In this document: positions 1 to 64,000 of the stretch, one piece after another
Numbering within the stretch: the stretch's first letter is position 1
How the letters are laid out: each line of letters begins with the position of its first letter
Source: Hyphomicrobiales bacterium
GTDB lineage: Bacteria; Pseudomonadota; Alphaproteobacteria; Rhizobiales; Devosiaceae
DNA: 64,000 nucleotides
Assembly (NCBI GenBank): GCA_900470445.1
Contig: UCAU01000006.1
Coordinates: 217,224-281,223 of the forward strand
Reading direction: 5' to 3'
Program-made: the position numbers and the translations under genes
The notes under the pieces: model-generated
What the model was told of the DNA's origin: nothing
Seen by the model: only the letters and a program-made list of their open reading frames with translations
The model's database searches: none

Positions 1-1171
1 GATCAGCCAGTTCAAGGACCCCATTGTGGGCGAGGGCAAGGTGTTCCTCGACGTGGACGGGGAGACCATCGAGATCGGCATCGAGCGGCTGCATCTGGAG
101 CAGGACGCGGGCAAGTCGATCCACGACCAGCATCCCAATATGAGCTTTGTCGACCTCAACCGTTCGGGCGTGGCGCTGATGGAAATCGTCAGCAAGCCCG
201 ATCTGCGTTCGTCCGACGAGGCCAAGGCCTATCTGAGCAAGCTGCGCACCATCCTGCGGTATCTGGGCACCTGCGACGGCAATATGGAGCAGGGCTCCAT
301 GCGGGCCGACGTCAATGTGTCGGTGCGCCGCCCCGGTGGCGAATTCGGCACGCGCTGCGAAATCAAGAACGTCAATTCGGTGCGCTTTGCCGGACAGGCG
401 ATCGAATATGAAGCGCGCCGGCAGATCGATATTCTCGAAGATGGCGGCAGCATCGATCAGGAAACGCGGCTGTTCGATCCCAAGCTGGGCGAAACGCGCT
501 CCATGCGGTCCAAGGAAGAAGCGCATGATTATCGCTATTTCCCCGATCCGGATCTGCTGCCGCTCGAATTCGACGATGCGTTCATCGCCGCCTTGGCTGA
601 GAAGCTGCCCGAGCTGCCGGACGAAAAGCAGGCGCGCTTCATCGGCGACTATGGCGTGACGCCCTATGACGCCATGGTGCTGACGCTGGATCGCGAAACT
701 GCGGATTATTTCGAATCCGTGGTGGGTTTTGGCGGCACCAAGCGCGATGGCAAGGCCGTGGCCAATTTGCTCAATGCGGATGTGGCCGCCTATGCCAATA
801 GCCAGGGCCTGGCGGTGTGGGAAACCCACCTCAAGCCGAGCCAGATCGCCGGTATTGTCGATCTGGTCGCGGCAGGCACCATTTCGTCCAAGGGCGCCAA
901 GGACCTGCTGCAGATCGTGATCGCTGAGGAGCCCGAGGGCGAGCCGGCCGATATCGTCGAGCGCCGTGGCATGAAGCAGGTGACCGATATGGGGGCGATC
1001 GAGAAGATCGTCGACGAAATCATCGCGGCCAATCCGGATCAGGTCGCCAAGGTTTTGGCCAAGCCGACCATGATTGGCTGGTTTGTCGGCCAGGCGATGA
1101 AGGCCTCGGGCGGCAAGGCCAACCCGCAGGCGTTGAACGATCTGATGAAGAAGAAGCTGGGGATCGACTAG
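1..1171 (+). CDS. gatB: Asp-tRNA(Asn)/Glu-tRNA(Gln) amidotransferase subunit B, 5' end outside window
   Basis: GatB is the tRNA-binding and kinase subunit of the GatCAB complex, which phosphorylates and amidates misacylated Asp-tRNA(Asn) or Glu-tRNA(Gln). The visible 389 residues, read from base 2, are the C-terminal four fifths of a protein usually near 490 aa. Diagnostic strings are [46 protein letters not shown] and [13 protein letters not shown]. The last 140 residues match the YqeY-like tRNA-binding tail, including [11 protein letters not shown] and the ending MKKKLGID. The gene is truncated only by the window edge. An internal GTG at 26 is not the true start, because the frame runs open through base 2. 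Confidence 0.97.
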
Positions 1172-1210
1172 AGCCAGCGAAAGCTCGCTCCAAGCGGCCC
1201 GTAGCGGCTT

Positions 1211-1795
1211 CTAAATGGGCTTTCCCACCGTCATCGCATCCCTGAACACCGGGTCGGCGTCGAAGAATACGGGCTCCGGGGTCGCGCCCGTCGCGTCGAA
1301 GAAGCGGCTGATAAAGGCGCGGAACGAGGCGCAGAGGGCGATGTCGGAGATTTCGACATCGGTGAAGCCGACGGCGCGCAGGGCGTTGATATCGGCGCTG
1401 GTGATCCTGGAGGCGTCTCGGGCGACCTGCTCGGCATAGGCCAGCATTGCTACTTCTTTTTCCGACAGGCCCGCTGAGCGGTAGTCACGCTGCAGGGCGA
1501 GCACCATGTCCTTGGAGCCGAGCTCCTTGGTGAGCGAGCGGGCATAGACATGGGTGCAATAGGTCGAGGGGACCTGCTTGGCGGCGATAAAGGTGATGAG
1601 GCGCCAGGCGCGCATGCCGAGCGAGAAATTGGCCTTGATGCCTTCGGAAAACTGCTCGTAGAGCGGCAGCACTTCGGGTCGCGCGGTCCAGCAGCGGGTG
1701 GCTTCCATGACGAAGCCCATGCTGGTCTGTTCGTGTTGGTAGATCCGGGCGACCTCGCCGGTCGCCTCCTCCGGGGTGACAGTCTTGAGAAACAC
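1211..1795 (-). CDS. carboxymuconolactone decarboxylase (AhpD-like) family protein
   Basis: This 194-aa protein has the all-helical AhpD/CMD fold of peroxidase-related proteins (VTPEEATGEVARIYQ at the N-terminus, then a motif region near STYCTHVYARSL). Active AhpD proteins carry a CxxC pair plus a nearby His. Here the first Cys position is Ser (S-T-Y-C) and only one Cys remains, so a classic disulfide-cycling peroxidase mechanism is doubtful. The start is a GTG with GGAGAG six bases upstream. An in-frame TTG at 1987 would add 64 residues, but they are encoded by a palindromic repeat and have no family counterpart. The gene is convergent with gatB. Its substrate is unknown. Confidence 0.75.
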   Translation of the reverse strand: MFLKTVTPEEATGEVARIYQHEQTSMGFVMEATRCWTARPEVLPLYEQFSEGIKANFSLGMRAWRLITFIAAKQVPSTYCTHVYARSLTKELGSKDMVLALQRDYRSAGLSEKEVAMLAYAEQVARDASRITSADINALRAVGFTDVEISDIALCASFRAFISRFFDATGATPEPVFFDADPVFRDAMTVGKPI

Positions 1796-1855
1796 TGGTT
1801 GCTCTCCAGTTACCGCGGCGGGATCGTAGCGCCCCCGCGGTAAAAGGCCAATGCC

Positions 1856-2004
1856 CCTAGGACCAACCGACATTGGCTGATGCTGGCCTGCAAATGGCGA
1901 TTTTCTGCGCTTCCGGTGCTCACGTACCCAAATGTACGTTCCGCTCCGGTTCTCGAAAACCTCCACTTTCGGCTCAGCCTGAGCCAATGTCGATTGGTCC
2001 TAGG
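1856..2004. repeat. 149-bp intergenic palindromic repeat
   Basis: The outer 23 bp form a near-perfect inverted repeat (left arm CCTAGGACCAACCGACATTG at 1856 onward; the right arm ending at 2004 differs by one base over 23). The interior also folds back with roughly 70 percent matches as far as a central ACGTAC-CCAAAT-GTACGT hairpin near 1930, so the whole element can form one long stem. The EamA stop codon (TAG, reverse 2002-2000) lies inside the right-arm CCTAGG. Several frames stay open through the element and create false N-terminal extensions. Confidence 0.8.
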
Positions 2005-2893
2005 CGGGGGCGCGGCGCCCGAGCTTGAAGATGCGGCCATCGATGCAGAGCAGGCCGACAAAGACCAGCAGCATGCCCGCGATATGGACGGGCAGGATGA
2101 TTTCGCCCAGCAGGGTGACACCCAGAATGATGGCGACGACGGGGGAAATGAAGGTGTTGGAGGCAAAATTGGTTGCTCCGATGCGGGGGAGCAGCCGGTA
2201 CATGATCTGGAAGGTCAGCGCGGTCGAGAACAGGCCCAAGGCCAGCCAGGCGGCCCAGGTCTCGGGGCGGGTGGCGTGGGGCACGCCTTCGACGGCAAAG
2301 GCGACCGGCACCGAGACCACCGCCGCCCCGGTCAGGGCGATGGTGGCCAACGTCGTCGGCTCGACCATGCGGAAGCTGCGGGCGACGTTGAGCGTGACCG
2401 CATAGAGGATTGTCGCCAGGAGGCAGAAGCCAATGCCGATCAACTGGTCGCCGGCATGACCGCCGGTGAGGGCGGGAGAGGCCAGCAGGGCCGCGCCGGC
2501 AAAGCCGGCAATGACGCCCAGGGCCTTGTTGTATTTTGCCTTTTCGCCGCCGGGCCAGAAATGGGCGACCAGGACCGTGAGGATCGGGGTCAGCGCGTTG
2601 ATGATGGCGGTGAGCCCGCTGGGAATATGGGCCTGGCCGAGCGGGAACAGCGTGAAGGGCAGGGCATAGCTGAATACGCCAAGCAGGCCGAGCTTGAGAT
2701 AAAGCATGGGATCACGCGGCAGCGGCTTGCCCATGACGAAGAAAACGACCCAGCTGGCTATGGCCGCAATACTCACGCGGCCGGCGGCGACCCAGATCGG
2801 CCCCAACTCGCGAATCAGGATGGCGTTGAACAGGAACGAGCAGCCCCAGATGCTGCCGACAAAGATGAGCAAAGCCCAGTCACGCGTGGCCAT
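2000..2893 (-). CDS. EamA/DMT-family transporter
   Basis: A 297-aa inner-membrane protein with about ten hydrophobic segments and two EamA repeats, the drug/metabolite transporter (RhaT/YdcZ-like) architecture. The N-terminus WALLIFVGSIWGCSFLFNA and the second-repeat start LATILYAVTLNVARSF are typical. Members export amino acids, metabolites or drugs, and the substrate cannot be read from sequence. It uses an ATG start. The stop codon is supplied by the adjacent palindromic repeat, so the last residues (RRAPA) may have been changed by that insertion. The upstream 170 bp contain the divergent promoter region shared with the exported nucleosidase gene. Confidence 0.85.
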   Translation of the reverse strand: MATRDWALLIFVGSIWGCSFLFNAILIRELGPIWVAAGRVSIAAIASWVVFFVMGKPLPRDPMLYLKLGLLGVFSYALPFTLFPLGQAHIPSGLTAIINALTPILTVLVAHFWPGGEKAKYNKALGVIAGFAGAALLASPALTGGHAGDQLIGIGFCLLATILYAVTLNVARSFRMVEPTTLATIALTGAAVVSVPVAFAVEGVPHATRPETWAAWLALGLFSTALTFQIMYRLLPRIGATNFASNTFISPVVAIILGVTLLGEIILPVHIAGMLLVFVGLLCIDGRIFKLGRRAPA

Positions 2894-3069
2894 GTGATTC
2901 CTCCCCAGCCCATTAAGGAGCGGAACTTACGCCCGGTGAGAACAAAGGTCGAACCGATTTTGACGATGGCTGTCATCAGCGCCGCTGATGGGGATGCAGC
3001 CATGCAAGGCTGGCGATAGCCGGGCCGGATCGGGCTCACTAGTCTTTCCCGGCAAATAATGAGGGACTC

Positions 3070-3981
3070 ATGCTGAAAACAACGATCGCCGCATCTCTGC
3101 TTGCCGCCTTGGCCTGCGCCCCGGCGCTGGCCGCCGAAACGCTGGACGCCACGCCGCGTATCGCCGTGATGTCCGCCTTCGCGCCCGAATGGATTGTGCT
3201 GCAGGAGGCCCTGAGCGAGCGCAAGGACTACACGGTCAATGGCACAACCTTTGCGACCGGGCTGATCGAGGGCAAGCCCGTCGTGCTGTTCCTGACCGGG
3301 GTCAGCATGGTCAATGCGGCGATGACCTCGCAACTGGCGATGGACTTCTTCAATCTCGAAAGCATCGTGTTTTCCGGCATTGCCGGCGGCGTCAATCCGG
3401 AGCGGCATATCGGGGACGTCATCGTGCCCGCCCAGTGGGGGCAATATCTCGATGTGATCCTAGCGCGCGAGACCGCCGCGGGTGAATTCACGCCGCCGCC
3501 ATTCCTTGAGGCGCCGTTTCCCAATTTCGGCATGATCTTCCCGCAAAATGTTGGTGTTGCTCGGGAAGGGGCTGAACCAGAAGAGAAATTCTGGTTTGCG
3601 GTCGATCCGGATCTGCTGGCCGTAGCCGAAAAAGTGGCGGCCGATATCAATCTTGAAGACTGCGTCGAGGCCAATAAATGCCTGACGACCGCGCCGGGCA
3701 TTTATGTCGGCGGCAATGGCGTGTCGGGTGCGGCCTTCGTCGACAATGCCGCTTTCCGCGAATATGCCTTCGGCACGTTCGAAGCCCAGGTGCTGGACAT
3801 GGAAAGCGCGGCAGTCGCGCATGTCGCCTATGCCAACAAGGTGCCGTTCATCGCCTTCCGGTCGCTCTCGGACCTGGCCGGTGGCGGCGAAGGCGAGAAT
3901 GAGATGGGCACGTTCATGGGGCTGGCATCGGCCAATTCGGCAGCAGTGGTGACCGCGTTTATCGCCGCGCTGCCAAACTAA
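3070..3981 (+). CDS. exported nucleosidase of the phosphorylase (PNP/MTAN) superfamily
   Basis: This 303-aa protein starts with a clear Sec signal peptide (Lys, hydrophobic stretch, cleavage around APALAAE), so it should act in the periplasm. The rest is a PNP_UDP_1 domain resembling 5'-methylthioadenosine/S-adenosylhomocysteine nucleosidase: MSAFAPEWIVLQEAL, the glycine-rich GIAGGVNPERHIGDVIVP, the substrate motif DMESAAVAHVAY and FRSLSDLAGG with the catalytic-type Asp. It probably cleaves a nucleoside to base and sugar. GAGG precedes the ATG by about 7 bases. Its stop TAA overlaps the purN stop on the other strand. The true substrate and the physiological role are unknown. Confidence 0.8.
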   Translation: MLKTTIAASLLAALACAPALAAETLDATPRIAVMSAFAPEWIVLQEALSERKDYTVNGTTFATGLIEGKPVVLFLTGVSMVNAAMTSQLAMDFFNLESIVFSGIAGGVNPERHIGDVIVPAQWGQYLDVILARETAAGEFTPPPFLEAPFPNFGMIFPQNVGVAREGAEPEEKFWFAVDPDLLAVAEKVAADINLEDCVEANKCLTTAPGIYVGGNGVSGAAFVDNAAFREYAFGTFEAQVLDMESAAVAHVAYANKVPFIAFRSLSDLAGGGEGENEMGTFMGLASANSAAVVTAFIAALPN

Positions 3982-4565
3982 AGCGGCGCAATCTCGCCCG
4001 AGGCCAGCATGCGCAGCGCCTCGGGATAGATGCGATGTTCTTCGACCAGCACACGATCTGAAAGCGTGTCCGGGGTGTCACCCGGCAGGACCGGCACTTC
4101 GGCCTGCAGGATGGCGGCGCCCTCGTCGAGGCCCGGGGTCACGAAGTGTACAGTGCAGCCATGCACCTTGGCGCCGTCGGCAAGTGCTCGCTCGTGGGTA
4201 TGCAGCCCTCGGTAGAGCGGCAAAAGGGATGGGTGGATGTTGATCATCCGGCCGGCCCAGCGATTGACGAAATCTTCGCCCAGAATGCGCATGAAGCCGG
4301 CGAGGCAGACGATATCGACATCCCAGCTTTCGAGCGTCTGGGTCATGATATCCTCGAACATGTCCCGGCTGGGAAACTTGCTCTGCGCCAGCGACGCGGT
4401 GGCAATGCCCTGACTGGCTGCCAGGGCTAGGCCGGGAGCGGCAGCGCGATTGGATAGCACACCCACAATCTCGGCCGGAAAATCCGGCGCCTTGGCGGCC
4501 TCGATCAGCGCCTGCATATTGGAGCCGCGGCCCGAAATCAGGATGGCGACGCGCTTGCGGCTCAC
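3978..4565 (-). CDS. purN: phosphoribosylglycinamide formyltransferase
   Basis: PurN transfers a formyl group from 10-formyl-tetrahydrofolate to GAR, the third step of de novo purine synthesis. The 195-aa length is normal. Motifs are [14 protein letters not shown] for phosphate binding, the catalytic segment [13 protein letters not shown], and [15 protein letters not shown] with the conserved Asp. I chose the GTG at 4565 because it overlaps the purM stop as GTGA, the usual coupled purM-purN arrangement. A longer reading frame extends into purM without homology. The stop codon overlaps that of the nucleosidase gene on the opposite strand, so there is no room for a separate terminator. Confidence 0.96.
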
Positions 4566-5638
4566 AGCGAGAGCTTGCCTTCGAAGGTGACCGGCTCGCC
4601 GGTTCGCTCGGTCAGCTTGCCGACGATAGCAGCGGTTTCGCCGGCGGCATTGAGCTGTTCGACCAGCTTTTCGGCATCCTCGGGCGTCACGGCGACCAGC
4701 ATGCCGACACCGCAATTGAAGGTGCGCAGCATTTCGCGCTCATTCATGCCGCCGATATGGCTGAGCCAGGCATAGACCTTGGGCACGGTGACGGCGTTGA
4801 GATCGACATGGGCTGCCAGATGGTCGGGCAGCACACGCGGGATATTATCGATGAAGCCGCCGCCGGTAATGTGGGCCAAAGCCTTGATGCCAATGCCGGC
4901 CTTGAGCGCGGCCAATAGCGGCTTCACATAGATGCGGGTGGGGGTGAGCAGCGCTTCGGACAGCGATTGACCGGGCGCAAAGGGCGCGTCCATGTACCAA
5001 TCAATGCCCGACAGCTCGACAATCTTGCGCACCAGCGAATAGCCGTTGGAATGCACGCCCGAGGAGGCAATGGCCACCAGAATGTCATCAGCGGCGATAT
5101 CGGGGCGGGGCAGGAGGGTGCCGCGCTCGGCAGCGCCGACGGCAAAGCCGGCCAGATCATAGTCATTGCCATGATACATGCCCGGCATTTCAGCGGTTTC
5201 CCCGCCGATCAGCGCGCAGCCGGCAATGCGGCAGCCCTCGGCAATGCCCGACACAATGGCCGTGCCCTGTTCGACGTCCAGCTTGCCGGTGGCGAAGTAA
5301 TCGAGGAAGAACAGCGGCTCGGCGCCCTGCACGATGATATCGTTGACGCACATGGCGACCAGGTCGATGCCGATGGTGGAATGATTGCCCGTATCGATGG
5401 CAATCTTGAGCTTGGTGCCCACCCCGTCATTGGCCGCGACCAGGACCGGATCGGTAAATCCGGCGGCCTTCAGATCGAACAGGCCGCCGAAGCCGCCGAT
5501 CTCGCCATCGGCGCCCGGGCGCCTAGTGGAGCGGACGGCGGGCTTGATGGCCTCGACCAGCGCATTGCCTGCATCGATGTCGACACCGGCCTGCTTGTAT
5601 GAGAGACCGTTTGATGTCAGGTTTTGAGGATCGGACAT
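4562..5638 (-). CDS. purM: phosphoribosylformylglycinamidine cyclo-ligase (AIR synthetase)
   Basis: PurM closes the imidazole ring of AIR using ATP in de novo purine synthesis. At 358 aa it matches the family. Visible motifs are [13 protein letters not shown] at the N-terminus, [43 protein letters not shown] and [14 protein letters not shown]. The ATG at 5638 begins [14 protein letters not shown], as in relatives. An upstream extension of 49 codons lies in the divergent promoter region and is rejected. It is cotranscribed with purN through a 4-bp overlap. Confidence 0.97.
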
Positions 5639-5771
5639 TGGCCTGGAACCGTTTGGGGAAAGCGTGCGCAAAGCCATTACCGGAAAGCCAAGGCGATTGC
5701 CAACTCCGACGCCGGAAGCTAGACGGCCTGATAGCTTCTCCACCACCACGACGCAAGGGCCGTACGGCAAG
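5639..5771. promoter_or_regulatory. divergent promoter region, purM / AI-2E-family gene
   Basis: A 133-bp gap between two divergent starts. On the minus strand TTGCGT and TATCAG are 17 bp apart ahead of purM. On the plus strand TTGCCA and TAGACG are 17 bp apart ahead of the AI-2E-family gene. Both are only fair sigma-70 matches, and no purine-repressor palindrome is obvious. Confidence 0.35.
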
Positions 5772-6863
5772 ATGACACTGCGCAATCAAGTCTTGATCTG
5801 GGTCGCATTCCTGGTGGTGCTGGTGCTGCTGCTTTGGCTGTTCCGCGGCATCCTGTTGCCCTTTGTGGTGGGCGCGGCACTGGCCTATCTGCTCAACCCG
5901 CTGGTCAACCAATTGCAGAAGTGGCGCTTCGGGCGCGGTTGGGCCACCGCAGTCGTATTGCTGAGCGTCATCACCATCTTTGTCAGCTTGTTCTTCATGC
6001 TGGTGCCGCTGATTGGCCAGCAGGTGATCGGCCTGATCCAGCGGCTACCTGGCTATGTTACCGATCTGCAGGCGCTGATCACCCGCTGGTCGCCCGAAAT
6101 CAACGAATGGCTGGGGCCGGAGCGGGCCGCTCAATTGCAGACCAGCATCAGCGGCATGGCTACGCAAGTGCTTGGCTTTATCGCTACGCTACCGGCCGAA
6201 CTGGTCAATATCGGCCTGACCGGGGCCGGAGTCATCGGCTTTACGCTGTTGACCCCGGTGGTGGCTTTCTACCTTTTGCTCGACTGGGAAGGCATGGTGC
6301 GCGGCTTGCAGGGGCTGCTGCCTCGGGATTCGCGAGGCGAAATCAACGGCATCCTCAGCGATATCGACAAGTCCATGGCCGGCGTTATTCGCGGGCAGGG
6401 CGGCGTGCTGCTGATCGACGCGGCCTATTATGCTACGGCGCTGAGCCTGCTCGGCCTAAACTTCGGATTAGCGGTTGGCCTGATGGCCGGGCTGCTCAGC
6501 TTCATTCCGTTTGTGGGCTTCGCTTTCGGCTTCGCGCTTTCGGTTGGCATCGCCATCGTGCAGTTCTGGCCCAATTACTGGATGGTGGTGGCGGTCTGCG
6601 CCATTTTCCTGGGCTGGCAATTCATTGAGGGCAATATTCTTTATCCCAAGCTGGTCGGCTCCTCGATCAACATCAACCCGGTCTGGTTGATGTTCGCGCT
6701 GCTGGCTTTTGGCGCCCTGTTCGGCTTTGTAGGCCTGCTGCTGGCAGTGCCGCTGGCGGCGATCGTTGCCGTGCTGATCCGCTATGGGGTCAGGAAATAC
6801 AAAGCCAGCGCGCTCTACCAAGGCACCAATGGGGACGCCGATGGCGACGCCAGCGCGGCCTGA
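5772..6863 (+). CDS. AI-2E (PerM/YdiK-like) family transporter
   Basis: A 363-aa inner-membrane protein of the AI-2E/PerM family with seven or eight predicted membrane helices. The N-terminal pair of hydrophobic segments ([15 protein letters not shown] and [17 protein letters not shown]), the middle amphipathic region, and the C-terminal helices around [20 protein letters not shown] are characteristic. Members include putative autoinducer exporters and sodium/proton antiporters, so the substrate is not assigned. The start is the ATG at 5772, because the 36 preceding in-frame codons are polar, proline/threonine-rich and lie in the promoter region. hdaA starts one base after the stop, suggesting cotranscription. 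Confidence 0.85.
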
Positions 6864-6864
6864 C

Positions 6865-7596
6865 ATGGACGAGACGGGTGCCGCAAGGGGGCAGCTTGCC
6901 TTCGAGCTGCCGCATGTTCCTGCCCAAGGCGAAGGCGATTTCCTGGTGGGCGAGGGCAATGCCCTGGCGCATGGGCGGATCCTGGCCTTTCCGCATTGGT
7001 CCGAGCCGCTGACGCTGCTGATCGGGCCGGCGGCCTCGGGCAAATCGCATCTGGCGCGGATTTTCGCCGATCGCAGCGGTGCGCATTTCGCGGGAGTGGA
7101 TGAGCTGGAGGCGCTGGCGACGCAGGGCGGGCAGCAACCCCTGATTGTCGAGGACGTGGATCGGCTGGGTTATGACGAGGCGGGGCTGTTTCACCTGCTC
7201 AACCAATCGATGCGCGACCAGCGCGCCATCTTGCTGACGGCGCGCGAAGAGGTTGCGCAATGGCCGCTGGCGACCGATGATGTCCGCTCTCGGGCCCGGC
7301 GGGCGACCGCGTTCAGCCTCGAAATGACGGACGACATTCAATTGTCACAGATGTTCGTGAAACTGTTCGGCGATCGGCAGATCAAGGTCGATCCCAGAAT
7401 CATCGGCTACCTCGTGGCGCGCATGGAGCGCTCTACCGAGGAAGTCGCGATTCTTGCTGACCTCATGGATAGGCTGGCCCTGGCAAAGGGTACGGCCATT
7501 ACCCGCAGCATCGCCGCCGATGCGCTCGACCGCCGCGCGGTCGCTCGCGGCGCGGTGCAGCACGAACAGGATTGGGATGGGCCGGACGATGAATGA
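6865..7596 (+). CDS. hdaA: DnaA-like regulatory ATPase HdaA
   Basis: A 243-aa protein matching the AAA+ core of DnaA without the N-terminal DnaB-binding part or the C-terminal DNA-binding domain, as in alphaproteobacterial HdaA/E. coli Hda. Hda with the sliding clamp stimulates hydrolysis of DnaA-bound ATP and so limits initiation. The P-loop reads [13 protein letters not shown], followed by a Walker B-like IVEDVDRLG and a sensor segment [14 protein letters not shown] clamp-binding QLxF-type sequence, GQLAFELP, sits near residues 9-16, as expected. The start was taken at ATG 6865, one base after the upstream stop; ATG 6841 is possible. It overlaps ppk1 by 8 bp. Confidence 0.88.
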
Positions 7597-9760
7597 AATG
7601 AGCGATTTCGCCGAAGCGGACGCCGGCGTGCCCGATGCCGAAGCGCTGCGCACCAGCCCGGCCCGGTTCGTCAACCGCGAAGTCAGCTGGTTGCAGTTCA
7701 ATATGCGCGTGCTCGAAGAGGCCGGCAATGAGAGCCACCCGCTGCTCGAGCGCCTGCGCTTCGTATCGATCTCGGCCAATAATCTCGATGAATTCTACAT
7801 GGTCCGTGTGGCCGGCCTGAAAGGCCAGTTGCGGGCAGGGCTATCCAAGCAGAGCGCCGATGGCCTGACGCCGGCCGAGCAGCTCGAGGAAATCGCCACG
7901 CTGGCCCAGCACCTGCAGCTGGAGCAGCAGGACCATTGGCAGAGCCTGCGCGAGGAATTGTTCGCGCAGAATGTGGTGATCCACGAAGAAGATGACCTCA
8001 GCGCCGACCAGGTCAATTACCTACAAAAGTTGTTCCGCGAGGAAATCTTTCCCGTGCTGACGCCGATCGCAGTCGATCCGGCCCATCCATTCCCGTTCAT
8101 TCCCAATCTGGGCCTGGCCCTGGCTTTCGAGCTGCGCCGTCCCGATAGCGACCAGCCGCTGACCGCCCTGGTGCGCATTCCGAGCAATCTCGATCGCTTC
8201 ATCACGCTGCCCAGCGGGCTGGTATCGGAAGGGCGGACTGAAGTCGTTACGATAGATACCCTGGTCAAGTTGTTCTTCCACAAGATGTTTCCGGGACACG
8301 AAGTCGTCGGCTCCGGAGCCTTCCGGGTCATCCGCGACAGCGAAATCGAAATCGACGACGAAGCGGCCGACCTCGTGGTAGAATTCGAATCCGCCTTGCG
8401 CCAGCGCCGCCGCGGCCAGGTGATCCGGCTCGAAATCGAAAGTTCGACGCCGCGGGCGCTCAAGCGCCAGATCGGCGAACAGCTGGGCGTCAAGGATGGC
8501 GATATCTTTGAGGTGCAGGGTTTCCTGGGGTTGGCCGATGCGCGCAAGGTTTGCGATGTCGAACGGCCCGACCTCAAGTTCACCCCCTATCTGGCGCGGT
8601 TCCCCGAGCGCATTCGCGACTATAATGGCGACAGCTTTGCCGCAATTCGCGCCAAGGACATCTTGGTCCACCATCCGTTCGAGAGTTTTGACGTGGTGGC
8701 GCAGTTCCTGATGCAGGCGGCGCGCGATCCCGATGTGGTTGCCATCAAGCAGACGCTCTATCGCACGTCGTCGGATAGTCCGATCATCAAGGCGCTGGTG
8801 ATGGCCGCGGAAGCCGGCAAGTCGGTGACGTGCCTGGTCGAGCTCAAGGCGCGCTTTGACGAAGAAGCCAATATCCGCTGGGCGCGCGATCTCGAGCGGG
8901 CCGGGGCGCAGGTGGTGTTCGGCTTTATCGAGCTCAAGACCCACGCCAAGATGAGCCAGGTGGTGCGCCGCGAGAAGGGCAAGCTGGTCAGCTATTGCCA
9001 TATCGGCACGGGCAATTATCACCCGATCACCGCCAAGATTTATACCGATCTCAGCTACTTCACCATCGACCCGGCGATTACGCGGGACGTGGCGCGGGTG
9101 TTCAATTTCATCACCGGCTATGCCCGCCCGACCGAGCTCGAGACCATAGCGGTTTCCCCGGTCAATCTGCGGCAGACGCTGATCGAGGATATCGGCCGCG
9201 AAATCGAGCATGCCCGCCAGGGCAAGCCGGCCAGCATCCTGCTCAAGATGAATTCGCTGGTCGATCCGCAGGTGATCGATGCGCTTTATGATGCCAGCCA
9301 GGCCGGCGTGAAGGTCGATCTGATCGTGCGCGGCATCTGCTGTCTGCGGCCGGGCATTCCTGGTTTCTCGGAGAATATCCGGGTCAAATCGATTGTCGGG
9401 CGCTTCCTCGAGCACAGCCGCATCTATTGCTTCGGCAATGGCGAGCCCATGCCCAATCCGAATGCGCGGGTCTATATTTCGTCGGCCGATATCATGGGCC
9501 GCAACCTTGATGGGCGGGTGGAAATCATGGTGCCCATTCTCAACAAGACCGTGCATAAGCAGATCCTGGACCGGATTCTGGTTGCCTATCTGCGCGACAA
9601 CCAGCAGAGCTGGGAAGTATTGCCGGATGGCAGTTCGCACCGTATTCGCATGGCTGAAGGCGAAGAGCCGTTCAATGCGCACGATTATTTCATGACCAAT
9701 CCGTCGCTGTCGGGTCGCGGCAGCGCCGGAATAGGTGAGGGCGACGAGGATACGGTTTGA
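7589..9760 (+). CDS. ppk1: polyphosphate kinase 1
   Basis: PPK1 reversibly makes inorganic polyphosphate from ATP. The 723-aa protein has the four-domain layout: N-terminal helical domain with [19 protein letters not shown] near residue 30, head domain, and two phospholipase D-like catalytic domains. The two conserved active-site histidines are in [15 protein letters not shown] and in [13 protein letters not shown]. The ATG at 7589 overlaps the hdaA stop (ATGAATGA), so translation is probably coupled. It is followed by ppx with another overlap, placing synthesis and hydrolysis of polyphosphate in one operon with a replication regulator. Confidence 0.97.
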
Positions 9761-11298
9761 CACAATTCTGGGGGGTCGATGCCGATCCAACGGCACAGGG
9801 ACGGATCAAGGGCGCCAAGCCCGTGGCCGTCCTCGATATCGGCTCCAATTCCGTCCGCCTGGTCGTTTATGAGCGCCACGCGCGCTCGCTGACGCCGCTC
9901 TACAACGAAAAATCAGCCTGCGCCCTGGGGCGCGGCATTGCCCAGACCGGGCGCCTGGCCGACGCCAATGTCGCTCAGGCGCTCGAGGCCATCAAACGCT
10001 TTGCCCTGGTGGCGCGCATGATGCGGGTGGGCAAAGTCTATGTGCTGGCGACCTCGGCGGTGCGTGACGCGGCCAATCGCGACGAATTCGTTGATGCCGT
10101 CGAGGCCATCATGGACACCAAGGTGCAGGTGCTGAGCGGTGAGCGCGAAGCCCATTTTGCAGCGCTGGGTGTGGTGGCCGGCATTCCCGGTTTTGATGGC
10201 ATTGTCGGCGATCTGGGCGGCGGCAGCCTTGAGCTCTCCGCCATCAAGAGCGGCAATGATACCGACGGGGAGTCCTACGAACTCGGCGTGATCCGCCTGC
10301 AGGACGACAGCAACGGCAATCCGATGAAGGCCGCGAGCATCGTGCGGGAGCGGCTGGAAGCCTCCATTCTCAAGGCTGTCGCGCCGGGCAACAGTTTTGC
10401 GGCCATCGGCGGCACCTGGCGCTCGTTGGCCAAGCTACATCAGGTGCTGCGCGAATATCCGCTGCAGATGGTGCAGCATTATACCGTGCCTGCCGAGGAC
10501 ATGATCGCGCTTTGCACGGAGATCGTGGAAGCCGGTTCGCTCAAGAATTATCCCGGCTCGGAATTTGTCAGCTCCTCCCGCCGCGATCTAGTGCCGTTCG
10601 GCGCCGCCGTACTGGGCGAAGTGCTCAAGGCCGGTGCCTTCACCAATGTGATGTTCTCGGCGCTGGGCGTGCGCGAGGGTTATCTGCATGGCCTGCTCGA
10701 TGCCAAGGAACAGGCGATCGATCCGCTGATCCAGGCGGCCGAAGAGCTCTCGGTGCTGCGCTCGCGCTCGCCGTCGCATGCTAATGATCTGATCGAGTTT
10801 ACCGGGCAGTATTTCGCCATCGCAGGCATTGTGGAAACGGCCGAGGAAACCCGGCTGCGCAAAGTGGCGTGCCTGTTGGCTGATATTGCCTGGCGGGCTC
10901 ACCCCGATTATCGCGGCGTGCAGAGCGTGGATGCGGTGGCCTATGGCTCGCTGACCGGCGTCGACCATCCCGGCCGGGCGTTCCTCTGCCAGGTCATTGC
11001 CGTGCGCTATGGCGGGCTCAAGATGAAGGGCATCAACCAGCCGTTGCTGGCCCTCGCCACGCCCGAAGCCTCGCAGCGCGCCAAGCTGATCGGGGCGCTG
11101 TTCCGGGTGGCCTATCCGATGACGGCAGCCATGCCCGGCATTCTGCCGCGCATCCGGTTCGAGGTAGAGGGCAGCTTGCTGGCGTTGGTGCTGCCGCAGG
11201 ACTTCGCGTTCCTGAACGGCGAACATCTGAGCGGACGGCTGGACCAGTTCGCCAATCTGGCAGGCTACAGGGCCTCGTTCATCAGCGTCGCGAGCTAG
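9757..11298 (+). CDS. ppx: exopolyphosphatase (Ppx/GppA family)
   Basis: A 513-aa Ppx/GppA phosphatase that releases phosphate from polyphosphate ends, or possibly hydrolyses pppGpp. The ASKHA-fold nucleotide-binding motifs are [17 protein letters not shown] near residue 25 and [14 protein letters not shown] near 150. The second half ([13 protein letters not shown] and onward) is the HD-like helical C-terminal domain of long Ppx proteins. The start is TTG at 9757, overlapping the ppk1 stop. No in-frame ATG precedes the conserved region, and GAGG lies a suitable distance upstream. Pairing with ppk1 is the usual arrangement. Confidence 0.93.
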
Positions 11299-11300
11299 TC

Positions 11301-11322
11301 GAAGCGGCTATTCAGCCGCTTC
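11301..11322. terminator. hairpin between convergent ppx and rnd
   Basis: A perfect 9-bp stem GAAGCGGCT / AGCCGCTTC with the loop ATTC lies across the rnd stop codon and just after the ppx stop. It could end transcription from both sides, but neither side has a proper U-tract, so efficiency is uncertain. Confidence 0.5.
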
Positions 11323-12477
11323 CGCCTGCGCGACGGGGAATTCGACGATGCCCTTGCGGGTGGCAACCAGGCCGACGCGACCGTGTTTGATCGCCAGGGC
11401 CTTTTCGCCGAACAGCTTGCGGCGCCAGCCTTTGAGGGCGGCGACATCAGCTTCGTCATCGAGCACCAGGGCATCGATATCGTCTGAGGTCGCGATGATA
11501 CGGGCGGCGACGCCGTGTTGCTCGGACACCGATTTGAGCAGCACGCGGATGAGATCGCCCACCGCGCCCTTGGGCGAGGGGCCGCGATAGCGCTCGGGCA
11601 TGGTCGGCAATTCGGCCTTGCCCAGCTCCTCGACATCCTTGAGCAGCGCCATGATCTCGGCGGCGGCGGAACTCCGGCCAAAGCCGCGGGGCACGGCACG
11701 CAGTTTGTCGAAGGCCTCAGGCGTCAGCGGGCGTTGCATGGCCAGTTCGAACAGCACGTCATCCTTGAGAATCCGGCTACGCGGCTGATCGCTGTCCTGC
11801 GCGCGTTTTTCGCGCCAGCCGGCCAGCACCTTGAGGGCCGCCAGGTCGCGCGGGCGGTTGATCTTCATCTTCAGCCGTTCCCAGGCCTTGTCCGGCTGCA
11901 CGACATAGGTATCGATGCTGCGCAACACACCCAGCTCATCCTCAACCCAATCCCAGCGCTTGGTGGCATCGACCTGCTTGCGCAATTCGCGATAGATATC
12001 GCGCAGGTAAGTGACGTCGGCCAGCGCGTAGGTCAGTTGCTTTTCCGAGAGCGGGCGGGCCGACCAATCGGTGAAGCGGGAGGATTTGTCGAGTTCGACA
12101 TTGGTGATGGAGCGCACCAGATTGTCGTAGGAGACGCTATCGCCAAACCCGCAGACGCTGGCGGCGATCTGCGTATCGAAAATATTGACCGGCACTTTGC
12201 CGCTCAGCTTGACGAAAATTTCCACATCCTGCCGTGCGGCATGGAACACCTTGGTGACTTCCGGATTGGCCAGCAGCGCGAAGAAGGGTGTCAAATCGAT
12301 GCCCGACGCCAGCGGGTCGATCAGTACGGCTTCATCATCAGTCGCGGCCTGGATCAGGCAAAGCTTTGGCCAGTAAGTGGTTTCGCGCAAGAACTCGGTA
12401 TCAACCGTTACAAAGTCGAACTTAGCGGCACGATCGCAGAAGGCCGCGAGCGCATCTGTGGAAATTATGGCGTCCAT
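11308..12477 (-). CDS. rnd: ribonuclease D
   Basis: RNase D is a 3'-5' exoribonuclease of the DEDD family that trims tRNA and other stable RNA 3' ends. The 389-aa protein shows the exonuclease motifs FVTVDTEFLRETTYWP (Asp/Glu of motif I), VFHAARQDVEIF (motif II) and YALADVTYLRDIY (motif III), then an HRDC domain around KVLAGWREKRAQ. The start is ATG 12477 with GGAA upstream. An in-frame extension of 70 codons overlaps the aspS leader and is rejected. The promoter must lie between this ATG and aspS on the other strand, a 200-bp divergent gap. Confidence 0.93.
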   Translation of the reverse strand: MDAIISTDALAAFCDRAAKFDFVTVDTEFLRETTYWPKLCLIQAATDDEAVLIDPLASGIDLTPFFALLANPEVTKVFHAARQDVEIFVKLSGKVPVNIFDTQIAASVCGFGDSVSYDNLVRSITNVELDKSSRFTDWSARPLSEKQLTYALADVTYLRDIYRELRKQVDATKRWDWVEDELGVLRSIDTYVVQPDKAWERLKMKINRPRDLAALKVLAGWREKRAQDSDQPRSRILKDDVLFELAMQRPLTPEAFDKLRAVPRGFGRSSAAAEIMALLKDVEELGKAELPTMPERYRGPSPKGAVGDLIRVLLKSVSEQHGVAARIIATSDDIDALVLDDEADVAALKGWRRKLFGEKALAIKHGRVGLVATRKGIVEFPVAQAEAAE

Positions 12478-12677
12478 ACCGGTTTCCGTCTCAAAATAGT
12501 CAAGATTGTTCCTAGCAGGTGCGAGAGCGTCACTCCAGAAGTGAATCTTTAAGCATAAGGAATTGGTTAGCGCGGCAGGATGATGCAACCCCACCGCCTG
12601 GGCCAGCCAAACTTGACAAGCATGGCGACCCATGCGCTTTTCCGGCCCAAGATTCCGGCCTTTTACCGAGTTCCGAC
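12478..12677. promoter_or_regulatory. divergent promoter region rnd / aspS
   Basis: A 200-bp gap between the divergent rnd and aspS starts. It should hold both promoters. I do not see a strong palindrome or a T-box-like structure, and the promoter hexamers are not convincing enough to place. Confidence 0.3.
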
Positions 12678-14471
12678 ATGACAACACATCGCTACCGCTC
12701 GCACACCTGCGGGGCCCTGACGGCCCAGGACGCAGGCCAGACCGTCCGCCTCAGCGGCTGGGTGCATCGTATCCGTGACCATGGCGGCCTGCTCTTCATC
12801 GATCTGCGCGACCATTACGGCCTGACCCAGGCCGTGATCGACCCTGATTCTCCGGCCTTCGCCGCTGCCGAGAAAATCCGGGCCGAATGGGTGCTGCGCA
12901 TTGACGGAGAAGTGAAGCTGCGCGACGCGGCAGCTGTGAATCCGAACCTGCCCACCGGCGCGGTCGAAATCTATGTGCGCGAGATCGAAGTGCTCTCGGC
13001 GGCCAAGGAATTGCCATTGCCGGTATTCGGCGATCAGGAATACCCCGAGGACGTGCGGCTCAAGTATCGCTTCGTCGATCTGCGCCGCGAAAAGCTGCAT
13101 GCCAATATCGTCAAGCGCACCAAGGTGATCGCTGCGATGCGCCGCGAAATGGCGACGGCCGGCTTTGCCGAATATTCGACGCCGATTCTCACTGCGTCGT
13201 CACCTGAAGGCGCACGCGACTTCCTCGTGCCCAGTCGCATCCATCCCGGCAAGTTCTTTGCGCTGCCGCAGGCGCCCCAGCAGTATAAGCAGTTGCTGAT
13301 GGTGGCGGGCTTTGACCGCTATTTCCAGATCGCGCCCTGTTTCCGCGACGAAGATCCGCGAGCCGATCGCCTGCCGGGCGAGTTCTACCAGCTTGACCTG
13401 GAAATGAGCTTTGTGACGCAGGAAGACGTGTGGAACACGATGACCCCGGTCATCACCGGCATTTTCGAGGAATTTGCCGATGGCAAGCGCGTGACCAAGG
13501 ATTGGCCGCGCATTCCCTATGACACGGCAATCCGCAAATATGGTTCGGACAAGCCGGATCTGCGCAACCCCATCGAAATGCAGGCCGTGACCGAGCATTT
13601 CGCTGGCTCCGGCTTCAAGGTGTTTGCCGGCCAGATCGAGGCTGACGACAAGGTCGAAGTGTGGGCCATTCCGGCCAAGAACAAACCCGGCGCCGAACCG
13701 ATCGGCCGTGCATTCTGCGACCGCATGAATGCCTGGGCGCAGGGCGAGGGCCAGCCGGGCCTTGGCTATATCTTTTTCAAGGACGGGCAGGGCTCTGGCC
13801 CGATCGCCAAGAATATTGGTGAAGAACGCACTGCCGCCATCAAGGCCCAGCTTGGCCTTGCCGATGGCGACGCCGTATTCTTTGTCTGCGGTCGCCCGGC
13901 CAAGTTCTACAAGTTTGCCGGGGAAGCCCGCACCAAGGCCGCGACCGATATCGGCATTGTCGATACCGAGCAGTTCGCCCTGTGCTGGATCGTCGATTTC
14001 CCGTTCTACGAATGGGACGAAGAAGAAAAGCGCGTCGACTTCGCGCATAACCCCTTCTCCATGCCGCAGGGCGGGATCGAGGCGCTCAACAGCCAGGACC
14101 CGCTGACCATCAAGGCCTATCAGTATGATGCGGTCTGCAACGGCTACGAAATCGCCTCCGGCTCGATCCGTAACCAGCTGCCCGAAACCATGGTCAAGGC
14201 GTTCGAGCTGACCGGCAAGAGCCGCGACGAGGTCGAAGAGCAGTTCGGCGGCCTCTATCGCGCCTTCCAATACGGCGCCCCGCCACACGGCGGTGCGGCA
14301 TTCGGCGTCGATCGCATCGTCATGCTGATCTGCGGCGTGCAGAACCTGCGCGAAATCACGGCCTTCCCGATGAATCAGCAGGCCGAAGACCTGCTGATGA
14401 ACGCGCCCAGCCCGGCCTCGGCCAAGCAACTGCGCGAGCTCAGCATCCGCCTGAACGTGCAGGACAAATAG
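12678..14471 (+). CDS. aspS: aspartyl-tRNA synthetase, probably nondiscriminating
   Basis: A 597-aa class IIb synthetase of the bacterial type: OB-fold anticodon domain (residues 1-110), catalytic core with [10 protein letters not shown] (motif 2), a GAD-type insertion, and [12 protein letters not shown] (motif 3). The anticodon-binding loop reads RIRDHGG. Established work on Pseudomonas AspRS links His31 of RDHGG to relaxed recognition of tRNA(Asn), while discriminating enzymes have Leu. With gatB in the same window this fits an enzyme that charges Asp onto both tRNA(Asp) and tRNA(Asn). The ATG at 12678 gives the family N-terminus; an upstream 53-codon extension is noncoding. A strong terminator follows. 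Confidence 0.96.
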
Positions 14472-14493
14472 GCTCTGCCGGCAGACCCATTGC

Positions 14494-14523
14494 GGGCGGG
14501 CACCTGACGGTGTCCGCCCTTTT
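14494..14523 (+). terminator. intrinsic terminator after aspS
   Basis: An 11-bp stem with one mismatch (GGGCGGGCACC / GGTGTCCGCCC, loop TGAC) is followed by TTTTCGTTT, 22 bases after the aspS stop. This is a canonical rho-independent terminator. Confidence 0.85.
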
Positions 14524-14545
14524 CGTTTCCGGCGGTTAATCAGCG

Positions 14546-14560
14546 TTAATGATGCGTTAA
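14546..14560 (+). promoter_or_regulatory. CtrA-like binding site upstream of EAL gene
   Basis: TTAA-N7-TTAA (TTAATGATGCGTTAA) matches the CtrA consensus of alphaproteobacteria. A third GTTAA at 14535 sits 10 bp further upstream, so three GTTAA units are spaced by 10 and 11 bp. The site is 54 bp upstream of the GTG start of the EAL-domain gene. TTAA is rare in this GC-rich DNA, which makes the triplet notable. Confidence 0.55.
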
Positions 14561-14613
14561 ACGCCTGTTGTTACCGCTAGGGCGGCGAGAAACTATTTTC
14601 CCGGATTCGTTTT

Positions 14614-16212
14614 GTGCAGTCGCGGTATTCCCACATCCTGATGCTGTTGGGCGCCATCTTGGCGTTTGTGCCCATCCTGGCGGTGGATTATCTGCTCGAC
14701 GCCTATGTGCGGGTTCGCGAAAAAGCGGTTATTCAACAATCCGCTAGCCTGGTTAGTTCACAAATTGAAATTGGCGCGATGGACGCCGTGGCCTCGCTGC
14801 GGCGGATATTGGCGGCCAGCCCCTCGCTCTGCACGCCGACCTTTGTCGCCAATGTGCAGGACGAGATCGAATCCAGCCTCAACCTCAAGCAGGTGCTGGT
14901 CGAGAATGCCGACGGTGTCCAGTATTGCGACGCCTTTGGCCGTACGATTTCCTACTCGCCGCTGTCGCAAAGCCTGCCGATCCCCGGGCATACCGAGACA
15001 ATCACGGTGGTGAAGCTGGGCCAGATGGCGATGCCGGCGCTGAAGATCACACAGGTATTCGGCACGACGCGGCGGGTTTCCGCCTTTGTGCCGCTGGTCG
15101 GCCAGAGCCAGGTGGGGTTGGCCCAGACCATTCCCGCCGCCGGCATGCTGCGCGTGGTGCTGACCAATGGCACCTCAGTGTTCACGTTGGGCGACGCGAC
15201 GGCGTTTGACGGGCAGGGGGCTACCGAATTCGTTTCGGCGCAGAGTTTTGCCGGGGAATTGCCGCTCAAGATCGAGGCTGCCGTGCCGTTTGCCGTGGTG
15301 CGCGCGGGCTATGCCGATCTCGATGTGAGCTTCACTATCCTGGCCTGCCTGATGAGCGCAGGATTCCTGCTGATGGCGCTGCGTTATGTTCGTCGCTCGC
15401 GCGTGCCGGCTTTCGATCTGGAACGCGCCATCGCCCGCGGCCAGATCAAGCCCTATTACCAGCCGGTCATCAACCTGCGGACGGGCGAGTTGGTCGGCTG
15501 CGAAGTGCTGTGCCGCTGGGAAAAGCGCAATGGCGAAGTGGTGCCGCCCGGGGCGTTCATCGACTATGCCGAGGTCACGGGCCTCGCCATCCCCATGACG
15601 CTGTCGCTGATGCAGCAGGTCAAGTTCGACCTGGGCGAATTGTGCCGGCAGATGCCCGACCTCAAGGTGTCGATCAACCTGTTCGAGGGGCATTTCCGCG
15701 ATGGCAGCATTATCGAGGACGTGCAGGCCATTTTCGGCGGCTCGCCGATCGCCTATCGACAGCTGGTGTTCGAGATTACCGAGCGTCGCCCGCTGGCCAA
15801 TTCGACCGTGGCGATCAGCGTGATTGCCGGGCTGCATGCGCTGGGGGCAAAGCTTGCCATGGACGACGCAGGGACGGGCCATTCCAACTTGGCTTATCTG
15901 GCGACGCTGGGCGTTGATGTGATCAAGATCGACCGGGTTTTCGTCGATATGGTCAAGCCCGAGACGACGCAGGTGCCGGTGCTGGACGGCCTGATTGCCA
16001 TGGCCAAGGACCTCAATTGCGAGATCGTGGCCGAGGGCGTGGAGACCGAAGCGCAGGCGCTCTATCTACGGGCGCGGGGCGTGCTGCATGCCCAGGGCTT
16101 CATTTTCGCGCCTGCTCTCAGGGTCGGGGCGTTCAAGGAACTGGCTGTTGCGCTGCAGGCCACCCATCCCACGCGCCGGCGCGGCGAGGCGGCGGTCGCC
16201 AGCGCTGCCTAG
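14614..16212 (+). CDS. membrane-anchored EAL-domain c-di-GMP phosphodiesterase with CSS-type sensor
   Basis: A 532-aa protein: N-terminal helix (residues 8-26), a periplasmic region with cysteines at SPSLCTPTF and VQYCDAFG resembling the redox CSS-motif sensor, a second helix near 245-262, then a cytoplasmic EAL domain. Signature residues for c-di-GMP hydrolysis are present: CEVLCRW (the EAL motif as EVL), NLFEGHF, FEITERR, LAMDDAGTGHSNL and VAEGVETEAQA. There is no GGDEF domain. The start is a GTG at 14614. A CtrA-like site upstream suggests cell-cycle control. The altered EVL and the DDAG (usually DDFG) could reduce activity but keep the acidic ligands. Confidence 0.85.
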   Translation: MQSRYSHILMLLGAILAFVPILAVDYLLDAYVRVREKAVIQQSASLVSSQIEIGAMDAVASLRRILAASPSLCTPTFVANVQDEIESSLNLKQVLVENADGVQYCDAFGRTISYSPLSQSLPIPGHTETITVVKLGQMAMPALKITQVFGTTRRVSAFVPLVGQSQVGLAQTIPAAGMLRVVLTNGTSVFTLGDATAFDGQGATEFVSAQSFAGELPLKIEAAVPFAVVRAGYADLDVSFTILACLMSAGFLLMALRYVRRSRVPAFDLERAIARGQIKPYYQPVINLRTGELVGCEVLCRWEKRNGEVVPPGAFIDYAEVTGLAIPMTLSLMQQVKFDLGELCRQMPDLKVSINLFEGHFRDGSIIEDVQAIFGGSPIAYRQLVFEITERRPLANSTVAISVIAGLHALGAKLAMDDAGTGHSNLAYLATLGVDVIKIDRVFVDMVKPETTQVPVLDGLIAMAKDLNCEIVAEGVETEAQALYLRARGVLHAQGFIFAPALRVGAFKELAVALQATHPTRRRGEAAVASAA

Positions 16213-16253
16213 AAGGCAAGTACCCTTCGGACATTAGGTCTTTTCATCCTGCC

Positions 16254-16285
16254 GGATTGATGGCACGTACGCGTGCCGGCAATCC
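16254..16285 (+). promoter_or_regulatory. two-tier hairpin in the maeB leader
   Basis: GGATTG / CAATCC and GGCACG / CGTGCC form two stacked 6-bp stems separated by a 2x2 internal loop and capped by TACG. The hairpin sits 42 bp after the EAL-gene stop and 41 bp before the maeB GTG. No U-tract follows, so it is either a weak terminator or a leader structure. Confidence 0.4.
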
Positions 16286-16326
16286 ATTGTCCGATGGTCC
16301 CCGCCGGATCGCCAGGAGAATACCTC

Positions 16327-18612
16327 GTGTCCACCGACATCAACGAGCAGCGGAAAGCCCTTCGCGAAGCGGCCCTGCATTTCCATGAATTCCCCAAGCC
16401 GGGCAAGCTGGAAATCCAGCCGACCAAGCCGCTGGGCAATCAGCGCGATCTGGCGCTGGCCTATTCTCCCGGCGTTGCGGCGCCCTGCGAGGAAATCGCC
16501 GAGAATCCGGATAGCGTGGCGCGCTATACCTCGCGCCAAAACCTGGTCGCGGTGATTTCCAACGGCACCGCCGTGCTCGGTCTGGGCAATATCGGCGCGC
16601 TGGCATCCAAGCCGGTGATGGAAGGCAAGGCGGTCCTGTTCAAGAAATTCGCCGGCATCGACGTGTTCGATCTCGAAATCGACGAGATCGACCCCAAGAA
16701 ATTCATCGACGCCGTGGCGCCGCTGTGGCCCACCTTTGGCGGCATTAATCTGGAAGATATCCGCGCGCCCGATTGCTTTGAGATCGAGGAAACGCTGCGC
16801 GAGCGCATGCCGATTCCGGTGTTCCATGACGACCAGCACGGTACCGCCATCATCGTCGGCGCCGCCGTGTTGAACGGGCTCGAGCTGGCCGGCAAGAAGA
16901 TCGAGGACGTCAAGATCTGCACGTCCGGGGCAGGGGCTGCGGCAATTGCCTGCCTCAATGTGCTGGTCGCACTCGGCGCTAAATACGAGAATATCTGGGT
17001 CGCGGACAAGGATGGCCTGGTCACCCACAAGCGCAATGACGTCAATGACAAGTGGCGCGGCCAATTCCGCCGCACCAGCGAGGCGACGACGCTCGCTGAA
17101 GTGATCGACGGTGCCGATGTGTTCCTGGGCCTCTCGGCTGCCGGGGCGCTCAAGCCCGAAATGCTGACCAAGATGGCGCCCAAGCCGCTGATTCTGGCTT
17201 TGGCCAATCCGAACCCGGAAATCATGCCCGAACTGGCTAAGGAAACCCGGCCGGACGCCATGGTCTGCACCGGCCGCTCGGACTATCCGAACCAGGTCAA
17301 CAACGTGCTGTGCTTCCCCTTCATTTTCCGCGGTGCGCTCGACGTTGGGGCCACCACGATCAATGAGGAAATGAAGCTGGCGGCCGTGCGCGCCATTGCC
17401 AAGCTGGCGCATGAGCCGGGCCTCGAATCCTCGCCGTCGGGTACGCCGGCCGTCTATGGCCCTGAGCACATCATTCCCAATCCGTTCGATCAGCGGCTGA
17501 TTCTGCGCATCGCGCCGGCGGTTGCCCGTGCGGCAATGGACTCGGGCGTGGCCAAGAAGCCGATCACCGACTGGAAGGCCTATCTCGACAGCCTCAACCG
17601 CTTCGTGTTCCGCTCAGGCCTTGTGATGAAGCCGATCATCGATCGGGCCCAGGGACAGAACAAGCGCCTCGCCTTTGCCGATGGCGAAGACGAACGCGTG
17701 CTGCGCGCCACCCAGGTACTGCTCGAGGAACGCATTGCGCGGCCCATCCTGATCGGCCGCCCGGCGGTGATCGAGGCACGTATCGAGCGCTTCGGCCTCA
17801 ACCTCAAGCCCGGTACCGATTTCGAGATCATCAATCCCGAGGACGATCCGCGCTATCGCGACTATGTCGCGCTGTTCCATTCGCTGGTCGGCCGCGATGG
17901 CGTGACGCCCGACACCGCCCGGCAGATGGTGCGCACCAATACGACCGTAATCGGCGCCCTGGCCGTCAAGCGCGGCGAGGCCGATGCGCTGATCTGTGGC
18001 CTGCAGGGGCGCTTTATCAAGCATGTGCGCGATATCCGCTCGGTCATCGGCCTGCAGGACGGGCTCAATGACGTGTCGGCGCTTTCCATGCTGATCATGC
18101 CGCGCGGCGCCTTCTTCCTGGCCGATACCTATGTTCACCAGGACCCGACCGCCGACGAGATCGTGCGCATCACCCTGCAGGCGCGCGACCACCTCAAGCG
18201 CTTCAACATCGAGGCCCGCGCGGCGCTGCTGAGCTATTCGAACTTCGGTTCGCGCGATGGCGACAGCGCCTACAAGATGCGCGAGGCCTATAACAAGCTC
18301 AAGGCGATCGCTCCGGACCTGATTGTCGAAGGCGAAATGCAGGGCGACCTGGCACTCAACCAGGAATTGCGCGAGCGCTATGTGCCCGACACGGTGCTGA
18401 CCGGCGAAGCCAATCTGCTGATCTTCCCGAACCTCGATGCGGCTAACCTGTCCATGACCTTGCTCAAGGAAATGAACAACGCGCTCTCGGTCGGCCCGAT
18501 CCTGATGGGGCCGCGTTCGCCGGCGCACATCCTGGCCCCATCCACCACCAGCCGCGGCATTGTCAACATGGCCGCCATCGCTGCCAATGAAGCGATCGGG
18601 ACCGAAACATGA
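16327..18612 (+). CDS. maeB: NADP-dependent malic enzyme with C-terminal phosphotransacetylase-like domain
   Basis: MaeB oxidatively decarboxylates malate to pyruvate with NADP. The 761-aa hybrid form is seen here: a malic enzyme domain (residues 1-420, with [14 protein letters not shown], the metal-binding [11 protein letters not shown] and Rossmann [11 protein letters not shown]) joined to a phosphotransacetylase-like domain (residues 430-760, with [15 protein letters not shown]). In known MaeB proteins the second domain is regulatory and binds acetyl-CoA rather than catalysing. The start is GTG 16327, with AGGAG 8 bases upstream. It makes pyruvate just upstream of the pyruvate dehydrogenase operon. 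Confidence 0.95.
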
Positions 18613-18899
18613 TCCGGCATACGGTCGTCTTCACGCTCAAGCATCAGGCTGGATCGGCGGAGGAGGGTGCCTTCCTCCGCGATGCCAAGGTGCTGGCACA
18701 CATTCCGGGCGTCGAGAAGTTCGAGCAGTTGCGGCAGGTCAGTCCGAAGAACGATTATGCCTTCGGCTTCTCGATGGAATTTGCCGATCAGGCTGCGTAC
18801 ACCGGCTATAATGAGCATCCGGAGCATGTTGCGTTCGTGCGGGACCGCTGGGTGCCGGAAGTGGCGCGGTTTCTGGAGATCGACTACGTGGCGCTTTGA
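18609..18899 (+). CDS. Dabb family (stress-responsive alpha/beta barrel) protein
   Basis: A 96-aa protein with the ferredoxin-like Dabb fold: [14 protein letters not shown] at the start, FEQLRQVSPKNDYAFGFSME in the middle and YNEHPEHVAFVRDRWVPEV near the end. Such proteins are small dimeric barrels, some of them enzymes acting on polyketides or heme-like compounds and many of unknown function. The ATG overlaps the maeB stop by 4 bp (ATGA), so it is cotranslated with maeB. Nothing in the sequence fixes a substrate. Confidence 0.8.
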   Translation: MIRHTVVFTLKHQAGSAEEGAFLRDAKVLAHIPGVEKFEQLRQVSPKNDYAFGFSMEFADQAAYTGYNEHPEHVAFVRDRWVPEVARFLEIDYVAL

Positions 18900-19037
18900 G
18901 GAGAGGGGTGGCGCCGACCGTGGTGGCACCACACTCCAAGCTGGGTGCACCGTAGCTGTCGGCTAACGCACTGCTTCGCAACCCCGCGTTAAGGCATTGT
19001 CAGCTATACTGGCCGCGTTCAGTATTCGGTTTTGCCC
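18900..19037 (+). promoter_or_regulatory. intergenic region with likely ftsB promoter
   Basis: This 138-bp gap includes a short palindrome (GTGGTGGCACCAC, about 18920) without a U-tract and a possible -10 element TATACT at about 19005-19012, 26-33 bp before the ftsB ATG. The -35 element is unclear. Confidence 0.35.
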
Positions 19038-19436
19038 ATGCCCACCCGTCTCAAACGTCCGGCCATTTGGCGTCCATTGGCAATGACTGTGGCTTTGCTC
19101 GGGTTTCAGGGCTATTTGGCCTATTCGGCGATCAGCGGGCAGTTCGGCATCGACAATCGGGGCCAGATACTGGCTGATATCGATGTGCTCAAGGCACGGT
19201 CTGCGGCGCTGCAGGCGGAAATTGATGCGTTCCGGCACCGCTCGACGCTGATGGATAGCCGCAAGCTTGATCCCGATATCGTCACCGAGCGGGCGCGGGC
19301 GCTGCTGAATATGGCCAATGCGAATGACATTATCGTCATGGTTGATCCGGTGAGTGGTAAACCACTTTCCGGTAAATTCGATGAATTAGCCAAAGATCAG
19401 TTAAACGCAATTATATCAGCGGATTCAATTCTCTAG
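19038..19436 (+). CDS. ftsB: FtsB/DivIC-family septum formation protein
   Basis: A 132-aa single-pass protein: short cytoplasmic N-terminus, one membrane helix (about residues 14-33, MTVALLGFQGYLAYSAI), then a coiled coil (ILADIDVLKARSAALQAEID) and a conserved tail ending near LDPDIVTERARALLNMAN. This is the septum-formation-initiator pattern. FtsB bridges FtsL and FtsQ at the division site. Location directly upstream of pdhA is common in Hyphomicrobiales. I took the ATG at 19038; a TTG two codons earlier is possible. The C-terminal 25 residues are encoded by DNA less rich in GC than the rest. Confidence 0.85.
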   Translation: MPTRLKRPAIWRPLAMTVALLGFQGYLAYSAISGQFGIDNRGQILADIDVLKARSAALQAEIDAFRHRSTLMDSRKLDPDIVTERARALLNMANANDIIVMVDPVSGKPLSGKFDELAKDQLNAIISADSIL

Positions 19437-19462
19437 CATTGATCCGATCTGCCGCTTGGGCA

Positions 19463-19492
19463 TTGCTTTCCGCCAATCGCTTGCACTATGAT
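19463..19492 (+). promoter_or_regulatory. probable pdh operon promoter
   Basis: TTGCTT (19463-19468) and TATGAT (19487-19492) are separated by 18 bp, a good sigma-70 type match, 60 bp before the pdhA ATG. It lies directly after the ftsB stop. Confidence 0.5.
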
Positions 19493-19551
19493 GGCGTTGT
19501 GTGGCCAATTCGGGCCCTGCGGCAAATCCATTCCGATGCGGAGCGTTCCCT

Positions 19552-20571
19552 ATGGCGCGTAAGGCTGTGGCCACCAAGGCCAAGACGCAATCTAACATAC
19601 CTCAGCTGACCAAGGAACAGGAGCTCGAAGCCTATCGCGAGATGCTGCTGATCCGTCGCTTCGAGGAAAAGGCTGGCCAGATGTATGGCATGGGCCTGAT
19701 CGGCGGCTTCTGCCACCTTTATATTGGCCAGGAAGCTGTCGTCACCGGCATCACCATGGCCAGCGAAAAGGGCAAGGACGCCCAGATCACCGGCTATCGC
19801 GACCACGGCCACATGCTGGTCATGGGGCTCGACCCCAAGGGCGTCATGGCTGAGCTGACCGGACGCCAGGGCGGCCTGTCGCGCGGCAAGGGCGGCTCGA
19901 TGCACATGTTCTCCAACGAGCATCGCTTCTATGGCGGCAACGGCATTGTCGGCGCGCAGGCGTCGCTGGGCACGGGCCTCGGCTTTGCCGCCAAGTATAA
20001 GGGCGACGGTTCGGTCTCCATTGCCTATTTCGGCGACGGCGCGGCCAACCAGGGCCAGGTCTATGAGAGCTTCAACATGGCCAAGCTCTGGAACCTGCCG
20101 GTCGTGTTTATCATCGAGAACAACAAATACGCCATGGGCACCTCGATCGAGCGCTCGTCGGCAACCACCGATTTCTCCAAGCGCGGCGCTTCGTTCGACA
20201 TTCCGGGCGAGCAGGTCGACGGCATGGATGTGCGCATGGTCTATGATGCCGCCAAGCGCGCCATCGAGCATGCGCGTTCCGGCAAGGGCCCGTTCATCCT
20301 GGAAATGCTGACCTATCGCTATCGCGGCCATTCGATGTCCGACCCGGCGAAATATCGCACCAAGGACGAAGTGACCAAGTACCGCCAGGAACGCGACCCG
20401 ATCGAGCAGATCAAGGCGCGCCTGCTGGCCGAAGGTTACGCAACCGAAGAATCGCTCAAGGCAACGGAAAACGAAATCCGCGCCATCGTCACCGAAGCCG
20501 CCGATTTTGCGACCAACGATCCCGAGCCGGATGCGTCCGAGCTCTGGACCGACATCACCATTTCAGCCTGA
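19552..20571 (+). CDS. pdhA: pyruvate dehydrogenase E1 component, alpha subunit
   Basis: The 339-aa E1 alpha binds thiamine diphosphate and decarboxylates pyruvate. Motifs are LIRRFEEKAGQMYGMG, the glycine-rich KGGSMHMF segment, the TPP motif FGDGAANQGQVYESFN through IENN, and the phosphorylation-loop region TYRYRGHSMSDPAKYR. The ATG at 19552 begins with a basic, alanine-rich stretch as in other alphaproteobacteria. The stop overlaps the next ORF (TGATG). It forms an alpha2beta2 heterotetramer with PdhB. Confidence 0.97.
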   Translation: MARKAVATKAKTQSNIPQLTKEQELEAYREMLLIRRFEEKAGQMYGMGLIGGFCHLYIGQEAVVTGITMASEKGKDAQITGYRDHGHMLVMGLDPKGVMAELTGRQGGLSRGKGGSMHMFSNEHRFYGGNGIVGAQASLGTGLGFAAKYKGDGSVSIAYFGDGAANQGQVYESFNMAKLWNLPVVFIIENNKYAMGTSIERSSATTDFSKRGASFDIPGEQVDGMDVRMVYDAAKRAIEHARSGKGPFILEMLTYRYRGHSMSDPAKYRTKDEVTKYRQERDPIEQIKARLLAEGYATEESLKATENEIRAIVTEAADFATNDPEPDASELWTDITISA

Positions 20572-20960
20572 TGACCGGCCCTATCGACATTGTCGAGAGT
20601 ATCAACGGCGTCCCCGTGTCCATTACCCATGGGCTGGACGTGGGCACGAGCCCAAACGGGGACATCGAGTATCACTACAACTTTCTCGACTATGTCTTCG
20701 GGGCGGACGAGCAGACGATCTTCGCGCGCAGCTATCTCGGCGATGACCGGGCCGATGTCCGCTCCTATACGCGCGACCTCGACACCTGGCCGCTGGCACT
20801 GCGCGCACTGATCTATCTGCAGCTCCGCTATCGCGACCTGACCGTGCTGATGGCCAATGGCTACGAGCCCTTGCCCAAGGCGCTGGCCAAGCGCGTGGAG
20901 GAGGGCGTGGCCCAATTCCTCGCGGCGTCGGTTATCGATCGTGGCGGGAGGCCGGCATGA
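20571..20960 (+). CDS. uncharacterised protein between pdhA and pdhB
   Basis: A 129-aa soluble, acidic protein that I do not recognise. It has no signal peptide or membrane helix. The middle is aromatic and acidic (DIEYHYNFLDYVFGADEQ), followed by a likely helical tail (LRALIYLQLRYRDLTVLM). The start overlaps the pdhA stop (TGATG) and the stop overlaps the next ORF (ATGA), so it is translated with the PDH subunits. Codon use and GC match its neighbours, which suggests a resident gene of the operon. A role with the PDH complex is inference from position only. Confidence 0.75.
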   Translation: MTGPIDIVESINGVPVSITHGLDVGTSPNGDIEYHYNFLDYVFGADEQTIFARSYLGDDRADVRSYTRDLDTWPLALRALIYLQLRYRDLTVLMANGYEPLPKALAKRVEEGVAQFLAASVIDRGGRPA

Positions 20961-21325
20961 GTATCCTGCTCGGTGTCATCATGCTGTTTGCCATCCTGTC
21001 GGCGGTCGTGGCCGTCGTCCAGGCTATGGCAATCACTCGCCTGGCGCCCGCCAGTGAGCAGATCGGCTCGTTCTTTCCGCTCGGCTGGTGGAAGTTCAGC
21101 AAGCTCGACGCCAAGGCCGGCCCGCAAGCGGCTGCGCCGCTGGCGATCTACAAGCGCGCGGTCATCGCCTTCCTGATCTTTCTGGTGCTTGGCCTGGTGC
21201 TGAGCGGTTGGTCCGCCAATCGCCCGGCGCAGGCAGAGAGCACCACTGCCTTTATCCAATCCAATCCTGAAATTCCTGCCCGCCGCGTGGCCGCGATGCC
21301 CGGCGCCCCCTCGCTGGAGAGTTAA
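20957..21325 (+). CDS. small two-helix membrane protein in pdh operon
   Basis: A 122-aa protein with two hydrophobic helices (about residues 3-25, LLGVIMLFAILSAVVAVVQA, and 69-87, AVIAFLIFLVLGLVLSGW). Between them is a loop with SFFPLGWWKFSKLDAK, and the C-terminal tail is Ala/Pro-rich. I know no named family. It overlaps the previous ORF by 4 bp and ends immediately before the pdhB ATG. It could anchor something at the membrane, but that is speculation. Confidence 0.7.
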   Translation: MSILLGVIMLFAILSAVVAVVQAMAITRLAPASEQIGSFFPLGWWKFSKLDAKAGPQAAAPLAIYKRAVIAFLIFLVLGLVLSGWSANRPAQAESTTAFIQSNPEIPARRVAAMPGAPSLES

Positions 21326-22714
21326 ATGCCCCAAATTCTGATGCCTGCGCTGTCGCCCACCATGGAAGAGGGCAAACTGTCCAAGTGGCTGGTCAAGGTC
21401 GGTGACAGTGTCAAATCCGGCGACGTGCTGGCCGAAATCGAAACCGACAAGGCAACGATGGAAGTCGAGTCGGTCGATGAAGGCGTGGTCAAGGAATTGC
21501 TGATCGCCGAAGGCACGGACGCGGTGAAGGTCAATACGCCCATCGCGCTGATCCTGGCGGAAGGCGAAACCGCCGATGCGGCGCCTGCCGCGCAGACCGC
21601 GCCGGAGCCGGCTGAGGCACCCGTGGTTCCAGCTGAAAAGGCGGCCGAGGCTGCACCCGCTGCTGCCACGGTTCCGGCCGCGCCAAAGTTTGAAGCCCAG
21701 AGCGATCCCGATCTGCCCGAAGGCGTCGAAATGGTCGAGATGACCGTGCGCCAAGCGCTGAACGAGGCCATGGCCGAGGAACTGCGTCGCGACAAGGACG
21801 TCTTCGTGATGGGCGAGGAAGTCGCCGAATACCAGGGCGCCTACAAGATCACGCAGAACCTGCTGCAGGAATTCGGCCCCGAGCGCATCATCGATACCCC
21901 GATCACCGAGCACGGCTTTGCCGGTCTCGCCGTCGGTGCAGCCTTTGCTGGCCTCAAGCCGATCGTCGAATTCATGACCTGGAACTTTGCCATGCAGGCA
22001 ATCGACCAGATCATTAACTCGGCTGCAAAGCAGCTCTATATGTCGGGCGGCCAGGTTACCGCGCCCATGGTGTTCCGCGGCCCGAACGGCGTTGCGTCGC
22101 GCGTTGGCGCCCAGCACAGCCAGGACTATTCGGCCTGGTATAGCCACGTTCCCGGCCTCACCGTCATCGCGCCCTATAGTGCCGCCGACGCCAAGGGCCT
22201 GCTCAAGGCTGCAATTCGTTCGCCCAACCCGGTCGTCTTTCTCGAAAACGAAATTCTCTACGGCTCCACGGGCCTGGTCCCCAAGGTCGATGATTTCGTG
22301 CTGCCGATCGGCAAGGCCCGCATTGCCCGCAAGGGTGCGGACGTCACCATCGTCTCGTTCTCGATGGGCATGCGTTATGCCACCCAGGCCACGGAAAAGC
22401 TGGTCGCGGCGGGCGTCGATGTCGAACTGATCGATCTGCGCACGCTGCGCCCGCTCGACAGCGATACCGTGATCGAGTCGGTCAAAAAGACCGGGCGCCT
22501 CGTAACGGTGGAAGAGGGCTGGCCGCACGGCGGCATCGGCGCCGAGATTTCGGCCCGCGTCATGGAACAGGCCTTCGATTATCTCGACGCCCCGGTCATG
22601 CGCGTGACGGGCAAGGATGTTCCAATGCCCTACGCCGCCAATCTCGAAAAGCTGGCGCTGCCGAATGTCGATGAAGTCATCGCGGCGGTCAATGCCGTAA
22701 CGTACCGCTCGTAG
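21326..22714 (+). CDS. pdhB: pyruvate dehydrogenase E1 beta subunit with N-terminal lipoyl domain
   Basis: A 462-aa E1 beta. Residues 1-78 are a lipoyl domain ([16 protein letters not shown]; lipoyl Lys in [12 protein letters not shown]), then an Ala/Pro-rich linker to about residue 125, then the transketolase-like beta domain ([51 protein letters not shown]). A lipoylated E1 beta is a known feature of many alphaproteobacteria and is absent from E. coli. The ATG lies directly after the upstream stop. Lipoylation would depend on the lipA product encoded downstream. Confidence 0.97.
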
Positions 22715-22719
22715 TTCAA

Positions 22720-23223
22720 ATGGAGAAGGATCGTCAGCAGCAGGCGGTTCATGTAGTCGGACTAGAGGCCTTGGAGTGGCAACTGGAACGCAGTTTAGGA
22801 ATTGCGAAAAGTGCCGAACGACAGGCTACCATTGCGATCCTGTTTTATCTTTGGCTTTGCAGCCTTTCCATAGTTGCCAATCTAAGCGTGACGAACAAAT
22901 TTGATGTGAACTTCCTCTGGGTGAATTTTGAACTCGTGAACGGCGCTCTAATTAGAGGCTTGGCATTTGGAGGCGCGTGCATCGCGTTGGTTTCATACTT
23001 CTTCCTGTCAAATGTGCAGGGAGCGCAACAAAGATCGCTCGGCTTTTTTGCTGAGAACGGGTCGAAAAAAGTTATCGCGTTACTCGCCCATGCTGAATGG
23101 ATGCGTTCACGCGAGAAGTGGATGTACACCGTGTTTCCCTTCCTGGGGATCGCGATGATGGTTGGAATTTTTGCGATGTTTGGCATCGCCGCAGTGACAT
23201 TGGTAATGTCACTACGTTCGTGA
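22720..23223 (+). CDS. lower-GC membrane protein inserted between pdhB and pdhC
   Basis: A 167-aa protein with about three membrane helices (IAILFYLWLCSLSIVANL, GLAFGGACIALVSYFFL, FPFLGIAMMVGIFAMFGIAA) and a helical, charged N-terminus (ALEWQLERSLGIAKSAERQ). I recognise no family. The DNA is clearly less GC-rich than the flanking E1 beta and E2 genes: 54 of 120 bases (45 percent) at 22801-22920 against 60 percent in the pdhB line at 22561. Codon use follows this. It starts 5 bp after pdhB without a good ribosome-binding site. It looks like a later insertion into a conserved operon. Confidence 0.7.
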   Translation: MEKDRQQQAVHVVGLEALEWQLERSLGIAKSAERQATIAILFYLWLCSLSIVANLSVTNKFDVNFLWVNFELVNGALIRGLAFGGACIALVSYFFLSNVQGAQQRSLGFFAENGSKKVIALLAHAEWMRSREKWMYTVFPFLGIAMMVGIFAMFGIAAVTLVMSLRS

Positions 23224-23240
23224 GAGACGGAGACTAAGTA

Positions 23241-24614
23241 ATGCCGATTGAAATCACCATGCCGGCGCTCTCTCCCACGATGGAAGAGGGCAAGCTTGCC
23301 AAATGGCACGTCAAGGAGGGCGACAGCGTCTCCTCCGGTGACGTGATCGCCGAAATCGAAACCGACAAGGCCACGATGGAAGTTGAGGCCGTTGACGAGG
23401 GCAAGATCGGCAAGATCATGGTTGCCGAGGGCACCGATAATGTGAAGGTCAACGCGGTCATTGCCGTGTTGCTGCAGGAAGGCGAGGACGCCAGCGCCAT
23501 CGCGGCAGGGGGCAGCAAGCCCGCCGAGGCCCCGAAGGCGGAAGCGCCCAAGGCTGACGCTCCAAAAGCCGATGCCGGCACGGTGATGCGCGCGGACGCT
23601 GCAACACAGACCGCGCCGACCTCCAAGGCCGACCCGGCGCCGGTTGCCAATTCAGGCTCCAGCGCCCCAGCCAAGGCTGAAGGCGGCAAGGTGTTTGCTT
23701 CGCCACTCGCCCGGCGCCTCGCCAAGGAAGCCGGGATCGATGTGTCGGCCATTGCCGGCTCCGGTCCCAAGGGCCGTGTCGTCAAGTCGGACGTCGAGGC
23801 CGCCAAGTCGGGCAAGGGCGCAACCAAGCCTGCTGCTGCGACGGCGTCGGCCGGTGCGGCTCCTGCGACCGGCATGAGCAAGAACCAGGTCATCGCGCTC
23901 TACGAAGAAGGCAGCTACGAGCTCGTGCCTAACGATGGCATGCGCAAGGTTGTGGCAGCGCGCCTCACCGAATCCAAGCAGACGGTGCCGCATTTCTACC
24001 TGACGCTCGATTGCAAGATCGATGCGCTGCTGGCGGCTCGCGAGCAGATCAATGCCTCGGCGCCCAAGAGCAAGGAGGGCAAGCCGGCCTTCAAGCTCTC
24101 GGTCAATGACTTCGTGATGAAGGCCTGGGCCGTGGCCTTGCAGCGCGTGCCCGCGGCCAATGCCACCTGGGCGGGGGACTCGATCCTCTACCACAAGCGC
24201 AGCGACGTAGCGGTTGCCGTGTCGGTGCCGGGCGGGCTGTTCACGCCCGTGGTCAAATCCTGCGATACCAAGACGCTTCGCGAAATCTCCGAAGAGGTCA
24301 AGGATCTGGCCGGCCGCGCCCGCAACAAGAAGCTGGCTCCGCATGAATATCAGGGCGGCGCTTCCTCGGTGTCCAACCTGGGCATGTTCGGCATCAAGGA
24401 ATTTGCCGCGGTGATCAATCCGCCGCATGGCACGATCCTGGCGGTCGGCGTTGGTGAGGAACGCGTCTATCCCGAAAACGGGCAGATCAAGATCGGCCAG
24501 TTCATGACCGTCACGCTCTCCTGCGATCACCGCGCCGTCGATGGCGCGCTGGGCGCCGAAGTGCTGGGCGTGTTCAAGGGCCTGATCGAAAATCCCGTGA
24601 TGATGCTGGCCTAA
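23241..24614 (+). CDS. pdhC: dihydrolipoamide acetyltransferase (PDH E2)
   Basis: The 457-aa E2 forms the PDH core and passes the acetyl group to CoA. Order: lipoyl domain (1-78, lipoyl Lys in [12 protein letters not shown]), a long Ala/Lys/Pro linker, peripheral subunit-binding domain (about 153-187, ASPLARRLAKEAGIDV with GSGPKGRVVKSDV), second linker, and catalytic domain from about 215 to the end with the active-site SCDHRAVDGALGA. GGAG lies upstream of the ATG. Only one lipoyl domain is on E2; the second is carried by E1 beta. Confidence 0.97.
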   Translation: MPIEITMPALSPTMEEGKLAKWHVKEGDSVSSGDVIAEIETDKATMEVEAVDEGKIGKIMVAEGTDNVKVNAVIAVLLQEGEDASAIAAGGSKPAEAPKAEAPKADAPKADAGTVMRADAATQTAPTSKADPAPVANSGSSAPAKAEGGKVFASPLARRLAKEAGIDVSAIAGSGPKGRVVKSDVEAAKSGKGATKPAAATASAGAAPATGMSKNQVIALYEEGSYELVPNDGMRKVVAARLTESKQTVPHFYLTLDCKIDALLAAREQINASAPKSKEGKPAFKLSVNDFVMKAWAVALQRVPAANATWAGDSILYHKRSDVAVAVSVPGGLFTPVVKSCDTKTLREISEEVKDLAGRARNKKLAPHEYQGGASSVSNLGMFGIKEFAAVINPPHGTILAVGVGEERVYPENGQIKIGQFMTVTLSCDHRAVDGALGAEVLGVFKGLIENPVMMLA

Positions 24615-24626
24615 GGGGCAGGGCGC

Positions 24627-25277
24627 ATGAAAACCATCCTGGCCTATGGCGACAGCCTGACCTACGGCGCCAATCCGCAGCCTAATGGGCCGCGGCATGC
24701 CTATGAAGATCGCTGGCCGAGTGTGCTTGAGCAAGGCCTGGGCGGCAAGGCTCGGGTGATTGCCGAAGGGTTGGGCGGCCGCACGACGGCTTCGGATGAT
24801 TGGTATGCCGCTGCCGATCGCAATGGGGCGCGCATCCTGCCGACCCTGCTCGACAGCCATTCGCCGCTCGATCTGGTCATCATCATGCTGGGCACGAATG
24901 ACCTCAAGCCCGCCGTCTGCGGTTCGGCTCTCGAGGCTTCGTTTGGCCTGCGCCGTCTGGTGCAGATCATTCGGGGGCAGGCGGCGGGCAAGGGCGAAAC
25001 CGCGCCCCAGATTATTCTCGTTGCGCCACCGCTGATCTGCGACAGCGACAATGCCGACATGCTTGGCCATTTCGGTGGGTTGCAACATGGACTCGAGCAA
25101 TCGAGCCAGTTTGCCGCTCACTATGCGCGCCGCGCGCAGGAGTGGAATACCGGCTTCTTCGACGCGTCCACGGTGGCCAAGGCCGACCCGGCTGACGGCG
25201 TTCATCTCGATGCGGCCAATACCCGCGCCATCGGCGTCGGGCTCGTGCCTGTCGTCAAATCCATGCTCGGCCTCTAG
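24627..25277 (+). CDS. SGNH/GDSL-family hydrolase
   Basis: A 216-aa cytosolic hydrolase with the SGNH blocks: catalytic Ser in AYGDSLTYGANP (block I), Gly in the GRTT segment, Asn in MLGTNDLKP (block III) and the Asp/His pair in DGVHLDAANT (block V). It resembles arylesterase/acyl-CoA thioesterase-type enzymes. There is no signal peptide. It lies between E2 and E3 genes, 12 bp after pdhC. The substrate is not known; an ester or thioester connected with acetyl metabolism is only a guess from context. Confidence 0.85.
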   Translation: MKTILAYGDSLTYGANPQPNGPRHAYEDRWPSVLEQGLGGKARVIAEGLGGRTTASDDWYAAADRNGARILPTLLDSHSPLDLVIIMLGTNDLKPAVCGSALEASFGLRRLVQIIRGQAAGKGETAPQIILVAPPLICDSDNADMLGHFGGLQHGLEQSSQFAAHYARRAQEWNTGFFDASTVAKADPADGVHLDAANTRAIGVGLVPVVKSMLGL

Positions 25278-25297
25278 GCCAAACTCTGGAGGCCAAA

Positions 25298-26737
25298 ATG
25301 GCTGACCAATACGATCTTCTCGTCATCGGTGCCGGTCCGGGCGGCTATGTCGCCGCCATTCGCGGTGCGCAGCTCGGCATGAAGGTGGGCATTATCGAGC
25401 GCGAGCATATGGCTGGCATCTGCTCGAACTGGGGCTGCATACCCACCAAGGCGCTGCTGCGCTCGGCCGAAATCTACGGCCATATGAGCCACGCCAAGGA
25501 TTACGGCCTGACGGTCGAGAAATTCGGCGTCGATATCGATGGCGTGGTGAAGCGTTCCCGCGCCATTGCCGCGCAGATGAACAATGGCGTCCAGTTCCTC
25601 ATGAAGAAGAACAAGGTCGACATCATCTGGGGCGAAGCGGTCATCACCAAGCCCGGCGAAGTCAAGGTCGCCCCGACCAAGAAGGCCATCGTGCAGCCGC
25701 AGGGGCCCGTGCCCAAGAATGCGCTGGGCGAGGGCACGTACAAGGCAAAAAATATTATCATCGCCACTGGCGCGCGCCCGCGCGTGCTGCCCGGCATCGA
25801 GCCGGATGGCGACAAGATCTGGACCTATTTCGAGGCGATGAAACCGGCCGCCATGCCCAAGTCGTTGGTGGTGATGGGCTCGGGCGCCATCGGCGTCGAA
25901 TTTGCCTCGTTCTACCGCTCGATGGGCGCCGAAGTGACCATTATCGAGCTGCTGCCGCAGATCATGCCGGTGGAAGATGCCGAGATTTCCGGCCTTGCTC
26001 GCAAGCGGCTGGAAAAGCGCGGCATCAAGATCCTGACCGATGCCAAGGTCGCCAAGGTCGAAAAGACCAAGGATGGTGTGATCGCCCATGTCGAGCTGAA
26101 ATCCGGCGGGAAGCAGCAGATCGCGGGCGACAAGCTGATCTCGGCTGTCGGCGTGCAGTGCAATATCGAAGGACTGGGGCTTGAGACCGTCGGGGTCAAG
26201 ACCGAGCGCGGCGCTATTGTCATCGATGGCTACGGCAAGACCAATGTGGACGGCATCTGGGCCATTGGCGACGTCGCCGGCCCGCCCATGCTGGCGCACA
26301 AGGCCGAGCATGAGGCGGTGATCACCGTCGAAAAGATTGCGGGCCTCAAGGTGCATGGCCTCGACAAGCTCAAGGTGCCGGGCTGCACTTATTGCGAGCC
26401 GCAGGTGGCCAGCGTCGGGCTGACCGAAGCCAAGGCCAAGGAATTGGGTCGCGAGATCAAGGTTGGCCGCTTCCCCTTCGTCGGTAACGGCAAGGCGATT
26501 GCCTTGGGCGAGCCCGATGGGCTGGTCAAAACCATTTTCGACGCCAAGACCGGGGAACTTCTGGGTGCGCACATGATTGGTGCCGAAGTCACCGAACTGA
26601 TACAGGGCTTCGTCATCGCGATGAACCTGGAGACGACCGAGGAAGAACTGATCCACACCATCTTCCCGCACCCGACCCTGAGCGAGACGATGAAGGAAAG
26701 CGTTCTGGACGCCTATGGTCGCGCGCTGAACATCTAG
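25298..26737 (+). CDS. lpdA: dihydrolipoyl dehydrogenase (PDH E3)
   Basis: The 479-aa flavoprotein reoxidises dihydrolipoamide with NAD. Motifs are the FAD-binding VIGAGPGGYVAAIRGAQ at the N-terminus, the redox disulfide CSNWGC in GICSNWGCIPTKALL, NAD-binding VMGSGAIGVEFASFY near residue 190, AIGDVAGPPMLAHKA, and the catalytic-base segment HTIFPHPTLSET at the C-terminus. GGAGG precedes the ATG. It closes the PDH operon and probably serves this complex rather than the 2-oxoglutarate complex. Confidence 0.97.
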   Translation: MADQYDLLVIGAGPGGYVAAIRGAQLGMKVGIIEREHMAGICSNWGCIPTKALLRSAEIYGHMSHAKDYGLTVEKFGVDIDGVVKRSRAIAAQMNNGVQFLMKKNKVDIIWGEAVITKPGEVKVAPTKKAIVQPQGPVPKNALGEGTYKAKNIIIATGARPRVLPGIEPDGDKIWTYFEAMKPAAMPKSLVVMGSGAIGVEFASFYRSMGAEVTIIELLPQIMPVEDAEISGLARKRLEKRGIKILTDAKVAKVEKTKDGVIAHVELKSGGKQQIAGDKLISAVGVQCNIEGLGLETVGVKTERGAIVIDGYGKTNVDGIWAIGDVAGPPMLAHKAEHEAVITVEKIAGLKVHGLDKLKVPGCTYCEPQVASVGLTEAKAKELGREIKVGRFPFVGNGKAIALGEPDGLVKTIFDAKTGELLGAHMIGAEVTELIQGFVIAMNLETTEEELIHTIFPHPTLSETMKESVLDAYGRALNI

Positions 26738-26828
26738 CGCGCAACTGTTCACCGCCGTTGCCACGACCTCGCCCTGCTACGTGTGCAGGGTGGGGCGCAA
26801 CAGCAACGGAATTGAAGGAGTTATCCAC

Positions 26829-27869
26829 ATGGTCAAAGCCATCCAAGTCGGCCTCGGACACTGGGGATTCAGCTGGACCAAGGAAGTTATCCCCAAAGTT
26901 CCCAGCATTCACATGGTGGGCTATGTCGATTCCAATCCGGACGCGGTCAAGCGCGTACAGAGCGAACTGGGCATTGAGGAAAAGCGCTGCTTCCTGAGCC
27001 TTGATGAGGCGGCCAAGGGTGTCGAAGCCGATCTCGCCATCTGCACGCTGCGCACCGAGGCACATTATCCGGTGGTCAAGCGGTGCCTCGAGCTAGGCTT
27101 CAATGTCCTCGTCGAAAAGCCCTTCGCCTCGACCATTGCGCAGGCCAAGGAACTGGTGGATCTCGCCAAGGCCAGTGGCCGGGTGCTGATGGTCAGCCAG
27201 AATTACCGCTTCCAGCCCGCGCCCATTGCTGCGGCAGAGCTGATCGGCGCGCAGAAGTTCGGGCCGGTGAACCTGGTCTCCATCGATTTCCGCCGCCACG
27301 CGCCGAGCCAGGGCTACCGCTATTGGGACATGCCCGATCCGCTGCTGGCCGATATGTCGATCCACCATTTCGACCTGATGCGCATGGTGCTGAGCGACGA
27401 GCCAAAGCGCGGTTCCTGCCGCACCTGGAATCCGGCGGCCAGCCCGTTCGGTCACCACCCGATCGGCGTGGCGACGCTGGAATTCGAGAAGGGTACTATC
27501 GTTTCCTATCGCGGCAGCTGGATGAGCAGCGGCCCGGTAACGCCATGGGCGGGCGAATGGACCATGGATTGCTCGGAAGGCGAGATCATCTGGTCCTCGC
27601 GCGATCATTTCATGGGCAAGGCCGGCCCCGACCGGCTTAGCCTGCGTGAGCGCGACAAGGAAGCCGTTCCTGTCTCACTGGCGCCCGTCGAATTCACCGA
27701 CCGTACCGGCACATTGGCGGCCATCGCCAAGGTGATCGAGTCCGGCTCGGTTCCTGCCCGGTTCAGTTCGGGTGAGGACAATCTGCATTCGCTTGCCTTG
27801 GTGCAGGCCACTATCACTTCCGCCGCCCGGGGCGGCGAATGGGTCGATATAGCGGAGATCATGCAATGA
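26829..27869 (+). CDS. Gfo/Idh/MocA-family oxidoreductase
   Basis: A 346-aa NAD(P)-dependent oxidoreductase of the glucose-fructose oxidoreductase/inositol dehydrogenase type. The Rossmann motif is IQVGLGHWGFSW, EKPFAS near residue 95 matches the family EKP motif, and a downstream catalytic-type segment reads SIHHFDLMRMVL. AAGGAG lies 8 bases before the ATG at 26829. Substrates in this family are usually sugars or polyols, and nothing here identifies one. It is separate from the PDH operon by 91 bp and overlaps the next gene by 4 bp. Confidence 0.85.
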   Translation: MVKAIQVGLGHWGFSWTKEVIPKVPSIHMVGYVDSNPDAVKRVQSELGIEEKRCFLSLDEAAKGVEADLAICTLRTEAHYPVVKRCLELGFNVLVEKPFASTIAQAKELVDLAKASGRVLMVSQNYRFQPAPIAAAELIGAQKFGPVNLVSIDFRRHAPSQGYRYWDMPDPLLADMSIHHFDLMRMVLSDEPKRGSCRTWNPAASPFGHHPIGVATLEFEKGTIVSYRGSWMSSGPVTPWAGEWTMDCSEGEIIWSSRDHFMGKAGPDRLSLRERDKEAVPVSLAPVEFTDRTGTLAAIAKVIESGSVPARFSSGEDNLHSLALVQATITSAARGGEWVDIAEIMQ

Positions 27870-28123
27870 GCGTCGGAATGCAGGAACTACTGATCTTTCT
27901 GGCCATCGGCCTGGTCGCAGGCTGGCTTGCCGGACTGCTGCTCGGCGGCGGTGGGTTGTTGCGCAACCTGATCGTGGGTGTCATCGGCGCCTTTGTCGGG
28001 GGCTGGCTGCTGTCGGTGGCCAATATTTCACTGCCCATCGGCAATGTACTGGTGAGCCAGATCATTACCGCAACGATTGGCGCTATCGTCGTCATCGTCG
28101 TGGCGCGGGTTGTCGCCAAGTAG
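27866..28123 (+). CDS. GlsB/YeaQ/YmgE-family small membrane protein
   Basis: An 85-aa, very hydrophobic protein with three helices and the glycine-rich pattern GLVAGWLAGLLLGGGG, then VGVIGAFVGGWLL, then IITATIGAIVVIVVARV. This is the transglycosylase-associated (YeaQ/YmgE) family, often called stress-response membrane proteins, of unknown biochemical role. The ATG at 27866 overlaps the stop of the upstream oxidoreductase gene (ATGA). An earlier in-frame ATG at 27839 is possible but would overlap more. Confidence 0.85.
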   Translation: MSVGMQELLIFLAIGLVAGWLAGLLLGGGGLLRNLIVGVIGAFVGGWLLSVANISLPIGNVLVSQIITATIGAIVVIVVARVVAK

Positions 28124-28207
28124 GGGCAGCCCATCATAAAGACCGGGTTGAACCGGCAGCCTTTGGGAGCGATATAACGGGCACGCTCTGCCCAGTCAGG
28201 ACCAAAA

Positions 28208-29161
28208 TTGGTTACGCTCATTGATAATTCGGCGCTGAAACCGCGCCACCCGGAAAAGGCCAACCGGCCCGACGGCGTCGTGCTGCGCAAGCCGAACTGG
28301 ATCCGCGTGAAAGCGCCCGGTTCTCCGGTCTACAAGGAAACCCAGCAGATCGTGCGCGAGCATGGGCTGGTGACGGTGTGCGAAGAAGCCGGCTGCCCCA
28401 ATATTGGGGAATGCTGGAGCAAAAAGCACGCAACCATGATGATCATGGGCGAGATCTGCACCCGCGCCTGCGCGTTCTGCAACGTGCGCACAGGCATGCC
28501 CGGCCCGCTCGATGCCAGCGAGCCAGAAAAGGTCGCCCTGGCCGTGCAGAAGCTCGGCCTCGAGCACGTCGTCATCACCTCGGTGGATCGCGACGACCTG
28601 GCCGATGGCGGCGCGCAGCATTTTGCCGACGTAATCGTGGCCATTCGCGCGCATAATCCGCGCACCACGATCGAAATCCTGACGCCTGACTTCCTGCGCA
28701 AGGAAGGGGCCCTCGAAATCGTCGTTGCGGCCAAGCCGGACGTGTTCAACCACAACCTTGAAACCGTGCCCTCGAAATATCTCAAGGTGCGGCCCGGCGC
28801 GCGTTACTTCCACTCGATCCGCCTGCTGCAAAAGGTCAAGGAACTGGACCCCACCATGTTCACCAAGTCCGGTATCATGGTTGGCCTCGGCGAAGAGCGG
28901 AATGAAGTGCTCCAGCTGATGGACGATTTGCGTTCGGCCGATGTGGATTTCCTGACCATCGGGCAATATCTGCAGCCGACCAAGAAGCACTATCCGCTGC
29001 AGCGCTTCGTCACGCCCGACGAATTCAAGTCCTACGCCACCGTTGCGAGTGCCAAGGGCTTCTCCCTGGTCTCGTCCAGCCCCTTGACCCGCTCGTCCCA
29101 CCACGCTGGCGAAGACTTCGCCAAGCTCAAGGCAGCCCGGATGGCAAAGCTCGGCCACTGA
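28208..29161 (+). CDS. lipA: lipoyl synthase
   Basis: LipA is a radical-SAM enzyme that inserts two sulfurs into protein-bound octanoyl groups. The 317-aa protein has the radical-SAM cluster motif [10 protein letters not shown] (Cx3Cx2C), the auxiliary sacrificed cluster motif [12 protein letters not shown] (Cx4Cx5C), and the C-terminal RSS motif in [13 protein letters not shown]. The start appears to be TTG 28208 with AGGA nine bases upstream, as no ATG precedes the conserved region. Its likely clients include the lipoyl domains of PdhB and PdhC encoded upstream. The stop overlaps the next start (TGATG). Confidence 0.96.
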
Positions 29162-29604
29162 TGAAACGCTTTTTCGAACGGCATGTGCCGCATCTGCCCA
29201 AGCGCATGTTCGACATCGTCGCCGACCTGTCGGACTATCCGCGCTTCATCCCCAATTGCAAGGCGATGGAGGTCCGCAAGGACCCCGCCGCCGGCGCGGC
29301 CGATATAAGGCTGGCCAAGATGACTCTGTTCTTCGGCCCGATCACCCAGGCCTATACCAGCCGGGTGACTGTCGATCCTGAAGCGCTGACCATCCGTGCC
29401 AAGGCGGTGGACGGTCCCTTTGCCTATCTCGATAGCGTGTGGAGCTTCGAGCAGGAGGGCATGGGCACGCGCGTGCGCTTCGAAATCGACTTCAAGATTT
29501 CCAACCCGCTGATCGCGGCCGTCGCCGAGCCGGCTTTCGCCGCCAAGCAGGACGAAATCATGCGCGCCTTCGCCGATGAGGCGGACAGCCGCTACGGGGA
29601 TTAG
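29161..29604 (+). CDS. RatA/COQ10-family START-domain protein
   Basis: A 147-aa protein of the polyketide cyclase/START fold with the typical opening of the COQ10/RatA group: HLPKRMFDIVADLSDYPRFIPNCKAMEVRK. Relatives either bind ubiquinone for respiratory function (COQ10) or act as ribosome-associated RatA. The sequence does not separate the two roles, and the toxin name used in databases is not supported by any antitoxin gene here. It is translationally coupled to lipA (TGATG overlap), a linkage seen widely in alphaproteobacteria. Confidence 0.88.
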   Translation: MKRFFERHVPHLPKRMFDIVADLSDYPRFIPNCKAMEVRKDPAAGAADIRLAKMTLFFGPITQAYTSRVTVDPEALTIRAKAVDGPFAYLDSVWSFEQEGMGTRVRFEIDFKISNPLIAAVAEPAFAAKQDEIMRAFADEADSRYGD

Positions 29605-29606
29605 CG

Positions 29607-29972
29607 ATGTTCGAACGGCTCGATTGCGTTTGTTTGCACACGGACAACATCGAGACATCCCTGACGTTCCTTGGCGGTATGGGCATGACCGAGGCTTGGC
29701 GGCTCGACCGCTTGCTTGACGACGGCAGGCCCTGGACTTTGGTCGGGCTGGATTTCCCCGACAAGACCAGTTCGCAACTTGTACTCAGCACGCATCCTGA
29801 TCGGCGGATGATTGAGGTCGAAATACGGGTTGCCGACGTTCGCCGCGCTTATGAGCAATTGCGCCAGAGCCCAGGCGTTCGCTGGCTGGCTGAACCATTC
29901 CCCATCGAGCAAGGTCATGTGGCCGTCATGCTGGCGCCGGACGGAAATGCCTTTGTGCTGATCGGCGACTAA
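29607..29972 (+). CDS. VOC (glyoxalase/bleomycin resistance-like) family protein
   Basis: A 121-aa single-domain protein with the two beta-alpha-beta-beta-beta units of the vicinal oxygen chelate fold: LDCVCLHTDNIETSLTFL at the start and a conserved end (PFPIEQGHVAVMLAPDGNAFVLIG). His11 in LHTDN and the Glu in IEVEIRVADV are plausible metal ligands. The function cannot be specified. It starts 2 bp after ratA and is probably the last gene of the lipA operon, ending 3 bp from the convergent pncC-like gene. Confidence 0.75.
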   Translation: MFERLDCVCLHTDNIETSLTFLGGMGMTEAWRLDRLLDDGRPWTLVGLDFPDKTSSQLVLSTHPDRRMIEVEIRVADVRRAYEQLRQSPGVRWLAEPFPIEQGHVAVMLAPDGNAFVLIGD

Positions 29973-29975
29973 GCT

Positions 29976-30476
29976 TTAGTCGTCGTCGCTATTGAGCACC
30001 TGCAGGATCAGCTCGAACGCTGCTTCCACAGTGGCCCGGCGCACGGCATCGCGACCGATATCGCCAAAGCGATGCTCGATCACCACGGTGGCCAGTTCCG
30101 ACGACACCGCTACATAAACCAGGCCCACCGGCTTCTTCTCGGTGCCGCCATCGGGGCCGGCAATGCCGGTCACGGACACTGCAAAATCGACCCGCGCCGT
30201 ATTGCGCGCGCCGTCCGCCATGGCTCGGGCCACCTGGTTGGACACCGCGCCGTAATCATGGATGAGCCGGGCTGGGACCTGGATCATGCGCGACTTGGCG
30301 GAATTGGCATAGGTGATGTAGCCGCCATAAAACGCGGCGGATGAGCCCGGAACGTCGGTCAACGCCGCGGCAATCATGCCGCCGGTGCAACTCTCTGCGG
30401 TAACAATGGTCTTGCCGGCCTGCGTGAGGAAATCGATGACCTCCTTGCCGGGATCGCGCGCTGCCGTGGCTGCCAT
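29976..30476 (-). CDS. pncC: CinA C-terminal family protein (nicotinamide-nucleotide amidohydrolase)
   Basis: A stand-alone 166-aa CinA C-terminal domain, like E. coli PncC/YgaD, which deamidates NMN to nicotinate mononucleotide in NAD recycling. Motifs are TIVTAESCTGGMIAAALTD with the catalytic-type Ser/Cys region, GYITYANSAKSRMI, and VSVTGIAGPDGGTEKKPVG. The ATG at 30476 overlaps the ispDF stop (TGATG). A TTG one codon earlier is also possible. The assignment as PncC is by family, and activity in this organism is inferred. Confidence 0.87.
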   Translation of the reverse strand: MAATAARDPGKEVIDFLTQAGKTIVTAESCTGGMIAAALTDVPGSSAAFYGGYITYANSAKSRMIQVPARLIHDYGAVSNQVARAMADGARNTARVDFAVSVTGIAGPDGGTEKKPVGLVYVAVSSELATVVIEHRFGDIGRDAVRRATVEAAFELILQVLNSDDD

Positions 30477-31666
30477 CAATCCCCCCTCGGCACTTCTACA
30501 CTCGCACTCGCCATGGCCACGATACCTTCCTCCCGCCCGGTAAAGCCGAGCTTTTCACTCGTTGTCGCCTTGATCGCGATCCTGTTGGTCGCAATTCCCA
30601 GTGTTTCGGCAATCACCGCCTGCATTGCCGGCACATGTTGCGCGATCCTGGGTCCTTCGCAGACAATTGTCACGTCAAGATTGACGATGCGCCCACCCAA
30701 CCCGGTCACGAGATCGCCAGCGTGCTTGAGGAAGATGGTGGAAGCCGCGCCTTTCCACTGCATATCGGCCGGCGGGAAGTGCACGCCGATATCGCCTTCG
30801 CCGATTGCGCCCAGAATGGCGTCGGTCAGCGCATGCAGCGCCACATCGGCATCGGAATGGCCCTTGAGCTTGGCCTTATAGGGGATGCGCACGCCGCCCA
30901 GCCATACGGCATCGCCGGGCTCGAATGGATGCACGTCAAAGCCGGTGCCGACACGGGTTTCCATAGCGAAATCTCCTGAAACGATCCGCTCGGCCCGTTC
31001 GAAATCTTGGGGATGCGTAATCTTGATGTTGTTAGGATCGCCCATCACCATGGCGACCTTGAGCCCCGCCCATTCGGCGATTTCTGCGTCGTCGGTGAAC
31101 TGGCGGCGAATGGTGGAAGCACGCATATGCGCGGAAAAAAGCTGCCCGAAGCGGAAACCCTGCGGTGTTTGGGCGGCATGAAGCTGGTTGCGGTCCTCGG
31201 TGGCAACGACCAGGCGGCCGTCGAGCGAGCGCTTTATGGTGTCGGTGACACCAAGAGCGGGCAGGGCGCCATCATATTGGTCCAGTACCGCAATGACGTC
31301 GCCAATCAGGTCGGTGGTCGCAAAGGGCCGCGCTGCATCCTGAATCAGCACCAGATCTGGCCGCAGCGGCGCCAAGGCCTTGAGGCCTTCCAGCACCGAG
31401 GCTTGCCGCGTGCCGCCCCCGAGTACCGGCGCCAAGAGGCGGTTGTCGCTGAGGCCAAGGGCGGCGTAGCGCTCTGCATGGCCTGCGTGGACAACGGGGA
31501 GAATCTGGCCGATGGCCGGATGGTCGAGAAATGCCTGGATGGTCCGCTGCAGCACCGGAACGCCCGCAACATTGCGGTATTGCTTGGGATCGGGGGCTCC
31601 ACCGGCGCTCGCGCGCTCACCCTGGCCAGCAGCGACAATGATGACGGCGATGGATTTTTGACGCAT
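30476..31666 (-). CDS. ispDF: bifunctional IspD-IspF of the MEP isoprenoid pathway
   Basis: A 396-aa fusion of two MEP-pathway enzymes. Residues 1-230 are IspD (MEP cytidylyltransferase), with IVAAGQGERASAGGAPDPKQY and IQDAARPFATT. Residues 238-396 are IspF (ME-cPP synthase), with GTGFDVHPFEPGD holding metal ligands and LKGHSDADVALHALTDA. Both active sites look complete. IspDF fusions are common in Hyphomicrobiales and epsilonproteobacteria, and may channel the pathway with IspE. The ATG at 31666 opens MRQKSIAVIIVAAG. An upstream 32-codon extension is rejected. Confidence 0.96.
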   Translation of the reverse strand: MRQKSIAVIIVAAGQGERASAGGAPDPKQYRNVAGVPVLQRTIQAFLDHPAIGQILPVVHAGHAERYAALGLSDNRLLAPVLGGGTRQASVLEGLKALAPLRPDLVLIQDAARPFATTDLIGDVIAVLDQYDGALPALGVTDTIKRSLDGRLVVATEDRNQLHAAQTPQGFRFGQLFSAHMRASTIRRQFTDDAEIAEWAGLKVAMVMGDPNNIKITHPQDFERAERIVSGDFAMETRVGTGFDVHPFEPGDAVWLGGVRIPYKAKLKGHSDADVALHALTDAILGAIGEGDIGVHFPPADMQWKGAASTIFLKHAGDLVTGLGGRIVNLDVTIVCEGPRIAQHVPAMQAVIAETLGIATNRIAIKATTSEKLGFTGREEGIVAMASASVEVPRGD

Positions 31667-31844
31667 ATCGAAACAGACACTCAACCCGGAAACCGTCATA
31701 GGAATCTGGTCTAGCCGTGCCGGTGTCATGCGGCAAGTGCAGGGCTGCCGCACACCCGGCAACGGTACATAAGGTGTTGCGCTAGCGGCGCTTTTGATTA
31801 TTGTGCGGGCAGAAATTCAAAAATGACCATTTCTGGGGCAGTCC
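31667..31844. promoter_or_regulatory. divergent region ispDF / dusB-ntrBC
   Basis: A 178-bp gap between divergent operons, relatively AT-rich near 31790-31830. It should contain both promoters. I cannot identify a sigma-54 (-24/-12) promoter or a clear NtrC palindrome. Confidence 0.3.
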
Positions 31845-32846
31845 TTGTCTGAAATTGCCTGCGAGTTGAGCATTGGGAGCCATCGGGTTCGCAGTCATGC
31901 TTTGCTTGCTCCCATGGCGGGAATCACCGATCGCCCGTTTCGTGTCCTCGCAGAGCGGTTCGGCGCTGGCATGGTCGTATCCGAGATGATCGCCAGCAAT
32001 GCCCTGGGCGTGGGCAATGAAGAGATGGTGCGTAAGCTCGGTCGCCCCGGCACGCTGCCCCACATGGTGCAATTGGCTGGCTGCGAGGCCGAATGGATGG
32101 CGCGTGGTGCCAAGATCGCCCACGATGCCGGCGCCGATATCATCGACATCAATTTCGGCTGCCCGGCCAAGCGCGTCACTAACGGCTATGCCGGCTCGGC
32201 GCTGATGCGCGTGCCCGACCACGCCATGACGCTGATCGATGCCGTCGTTGCCGCCACGCCGCTACCGGTCACCGTCAAGATGCGCCTGGGCTGGGACGAT
32301 GACAGCCTCAATGCCCCCGAAATCGCCCGCCGCGCCGTCGATGCTGGGGCACGGATGATCACCGTGCATGGCCGCACCCGCCAGCAATTTTACAAGGGCA
32401 ATGCCCGCTGGGAACTGGTGCGGGCGGTTGTCGAGGCGGTGGACGTGCCCGTGGTGGTCAATGGTGACATTGTGGACTTTGCCAGTGCGCGCGAGGCCCT
32501 GCAGCAATCCGGTGCGGCTGCGGTCATGCTCGGCCGCGGTGCTCAAGGGCGCCCATGGGCAGTTGGCCAGATTGGCGCTGCGCTGGCCGGGAGGGAGGCG
32601 CAGCCTGCACCGCAGGGTGAAGCGCTTGCCGAACTGGTTGCCGAGCATTACGAGGGCATCCTGGTCGAATATGGCACGGTGGTGGGCCTGAGGGCCGCGC
32701 GCAAGCATCTGGATTGGTATCTGGAGGCCGCCGGCATCGCGCTCGACAAGCCGACTCGCACTGCCTTTCTCAACAATGAAACGCCGTCTCATGTGCTCGA
32801 GATGATCGGCGCGATTTTCTCGGGCGAATGGAAGGCGGCGGCATGA
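31845..32846 (+). CDS. dusB: tRNA-dihydrouridine synthase DusB (NifR3)
   Basis: A 333-aa FMN-dependent enzyme that reduces specific uridines in tRNA. Motifs are LLAPMAGITDRPFRVLAERFGAG, the catalytic Cys segment INFGCPAKRVTNGYAGSALM, TVHGRTRQQFYKGNA and VVVNGDIVD. There is no ATG before the conserved region and an in-frame TGA lies at 31824, so TTG 31845 is the most likely start, with GGGG six bases upstream. The dusB (nifR3)-ntrB-ntrC order is the classic alphaproteobacterial nitrogen-regulation operon. The stop overlaps the ntrB ATG. Confidence 0.93.
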   Translation: MSEIACELSIGSHRVRSHALLAPMAGITDRPFRVLAERFGAGMVVSEMIASNALGVGNEEMVRKLGRPGTLPHMVQLAGCEAEWMARGAKIAHDAGADIIDINFGCPAKRVTNGYAGSALMRVPDHAMTLIDAVVAATPLPVTVKMRLGWDDDSLNAPEIARRAVDAGARMITVHGRTRQQFYKGNARWELVRAVVEAVDVPVVVNGDIVDFASAREALQQSGAAAVMLGRGAQGRPWAVGQIGAALAGREAQPAPQGEALAELVAEHYEGILVEYGTVVGLRAARKHLDWYLEAAGIALDKPTRTAFLNNETPSHVLEMIGAIFSGEWKAAA

Positions 32847-33979
32847 GCGCGTCTACGAATGCGAGCAAATTGGCCAGCGTGCCTTCGACTGCGGTGCTGC
32901 AGGCTTTGCCGCAGCCCATCATCGTTTGCGACGAAGACCGCCAGATCATCTTCGTCAATTATGCCGCCGAGGCGTTTTTTGGCGCTTCGCTGAGCGTTTT
33001 GACGCGCCAGCGGCTGGACGATCTCATTGCCTTCGGCTCGCCCATTATCAGCCTGGTTGAAACCGTCATCCTGCGCCGTGGGCCGATGACTGAATATCGC
33101 GTCCGCGTCGGCTCGTCCCGCTTTGGCGATGAGCGTATTGCCGACGTGTTCGCTAGCCCGCTTTCGGATAGCGATGGCCGCGTGGCCCTGCTGATCCAGG
33201 AACGGACCATGGCTGACAAGATCGATCGCCAGATGGTGTCGCGTGGCGCGGCGCGCTCGGTGACGGGCCTTGCCTCCATGCTGGCCCACGAGATCAAGAA
33301 CCCGCTCTCGGGCATTCGCGGCGCGGCCCAATTGCTTGAGCAGAGTGTGGCGAGCGACGAAATCCCGCTGGCTCGCCTGATCCGCGAAGAAACCGACCGC
33401 ATTGTCGGGCTGATCGACCGTGTCGAAGTGTTCGGCGACGAGCGCCCGATGGAGCGCGAGCCGATCAATATCCACGTCATTCTGGACCGCGTAAAACTGC
33501 TGGCGCGCAATGGCGTGGCTCGTGGCATCGCCTTCTCGGAAGAATACGATCCCTCACTGCCGCCGGTTTATGGCAATCGCGACCAGCTCATTCAGGTGTT
33601 CCTAAACCTGGTCAAGAACGCTTCGGAAGCCCTTGAGCGCACACAAAAGCCGGAAATCCGTATCACCACGGCCTTCCGTCCTGGCATTCGCATCAGCGTG
33701 ACGGGCGTGTCCGAACGCATCTCGCTGCCGCTCGAAATCGTCATCGAGGATAATGGCCCCGGCGTGCCGCCCGATATCCTGCCCTTCCTGTTCGATCCCT
33801 TCGTCACGACCAAACTCAATGGCTCGGGCCTGGGCTTGGCCTTGGTGGCCAAGATCGTGGGCGACCATGGCGGCGTCATCGATTGCGATAGCCGCCCCGG
33901 CCGCACCCGTTTCCGCATTCTCCTGCCCGTCGCCAGCGGGGCCTTCAACGCGTCTTCTGAAGAGGTATCGGCAAAATGA
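32843..33979 (+). CDS. ntrB: nitrogen regulation sensor histidine kinase NtrB
   Basis: NtrB phosphorylates or dephosphorylates NtrC under control of PII proteins. The 378-aa soluble kinase has an N-terminal PAS domain ([24 protein letters not shown], residues 20-120), the H-box [20 protein letters not shown] with the phospho-His near residue 150, N-box [11 protein letters not shown]1 [10 protein letters not shown] and G2 [13 protein letters not shown]. There are no membrane helices. I chose the ATG at 32843, overlapping the dusB stop as ATGA; an in-frame ATG at 32828 would overlap more. It overlaps ntrC by 4 bp. Confidence 0.96.
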
Positions 33980-35421
33980 GCCACGTTGTCCTGCTAGCCG
34001 ATGATGACGCGGCCATCCGCATGGTGCTCAACCAGGCGCTGACCCGCGCCGGTTACGAAGTGCGCCCCACCGGCAATATCTCCACCATGTGGAATTGGGT
34101 GAGCCGGGGAGAAGGCGATATCCTGATCACCGACGTGGCCATGCCGGATGGCAATGCCTTCGAGGTCATGCCCAAGATCAAGAAGCTGCGCCCTGATCTA
34201 CCGATGATCGTCATGAGCGCGCAGAACACCTTCATGACGGCCATTCGCGCCTCCGAAGTCGGCGCCTACGAATATCTGCCCAAGCCCTTCGACATCACCG
34301 AAGTGCTTTCGGTGGTGGCCCGCGCTCTGGCCGACGCCAAAAAGCCGACAACCGCCGAGCGCAAGGCCGAAGAGCCGGGCGAGACCATGCCGCTGGTTGG
34401 CCGCTCGACCGCCATGCAGGATATCTACCGCGCACTGGCGCGCCTGATGCAGACCGACCTGACGGTGATGATCACCGGCGAGAGCGGCACCGGCAAGGAA
34501 TTGGTTGCGCGGGCGCTGCATGACTTCGGCAAGCGCCGCAATGGGCCGTTTGTCGCCATCAACATGGCCGCCATTCCGCGCGACCTGATCGAAGCCGAAC
34601 TGTTTGGCCACGAGAAGGGGGCCTTTACCGGCGCCAATACGCGCTCCTCAGGTCGCTTCGAGCAGGCCGAGGGCGGCACGCTGTTCCTCGACGAAATCGG
34701 CGACATGCCGATGGACGCCCAGACCCGCCTGCTGCGTGTGCTGCAGGAAGGCGAATATACGATGGTCGGCGGCCGATCCTCGATCAAGACCAATGTGCGC
34801 ATCGTCGCGGCTACGCATCGCGATCTCAGCCAGATGATCCGGCAGGGCCTGTTCCGCGAAGATCTCTATTACCGCCTCAACGTCGTGCCGATCCGCCTGC
34901 CGCCGCTGCGCGAGCGCATCGACGATATCGGCGATCTAACGACGCATTTCCTCAACGCCGCCCAGCGCGAAGGGGAGGCGGTCAAATCCATCGCTCCCGA
35001 AGCGATCCGGTTGATGCAGAATTATTCCTGGCCGGGCAATGTCCGCGAACTGGAAAACCTCGTCCGTCGCCTCTCGGCGCTCTATGCCGACGAAAGCATT
35101 TCGGCCGAGATCGTGCAGAACGAACTCAATATCGCCGAGCGCCCGCAGACCAACGGCATGGCCGGTCCGGTCGATGTGTCCATGGCGGTGGAAACCCATG
35201 TGGGCCAGTTGCTGCGCGAATATGAGCCGAACCTGCCGCCGGCGGGGCTGTATCAGCGCGTGATCGACCGGGTGGAAGCGCCGTTGATCGCCATGGCGCT
35301 CAATGCCTGCGGCGGCAACCAGATCAAGGCGGCCGATCTGCTCGGCCTCAATCGCAATACGCTGCGCAAGAAAATCCGCACCCACAGCATCGAGATCGTC
35401 AAGCACAGCCGCCGCAATTGA
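33976..35421 (+). CDS. ntrC: nitrogen regulation response regulator NtrC
   Basis: A 481-aa sigma-54-dependent activator. Receiver domain (1-125) has phospho-acceptor Asp53 in [10 protein letters not shown] and Lys in LPKPFD. The AAA+ domain (140-380) has Walker [16 protein letters not shown], the sigma-54 contact loop GAFTGA and Walker [10 protein letters not shown]. The C-terminal Fis-type helix-turn-helix reads [20 protein letters not shown]. All key residues are intact, so it should activate nitrogen-scavenging promoters. It is translationally coupled with ntrB. Confidence 0.97.
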
Positions 35422-35572
35422 TGCGGCTGTTCACAAACCGTTCTTGCCACTGACGAAATTGCGGCCGTTTGATCACACTGTCACATTTTGGCAACAATTG
35501 TCTTGAAGGGTTGCCCGAATTGGGTCAGGCTCTGCCTTCCTGTGGCGGAGATGGAGTGCCAAGCGGCATTGT
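35422..35572 (+). promoter_or_regulatory. ntrC-ntrY intergenic region
   Basis: A 151-bp gap. CAGCCGC / GCGGCTG at the very end of ntrC can pair over a 10-base loop but lacks a U-tract. An AT-rich stretch at about 35470-35510 (TTGATC ... TTTGGCAACAATTG) is the likely ntrYX promoter area. No sigma-54 promoter is evident. Confidence 0.35.
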
Positions 35573-37909
35573 ATGACGGAAACGGCGATCATCGATAACC
35601 AGGCTGCGCCAGCACGGCGGAGCGAGGCGGCGCATTCTTCTCGCGTGCCGTTTTTTGCTGCACATACCAATAGGCCGCTGCGGGTCCTGGGTTTTGTGGT
35701 GGTGTTCGCCTCGGTCCTGATGTCCTCGATCTCGTTCCTGATTCTGTCGGGCGCGACCAATATCGAGCCTTCGGCAACCGTCTGGACTGTCATCTGGATC
35801 GTCACCGGCATCCTGGTTCTGCTGATGATTGCCCTGGTCGTCACCGAGGCCGTGCTGCTCATCCAGGCCCGCTCGCAGCGCCAGCCCGGCTCGAGCATGC
35901 AGCTCCGCATGGTGACGATGTTCGCTATCGTTGCCGCCATTCCGGCAGTCATCGTAGCAGTGGTCGCGACCTTCTCGCTCAACCAGGGGCTCGATCAATG
36001 GTTCTCCGAACGCACCAGGGCCATGGTGGAAAGCTCACGCCTCGTCGCGCGCTCCTATATGCTTGAGCATGCTCAGGTTTTGCGGGACGACATCATCTGG
36101 GTGGCCACCGAGCTCGAACAGGCGCGCGGCACGTTCGAAGAAGATCGCGACCGTTTCGAGCGCATTCTGACTGCGCTGGCCGTCACCCGTTCACTGCCCT
36201 TCACGTCGCTCATTCACGGCGATGGCGACACACTGATGCGGGCGCAGATCAATGTGCAGGGGGCTTATCCCAAGCTGCCGGAGGGCATTACCCAAGGGGT
36301 GGTCGAAGGCGTGCCGAGCCAGATTGCGCCGGGCAGCACCAATTTGGTCGGCTCTATCGTCAAGCTGCGGGGCTATGACGACACTTATCTGTTCGTTGCC
36401 CGCCCGGTCGATGCCGAAGTGCTCGAATATATGCGGCTGACCGACGAGAACATCACCGAATACAGGCAATATGCGTCCAATCGGCTGGTGTTCCAGATCA
36501 CCTTCACCATCATGTATGTCGGCTTGGCCGTGGTGCTGTTGCTCGCCGCGCTCTGGATCGGCATTGCGCTTGCCAACCGCTTCGTCGACCCGATCCGAAA
36601 CCTCATGATCGCCTCCAGTCGCGTCAGTCGCGGGGATCTCGACGTGCAGGTTCCGGTGCAGGAGGGCAGGGGGGATCTGCGCGATTTGTCCAATGGGTTC
36701 AACCAGATGACGCTGCAGCTCAAATCGCAGCGCGAGGATCTGGTGACGGCCAGTGAGATGAACGAAAAGCGCCGGCAATTCACCGAAGCCGTGGTGGAAG
36801 GCGTGTCCGCCGGGATTATCGGGCTTGATCCATTCGGCGCCGTCACGCTGGTCAATGCGCGCGCTTGCGAGATGCTGGAACGCGATGAAATCGGCCTGAT
36901 GGGCGAGCGGATCGAAGTGGCCATGCCGCAATTGGCGCCCATCCTCGAGCGCGCCCGCTCGGCCCGCCGCGGGCAGGTGCGCGATCAGATTCAGCTCGGC
37001 AACGAAACCGATCGGCGCACCTATCAGGTGCAGCTGACCCGCGAGGGGTCGATCGCTGAGTCCAAGGGTTATGTGCTGACCTTCGATGACATTACCGATC
37101 TCGAATCTGCCCAGCGTACCAGCGCCTGGGCCGACGTCGCCCGGCGCATCGCTCATGAGATCAAGAACCCGCTGACCCCGATCCAGCTTTCGGCTGAGCG
37201 GCTGCGCCGTCGCTATGGCTCCAAACTTGAGGACGATCGCGAAGTCTTCGACAAATGCATCAACACCATCGTGCGGCAGGTGGGCGATATCGGCCGCATG
37301 GTCGATGAATTCTCCGCCTTTGCCCGCATGCCCGAAGCTGCTCCGGAAATGGCCGACCTGTCTGATACCATTCGGCAGGCCGTGTTCCTCGAAAGCGTCC
37401 GCCTGCCGGAAATGGTTATCCACACCGAGCTGCCGGAAACGCCGATCCGTGCCTGGTTCGACAGCCGCCTGATTTCACAAAGTCTGACCAACCTGATCAA
37501 GAACGCGGTAGAAGCCTTTGAATCCGTAGGTTCTTCACCCGATTGGATACCCACGATCACAGTGCAGGGACAGTTGGAAGGCAATCACGCCCGGATCAAC
37601 GTGTCCGACAATGGCAAGGGCTGGCCCAGCGAAAACCGGCAGCGGCTGCTGGAGCCTTATATGACGACGCGCGAGAAGGGCACGGGCCTGGGTCTCGCTA
37701 TTGTCGCGAAAATCATCGAACAACATGGCGGCATAGTGGAACTGGTCGACGCCGAGCCTGATGCGACCGGCCGGGTCGGGGCCTGCGTCACCTTCACATT
37801 GCCCCTGCAATCGCCAATCAAAACGTCCGAGGAGAGCGGTGCCGATGCGGCATCGACCGCCCCCTCGCAACAGGAGGAGCCGCTTATTTCAGCGGCGGTT
37901 CATAAGTAA
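35573..37909 (+). CDS. ntrY: nitrogen/redox sensor histidine kinase NtrY
   Basis: A 778-aa membrane kinase pairing with NtrX. Three or four N-terminal helices (about residues 38-60, 70-95 and 110-135) precede a periplasmic sensing region, another helix near 310-330, then HAMP (NRFVDPIRNLMIASSRVSRGD), PAS (VEGVSAGIIGLDPFGAVTLVN), H-box [22 protein letters not shown]-box NLIKNAVEAF and G-box GTGLGLAIVAKIIEQHGG. Relatives sense redox or oxygen as well as nitrogen status. The ATG has only a weak ribosome-binding site. The stop overlaps the ntrX start (TAATG). Confidence 0.96.
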   Translation: MTETAIIDNQAAPARRSEAAHSSRVPFFAAHTNRPLRVLGFVVVFASVLMSSISFLILSGATNIEPSATVWTVIWIVTGILVLLMIALVVTEAVLLIQARSQRQPGSSMQLRMVTMFAIVAAIPAVIVAVVATFSLNQGLDQWFSERTRAMVESSRLVARSYMLEHAQVLRDDIIWVATELEQARGTFEEDRDRFERILTALAVTRSLPFTSLIHGDGDTLMRAQINVQGAYPKLPEGITQGVVEGVPSQIAPGSTNLVGSIVKLRGYDDTYLFVARPVDAEVLEYMRLTDENITEYRQYASNRLVFQITFTIMYVGLAVVLLLAALWIGIALANRFVDPIRNLMIASSRVSRGDLDVQVPVQEGRGDLRDLSNGFNQMTLQLKSQREDLVTASEMNEKRRQFTEAVVEGVSAGIIGLDPFGAVTLVNARACEMLERDEIGLMGERIEVAMPQLAPILERARSARRGQVRDQIQLGNETDRRTYQVQLTREGSIAESKGYVLTFDDITDLESAQRTSAWADVARRIAHEIKNPLTPIQLSAERLRRRYGSKLEDDREVFDKCINTIVRQVGDIGRMVDEFSAFARMPEAAPEMADLSDTIRQAVFLESVRLPEMVIHTELPETPIRAWFDSRLISQSLTNLIKNAVEAFESVGSSPDWIPTITVQGQLEGNHARINVSDNGKGWPSENRQRLLEPYMTTREKGTGLGLAIVAKIIEQHGGIVELVDAEPDATGRVGACVTFTLPLQSPIKTSEESGADAASTAPSQQEEPLISAAVHK

Positions 37910-39291
37910 TGGCACTCGACATTCTCATTATCGACGACGAAGACGACATCCGCGACCTGATCGCCGGCATTCTGGAGGACGAGGGATTTGAAACCCGGCA
38001 GGCCCATGATGCCGATAGCGGGCTCAACGAAATCGCCCGCCGGCGCCCCAGCCTGGTCTTCCTCGATATCTGGATGCAGGGCTCGCGTCTGGATGGTCTG
38101 CAGTTGCTCGATGTGTTTCAGAGTCAGCACCCGGACATGCCGGTGGTGATGATTTCGGGGCACGGCAATGTCGAAACCGCCGTCTCGGCTATCCGTCGCG
38201 GCGCCTATGACTACATCGAAAAGCCGTTCAAGATCGACCGGCTGCTGCACATCACGCAGCGCGCCATGGAAGCCACTCGTCTGCGCAACGAGGTTGCCGA
38301 GCTCAAGGAACGCTCGGCGAGCAAGAGCATCGACATGGTGGGCACCTCGCCCGCCTTGCAGCAGGTGCGCGGCATTATCGAGAAGTCGGCGCCGACCAAT
38401 TCGCGTATCTTTGTCTCCGGCCCATCTGGCGCCGGCAAGGGCCTGGTTGCCCGCTTGATCCATCAGCGCAGCCCGCGCGCTGACGCGCCGTTCGTCGAAA
38501 TCAACGCCTCGCTTTACGCACCCGAGGAAGTGCCAGTCGTGCTGTTCGGCCGCGAGGCTCGCGAAAAGACCGGCATTCTCAAGGTTGAGGTCGGCGCGCT
38601 TGAACGCGCGCATGGCGGCACGCTGTATTTGTCGGAAGTGACTACTTTGCCGGCCCAGACTCAGGCGGCGCTGCTGCGCACCCTGGTCGAAAACCGCTTC
38701 AATCGCGTCGGCGGCACGCAGGCTGTGCCGATCGACGTGCGCATCATTTCATCCAGTTCGCAGAACGTTGCCGCCCAGATCGAGGGCGGTGAGTTCCGCT
38801 CGGACCTGTTCCATCGCCTCTCCATCGTACCGCTCCCCCTCACGCCGCTCAAGGAGCGCCGCGAGGACGTGCCGCCACTGGTCAGCGTCTTCATCGAACA
38901 GGTCTGCCGCATGCATAATCTGCAGCGGCTGACGGTGGGCGATGACGCGATTGCGGTGTTGCAGGCGCAGGAATGGCCGGGCAATGCGCGGCAGTTGCGC
39001 AATTCCATCGAACGCCTGCTGATTCTGATGAAGGACCAGCAGCCCGAGGACGGGGTGATCACCGCCGCCATGCTGCCATCCGACATTGGCGAAGTGCTGC
39101 CCACAGTAGGCGATACCGACGCTTCGGCGCATCTGATGAGCCTGCCGCTGCGCGACGCGCGTGAGGTGTTCGAGCGGCAATATCTGCTGGCGCAGATCGA
39201 GCGTTTCGGCGGCAATATCTCCAAAACAGCCGAATTTGTCGGCATGGAACGCAGCGCCTTGCACCGCAAAATCAAGTCGCTGGGGCTTTGA
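37909..39291 (+). CDS. ntrX: response regulator NtrX with degenerate sigma-54 activation domain
   Basis: A 460-aa regulator: receiver (Asp53 in LVFLDIWMQG), AAA+ (140-370) and Fis-type HTH (GGNISKTAEFVGMERSALHRK). Walker A is kept as SGPSGAGKGLVARL. The loop that reads GAFTGA in NtrC is REAREKTGIL here, and Walker B reads TLYLSEV with Ser in place of the magnesium-binding Asp. Loss of GAFTGA is known for alphaproteobacterial NtrX, which therefore should not activate sigma-54 and probably acts as a sigma-70 regulator or repressor. The Walker B change suggests weak or absent ATP hydrolysis. Confidence 0.95.
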   Translation: MALDILIIDDEDDIRDLIAGILEDEGFETRQAHDADSGLNEIARRRPSLVFLDIWMQGSRLDGLQLLDVFQSQHPDMPVVMISGHGNVETAVSAIRRGAYDYIEKPFKIDRLLHITQRAMEATRLRNEVAELKERSASKSIDMVGTSPALQQVRGIIEKSAPTNSRIFVSGPSGAGKGLVARLIHQRSPRADAPFVEINASLYAPEEVPVVLFGREAREKTGILKVEVGALERAHGGTLYLSEVTTLPAQTQAALLRTLVENRFNRVGGTQAVPIDVRIISSSSQNVAAQIEGGEFRSDLFHRLSIVPLPLTPLKERREDVPPLVSVFIEQVCRMHNLQRLTVGDDAIAVLQAQEWPGNARQLRNSIERLLILMKDQQPEDGVITAAMLPSDIGEVLPTVGDTDASAHLMSLPLRDAREVFERQYLLAQIERFGGNISKTAEFVGMERSALHRKIKSLGL

Positions 39292-39470
39292 AAATTGGGC
39301 GGAGGCTATGCACGAGGCGCGGGTAGGCAGCCTTGGGCTTCTGTGCCATAGTGTTTAACGTGTAGTGAATGCACTTTTGCGATGGGGGCGGAGCGTCGGC
39401 TTTCGCGCCCAGCCTGGACCAGCCAGCGCAATTATAACAGCGACAACAAATGCCGCGAAAAGAGACCTAA
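39292..39470 (+). promoter_or_regulatory. hfq upstream region
   Basis: A 179-bp gap between ntrX and hfq, expected to hold the hfq promoter. TTAA-N7-TGAA at 39355-39369 resembles a CtrA box with one poor half. In many Hyphomicrobiales a trkA gene lies here; it is absent in this window, and I see no remnant of it. Confidence 0.35.
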
Positions 39471-39719
39471 ATGGCTAGCGAAAAACAACAAAATCTCCAG
39501 GACTCTTTCCTCAACCACGTCCGCAAGCAGAAGGTGCCCGTCACGATTTTCCTCGTGAACGGCGTCAAGCTGCAGGGTGTCATCACCTGGTTCGACAATT
39601 TCTGCCTGTTGCTGCGCCGTGACGCCCAGTCCCAACTGGTCTATAAGCACGCCATCTCGACGATCATGCCGGGCGCGCCGATCCAGCTGTTCGATCCAGA
39701 ACAGAACCACGACGACTAA
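39471..39719 (+). CDS. hfq: RNA chaperone Hfq
   Basis: An 82-aa Sm-like protein that forms hexamers and promotes sRNA-mRNA pairing. The N-terminus [20 protein letters not shown] is Sm1, with Gln in the proximal uridine-binding site, and [18 protein letters not shown] follows. The Sm2 motif is [10 protein letters not shown]. The short acidic C-terminal tail (EQNHDD) is typical of alphaproteobacterial Hfq. It lies upstream of hflX with 9 bp between, the conserved hfq-hflX pairing. Confidence 0.98.
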
Positions 39720-39728
39720 CGAGCTTAT

Positions 39729-41111
39729 ATGAGCGATTTTCATGACGACGACGAGGCCGTCCAAAAGGGCGGCCCGCAGGCGTTTATCGACCAACGCGCC
39801 CAACCGACACGGGCCGGATTGATTTGCCCCGATGTCCGCGGGGCCGTTTCCCAGCACAGTATCGAAGCCCGCAAGGCGGAGTTTGAAGGCCTGGCTGGCG
39901 CAATCCGGCTGGAGATTGCCTTCTCCGAAATCGTCAAGGTGCGCGAGGTCAAGCCGGCGACGTTCATCGGCGGCGGCCATGTCGAAACCCTGGCCGCCCG
40001 CGTCAAAGAGGACGAGATCGACCTGCTCTTGGTCGATGCTGCGCTGACCCCGATCCAGCAGCGTAATCTGGAAAAGGAAACCGGCACCAAGGTGCTGGAC
40101 CGTACCGGGCTGATCCTCGAGATTTTCGGCGAGCGCGCCGCGACACGCGAGGGCGTATTGCAGGTCGAGCTTGCGCACCTCAATTACCAGAAGAGCCGCC
40201 TCGTGCGCTCCTGGACCCACCTTGAACGCCAGCGCGGCAGCGGCGGCATGGGCTTTATGGGCGGCCCGGGCGAAACGCAGATCGAAAGCGATCGGCGCCA
40301 GCTGACCGACCGCATCGTGCTGCTCGAAGACCGGCTGGAAAAGGTCAAGAAGACCCGCGCCCAGCAGCGCCGCCAGCGCGACGACACGCCATTCCCGATC
40401 GTTGCACTGGTCGGCTACACCAATGCCGGAAAGTCGAGCCTGTTCAACACGCTGACCGGGGCAGGGGTGTTTGCCGAAGACCTGCTCTTCGCCACTCTCG
40501 ACACCACTGTGCGCAAGCTCGAATTGCCGCATGGCAGGGCAGTGATGCTCAGCGACACGGTGGGCTTTGTCGCCGACCTGCCGACCGACCTCGTCGCTGC
40601 CTTCCGCGCCACGCTCGAAGAAGTCGTCGATGCCGACGTGATCCTGCATGCCCGCGACGTGGCCAACCCCGACCATCTGGCGCAGGCGCTCGATGTGCTC
40701 AAGGTGCTGGGCGACCTGGGTGTGTCGGTGGAAACCACGCCGGTCATCGAAGTCTGGAACAAGGTCGATCTGCTTGGAACCGTCGACGGTTCGACTGAGG
40801 AAGCCCTGGCTGCCATCAGCCCAGCCGGTCGCGTTGCGGCCGTGGTGCCGGTTTCGGCCAAGACGGAGCAGGGGCTAGACGCGCTCAAGTTGGCTATCGA
40901 AGCCGCGCTTGCCGAAAAGAGCCGCACCTATCACGTGCATGTGCCGCATAGCGCGGGGAGCGACATCGGCTGGCTGCACTCGCATGCCGAGATTATCTCG
41001 CGCGATGAGGCCACCGAAAAAGGCTCCGGCTTCGTCGTGCGCGTGGAACCCCGCCACAAAGCGGCGTTTCTCGAACGCTTTAACGGACGGATCGAAGGGT
41101 CTGACGCCTAG
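39729..41111 (+). CDS. hflX: ribosome-associated GTPase HflX
   Basis: A 460-aa GTPase that can split stalled or heat-damaged ribosomes. The N-terminal HflX domain ends in the glycine-rich GGMGFMGGPGETQIESDRR, then a coiled coil (LLEDRLEKVKKTRAQQRRQR), and the G domain from about residue 220: G1 GYTNAGKSSLFN, G3 DTVGFVADLP and G4 WNKVDLL. The C-terminal subdomain is complete. The stop codon overlaps that of the convergent mazG gene (shared CTAG), leaving no spacer for a terminator. Confidence 0.96.
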   Translation: MSDFHDDDEAVQKGGPQAFIDQRAQPTRAGLICPDVRGAVSQHSIEARKAEFEGLAGAIRLEIAFSEIVKVREVKPATFIGGGHVETLAARVKEDEIDLLLVDAALTPIQQRNLEKETGTKVLDRTGLILEIFGERAATREGVLQVELAHLNYQKSRLVRSWTHLERQRGSGGMGFMGGPGETQIESDRRQLTDRIVLLEDRLEKVKKTRAQQRRQRDDTPFPIVALVGYTNAGKSSLFNTLTGAGVFAEDLLFATLDTTVRKLELPHGRAVMLSDTVGFVADLPTDLVAAFRATLEEVVDADVILHARDVANPDHLAQALDVLKVLGDLGVSVETTPVIEVWNKVDLLGTVDGSTEEALAAISPAGRVAAVVPVSAKTEQGLDALKLAIEAALAEKSRTYHVHVPHSAGSDIGWLHSHAEIISRDEATEKGSGFVVRVEPRHKAAFLERFNGRIEGSDA

Positions 41112-41917
41112 GCCTTGTCGGCCTTACGAATCTCGTTCCAATAGCCATCCAGACGTTCGAGCCCGGCATTGCCGGGTTCGATATCGTCCTCGCGGCACCT
41201 GGCCTCCACATAATGGAAGCGCCGGGTGAATTTGAGATTGGCATCGCGCAAGGCCGCTTCGGCGTCCACGCCAGCGTGGCGCGCGAGATTGACGACGGCA
41301 AACAGCAGGTCGCCGATTTCCTCATGCGCTGCCGCTGGATCGCCCGCTGCTACAGCCTCATCGACCTCATCCAGTTCTTCGACCGCCTTGGCCCGCACGG
41401 AGGCATAGTCCGGCCAGTCGAAACCAACCTTGGCGGCGCGCTTGGTGAGCTTTTCGGCCCGCGCCAGAGCGGGCAGGGGCGTGGCGACATCGTCGAGCAC
41501 TGAAGGCGTGGTTTCGCCCTTGCGGGCTGCCTTGGCGGCGCGCTCCTCGGTCTTGATTGCCTCCCAGCGGCCCTTGGCAGCATCGGAATCACTGGCGTCG
41601 AGATCGCCGAACACATGCGGGTGCCGGCGAATGAGCTTTTCGGTAATGCCGTAGATCACGTCGCCAATGTCGAAATGCCCGGCCTCGCTGGCCATCTGCG
41701 CGTGATAGATCGGCTGCAACAGCAGATCGCCCAGCTCTTCCCGCAAATCGGAAAAATCCTGCCGCTCGATCGCGTCGGCGACCTCGTAAGCCTCTTCGAT
41801 CGTGTAGTGGCGAATGGACGAGAAATCCTGCTCCAGATCCCAGGGGCAACCGCCCACCGGATTGCGCAGCGCCACCATGATCTCGATGAGGCGGGAGATA
41901 TCGCGGGAGGGCTGCAT
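41108..41917 (-). CDS. mazG: nucleoside triphosphate pyrophosphohydrolase MazG
   Basis: A 269-aa protein with two tandem MazG helical domains, as in E. coli MazG, which hydrolyses NTPs and dNTPs to monophosphates. The first domain has the metal-binding EExxE-type sequence EEAYEVADAIERQDFSDLREELGDLL near residues 35-65. The second has EELDEVDEAVAAGDPAAAHEEIGDLL near 195-220. An internal insertion of about 40 residues separates them. The ATG at 41917 yields the typical IMVALRNPVGGCPWDLEQD. It is convergent to hflX and is probably monocistronic. Confidence 0.95.
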   Translation of the reverse strand: MQPSRDISRLIEIMVALRNPVGGCPWDLEQDFSSIRHYTIEEAYEVADAIERQDFSDLREELGDLLLQPIYHAQMASEAGHFDIGDVIYGITEKLIRRHPHVFGDLDASDSDAAKGRWEAIKTEERAAKAARKGETTPSVLDDVATPLPALARAEKLTKRAAKVGFDWPDYASVRAKAVEELDEVDEAVAAGDPAAAHEEIGDLLFAVVNLARHAGVDAEAALRDANLKFTRRFHYVEARCREDDIEPGNAGLERLDGYWNEIRKADKA

Positions 41918-41950
41918 GGCGGACTCATGGCTAGGAATCGGAGTTGCAGT

Positions 41951-42547
41951 CTAGAACTTGCCGATCTCGCTGCGAACCGTCTGAATGAACCCGGTGAGTT
42001 GCTCGGGCGTACAATTGTTCATGTCGTAGAGCGCCAGATATTTCGGCGGCATTCGCCCCCGGAAGGTGGCCCAACCCCAGCGGCGGGCGATGCGGCGCGG
42101 CGGATCGCCCATAAGCATGGTGCGCCAGCGATTGCCGCCATAGGTGGTGATAAAGACCGCCTTCTTGATGTTTGTCAGGTTCGGAACCAGCCGCCCCCGA
42201 TCCCCGCCACCCTCCATCACAAAGGACACGCCCGGCAGGAATATGCGGTCGAAATATCCTTTTAAAATAGCTGGATAGCCGTAATTCCATACAGGGTGCA
42301 CGAAGACGATGGCTTCTGCCGCCCGCAGCCGATCGACATAGGGCTTGATTGCCGGCGTCAGATTGCCGGGCACCTCATGGTAATTGAGGCGTTCCTCCCG
42401 GCTCAGCACGGCGTCAAACTGCTCGTCATAAAGATTGAGGGCATCGACCTCATGTCCATTGTCGATCAGTTCGCCTACCACAGCATCGAACAGAGCCCGG
42501 TTGTAGCTCGTTTCCACCGGGTGAGCGTGAACCACATGAACGCGCAT
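41951..42547 (-). CDS. NAD(P)H-dependent oxidoreductase, flavodoxin-like fold
   Basis: A 198-aa protein of the NQO/MdaB flavodoxin-fold group: MRVHVVHAHPVETSYNRALF binds the FMN/FAD phosphate, and IVFVHPVWNYGYPAILKGYFDR is the conserved second flavin loop. Members reduce quinones or other two-electron acceptors with NAD(P)H. It is the last gene of the six-gene minus-strand operon, overlapping the FAD oxidase stop (TGATG). That context suggests it provides a reductive step or recycles electrons for the pathway, which is inference. Confidence 0.85.
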   Translation of the reverse strand: MRVHVVHAHPVETSYNRALFDAVVGELIDNGHEVDALNLYDEQFDAVLSREERLNYHEVPGNLTPAIKPYVDRLRAAEAIVFVHPVWNYGYPAILKGYFDRIFLPGVSFVMEGGGDRGRLVPNLTNIKKAVFITTYGGNRWRTMLMGDPPRRIARRWGWATFRGRMPPKYLALYDMNNCTPEQLTGFIQTVRSEIGKF

Positions 42548-43947
42548 CAGGCGGCATTCACTGGATTGAGGCCGTCGAACAGCCAGACGCGGCCGGCATT
42601 GAAGTCGAAATTTGGATCGTCCCAGGCGATCATCTTACCGGGATTGAGCATGCCCTTGGGGTCGGCTTCGCGCTTGAAATCGAGCTGTTTCTGGTCGGTC
42701 CGCTTCATGCCGCCTTCCTCAAGTGTGTAGCGATGCGGATTAAACACGGTGCAGCCGTTTTCCTCATGGATGCGGATGATCTCGTTGAGCCGTTCTTCGG
42801 TGGTGTAGCGCACCAGCGGCAGCCCGCCATACATGACCACACCGTCCTGCCGGCCGACCTCGATATGCATGGGCAGCTCGTCGCCAAGAATCGAGATGAT
42901 CTTTTCGACATGAGCGACGGTCGGGTAGCGCGTCTGCAGATAGGTGATGGTCGGATCGACCTTGAGCGCCCGCAACGTCGTGTGGTTCCAGGCAAGCTCA
43001 TAGACGGGCGGCAGGCGCTTGAGCTCTTCGGCACTGGCCTCGTCCGAGCGATAGAGCATTTCGCCCTTGTGATGGGCGACGAACAGCGTCATCGCGTCCA
43101 CGGCCACCGGCGCCACCATCAGCAGCACGACGGACTGGCCATCGCGGATATAGGGCTTGTGCCGGTTGAAATAGTCCTGCGGGATCGGAGCCGCGCAGGG
43201 CGCCACTTCCTTGACCAGCAAGCCATCCTGCAGCGCGACCGCGCCGCCAAAGCGGCAGGCCTCAATGAAGTCGTCGAAGCCGACGATCATATCGACCCAG
43301 TCATGCGCCTGCGTCAGGGGCATTTCCGCCTCAACGATAATGCCATTGGTGCCATAGGCATGGGCGACCTTGAGGATGTCCTCGCCCACCAGATCCAGCT
43401 CGCGCGGGTTTTCTTCGCAGGTGATGACCTTCACCCCCAGAATGCTGCCGATATTGCGCAGACCACCCCAACGGATCGAGCCGACGCCGCCCGACCCGCC
43501 GGCAATAAAGCCGCCGATGCTGGCCATGCGATAGGTCGAGGGATGAAAGCGTAACTCGCCGTTTACGGCTTCCCGCGTCTGGTGATCCATCTGTTCGAGC
43601 ACCGCACCGGCCTGGGCGCGCACACGGTCCGGTTTGATCTCCAGAACCTTGTCCATATTCATCAGATTGAGCATGGCGCCGCCCGAAAGCGGCATGGCCT
43701 GGCCGTAATTGCCAGTGCCGGCCCCGCGCGGGGTGATGGCAATGCCATGGCGGAACGCGGCGGCGAGGACGGTTTTCACCTCCGCATTGGAGCGCGGCGA
43801 CACCACGATTTCCGCGGTCACATGATCGAGCTTGGCCTTCAGTATCGGGGAATACCAATAATGGTCGCGGCTGCGTTGCTGGACGATGCGGGGATGATCC
43901 TCGACGGGAATATCGCCAAGGTCAGCGCGGAAATCTGAAATGCTCAT
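42547..43947 (-). CDS. FAD-binding oxidoreductase (GlcD/VAO type)
   Basis: A 466-aa flavoprotein with an N-terminal PCMH FAD-binding domain: VSPRSNAEVKTVLAAAF, RGAGTGNYGQAMPLSGG near residue 75 and GGFIAGGSGGVGSIRWGG near 145. A C-terminal FAD-linked oxidase domain follows. The closest general class is glycolate oxidase GlcD/D-lactate dehydrogenase, but it lacks the cysteine-rich GlcF partner. It could dehydrogenate a hydroxy acid or an amine. It overlaps the amidohydrolase stop by ATGA, so all catabolic genes here are translated as a coupled series. Confidence 0.85.
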   Translation of the reverse strand: MSISDFRADLGDIPVEDHPRIVQQRSRDHYWYSPILKAKLDHVTAEIVVSPRSNAEVKTVLAAAFRHGIAITPRGAGTGNYGQAMPLSGGAMLNLMNMDKVLEIKPDRVRAQAGAVLEQMDHQTREAVNGELRFHPSTYRMASIGGFIAGGSGGVGSIRWGGLRNIGSILGVKVITCEENPRELDLVGEDILKVAHAYGTNGIIVEAEMPLTQAHDWVDMIVGFDDFIEACRFGGAVALQDGLLVKEVAPCAAPIPQDYFNRHKPYIRDGQSVVLLMVAPVAVDAMTLFVAHHKGEMLYRSDEASAEELKRLPPVYELAWNHTTLRALKVDPTITYLQTRYPTVAHVEKIISILGDELPMHIEVGRQDGVVMYGGLPLVRYTTEERLNEIIRIHEENGCTVFNPHRYTLEEGGMKRTDQKQLDFKREADPKGMLNPGKMIAWDDPNFDFNAGRVWLFDGLNPVNAA

Positions 43948-45263
43948 GCGTGTCGTCCCATCAGGTCGTCGAGTTCGCGATAATCGGGCAGGGTGGTGTC
44001 GATAGCAGCGCCATTGCGCAGCACGACGCGATCGGTTTGCGGCCGGGACATCAGCTCGTTCCAGGTGCGGGCGCGGAACAGCACCAGCTCGGCAGGAAGC
44101 CCCGCGCTGATCGTGCCGGAATAATCGAAGCCGCCAATGGCCGCCGGCTCGGCGCTGACCGAACGCGCCCAGGTAAAGGCATCGGCCTGCGGATGGTCGA
44201 AATGCAAAATCCGCGCGCCTTCGCGCAGGACTTCAAAGCCATCGAGATCGCCATAGGCATAGAACGGGTCGCGCGTATTGTCCGACGCGATGGCAACCGG
44301 CACCCCGGCCGCCTTGAGTTCGTTGAGCAGGGTAACGCCCCGCCAGCGCGGCGTCCGCACCCCGCCAACATTGCGCCGATCCTGCAGATACATATTGCAG
44401 ATCGGCAGCGAGACGACGGCAATGCCCGCCTGCGCGACGCGCTCGATTGTCGCCATCGCCGTCGCTTCGGGCTGAATGGCGATGGCGCAGCAATGCCCGG
44501 CCGTCACCTTGCCGGCAAAACCGGTCTCGATCACCGCATCGGCCAGGCTCTGCAAAGCGTCGGCCGCCGGGTCTCCCGTTTCGTCGATATGCAGGTCCAC
44601 ATCGAGACCGAAATCGCCGGCCACTTCGAGCAGCGCCCGCATGATGGCGGGATTGTCCGGGTGAACACCCGTGGAGCCGCCCAGCAGCCCCTTAGCAGCT
44701 TTGGTGCGCGTGGCGACGGCGCGAAGCGCCGCCGGGTCAAGAATGGTGTCGGGGCCCATAAGACCTGCCGCCTGAAGCTCGATCCGACCCACCCAACGCT
44801 CGCGCACGGCCTCGAACACGTCCCAGGAAATCTCATGCTGCGGCGGCGCCGTATCAAGATGCGTCCGCACGGCGGCCGTGCCATGCGCCCAGGCGCAGCG
44901 TAGGGCAAAATCCATGCGCCGCTCGACATCGGCCGCCGCCCAATTGGCGGTGCGGTCCTCGCCGACGGCCATCAGGGCACCAAGCCAGGTGCCATCCGGG
45001 TTTTCCTTGCGCGGCCAGATATGGCCCTTGTCGAGATGGGTATGCAGATCGACAAAGGCTGGCAGCACAATGCCATGGTCGAGATCGATACGATCCGGCC
45101 CAAGCGGGGCGCTGCCAGCGGCACCAAGGCTGATGACCTTGCCGTCGGCAATCTCGATATCGACCAGAATAAGCGCACCCGAGGCGGGCTCGCCCATCAC
45201 TGCTGCCGGCACATTTGCATTGGCCAGCACATAGCGGCCGGTCGAAGGAATAGTGATCGTCAA
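43944..45263 (-). CDS. cytosine deaminase-like amidohydrolase
   Basis: A 439-aa metal-dependent hydrolase of the CodA group. Metal ligands are H74/H76 in DLHTHLDKGHIWP, a His in VDLHIDETGDP, a His in VTAGHCCAIA and an Asp in IASDNTRDPFYAYGD. The segment LPICNMYLQDR corresponds to the CodA substrate-loop LPxxNxxLQxR. The family includes enzymes for cytosine, isoguanine and creatinine, so the substrate is likely a cyclic amidine or ureide, not proven. The start is TTG 45263 with AAGG upstream. It sits between the transporter and the oxidase in the operon. Confidence 0.85.
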   Translation of the reverse strand: MTITIPSTGRYVLANANVPAAVMGEPASGALILVDIEIADGKVISLGAAGSAPLGPDRIDLDHGIVLPAFVDLHTHLDKGHIWPRKENPDGTWLGALMAVGEDRTANWAAADVERRMDFALRCAWAHGTAAVRTHLDTAPPQHEISWDVFEAVRERWVGRIELQAAGLMGPDTILDPAALRAVATRTKAAKGLLGGSTGVHPDNPAIMRALLEVAGDFGLDVDLHIDETGDPAADALQSLADAVIETGFAGKVTAGHCCAIAIQPEATAMATIERVAQAGIAVVSLPICNMYLQDRRNVGGVRTPRWRGVTLLNELKAAGVPVAIASDNTRDPFYAYGDLDGFEVLREGARILHFDHPQADAFTWARSVSAEPAAIGGFDYSGTISAGLPAELVLFRARTWNELMSRPQTDRVVLRNGAAIDTTLPDYRELDDLMGRHA

Positions 45264-45266
45264 ACC

Positions 45267-46130
45267 TTAATTCTCCCGCTTGATGGCGCTCTCATGCCAG
45301 CGATGGAGCGTCAGCCAGGAGATAAACGAAGTTAGCCCGAAGATGGCAATGCCGGTGCCGCACAGCATCAGCAAGGCAACGAAGAGGCGGGGCAGATTGA
45401 GCCGGTACTGGCTTTCCAGCAGCCGGAATGCGAGGCCCGCGCCCTGGCCAGCGGAACCGGCAGCGAACTCCGCGACGACCGCGGCAATCAGCGACAGCCC
45501 GCCACCAATCCGCAACCCGGCCATGAAATAGGGCATCGAGGTCGGGATCTTGAGGTAGAGCAGCGTCTGCCAAGGCGAGGCGCCGTAAAGCTCGAACAGG
45601 TTCAAGAGGTTATGATCGACGCTCTTGAGGCCCTGCGCCATGTTGGAGAGGATGGGGAAGAAGGCCACGAGAAAGGCGCAGATGAGCAAAGCCGTCTGCG
45701 TGTCGGGCGCATAGATCAGCAGCAGCGGCGCAATGGCGATCATCGGCGTCACCTGCAGGATCACCGCGAAGGGAAACAGCGCCAGTTCGAGAACGCGCGA
45801 CTGCACCAGCAGGATCGCCAGCCCCACGCCGCCGATCAGGGCCAGAGCCAGGGCCATGAAGGTGATTTTGAGGGTGACGAGCAGGGCAGGCCATAGCGTG
45901 GCGGAATCGGTGAACAGCGCGATGACGACATCGACCGGGCCAGGCAGGATGTATTTGGGAATGCCGTTGATCGTGACCAGCAAATGCCAGGCCGTGATCG
46001 CCAGTACCAGTGCGATAAGGGGGACTGCGATACGCAACACCTTTTCATTGGTGGTGGCGCGGGGGATCAGGGCCGCCACGGCGGCATCGGTGCCCGCCTC
46101 GGCTGCAGCGATAGTCTTGATCTGGTTCAT
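45267..46130 (-). CDS. ABC transporter permease, SsuC/TauC/ThiX type
   Basis: A 287-aa permease with six membrane helices and the BPD_transp_1 EAA-type loop near residues 185-205 (LFELYGASPWQTLLYLKIP). The N-terminus has a leader of 30 polar residues before the first helix (IALVLAITAWHLLVTI). The set belongs to the nitrate/taurine/hydroxymethylpyrimidine import group. It overlaps the ATPase gene (ATGA). Membership in a pyrimidine-like uptake system is inferred from the binding protein and the adjacent CodA-like enzyme. Confidence 0.92.
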   Translation of the reverse strand: MNQIKTIAAAEAGTDAAVAALIPRATTNEKVLRIAVPLIALVLAITAWHLLVTINGIPKYILPGPVDVVIALFTDSATLWPALLVTLKITFMALALALIGGVGLAILLVQSRVLELALFPFAVILQVTPMIAIAPLLLIYAPDTQTALLICAFLVAFFPILSNMAQGLKSVDHNLLNLFELYGASPWQTLLYLKIPTSMPYFMAGLRIGGGLSLIAAVVAEFAAGSAGQGAGLAFRLLESQYRLNLPRLFVALLMLCGTGIAIFGLTSFISWLTLHRWHESAIKREN

Positions 46131-46984
46131 GACGTGATCTCCGCAGCATGGATGGCGCGTTGCAGCGCATCCGAAACGGTCTGGCAGGTCTGCCGATAGC
46201 CCTCGGAATTGCGATAATCATGGTCGCGAACAGCGGGCTGGGCGATCTGCATATCGGTGAACACCTGGCCCGGCCGCGCCCGCATCACCACGATACGGCT
46301 CGAGAGATAAGCAGACTCGTAGACCGAGTGGGTGACGAAAATCACCGTCATGCCGAACTGCTGCCACAGCCGCAGCACGTCGTCATTGAGCTTCTGGCGC
46401 GTGATTTCGTCGAGCGCCGCAAAGGGCTCATCCATCAGCAGCAGCTTGGGCCGCGTGACGATGGCACGCGCAATCGAGACGCGCATCCGCATGCCGCCGG
46501 ACAGTTCGCGAGGATAGGACTTGGCGAAATCCGCCAGACCGACACTGGCCAGCCCTTCCATGATCCGCTCGCGCGCATCCGCCTTGGAAACGCCCCTGAG
46601 CTTGAGTGGCAGGTGCACATTGTCGAACACGCTAGCCCACGGCATCAGGGTCGGGTCTTGAAAGACAAACCCCACATCGCCCTCGGGCAGGCCCTTGGTG
46701 TTGATCTTGGACGATGGCCAATCGATGCTGCCCGAACTTGGCGCACCCAGCCCCGCAATGATGCGCAGGGCCGTCGACTTGCCGCAACCGGAGGGGCCGA
46801 GTAGCGAGATGAACTCGCCGGCTTTCACATCCAGCGACATGTCCTTGAGGGCCAGCGTGCCGTTGGAGAACACTTTGGTGACGTTGCGCATCGAGACGAT
46901 GGCACGGGGAGCTTCGACCTCGATGGGACGAGCGGCGACGGCAGCTGATGTATCGGTCAATATCGGAACCCGGATTAGGGTCAA
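46127..46984 (-). CDS. ABC transporter ATP-binding protein, SsuB/TauB type
   Basis: A 285-aa ATPase with Walker A LLGPSGCGKSTALRIIAGL, Q-loop FVFQDPTLMPW, signature LSGGMRMRVSIARAI, Walker B LLLMDEPFAALDE and H-loop FVTHSVYESAYLS. All motifs are intact. The start is uncertain. The TTG at 46984 is the furthest upstream, but no ribosome-binding site is clear, and a downstream TTG or the ATG before RNVTKVFSNGTL could be used. It follows the binding-protein gene after a 41-bp gap holding a hairpin. Confidence 0.93.
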   Translation of the reverse strand: MTLIRVPILTDTSAAVAARPIEVEAPRAIVSMRNVTKVFSNGTLALKDMSLDVKAGEFISLLGPSGCGKSTALRIIAGLGAPSSGSIDWPSSKINTKGLPEGDVGFVFQDPTLMPWASVFDNVHLPLKLRGVSKADARERIMEGLASVGLADFAKSYPRELSGGMRMRVSIARAIVTRPKLLLMDEPFAALDEITRQKLNDDVLRLWQQFGMTVIFVTHSVYESAYLSSRIVVMRARPGQVFTDMQIAQPAVRDHDYRNSEGYRQTCQTVSDALQRAIHAAEITS

Positions 46985-46988
46985 AACA

Positions 46989-47010
46989 GCGCGGACGGGA
47001 TTGCCCGCGC
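46989..47010 (-). terminator. intra-operon hairpin between binding-protein and ATPase genes
   Basis: On the minus strand GCGCGG / CCGCGC form a stem around GCAATCCCGT, followed by TGTTTTG. This resembles the leaky hairpins that protect binding-protein mRNA and lower expression of the downstream transporter genes. Confidence 0.45.
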
Positions 47011-47025
47011 CGATTGATCGCGGTG

Positions 47026-48036
47026 CTATTCGGCCTTGGCCAGTTCCAGACCCACGCCCTTGCAGACAAATGCGGTCGAGAACGACTTGGAGATATCGAT
47101 ACCGGCTTCGTACACGCCGGCCTTGACCATCATGTCATAGAAAGCCTGCCAGCGTTCGGCCGTCATGCAGCCAATGCCCTGGGTCTCGGCTTCGCCTGAT
47201 ACAACCACGCCATATTCCTTGAGCTTGGCAATCGAGAAGGCGATCTGACCATCGGTCATCTCGGGATTGTCCTTCTTGATCAGGTCGTTAGCGGCTGTGT
47301 TGTCACCATAAAGGTAATTGTACCAGCCGATGATCGAGGCATCGACGAACCGCTGCACCAGATCTGGCTTGGTGTCGACGATCTCTTGCCGAGTTTCGAT
47401 GGCGGTGGAGTAGGGGTCGTAGCCATAGTCGGCGAGCAGATAGATCTTGGGCGCCCAGCCGGTCTGGCGCTCGATTTCATAGGGCTCGGAGGTCAAATAG
47501 CCCTGCTGCACGGCCAGCGGATCGGCGATGAAGGGCGCGGGATTGAAAGTATAGGGCTCGTATTTGTCGTCGGAGAATCCCTCCATCGACGACTTCATCC
47601 ACGGCCAGAAGCCGCTGAACAGGCTGTCCTTGCCCAGGATCATCTTGCTGGCGCCGGTCAGGCTCGCGAGATCGGTAAAGGGTGCATCTGGATGCGCCAG
47701 CAGGACCTGCGGGTCCTTCTGGAAAATCGCTGCGACGGTGACGACGGGGATGCCGCGCGATACCGAGTCGATCGTGCCCATGCCGCCCATGTAGAAATCC
47801 AGCTGACCGGCAACCAGGAGCTGACCATTTGGGGCCTGCGGGCCGCCCTGGCGGATGGTCACATCCAGGCCATACTTGGCGTAAGTGCCATCGGCGACGG
47901 CCTGGTAATAGCCGCCATGCTCGGCCTGGGCGAGCCAGTTGGTGCCGAACGTGACCTTGTCCTGGGCCGTGGCGGCGCCCGCCAAGGCACCGAAGATCAG
48001 GACCGAAGATGAGACGAGTTTGGTAATATCGTGCAT
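47026..48036 (-). CDS. ABC transporter substrate-binding protein, NMT1/THI5-like
   Basis: A 336-aa periplasmic protein with a signal peptide (VSSSVLIFGALAGAATA, cleaved before QDKVTF). The NMT1/THI5 fold opens with FGTNWLAQAEHGGYYQAVADG, resembling proteins that bind pyrimidine precursors or related heterocycles. The pocket-lining GQLDFYMGGMGTID segment is near residue 90. The ATG at 48036 has GGGAG 7 bases upstream; 44 upstream codons are not coding. It is the promoter-proximal gene of the minus-strand catabolic operon, as expected for high expression. Confidence 0.9.
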   Translation of the reverse strand: MHDITKLVSSSVLIFGALAGAATAQDKVTFGTNWLAQAEHGGYYQAVADGTYAKYGLDVTIRQGGPQAPNGQLLVAGQLDFYMGGMGTIDSVSRGIPVVTVAAIFQKDPQVLLAHPDAPFTDLASLTGASKMILGKDSLFSGFWPWMKSSMEGFSDDKYEPYTFNPAPFIADPLAVQQGYLTSEPYEIERQTGWAPKIYLLADYGYDPYSTAIETRQEIVDTKPDLVQRFVDASIIGWYNYLYGDNTAANDLIKKDNPEMTDGQIAFSIAKLKEYGVVVSGEAETQGIGCMTAERWQAFYDMMVKAGVYEAGIDISKSFSTAFVCKGVGLELAKAE

Positions 48037-48246
48037 GTTGCGCTCCCCGGCATGGCTATGAGCAGCCACGACCAATTTCTGTGCGACCGCGTCGCTTGCG
48101 CAATTGTTGTCCCGGTCTTGGTCTGTTGTGAAGTCAAAAAATGAGCAGCTGCACAAAATGCCTGCCATGCATGCAAATCGTGCAGTTTGGGCTAGGCAAG
48201 CGGTTTACCGGACGCTAGCATCGCCACCTCAAGGAAGTTTTTAACT
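48037..48246. promoter_or_regulatory. divergent control region of the catabolic island
   Basis: A 210-bp gap between the divergent binding-protein and RidA-family genes. It contains the palindrome TGCATGCA and an outer TGCAC ... GTGCA pair about 25 bp apart around 48150-48185, plausible operators. No regulator gene is adjacent on either side. Promoters for both directions should lie here, but I cannot place them confidently. Confidence 0.45.
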
Positions 48247-48636
48247 ATGGCGACGCCCCTCTCTCCCCACCAGATTCATCCGCCGTTCGCGCCTTATAGC
48301 CACGGCATTGTCGTGCCGCCGGGGCAGCGTCTGGTGTTCTGTTCTGGCCAATTGGGCATTGGGGCAGACAAGATTGTGCCGCCCGACTGCGCAGGCCAAA
48401 CGCGCATCTGTTTTGACAATATCGCCGCCATTCTGGGCGAGGCCGGCATGACGCTCGCCAATATCATCCGCATCAATGCCTATGTGACGGGCAGGGAGCA
48501 CCTGCCGGACTATATGGGCGTGCGCAACGTGCTGTTTGCCGAGCCCTATCCCGCCTCGACTCTCATGATCGTTTCCGGCTTCGCCCGGCCCGAATTTGTG
48601 GTCGAAATAGAAGCCATTGCCGCCGGCCCAGCCTGA
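48247..48636 (+). CDS. RidA-family protein lacking the catalytic Arg
   Basis: A 129-aa YjgF/YER057c/UK114 protein. Archetypal RidA hydrolyses reactive enamine/imine intermediates and needs an Arg in the PARxxxxV motif (Arg105 in E. coli). Here the segment is PYPASTLMIV, with Ser104 in that place, so it belongs to a non-archetypal Rid group and probably acts on a different substrate or as part of a catabolic enzyme set. SGQLGIGADKIVPPD and the final VVEIEAIA are standard. It is divergent from the transporter operon and 10 bp upstream of the creatininase-family gene. Confidence 0.88.
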   Translation: MATPLSPHQIHPPFAPYSHGIVVPPGQRLVFCSGQLGIGADKIVPPDCAGQTRICFDNIAAILGEAGMTLANIIRINAYVTGREHLPDYMGVRNVLFAEPYPASTLMIVSGFARPEFVVEIEAIAAGPA

Positions 48637-48646
48637 GGACCTTTCT

Positions 48647-49438
48647 ATGACCCGCAAAATCTGGTGGACCGACTTTTCCGCGTCCGATTTCAACAATATC
48701 GACCCGGCAAAGACCATTGCCATCCTGCCCATCGCGGCCGTCGAGCAACATGGCCCCCATCTGCCGGTGGGCGTGGACACGATCATCAACCAGTCGATGA
48801 TGGAGCTATTGGCGGCCCGCGCGCCGGCCGAGCTCGATATTCGCATCCTGCCGGTTCAGGCCATCGGCAAATCCAACGAACATATCTGGGCCAAGGGCAC
48901 GATCAGCCACAAGGTAACCAATCTGATCGATGCCTGGACACAGATTGGGCTGGAAGTGGCGCGGGCAGGGGTCCGCAAGATCATTTTCGTCAATTCGCAT
49001 GGCGGCAATGAAGAGATCATGGGCATCGTCGCCCGCGAAATGCGGGTGCAAGCTGGCATGCTGGCGGTCAAAAGCGGCTGGCGCTTCACGCCGGTAGGCC
49101 TATTGAGCGAGCTCGAACGACGCCACGGCATCCATGGCGGGGATGCTGAAACCTCGCTCATTCTGCATTTCAGGCCCGATCTGGTCGATATGAGCCGCGC
49201 CGAGAACTTCGTCTCCATCGCCGCGCGCGACGAAGCCGAATACAAATATCTGCGGCCCACCGGCGCCTTCGGTCACACCTATGCGTGGATCGCCTCGGAC
49301 ATAAATCCGGGCGGCGCGGTTGGCGATGCGTCCATTGCAACGGCAGAGAAGGGCCGCGAGATCGCCGAGCACAACGTCACCGGCATGCTCGAAGTCCTCG
49401 CCGAAATCGAACGCATGCCGCTGCCGGGCAGTCGCTAG
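48647..49438 (+). CDS. creatininase-family amidohydrolase
   Basis: A 263-aa protein of the creatininase/MftE/ArfB superfamily. Metal ligands align as E33, H35 and D44 in AVEQHGPHLPVGVD, a His in NSHGGNEEIM, and Glu in HGGDAETSLILHF. These enzymes open or cleave cyclic amides (creatinine, formamide groups of FAPy compounds). The full ligand set suggests activity. GAGGA lies 8 bases before the ATG. It pairs with the Rid protein and is divergent from the CodA-like amidohydrolase, consistent with stepwise degradation of a cyclic N-compound. Confidence 0.88.
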   Translation: MTRKIWWTDFSASDFNNIDPAKTIAILPIAAVEQHGPHLPVGVDTIINQSMMELLAARAPAELDIRILPVQAIGKSNEHIWAKGTISHKVTNLIDAWTQIGLEVARAGVRKIIFVNSHGGNEEIMGIVAREMRVQAGMLAVKSGWRFTPVGLLSELERRHGIHGGDAETSLILHFRPDLVDMSRAENFVSIAARDEAEYKYLRPTGAFGHTYAWIASDINPGGAVGDASIATAEKGREIAEHNVTGMLEVLAEIERMPLPGSR

Positions 49439-49492
49439 GCAGGAACGGCGGTTTATCGGAACGGTGCAGTGGGCGGGTCTGGCCAGTGGCCT

Positions 49493-49521
49493 TTGCCGCA
49501 TATCCATCATTCGCATAATAT
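49493..49521 (+). promoter_or_regulatory. possible orphan promoter in convergent gap
   Basis: TTGCCG and TAATAT are spaced by exactly 17 bp in the short region between the creatininase-family gene and the convergent MBL gene. The -10 lies within a 16-bp AT palindrome. No gene of normal size follows; only a 24-codon ORF from 49527. Confidence 0.35.
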
Positions 49522-49560
49522 ATATTATGGAACTAAAATGGATCAAAATGCCTAGGCATT
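49514..49560. promoter_or_regulatory. two adjacent perfect palindromes
   Basis: CATAATATATATTATG (49514-49529) and AATGCCTAGGCATT (49547-49560) are both perfect palindromes. The first is a striking AT island in GC-rich DNA. They look like operator sites, but they lie between convergent genes, where no start is expected. Confidence 0.5.
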
Positions 49561-49590
49561 GCGGGCCTTTGAGCCAACTGCACCACAAAC

Positions 49591-50427
49591 CTAGCGATTG
49601 AGGATGCGCCCCGATACCACGTCGATCTGCATGCCATCGAATGCCGGCGTGACATTTGCCGGCGTTGCGGTTTCGGTTGCACGGTAGTCGAGATCGATAT
49701 GCATGTTGGTGAGCACGGCTTGGCTGGGTGTGAATTGGGCGATCAGGTCCAAGGTCTCAGGCAAGCTTAGGTGGCTGGGATGCGGCGTCGGCCGTAGAGC
49801 ATCGATGACCCAGATCGAGAGGCCCGAGATCGCCTTATGCGATTGCGGCGGAAAGCCCGACAGATCGCAGCAATAGGCAAAGTCGCCGACGCGGAAGCCC
49901 AGCGAGGAAATATCGCCATGGGTCTGCTCGAAGGCCTGGACTGCGATAGAGCCGCCCGGCCCTTCGACGACGCATTTCGCGTCGGGAGCGATCGTGTGAG
50001 CGCTCAAGATGGGCGGATACGAACTGCCGGACGGCGCGGTGAAGCAATAGCCGAAGGCTTCGCGGAGGCGTTCGCCAGTGACCTGGGTGAAGTACACGTC
50101 GACCAAGCGGCGATTGTGCAGCGCCAATACGCGCAGATCATCGATGCCATGGGTGTGGTCGGCATGCTCATGGGTGTAGAACACGGCGTCGACGCGATCG
50201 ACTTGAGCGTCCAGCAGCTGCTCGCGCAGATCGCAGCCGGTGTCGATTAGGACCCGTGTCGGCTCGCTGCTGCCGTCGCTCCAGCCCTCGATGAGCAAGG
50301 AACAGCGCCGCCGCCGGTTGCGCGGTTCGGCCGGGTCGCAATCGCCCCAGACATTGCCGATGCGCGGCACGCCGCCCGATGAGCCGCACCCCAGGATCGT
50401 TGCGATGATCCGTTGCGCAGCCGCCAT
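49591..50427 (-). CDS. MBL-fold metallo-hydrolase (PhnP-like)
   Basis: A 278-aa beta-lactamase-fold hydrolase with the dinuclear metal motif YTHEHADHTHGIDDLRVL near residue 88, plus downstream His/Asp ligands (EQTHGDISSLGFRVG, TNMHIDLDY). It resembles PhnP/RNase Z-type phosphodiesterases that act on cyclic phosphate or related esters. In Hyphomicrobiales it is regularly the last gene after metG and tatD, so a housekeeping function is likely, though unknown. Its ATG follows the tatD stop directly. The C-terminus faces the creatininase-family gene across a 152-bp gap. Confidence 0.87.
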   Translation of the reverse strand: MAAAQRIIATILGCGSSGGVPRIGNVWGDCDPAEPRNRRRRCSLLIEGWSDGSSEPTRVLIDTGCDLREQLLDAQVDRVDAVFYTHEHADHTHGIDDLRVLALHNRRLVDVYFTQVTGERLREAFGYCFTAPSGSSYPPILSAHTIAPDAKCVVEGPGGSIAVQAFEQTHGDISSLGFRVGDFAYCCDLSGFPPQSHKAISGLSIWVIDALRPTPHPSHLSLPETLDLIAQFTPSQAVLTNMHIDLDYRATETATPANVTPAFDGMQIDVVSGRILNR

Positions 50428-51210
50428 CTAGGCGCTCAAACCGGTTTTGGCGAAGAGCCGCGCAAAATTGGCCGTGGTCTGCTGACCCAGCGTCGCCAAA
50501 TCGATGCCTCGGACTTCGGCCAGTTTTTCCGCCGTATGCCGCACGAATGACGGCTCATTGGACTGACCGCGATGCGGAATCGGCGCCAGATATGGTGCGT
50601 CGGTCTCCACCAGATAACGATCCGCCGGGACGATCTTGGCCACGTCGCGGATTTCCTCGGCATTTCGGAAGGTGATAATGCCCGAAAACGAGATATAGCC
50701 GCCCAAAGCGAGCGCCCTGTTGGCCAAATCCGTCCCCGCCGTGAAGCAATGCAGCACGAAGGGGAAGGCCCCCTGCCCGCTCTCTTCTTCGAGGATAGCC
50801 GCCATGTCATCATCGGCCGCGCGGCTGTGGATAACCAGTGGAAGACCTGTGGATCGCGCCGCCGCGATGTGACGGCGCAAGCCGGTGGCCTGCGCCTCGC
50901 GCGGCGCATTGTCATAGAAATAGTCGAGCCCGGCTTCACCGATCGCAACGCAGCGCGGATGGGCCGAAAGCCGGATCAAATCCTCGGTTTGGATATGCAA
51001 TTCTTGGTCCGCATTATGCGGATGCGTGCCGACCGAGCACCAGACGTTCGGGAAACGTTCCGCAATGGCTGCGTATGTGGAAAAGTTATCCACACGTGTG
51101 GATATCGTCACCATGCCATCGACGCCCGCCGCCGCCGCACGCGCCATCACGCCGTCGATATCACCGGCCAGGGCCTCGAAGTCGAGATGGCAATGACTGT
51201 CGATCAGCAT
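50428..51210 (-). CDS. tatD: TatD-family metal-dependent hydrolase
   Basis: A 260-aa TIM-barrel hydrolase with LIDSHCHLDFEAL (HxH metal site), a central GEAGLDYFYD, a His in LVIHSRAADDD, LHCFTA and the C-terminal LVETDAPYLAPIPHRGQSNEP. E. coli TatD is a 3'-5' exonuclease on DNA and RNA; relatives are D-aminoacyl or nuclease enzymes. Length and motifs are normal. It is 2 bp after metG, the usual metG-tatD linkage. Confidence 0.94.
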   Translation of the reverse strand: MLIDSHCHLDFEALAGDIDGVMARAAAAGVDGMVTISTRVDNFSTYAAIAERFPNVWCSVGTHPHNADQELHIQTEDLIRLSAHPRCVAIGEAGLDYFYDNAPREAQATGLRRHIAAARSTGLPLVIHSRAADDDMAAILEEESGQGAFPFVLHCFTAGTDLANRALALGGYISFSGIITFRNAEEIRDVAKIVPADRYLVETDAPYLAPIPHRGQSNEPSFVRHTAEKLAEVRGIDLATLGQQTTANFARLFAKTGLSA

Positions 51211-51212
51211 GG

Positions 51213-52763
51213 TCAGGACGCCTTGCGCTCGAGCCGCGCGAAAACGCCCTGCGGCACCGGCAAAGCCGCGCCGGTCTGCAGCCCATTAGCAAGCCGCGCG
51301 GCCGCCAGAGTGCGTTCCTCGGCCGGAACAGCCAGTTGATCAAGGATCGCATTGGCCGATTTCGGCACAAAAGCCAGCAGCGGAATGATCAGCCGGCGAA
51401 CCACATCCGCCGTCAGATAGAGCACCGAGCCCATACGCACCGGATCGGTTTTCTTCAGCGCCCACGGCTCCTGGGCCGCGAAATAGTTATTCGCCGCACT
51501 CAGCGCCGCGATGATCGCGCCGGCCGCCTCATGCACCAGCTGGCCATCCATGGCTCGCTGCGCCTCAGCCAACGCCGTTTCGACCTCGGCCATAATAGCC
51601 TCGTCGTCCGGCGTTATCCCGGCATATTCCGGTACCAGGCCATCGCAGTTCTTGTTGATCATCGAGAGCGAACGCTGCGCCAGATTGCCCAGATTGTTGG
51701 CAAGATCGGCATTGACGCGGTTGACCAATTTATCGCGGCTATAATCGCCATCCTGCCCGAAAGACACTTCGCGGAGCAGGAAATAGCGCAGCTGATCGAC
51801 GCCGAATTCCTCAGCAAGTTCAAACGGATCGACCACATTGCCGAGCGACTTGCTCATCTTCTGGCCGTCCACGGTCAGGAAGCCATGCGCAAACACGCGA
51901 TGCTGCACATCGATACCCGCGCTCATCAGGAAAGCGGGCCAATAGACGGTGTGGAAGCGAATGATGTCCTTGCCGACCACATGCAGATCGGCCGGCCAAA
52001 ACTTCTTAAACAGCGTGCTCTGCTCATCGGGAAAGCCCAGGCCGCTGATGTAATTCGTTAGCGCATCGACCCATACATACATCACATGCCCAGGCGCGCC
52101 CGGCACGGGAACGCCCCAATCGAACGTGGTGCGAGAAATCGACAGGTCTTTCAGGCCGCTTTTGACGAAAGAAATGATTTCATTGCGCCGCTCCTTGGGC
52201 GCGATGAAATCCGGGTTGCTCTCGTAGAGATCGAGCAGCTTCTGCTGGTAGGCCGACAGGCGGAAGAAATAGGTCGGCTCTTCGACCCAGTTCACCTCGG
52301 CGCCGGATGGGGCAAAGCGCTTGCCATCCTTTTCCGTTAGTTCGTCCTCGTCGAAATAGGCTTCGTCGCGCACCGAATACCAGCCCTTATAGGTCGACTG
52401 GAAAATGTCGCCATTATTGCTCGCGGCCATTTTGGACCAGATCGCCTGGCTGGCTTCGTGGTGACGCGGCTCGGTGGTGCGGATAAAATCGTCGTTAGAG
52501 ATGTCCAACAGCTCGGCCAGCCGGCGGAATTCGCCGGAATTGCGATCGGCCAACTCGCGCGGAGTGACGCCCTGCGCTGCGGCAGTCTGCACCATCTTGA
52601 TGCCATGCTCGTCAGTGCCGGTCAGGAAATAGACTTCGCGGCCTTCCAGCCGCTTCCAGCGGGCGATGGCGTCGGTCGCGATCATCTCATAGGCGTGCCC
52701 GATATGGGGCGCTCCATTGGGATAGGAGATCGCTGTGGTGACGTAGAAGGGCTTTGCGGTCAT
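51213..52763 (-). CDS. metG: methionyl-tRNA synthetase
   Basis: A 516-aa class I synthetase. The HIGH motif reads [23 protein letters not shown] marks the connective peptide, and the KMSKS loop is [14 protein letters not shown]. The C-terminal anticodon helix bundle is present, while the extra dimerisation domain of E. coli MetG is absent, giving the shorter form common in alphaproteobacteria. The ATG at 52763 overlaps the holB stop (ATGA). The 44-codon upstream extension overlaps holB and is rejected. Confidence 0.97.
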
Positions 52764-53788
52764 CGTGGCTCGGCGGAAACGGGAACAGTCAGTGAAACAT
52801 GCTTTCTGATCGCATCGAAAATGGCGGCCAGCGTCTGTTTCATGTCCAGATTGATGCTGTCGGCCTCGGCGAGCAGGGCGTGTGCCTTGTCCCATAGCTC
52901 GTTGGCAGAGGCAAGGCGCTTGCGGGCGCCTGTCTGCATGGCCGCATTGCGGGCTTCGTCGGCCATCCAGTCATCGAGCATTTCGCGGGCGAACGACAAT
53001 TCGGTGCTTTGCGCATCGGCCCCAAGAGCATCCGCCAATTGCAGGCCGACGCCGGCAGGGTGACGCAACGGATCGGCCAGCCAGGCTTGCAACGCACCTA
53101 GAGCCGAGCCTTCCTCTAGCGCCAGCGTCTCAAACGCCCTGCGCGGTCGCCCGCCAGCAAGCGCAACGGCCCGCCACAATTCGGCCTCGCCCAAGGCATC
53201 CCCCTGCTCCATCAACGCTGCGGCGACATCGGCATCGGCAATCGGCCGCAGCGCCAGGTTGTGGCAGCGTGATTTGATGGTCGGCAGCAACTGTCCGGGG
53301 CGGTGCGATACCAGCAGGAATGTGGTGTCCGCGGGTGGTTCTTCCAGCGTTTTCAGCAGGGCATTGGCGGCTGATGGATTGCAGTCGTCGATGCTGTCGA
53401 TGATGGCGATCCGGTGCCCCGCCCTGCCCCGCGTATGATGGAGGGAATCGCGCACCTCGCGGACGTCCTCGACGCGGATAACTGTATAATAACCCTTGCC
53501 GTCCTTGGGGCGGCGGCGCAGCAGGAAGAGGTTGGGGTGGGACATTGCCGCTACCTGTTCCTCGACGCGCCCCGCATCCTCGTCGCCCGTCGCCACCAGA
53601 ATCGCGGCGGCGATTTCAAAGGCGAACGTGGCTTTCCCTATGCCCTGCGGCCCATGCAGCAGGATGGCGCCCGGCAGGCGGCGTTCGGCAATATTGGCAA
53701 AAATGGCGTTGCGCGCAGCATCATGCCCACGCGCCCGCTGGCGCCGCTCAGGTAGCGGCACATCCTCGATGGCGTCCGGGTCGCTCAT
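52760..53788 (-). CDS. holB: DNA polymerase III delta-prime subunit
   Basis: A 342-aa AAA+ clamp-loader subunit. Walker A-like [19 protein letters not shown] is near residue 45, SNR-type sensor 1 lies in the [20 protein letters not shown] segment (the delta-prime SRC motif is [10 protein letters not shown]), and a C-terminal collar domain follows. Delta-prime helps load the sliding clamp. The ATG at 53788 overlaps the tmk stop (ATGA). The linkage tmk-holB is conserved broadly in bacteria. Confidence 0.94.
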
Positions 53789-54471
53789 GCCTGCGAACCA
53801 CGCAGCAATTCGGGAAACCGCTGGCAAACCGCGTCCCAGATCGTGGTTTCCAGGGCATCCGCGCTCTGTTCCGCCGTGATCACGACGCAGCGGTTCGCAT
53901 TGTTGCGGGCAATTTCAAGAAACCCCTCGCGCAGCCGCTTGTGCCAGTTCAGGTCTTCCTTTTCGAAGCGATCGCCCGTCTGGGCCAGCCCGTCCTCGAT
54001 GGCGCGCAGAGCCACGCGCTTGAACGCGGTTTCGGGGTCCATGTCCAGAATGATCGTCAGATCGGGGGTATGCCCGTCGAGGGCCAGGGTTTCGAGCCCG
54101 CGGATAAGTTTGTCATCGACGCCGCCGGTCAGGCCCTGATAGGCCCGGGTCGAATCGTGGAAGCGGTCGCAGATCACCCAGGTGCCAGCTTGCAGGTTCG
54201 GTTCGATCAGCTGCGTGACGTGATCCAGCCGCGCGGCCGCAAACAACACGGCCTCGGCCCCGGCGCCCCAGCTCTCCGAGCGTCCTTGTAGGATGAACGA
54301 GCGGATCGCTTCGGCGCGTGGCGTGCCGCCGGGCTCGCGCGTACGCATGGCCTCGATCGACAGGCGATGCAGATTGGCCAGCAGGCGTTTGACCTGCGTC
54401 GATTTGCCGACGCCTTCGCCACCTTCAAAGGTGATGAAACGGGCCCGGTTGGTTTTTGGCGCTTCCAGCAT
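53785..54471 (-). CDS. tmk: thymidylate kinase
   Basis: A 228-aa dTMP kinase providing dTDP. P-loop ITFEGGEGVGKSTQVKRL is at residues 13-30, the DR[YHF] motif is VICDRFHDSTRAYQG, and REPGGTPRAEAIR provides the catalytic Arg region. The LID includes a basic segment near residue 150-160. The ATG at 54471 gives MLEAPKTNRARFITFEG. It overlaps holB and lies 21 bp after dacC. Confidence 0.96.
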   Translation of the reverse strand: MLEAPKTNRARFITFEGGEGVGKSTQVKRLLANLHRLSIEAMRTREPGGTPRAEAIRSFILQGRSESWGAGAEAVLFAAARLDHVTQLIEPNLQAGTWVICDRFHDSTRAYQGLTGGVDDKLIRGLETLALDGHTPDLTIILDMDPETAFKRVALRAIEDGLAQTGDRFEKEDLNWHKRLREGFLEIARNNANRCVVITAEQSADALETTIWDAVCQRFPELLRGSQA

Positions 54472-54492
54472 CAGCCAGTCTTTATCCCAGTC

Positions 54493-55638
54493 TTAGAGCC
54501 AGCCCAAGGCCAGCTGCTTCAGCGCGTCGGTCGCGCGGCGCACGATATCGCCCTGCTCTACCGTCTCGGCGGCAAAGAGCGGCGCGGTCTGTACCAGTTG
54601 TTCGTCGCAGAACACGCGCAATTCCGCAACCTTGTCGCCCGCATTGACCGGCGGCATTAACGGCCCCGTATAGACCACTGATGCGCCAAGGCATTTACGC
54701 GATCCGCGCGGCAGATAGAGCGCGATTTCGCCATCGCCAACCAGGCCGACGCTGCCACTCGTACCACCATAAACATTGGCATGAGCCACCACGGCGCCAT
54801 CCGCATAAGCCGCAACCCGCTCGAAAGCTCGGGCGCCCCAGGTGATCAGCTTGCGCCCTTCTTCGGTGCGTTCGGCCATGGATTTGAGGCCATGCACCAC
54901 GGCGATCAGCCGCCGCCCGCCATCGTCGGTGGAGATCACCGAACCGTAGCCGGCGGCTTCGGTGTGCCCGGTCTTGAGACCGTCGACGCCGATACCCAGC
55001 TCGACCAGGGAATTGCGGTTGGCCTGTTTGATGCCGTTCCACTCCATCTCCGGCTCGGAGAAATAGTGGTAATATTCGGGAAAATCATGGATCAGGTAAC
55101 GCGCGAGATCGGCAAGATCGCGGGCCGTTACATGCATGTTTGGGTCCGGCAAACCGGTCGCATTGGTGAAGACCGAGCCTTCCAGCCCGATAGCTTCGGC
55201 CAACTCGTTCATCATCGCGGCAAAGCTGGTTTCGGAGCCCGCAATGCCCTCGGCCAGCACGATAGCCGCGTCATTGCCCGATTGAATAATCACCGAGCGG
55301 ATAAGGTTTTCGACGCTGATCTTGGAGTTGAGCTCCGCGAACATGGTCGAGCCGCCGGAGGCCGCACCGCCCGTGCGCCAGGCGTGTTCGGAGACGAAGA
55401 ACTCGTCGCTCATCTTGACGCGGCCGGCCCGGACTTCGTTGAAGACGACGGCAATGGTCATGAGCTTGGCCATGCTGGCCGGCTCCATCGGCAGGTCGGC
55501 GTCCTTCTGGAAAATCACCGTGCCGGATTCTTCATCCATGAGGATGGCGAAACGAGCTTTGGTGTCGAAAGAGGCTTGCGCGAAAGCAGGCGCCGTCAGC
55601 GCCAGCAGGAGGATAACAATCGGCGCTATCAGCTTCAC
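54493..55638 (-). CDS. dacC: D-alanyl-D-alanine carboxypeptidase (PBP5/6 type)
   Basis: A 381-aa secreted peptidoglycan enzyme that removes the terminal D-Ala of muropeptides. The signal peptide is KLIAPIVILLLALTAPAFA. Active-site motifs are SMAKLM (SxxK), SGND (SxN) and KTGHTE (KTG), all intact. A C-terminal domain and amphipathic anchor (RRATDALKQLALGWL) follow. GGAGG precedes the GTG at 55638 by nine bases; an earlier GTG at 55671 would place 11 polar residues ahead of the signal peptide. It follows rlpA after a 60-bp gap. Confidence 0.93.
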   Translation of the reverse strand: MKLIAPIVILLLALTAPAFAQASFDTKARFAILMDEESGTVIFQKDADLPMEPASMAKLMTIAVVFNEVRAGRVKMSDEFFVSEHAWRTGGAASGGSTMFAELNSKISVENLIRSVIIQSGNDAAIVLAEGIAGSETSFAAMMNELAEAIGLEGSVFTNATGLPDPNMHVTARDLADLARYLIHDFPEYYHYFSEPEMEWNGIKQANRNSLVELGIGVDGLKTGHTEAAGYGSVISTDDGGRRLIAVVHGLKSMAERTEEGRKLITWGARAFERVAAYADGAVVAHANVYGGTSGSVGLVGDGEIALYLPRGSRKCLGASVVYTGPLMPPVNAGDKVAELRVFCDEQLVQTAPLFAAETVEQGDIVRRATDALKQLALGWL

Positions 55639-55698
55639 GAACCAGGCCTCCCATCCCTTTCGGGCCGGCACCCAGGATAGCCGCGCCGGCTTTATAGA

Positions 55699-56724
55699 CT
55701 AATAGAGATTTACGTCGCCGAGGCCAAGTTTTCGTGCCAGCGCGATAGCGTCTTCGCGACCTACGCCGGGCTTGAGATAAGTCAGCGTTAGCCGCGTTGC
55801 TGGCTTGCCATTTACGGAAACTGGCTCTTCCAGAACCGAACCGATAACAGCAAATTGTTCGGACAGCGCGATTGCATTGGCCTGGTCCGAGAAGACACCC
55901 AGCCCCAGCTTGATAGCGCGCGAGTCGGCATCCACCGATTTGGCCCAATCCTGCAGGTCAGGAGTCTTGGTCGCCATGGCGTTGACGGCGGCGAAGGCCG
56001 TACCGATATTCGCGTCCTGGGCCTGCGGCGTGGTGTCGGAATAGGAGAATAGATTGCCGAAGAAATTGCCCGCCATGTCGGCTAGGCTGTTGGTGCCATC
56101 GGCATAACGCGTGCCGCCGGAGATGGGCGGGCCGTCATAGCTGGCCAGCAGAGCGCGGGTGTCGTCGCCCTCGAGCGGGGCTTTGCCGACATATTCGACC
56201 TGCACCTGTGCGGAGCCGTTATTGACGTAGCCGAGCATCTCGGCGGCGCGGTGGGAGAGGTCCATGATGCGGCCGGGGAGATAGGGGCCGCGGTCGTTGA
56301 CGCGGACCACGATGGAGCGGCCATTTTCCTGATTGGTCACCCGGACATAGGATGGCAGCGGCAATGTGGGATGGGCGCCGGTGATGGCATTGGCGGAGAA
56401 TATCTCGCCATTGGCAGTGCGGCGGCCGTGGAAATCCGAGCCATACCAGGACGCGTTGCCGACGGCCCGGTAGTTCGGATCCTCTTGAGGAACATAGACT
56501 TTTCCGCGCACCGTATAGGGCTGGCCAACCTGATAGCGACCGCCTCCCTTGGGCGGATTGGGATTGTTGGTGACGCGGGGAGAAACGCCGACGCCATATT
56601 CCTTCGAGCTGAAGGCGCCGCGCTTGACGGTGGCGCCGAGGCCGCCGGTATAGCAGGCCGCAAGTGTCGGGGCGATCAGGGCGCCGAGGGCCACGAGGCG
56701 GATGGCTTGGCGCCAGGGGGTCAT
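55699..56724 (-). CDS. rlpA: septal ring lytic transglycosylase RlpA, lipoprotein
   Basis: A 341-aa protein with a lipoprotein signal (LGALIAPTLAAC; Cys about residue 24), a double-psi beta-barrel catalytic domain (GNASWYGSDFHGRRTANGE with the Glu/Asp pair, VRVNDRGPYLPGRIMDLS) and a C-terminal SPOR domain (LGVFSDQANAIALSEQF to GLGDVNLY) that binds denuded septal peptidoglycan. It probably cleaves glycan strands at the septum. The ATG at 56724 was chosen because it gives a standard lipoprotein leader. It heads the minus-strand rlpA-dacC-tmk-holB-metG-tatD-MBL operon. Confidence 0.92.
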   Translation of the reverse strand: MTPWRQAIRLVALGALIAPTLAACYTGGLGATVKRGAFSSKEYGVGVSPRVTNNPNPPKGGGRYQVGQPYTVRGKVYVPQEDPNYRAVGNASWYGSDFHGRRTANGEIFSANAITGAHPTLPLPSYVRVTNQENGRSIVVRVNDRGPYLPGRIMDLSHRAAEMLGYVNNGSAQVQVEYVGKAPLEGDDTRALLASYDGPPISGGTRYADGTNSLADMAGNFFGNLFSYSDTTPQAQDANIGTAFAAVNAMATKTPDLQDWAKSVDADSRAIKLGLGVFSDQANAIALSEQFAVIGSVLEEPVSVNGKPATRLTLTYLKPGVGREDAIALARKLGLGDVNLY

Positions 56725-56931
56725 CGTCACGGTACGCAAACTCTTACGCTGGTCACACTGGTACGCACAGATCATAACGCGATCTCGTGCCGTAATGCGC
56801 AAAGAACCCTTTTCTGGTTTCAGCCAGGTTAAAGGGAACGGACTGTTAGCGTTGAGCGTAGCATTTGACGTAAATTGGCGGTGCTTGAGTGCGAAATGTG
56901 GCAGTGCTCCTGTCCTTGCATCTCAAGGGAT

Positions 56932-56947
56932 ATAAAGATATCTTTAT
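56932..56947 (+). promoter_or_regulatory. 16-bp palindromic operator upstream of metH
   Basis: ATAAAGATATCTTTAT is a perfect palindrome 37 bp before the metH ATG. From memory, it resembles operators assigned to ArsR-family regulators of the S-adenosylhomocysteine/methionine cycle in proteobacteria. No riboswitch-like fold is apparent in the leader. Confidence 0.65.
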
Positions 56948-56983
56948 GTCACCGGAAATATCGATCGAACCGAGGTGATGGCG

Positions 56984-59900
56984 ATGAGCCAGCATGAGAA
57001 CGCCCATATCCCCGACTGGAACGAGGTCCGCACCGCGCTGGCCGAGGCAGCGCGCGAGCGCATCCTGATTCTGGACGGCGCCATGGGCACCATGATTCAG
57101 CGCCTCAAACTCACCGAGGAAAATTTCCGCGGTGAACGGTTCAAGGATTGGACGCTGCCGCTGCAAGGCAACAACGACCTGCTGGTTATAACCGAACCGC
57201 AGATGATCGAGGATATCCATTACCAGTATTTCATGGCTGGGGCGGATATCGCCGAGACCAACACGTTTTCGGCGACCTCGGTGGCGCAGGCGGACTATGC
57301 CTGCGAAAGCGCGGTCTATGACATCAATTACCAGGGCGTGCTCGTCGCACGGCGCGCCGCCTTGCGGGCTGAAGCCGAGGACGGAAAGCGGCGGTTCGTG
57401 GCGGGTGCGCTTGGGCCGACCAACAAGACCTCGTCCATGTCCACGGACGTCAATAGCCCCGGTCACCGCGCCATCACCTTTGATGAGCTGGTCGTGGCCT
57501 ATGGCGAAGCAATCCGAGGCCTGGTGGATGCCGGCGCAGACCTGCTGCTGTTTGAAACCATCACCGACACGCTGAACACCAAGGCCGGCATCTTTGCGGC
57601 ACAAAAGCTGTTCCGGGAACGCGGCATCGATGTGCCGATCATGATTTCGGGCACCATCACCGACCTTTCCGGCCGCACGCTGTCCGGGCAGACGCCGACG
57701 GCCTTCTGGTATTCGGTGCGCCACGCCAATCCGCTGACCATCGGGCTGAACTGTGCCCTGGGCGCCAATGCCATGCGCGCCCATCTGGGCGAATTGTCCG
57801 ATGTGGCCGATACGTTCATCTGCGCCTATCCCAATGCCGGCCTGCCCAATGCCTTTGGCCAGTATGACGAGACGCCCGAATTCATGGCCGAGCAGATCGA
57901 AGGCTTCGCGGCCTCGGGCTATGTCAACATTGTCGGCGGCTGCTGCGGCTCGACGCCCGACCATATCCGCGCCATTGCCGAGGCGGTAGGCAAGCACAAG
58001 CCCCGCGTGGTGCCCGAGGCCGACAAGCTGCTGCGGCTGTCGGGTCTTGAGCCCTTCACGCTGACCAGCGACATTCCCTTCGTCAATGTGGGCGAGCGCA
58101 CCAATGTCACCGGCTCGGCCCGCTTCCGCAAGCTGATCACTGCCGGCGATTATACCGCCGCGCTCGATGTGGCGCGCGACCAGGTGGCCAATGGCGCCCA
58201 GGTCATCGACATCAACATGGATGAGGGCCTGATCGACAGTAAGCAGGTGATGATCGAATTCCTCAACCTGCTGGCCGCCGAACCCGACATCGCCAAAGTG
58301 CCGCTGATGATCGACTCTTCCAAGTGGGAAGTGATCGAGGCGGGCCTCAAATGCGTGCAGGGTAAGGCGCTGGTCAACTCCATCTCGATGAAGGAAGGCG
58401 AGGAGCAGTTCCTGCATCACGCCCGCCTCGTGCGCGCCTATGGCGCCGCCGTGGTGGTGATGGCCTTTGACGAACAGGGCCAGGCCGACACGCTGGAGCG
58501 CAAGGTCGAGATCTGCACGCGTGCCTATAAGCTGCTCACCGAGGAAGTCGGCTTCCCGCCCGAAGATATCGTGTTCGACCCCAATGTGTTCGCGGTTGCT
58601 ACCGGCATCGAGGAGCATAATGGCTATGGCGTCGCCTTCCTTGAGGCGACCAAGATCATCACCGACACCCTGCCCCATGTGCATATTTCGGGCGGCATCA
58701 GCAACCTGAGCTTCTCGTTCCGCGGCAATGAGCCGGTGCGGGAAGCCATGCATGCTGTCTTTTTGTACTATGCCATCCAGAATGGCATGGACATGGGCAT
58801 CGTCAATGCCGGGCAGCTGGCCGTCTATGAGAGCATCGACAAGGAACTGCGCGACGCCTGCGAGGATGTGATTCTCAACCGGCGCGAGGATGCGACCGAT
58901 CGCCTGCTGGCACTGGCCGAGCGCTATCGCGGCGCCGCCGGCAAGGAAGTTGCCGCCAAGGATTTGAGCTGGCGCGAAAAGTCCGTCGAGGACCGCATCG
59001 CCCATGCCCTGGTCAATGGCATTACCGAATATATCGATGCCGATACCGAGGAAGCCCGCCAGAAGCTGCCGCGGCCGCTGCATGTCATCGAAGGCCCGTT
59101 GATGGCCGGGATGAGCATTGTTGGCGACCTGTTCGGCTCGGGCAAGATGTTCCTGCCGCAGGTGGTGAAATCCGCCCGCGTGATGAAGCAGGCCGTGGCT
59201 TTGCTGCTGCCCTATATGGAAGCTGAGAAGAATGCCGACGGCAACGCCACCGGGCGCAAGAGCGCCGGCAAGGTGCTGATGGCGACGGTGAAGGGCGACG
59301 TCCACGATATCGGCAAGAATATCGTGGGCGTCGTGCTGAGCTGCAACAATTATGAGATCATCGATCTGGGCGTCATGGTGCCCACGGCCAAGATCTTGCA
59401 GACGGCGCGCGACGAGAAGGTCGATATTATCGGGCTATCCGGTCTCATCACGCCCTCCTTGGACGAGATGGTGCATGTGGCTGCCGAAATGGAGCGGGAA
59501 GGCTTCGACATCCCCCTGCTGATTGGCGGGGCAACGACCAGCCGCGTGCATACTGCCGTCAAGATTCACCCGCGCTACAACACCGGCCAGGCCGTTTATG
59601 TCAACGACGCCAGCCGCGCCGTGGGCGTGGTGGGCAATTTGTTGTCGCAGGACACCAAGGTGACGTTTATCGAGCAGGTGCGCGCCGAATATGCCAAGGC
59701 CGCCAATGCCCATTTGCGCGCCGAGGAAGAAAAGCAGCGCCTGCCGCTGGCCAAGGCCCGCGCCAATGCCTTCAAGCCGGATTGGTCGGGCTATACGCCG
59801 CCCAAGCCGAGTTTCCTGGGCACGCGTGTGTTCGAGGACTATGACCTCGAAACGCTGGCGAAATATATCGACTGGACGCCCTTTTTCCAGACCTGGGAGC

Positions 59901-60736
59901 TCAAGGGCCGCTACCCCGCGATTCTGCAGGATGAAAAGCAGGGCGAGGCGGCGAGGCAATTGTTTGCCGATGCGCAGAAAATGCTCAAGCAGATCATTGA
60001 CGAGCAGTGGTTTCATCCCCGCGCCGTGGTCGGCTTTTGGCCGGCCAACGCGGTGGGCGACGATATCCGGCTGTATAAGGATGAGGGCCGCGCCGATGAA
60101 TTGGCTACACTGTTCACCTTGCGCCAGCAGCTTTCCAAACGCGACGGCAAGCCCAACATGGCCCTGAGCGATTTCGTGGCGCCGGCTGGTACGCCCGACT
60201 ATCTGGGTGCCTTCGTCGTCACGGCGGGGCTGGAAGAAGTGGCCATTGCCGAGCGTTTCGAGAAGCAGAATGACGATTATTCGTCCATTCTGGTCAAGGC
60301 GCTGGCCGATCGCTTTGCCGAAGCCTTTGCCGAGGCCATGCATGAGCGGGTGCGGCGCGAATTCTGGGGCTATGGCGCCGGCGAAACCTTCGCGCCCGAG
60401 GAACTGGCCGGCGAACCCTATCGGGGCATCCGCCCTGCCCCCGGCTATCCGGCCCAGCCCGACCACACCGAAAAGACCACGCTGTTCCGCCTGCTCGACG
60501 CCGAAAAGAACGCCGGAGTGACGCTGACGGAGAGCTACGCCATGTGGCCGGGCTCGTCGGTCTCCGGGCTCTATTTCAGCCATCCGGATTCCTATTATTT
60601 CGGCGTGGCCAAGGTGGAGCGCGACCAGGTGCTGGATTATGCGCAGCGCAAGGGCATGAAGGTGGAAGAGGTCGAACGCTGGCTCGGCCCGATCCTCAAC
60701 TACATTCCCGGCCCCGCCATCGTAGCGGCGGAGTAA
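56984..60736 (+). CDS. metH: cobalamin-dependent methionine synthase
   Basis: A 1250-aa MetH that transfers a methyl group from methyl-THF to homocysteine. Homocysteine domain (1-325) has [11 protein letters not shown] and the zinc Cys pair GGCCGSTPD. The pterin domain is about 350-620 ([13 protein letters not shown]). The cobalamin domain (about 650-890) has [14 protein letters not shown] with the lower-ligand His and a second VGPLMAG-like cap region. The SAM-reactivation domain (about 910-1250) has [19 protein letters not shown]. The ATG at 56984 has GAGG eight bases upstream. It has a probable operator upstream, so methionine-cycle control is likely. Organism dependence on B12 follows. Confidence 0.98.
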
Positions 60737-60740
60737 TGCC

Positions 60741-61085
60741 ATGGCCCGCGTTGAACCGATCCCGGTAACCCTGGTAACCGAGCCCACGCGCCTGTTGGCG
60801 CTGGGTCCGGACACCGCTTTATTGCGCCTGCCCGCCAATAGCGGGCACGGCCATGCCGATGGCGACTATTGCATCGCCTGCGCCGGCCGCAGCGATGTGC
60901 GCACCATGCTGTTCGACCTGCTCGAAGGGGCGAAACAGGGGCTGCGGCCAGCGTTCAAGAATGTGGTGGTGGATGCGAGCGCGGTGGCCGATCCGGGACA
61001 AGTTGTTGCGGCGCTAACGGGCAAACTGCCGGCGCAGGCCATGCGGGATCACACGGTGGCACGGTTGTTTTATTTGGTGGGGTAG
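60741..61085 (+). CDS. CobW/COG0523-like protein lacking the P-loop
   Basis: A 114-aa protein whose middle aligns by eye with G3E GTPases of the CobW/COG0523 metal-chaperone family. YCIACAGRSDVRTMLFDLLEG matches the CxCC-R-DL helix region, and NVVVDASAVADPGQVVAAL matches the VVIETxGLADP Walker B-type segment. The N-terminal GxxGxGKTT P-loop part and the C-terminal domain are absent, and HGHADGD precedes the CIAC motif. It starts 4 bp after metH. It could be a truncated COG0523 remnant or a small metal-binding protein kept for cobalamin or zinc supply to MetH. Confidence 0.55.
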   Translation: MARVEPIPVTLVTEPTRLLALGPDTALLRLPANSGHGHADGDYCIACAGRSDVRTMLFDLLEGAKQGLRPAFKNVVVDASAVADPGQVVAALTGKLPAQAMRDHTVARLFYLVG

Positions 61086-61111
61086 CTCTCCGAAGCTGCA
61101 GCCCTCACGAA

Positions 61112-61208
61112 GTCATCCCGGCGCAGGCCGGGATCCATGCTGAAAGCTATCCCAGCATGGTATTTGTGGAGAGTTCACAGCATGGATTCCGGCCTGCGCC
61201 GGAATGAC
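61112..61208. repeat. palindromic repeat, GTCATCCCGGCGCAGG type
   Basis: Left arm 61112-61142 and right arm 61178-61208 are 31-bp inverted repeats with 29 matches, starting GTCATCCCGGCGCAGGCCGG. Each arm also contains a short internal palindrome. This is a widespread class of intergenic proteobacterial repeats. The stem-loop could act as terminator for metH and the downstream gene. Confidence 0.8.
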
Positions 61209-61254
61209 CGGTGGGTAAAATTGGTATTGGGGATAAGCTACCAACCCATCCCAC

Positions 61255-61346
61255 CCACCGCTCTCCCTCGGGCTTGACCCGAGGCCTTTCGCCGCTTGTG
61301 CCGGGTTGGGAGTGGCCCTCGGGTCGAGCCCGAGGGAGAGCGGTGG
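61255..61346. repeat. palindromic repeat, CTCCCTCGGGCTTGACCC type
   Basis: Left arm 61255-61284 and right arm 61317-61346 are 30-bp inverted repeats with 29 matches (CCACCGCTCTCCCTCGGG at the left end). It lies 46 bp from the first repeat. The loop is about 32 bp. Confidence 0.8.
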
Positions 61347-61401
61347 TGGGGAGGAATGGTGCCCGGGTAAGTCGCCTGGGCAAGTTGGTGTGGGTGAACG
61401 C

Positions 61402-61953
61402 CTACCCCTCGAACTTCACCAGTGGCGTGTCCAGCCGCAAGTATAACGGATGTTTGGGGCTGCCGTCGGCATTGGTGCCGAAGCACCAGAGTTTGGTGCC
61501 GTCGGCCTTGAGCGCCTCGACCATTGCCTTGCCGGCCGGCGCTAGCGCCTTGTTGAGCTTGCCGTGGCAGAGCACAACAAAATCGGCCTCTGCTGCCGCC
61601 GCGCGGATGGCGGGCAGGTTCGCGTCCGACACCGCCACAACGCCCGGCGCCAGCAGCATTTTGGGATCGGTGGCGCGGTAATCGCCGACATTGGCTTTCA
61701 CCATGGCCGAATAACCCTCGCGCTGGGCGAAGGTCCACTCGCGGGCGCAGGTGGGATCGTTCACAGTAGCGTCGGCGGTGCTCGGATTCATGCCGATGAA
61801 CAGGATATAGCGCTCGGGGAAGGTCTCCCCGGTCCAGCGGCGCATCAGCTGGCGGTAGCGGCCGTCGGCGCTGAAGGTGGCGTCGCCCTTGACGCCAGCC
61901 ATCAGCGGCAGGCGCACCTTGCCGCCGGGATCGTGACCGGCTCCGTCACTCAT
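61402..61953 (-). CDS. DUF1643-family protein
   Basis: A 183-aa protein of the DUF1643 family, recognised from [22 protein letters not shown] near residue 50 and the central [13 protein letters not shown] region. The family is widespread, often plasmid- or phage-borne, and of unknown function. The fold is predicted to be alpha/beta with a possible nucleotide-binding role. The ATG overlaps the folD stop (ATGA), so it is cotranslated with folD. Its 3' end borders the palindromic repeats. Confidence 0.85.
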
Positions 61954-62852
61954 GCGGTCAGATCACTGGGGGGCACGAGGCCATTGATCAGCGAGGCCGT
62001 AGTGACAGTGTTGGCGAGCAGGCACGCAATGGTCATCGGGCCGACGCCGCCGGGGACGGGCGTGATCGCACCGGCCTCCGCGGCGGCTTCCGCGAAGGCG
62101 ACGTCGCCGAGCAAGCGCGTCTTGCCTTCGCCACGCTCGGGCGCGGGAATGCGGTTGATGCCGACATCAATGACGGTAGCGCCCGGCTTGATCCAGTCGC
62201 CCTTGATCATCTCCGGACGACCAACGGCAGCGATGACGATATCAGCCTGGCGCACGATGCCCGGCAGGTCGCGGGTGCGGGAATGGGCCATGGTGACGGT
62301 GCAGTTCTCGCGCAGCAGCAATTGCGCGACCGGCTTGCCGACCAGGTTCGAGCGTCCGACTACCACGGCGTGGAGGCCCGACAAATCGCCCAGCGTATCG
62401 CGCAGCAGCATCAGGCAGCCGAGCGGCGTACAGGAAACCGGTCCAGGCAGGCCGATGGCCAGCTTGCCGACGCTGGCGGGGGTGAAGCAATCGACATCCT
62501 TGGCCGGATCGATGGTCTCGATGATCTTCTTGGGATCGATCTGGTCGGGCACCGGCAATTGCACGAGAATGCCGTGAATGGCGGGGTCGGCGTTGAGCTT
62601 GCGCACCAGCGCCAGCACTTCGGCCTCGCTGGCGGTTTCGGGCAGCTCGTATTTTTCCGAATGCATGCCCATCTCGACGGTCTGCTTGGCCTTTTGGGCC
62701 ACATAGACTTGGCTGCCGGGATCGTAGCCAACAATGACGACGGCCAGCCCCGGGGTGATGCCGTGTTCGGCCTTGAGGCGCGCCACGTGACCGGCAATGC
62801 GGGCGCGCAGGCCTTCGGCATAGCTTTTTCCGTCGATGATCTTGGCGGTCAT
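61950..62852 (-). CDS. folD: methylene-THF dehydrogenase / methenyl-THF cyclohydrolase
   Basis: A 300-aa bifunctional enzyme of one-carbon metabolism that interconverts methylene- and formyl-THF with NADP. Motifs are [14 protein letters not shown] with the catalytic Lys, [15 protein letters not shown], the Rossmann [18 protein letters not shown], and [21 protein letters not shown] lies 5 bases before the ATG at 62852. It supplies formyl-THF to PurN and methylene-THF upstream of MetH, both encoded in this window. Confidence 0.97.
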
Positions 62853-63035
62853 GGTCGCTCCTCGTGAAATAATCGGCTGGGCCTGCACGTTTGGTTCACT
62901 GCAATAGGAAATGCCGCCCGCTTCGTCCATCCCCCGCAGCCGCCCGAGCTTGACGGGGAGCACTCGCCGTAGCCATGCTGGGCTCAGGCGCGAGACTCGA
63001 CGCCATTTTCGGCGTGCGCCTCAGGAGGGATGAGC

Positions 63036-63506
63036 ATGTTGAAACGTATTGTCGTAGCTATTCTGCTTTGTCTGACCATGTTCGCGCCAAGTGGCGCCTT
63101 TGCCCAGGCCGAACCGCGCGTCGTCGTGCCCGATTATCCGGGTGGGGCGGCTTTTGGCGGCTGTTATCGCGTCAATACTAGGCTGTACGGGCCTTACCGG
63201 CTGACATTCTGCCTGCAGCAGCGCGGCGTCTACCAGGTTACCGGCGGCGGCGTGACCTGCAATGGGCGGCTCGACTGGCGGGTGTCGGGCCGCGATATCA
63301 ATGTGCAATTGCGGCGCACCTCGTGCGGCAATGGCGTGGCCTGGAGTGCTGATCGCATGACCTGCCGCCCTGCGGGCCTGCTGGGCGGGATTATCGGCTT
63401 CGTCGTCGTGCCGGGCATTCCCAATATCGGCACGTTGCGCTGCACCTATAGCCCCACCGTGCCGCAATACCGGCCGGTGACCTTCACCGCGCGGCGCTAT
63501 AGCTGA
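63036..63506 (+). CDS. small secreted protein with six cysteines
   Basis: A 156-aa protein with a signal peptide (KRIVVAILLCLTMFAPSGAFA). The mature part has six cysteines (GGCYR, TFCLQ, VTCNGR, TSCGNG, MTCRP, LRCTY), suggesting three disulfides, and a hydrophobic GGIIGFVVVPGIPNIG near the C-terminus. I do not recognise the family. The ATG at 63036 is preferred because GGAGG lies 7 bases upstream; the ATG at 63030 is too close to it. It is monocistronic, facing away from folD, and a hairpin follows it. Confidence 0.7.
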   Translation: MLKRIVVAILLCLTMFAPSGAFAQAEPRVVVPDYPGGAAFGGCYRVNTRLYGPYRLTFCLQQRGVYQVTGGGVTCNGRLDWRVSGRDINVQLRRTSCGNGVAWSADRMTCRPAGLLGGIIGFVVVPGIPNIGTLRCTYSPTVPQYRPVTFTARRYS

Positions 63507-63849
63507 GCCAAAAAAATTTGGGCTGCGACGACATCTCTGTCATCGCAGCCCTATGGAACGTCAGCCTGCCGCGCTGTTGAGGGCTTGGGGGACAAGCGGC
63601 CTGCGCAACATTCCTCGCTCACCGGTTTTGCATGGGTCGTTTGCCGTGCCGATGAACTGCGTAAAAGATGGGAGCCAAATGCGGCAAGAAAAGCCCCCTT
63701 CACTCGGTTGTGAGAATATTTGTGGAACGGGCCAGCGGTTGCCCCATGGCCGCGAAGCTGTCATGCCAGAAGACTAGGCATTGCAGACCAAACAGCGATT
63801 CCGCTAGACGGCTCGGCCCAATCCGGGGCCGGCAAACCGAGAGACGCAG
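63507..63849. other. gene-free region before the AMP nucleosidase gene
   Basis: A 343-bp region without a credible ORF. It holds a strong hairpin at its left end and probably the promoter of the gene at 63850. The ORFs in it have no homology-like features. Confidence 0.6.
63520..63551 (-). terminator. rho-independent terminator facing left
   Basis: GGGCTGCGACGACA / TGTCATCGCAGCCC form a 14-bp stem (one mismatch, loop TCTC). On the minus strand it is followed after AAA by seven T (63516-63510), a canonical terminator for leftward transcription. On the plus strand no T run follows, though the A run may allow weak bidirectional use. Confidence 0.65.
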
Positions 63850-64000
63850 ATGACCACGATCAGCCCGCCCCGCCTTGAAAAGCAGTCCTTCACCGACCCG
63901 GAAAAAGCCTGGGCGCATCTGGCGGAAATCTATCACCGCAATACCAGCTTCATCCGCGAGCATTTGAGCGCGCTGGCCAAGGGCGGGGTGCCGGAGGGGC
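63850..64000 (+). CDS. amn: AMP nucleosidase, N-terminal part
   Basis: The first 50 residues of a protein cut by the window end. The sequence (SFTDPEKAWAHLAEIYHRNTSFIREHL) matches the N-terminal domain of alphaproteobacterial AMP nucleosidase, which hydrolyses AMP to adenine and ribose 5-phosphate. The catalytic domain is beyond the window, so the call rests on the N-terminus alone. Confidence 0.7.
   Translation, partial: MTTISPPRLEKQSFTDPEKAWAHLAEIYHRNTSFIREHLSALAKGGVPEG

Follow-up and report, generated by a model that had tools for sequence, protein, structure and literature searches.

An eight-gene island at positions 41951-49438 of a 64,000-nucleotide stretch of DNA from a Hyphomicrobiales bacterium (hereafter the window) very probably encodes the catabolism of pterins, the folate-derived pteridines, through import, deamination, flavin-dependent oxygenation, cleavage by a creatininase-family hydrolase and clean-up by a Rid protein. 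The substrate is probably a pterin because the FAD enzyme of the island is, by sequence, orthologous to the folate-titled structure 6v42 and because the deaminase groups with pterin deaminases. Both relationships lead away from the preliminary description of this DNA, in which the compound was either left unnamed or suggested to be pyrimidine-, hydantoin-, isoguanine- or creatinine-like. With a pterin as the most likely substrate, the breakdown itself would belong to a kind already known, though sparsely described, and the chemistry that follows deamination would be the interesting part. Although most organisms produce pterins and folates, the open literature that we searched says little about how bacteria recycle their rings. 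The conserved gene set supplies candidates with which the breakdown of the pterin ring can be tested; it would also set right three misleading annotations, and it suggests that bacteria associated with plants use pterins as a scavenged source of nitrogen.

Organization of the island

All eight open reading frames that the preliminary description assigned to this region are present in the ORF listing on the strands it gave, and each matches its Pfam family above the cut-off (Flavodoxin_2, FAD_binding_4, Amidohydro_3/1, BPD_transp_1, ABC_tran, NMT1, Ribonuc_L-PSP and Creatininase), in keeping with its reading of the island as serving the uptake and breakdown of a cyclic N-compound. Six genes lie on the minus strand: a NAD(P)H reductase with a flavodoxin fold and quinone-reductase relatives in the PDB (41951..42547, 198 aa; PF02525, 101 bits), the FAD enzyme (42547..43947, 466 aa), a CodA-like amidohydrolase that is a likely pterin deaminase (43944..45263, 439 aa), the permease (45267..46130; PF00528) and ATPase (46127..46984; PF00005) of an ABC importer, and its NMT1/THI5-type binding protein (47026..48168; PF09084, 72 bits). 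These genes overlap or are separated by at most 3 bases, except for a gap of 41 bases between the binding protein and the ATPase. On the plus strand follow a Rid-family protein (48247..48636, 129 aa; PF01042) and a creatininase-family hydrolase (48617..49438; PF02633, 215 bits). Judging from the sequence, the binding protein likely starts at 48036 rather than 48168, with a signal-peptide-like beginning (MHDITKLVSSS...), and the creatininase-family protein likely starts at 48647 rather than 48617. The ORF starts define a divergent intergenic region of about 210 bases (48037..48246), which returned no Rfam match at E values up to 1. A folate riboswitch was considered and rejected: the single Rfam match (E 0.69, chance level) falls within the deaminase gene and concerns an unrelated family.

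In the host genome, of 4.8 Mb, the FAD-enzyme profile has a single match at E values of 1e-80 or below. Elsewhere in this genome (L128, contig C77, 12240-18327), genes for a creatininase-family protein (46% identical to that of the window) and for a distant CodA-family protein occur in the company of FGGY kinase, DeoR and BtpA genes.

Conservation of the gene set

A scan with the FAD protein yielded 55 loci in near relatives, the nearest match being that of Devosia sp. LC5 (99%). Locus counts used stretches of at least 14 kb (48 of the 55 near loci, 19 of 20 loci in a widened sample, all five named records, and ten of 15 deaminase-centred loci, including L174, which has no FAD gene) and left out matches shorter than half the query, so that disrupted genes, for instance in L060, were not counted. 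At a distance of no more than 9 kb from the FAD gene, the binding protein, ATPase, permease and reductase were each present in all 48 near loci, the deaminase and the creatininase-family gene in 47 each and the Rid gene in 33; the full set was found in 33, though these loci come mostly from Devosia and the Rhizobium tropici group and are not independent of one another. Because the gene set recurs near the FAD gene in these 48 loci, its clustering is not due to chance and the island stands as a genuine, conserved unit, which bears out the co-occurrence in Hyphomicrobiales that the preliminary description had proposed as a check. Devosia loci share the layout of the window. In the R. tropici group the six-gene part is unchanged, the creatininase-family gene is found upstream, in the opposite orientation and beside a LysR gene, and the Rid gene falls inside the locus only in L044 and L050. 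In Candidatus Devosia symbiotica (L060), several island genes match as short pieces only, and the island appears to be decaying.

Of 398 genomes drawn from across the phylum, 32, the host among them, yielded a FAD-enzyme match that passed the E 1e-80 threshold, and the trait is thus patchy. Among the 19 widened loci, we found the deaminase in 17, the binding protein in 16, the permease and the ATPase in 15 each, the creatininase-family and Rid genes in 14 each, a flavodoxin-type reductase in 12 and a VanB-type reductase in two; deaminase, creatininase-family protein and binding protein occurred together in ten. Distant loci keep a core with members lost or swapped, and some FAD loci have no deaminase, creatininase-family, Rid or importer gene within 9 kb. 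Of 72,556 plasmid records, 140 carried FAD-enzyme matches (E 1e-60 or better), 109 of them from Rhizobium.

The FAD enzyme, deaminase, creatininase-family protein and Rid occur together in all five named records, in which order, transporter and reductase vary. On pRL12 of R. johnstonii 3841, a PaoABC molybdenum oxidoreductase adjoins genes for the creatininase-family protein, a LysR regulator, the ABC importer, deaminase, FAD enzyme, reductase and Rid; Comamonadaceae bacterium OTU4NAUVB1 carries TetR, reductase, amidohydrolase, creatininase-family, ABC importer, FAD enzyme and Rid genes; Pantoea sp. SOD02 and Klebsiella pneumoniae p2B17602 share a VanB-type reductase, amidohydrolase, Rid, creatininase-family protein, ABC importer and FAD enzyme; and Ruegeria sp. 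TM1040 has Rid, creatininase-family, amidohydrolase and FAD-enzyme genes with a TauD dioxygenase and a different transporter. Next to its cluster, the K. pneumoniae record (L118, 4157-7586) also encodes a 2OG-Fe(II) oxygenase, an additional amidohydrolase and a further ABC binding protein. Two further loci (L094 and L100) encode isochorismatases related to RutB and biuret hydrolase that score far below the cut-offs for those enzymes.

The FAD enzyme is related to a folate-catabolism oxygenase

In a PDB search with the window FAD enzyme, 6v42 was the sole close relative (596 bits, against 50 for the next best), and its entry title reads 'flavin oxygenase ... involved in folate catabolism'. A tree that omitted matches of fewer than 400 columns or with stops nested both proteins in one 31-row clade (support 99/98) and placed the FAD enzymes of Variovorax-like clusters in a separate clade. 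We regard the window enzyme as the orthologue of 6v42 on these grounds, and by analogy with that title it would oxygenate a folate-derived compound. The nearest fetched relatives of 6v42, at 75%, include L108, a locus with the whole gene set.

The deaminase groups with pterin deaminases

The deaminase scores 588.1 bits against NCBIfam PRK07583 (cut-off 403), whose label 'cytosine deaminase' is an automatic annotation. Its best PDB relatives are cytosine deaminases, and it shows weak similarity to N-isopropylammelide hydrolases. The amidohydrolase metal-site residues H74, H76, H225, E228, H257 and D328 are invariant in 18 aligned rows. The Asp-Asp motif of E. coli CodA is incomplete, its second Asp (Asp314) being replaced by Asn329 in a column likewise invariant in the 18 rows.

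These features bear on a pyrimidine pathway, in which the CodA-like enzyme would act on cytosine, 5-methylcytosine or a thiamine-derived aminopyrimidine and the FAD enzyme and Rid would perform a Rut-like ring opening. The NCBIfam label and the PDB relatives of the deaminase favor such a pathway, as do a weak PDB similarity of the binding protein to THI5 and a RutR-type TetR gene (TetR_C_3) in L161, but the Asn in the CodA motif, the absence of RutA and thiamine-pathway families from the eight proteins and the folate-titled orthologue of the FAD enzyme argue against it, and we consider it quite unlikely. The Rut pathway proper was rejected on gene content, with no RutA model among the NCBIfam matches and the window Rid at 31.7 bits against the RutC cut-off of 169.1, and thiamine (HMP) salvage was rejected on the absence of TenA or any other HMP-pathway enzyme among the eight proteins.

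Published work links this branch of amidohydrolases to pterins. According to the accessible part of the Variovorax F1 paper (PMC9513972), the pterin deaminase (PDA) of that strain has 399 aa, acts on folate and pteroate and is encoded upstream of an endoribonuclease (Rid) gene, and Arad3529 of A. radiobacter K84 is 37.0% identical to it and 36.0% to a second Variovorax protein. We collected Variovorax-type deaminases, whose Variovorax identity is inferred from sequence, by a profile search of 348 genomes of one family and picked 15 deaminase-centred loci by hand from a longer match list; a pattern search for the start of the Variovorax deaminase matched none of 349 genomes in the second group and one of 200 in the first. 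One of these deaminases (L167) has 399 aa and begins MKLESLR, where the F1 primer given in that part of the paper encodes MKLEAVR, and another (L165) has a Rid gene directly downstream, as in the F1 strain. The genes often lie beside those for a related FAD enzyme, importer, creatininase-family protein and Rid: a FAD-enzyme relative is encoded at 12 of the 15 loci, with importer genes as well at L161, L163 and L167, whereas L165, L168 and L174 have the deaminase and no FAD gene within the stretch covered.

The window deaminase is 33.3-37.8% identical to seven Variovorax-type proteins, compared with the 36-37% reported for Arad3529 in the text available to us, and about 55% identical to the Rhizobium operon copies. 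An R. rhizogenes genome (G915) contains five matches to the CodA-family profile, of which the operon deaminase reaches 35.5-39.4% to the same seven proteins and the four paralogues reach 23.4-32.0%. Because only the operon copy attains the published identities, Arad3529 is, by elimination, most likely the K84 copy of the operon gene; the elimination would be weaker if K84, like R. lusitanum, had a second deaminase, and further strains may likewise carry two candidates. In R. lusitanum, the second deaminase is 32.3-35.7% identical to the seven proteins. It lies at L130, 2554-13777, is 54% identical to the R. rhizogenes operon copy and has as neighbors a reductase, an Amidohydro_2 protein, an NMT1 protein and three molybdenum hydroxylase parts; this is perhaps another pterin cluster. 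On the atrazine plasmid pADP-1 (NC_004956.1; L115, 8941-10272), a deaminase relative adjoins atzD and has genes for a BMP-type ABC importer and a LysR regulator as neighbors. Taken by its sequence relationships, the window deaminase likely belongs with the pterin and folate deaminases and is a predicted pterin deaminase.

The pterin activity of these relatives could also be incidental, with the island serving another pteridine-like or fused-ring substrate, such as a riboflavin breakdown product or isoxanthopterin. Devosia riboflavina (L017) carries the gene set, and molybdenum hydroxylase genes lie near the cluster in R. johnstonii and near the second R. lusitanum deaminase, which would suit such a substrate; we nevertheless hold it to be very improbable, as families of riboflavin degradation are absent from the eight proteins and both the 6v42 title and the pterin deaminases name folate or pterins.

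The creatininase-family protein, the Rid protein and the reductase

The creatininase-family protein scores 78.7 bits against the model of true creatininase (cut-off 235), and the H-Y-E metal motif of that enzyme, in which the Glu is Glu122, reads H-G-G in nine aligned rows. Degradation of a creatinine-, hydantoin- or s-triazine-type compound, to which the Creatininase family, the weak similarity of the deaminase to N-isopropylammelide hydrolases and the deaminase relative beside atzD on pADP-1 might point, was rejected on these scores and residues and has next to no chance of being correct, the pADP-1 stretch moreover listing no FAD-enzyme, creatininase-family or Rid gene. The preliminary judgment that the gene content is unlike the creatinine, Rut and thiamine-salvage pathways thus holds.

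The Rid protein has Ser at the position of the Arg in RidA-type PH0854, as the preliminary description anticipated in calling it devoid of the catalytic Arg. In all eight aligned rows, P-x-S-T replaces this residue, the substrate-binding Arg105 of RidA, and two Glu residues are kept. Rid forms of two lengths occur, one in alpha- and the other in beta- and gammaproteobacterial clusters, both with P-x-S-T. An Arg-less Rid would fit a substrate without an alpha-carboxylate.

The reductase is flavodoxin-type in most loci and VanB-type in Pantoea and Klebsiella; reducing power thus seems to be needed and its source to be changeable.

A proposed route for pterin breakdown

We propose that a pterin, for instance pterin-6-carboxylate from oxidised folate, enters through the ABC importer and that the CodA-like amidohydrolase, judging by its relatives, would release ammonia from this pterin to give the corresponding lumazine. 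Oxygenation of the deaminase product would then fall to the 6v42-type FAD enzyme, also cast as a flavin oxygenase by its relatives, with the flavodoxin-fold reductase as its putative partner. The creatininase-family hydrolase may next open the ring by cutting an amide bond in the oxidised pyrazine ring, and the Arg-less Rid may hydrolyse the resulting reactive enamine or imine; this order of steps is likewise proposed. Members of the creatininase family are described, in the part of PMC9478397 available to us, as formamidases in riboflavin synthesis, and since an oxidised, opened lumazine would contain a like amide, this role suggests the cut that we assign to the family here.

We give about even odds to the broader proposal that the gene set constitutes a complete and widespread proteobacterial route of pterin ring opening, comprising uptake by an importer, deamination by a pterin deaminase, oxygenation by a flavin enzyme whose reductase can be exchanged, cleavage of the oxidised pyrazine ring by a creatininase-family enzyme and the action of a Rid protein that an Arg-to-Ser change adapts to a cyclic aminopyrimidine-type intermediate. 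If this proposal is true, the creatininase-family and Rid activities are new, and the labels cytosine deaminase, creatininase and RidA are wrong for these proteins. A search of open-licence literature found no description of the whole operon in the accessible text, with the Variovorax F1 paper (PMC9513972) the sole directly relevant one, and found the steps after pterin deamination in no paper.

Comparison with known systems

In outline, the island resembles the Rut pyrimidine pathway, which also combines a flavin oxygenase, a reductase, a hydrolase and a Rid protein, but the oxygenases are of unrelated types and the island Rid falls far below the RutC cut-off. The ArfB and BrbF formamidases (PMC9478397, accessible part) share the creatininase family and the proposed amide cut on an aminopyrimidine, whereas the island protein scores 26 bits against the ArfB cut-off of 180, and BrbF is likened here by its description there. 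The FAD enzyme is an orthologue of the flavin oxygenase of 6v42 and 6v43, at 50-56% identity in structure alignments among the best 50 matches, and the folate label in this comparison comes from the PDB entry title. Arad3529 and the Variovorax F1 PDA, as described in the accessible part of PMC9513972, appear to belong to the same amidohydrolase branch as the window deaminase and, like it, have a Rid gene nearby.
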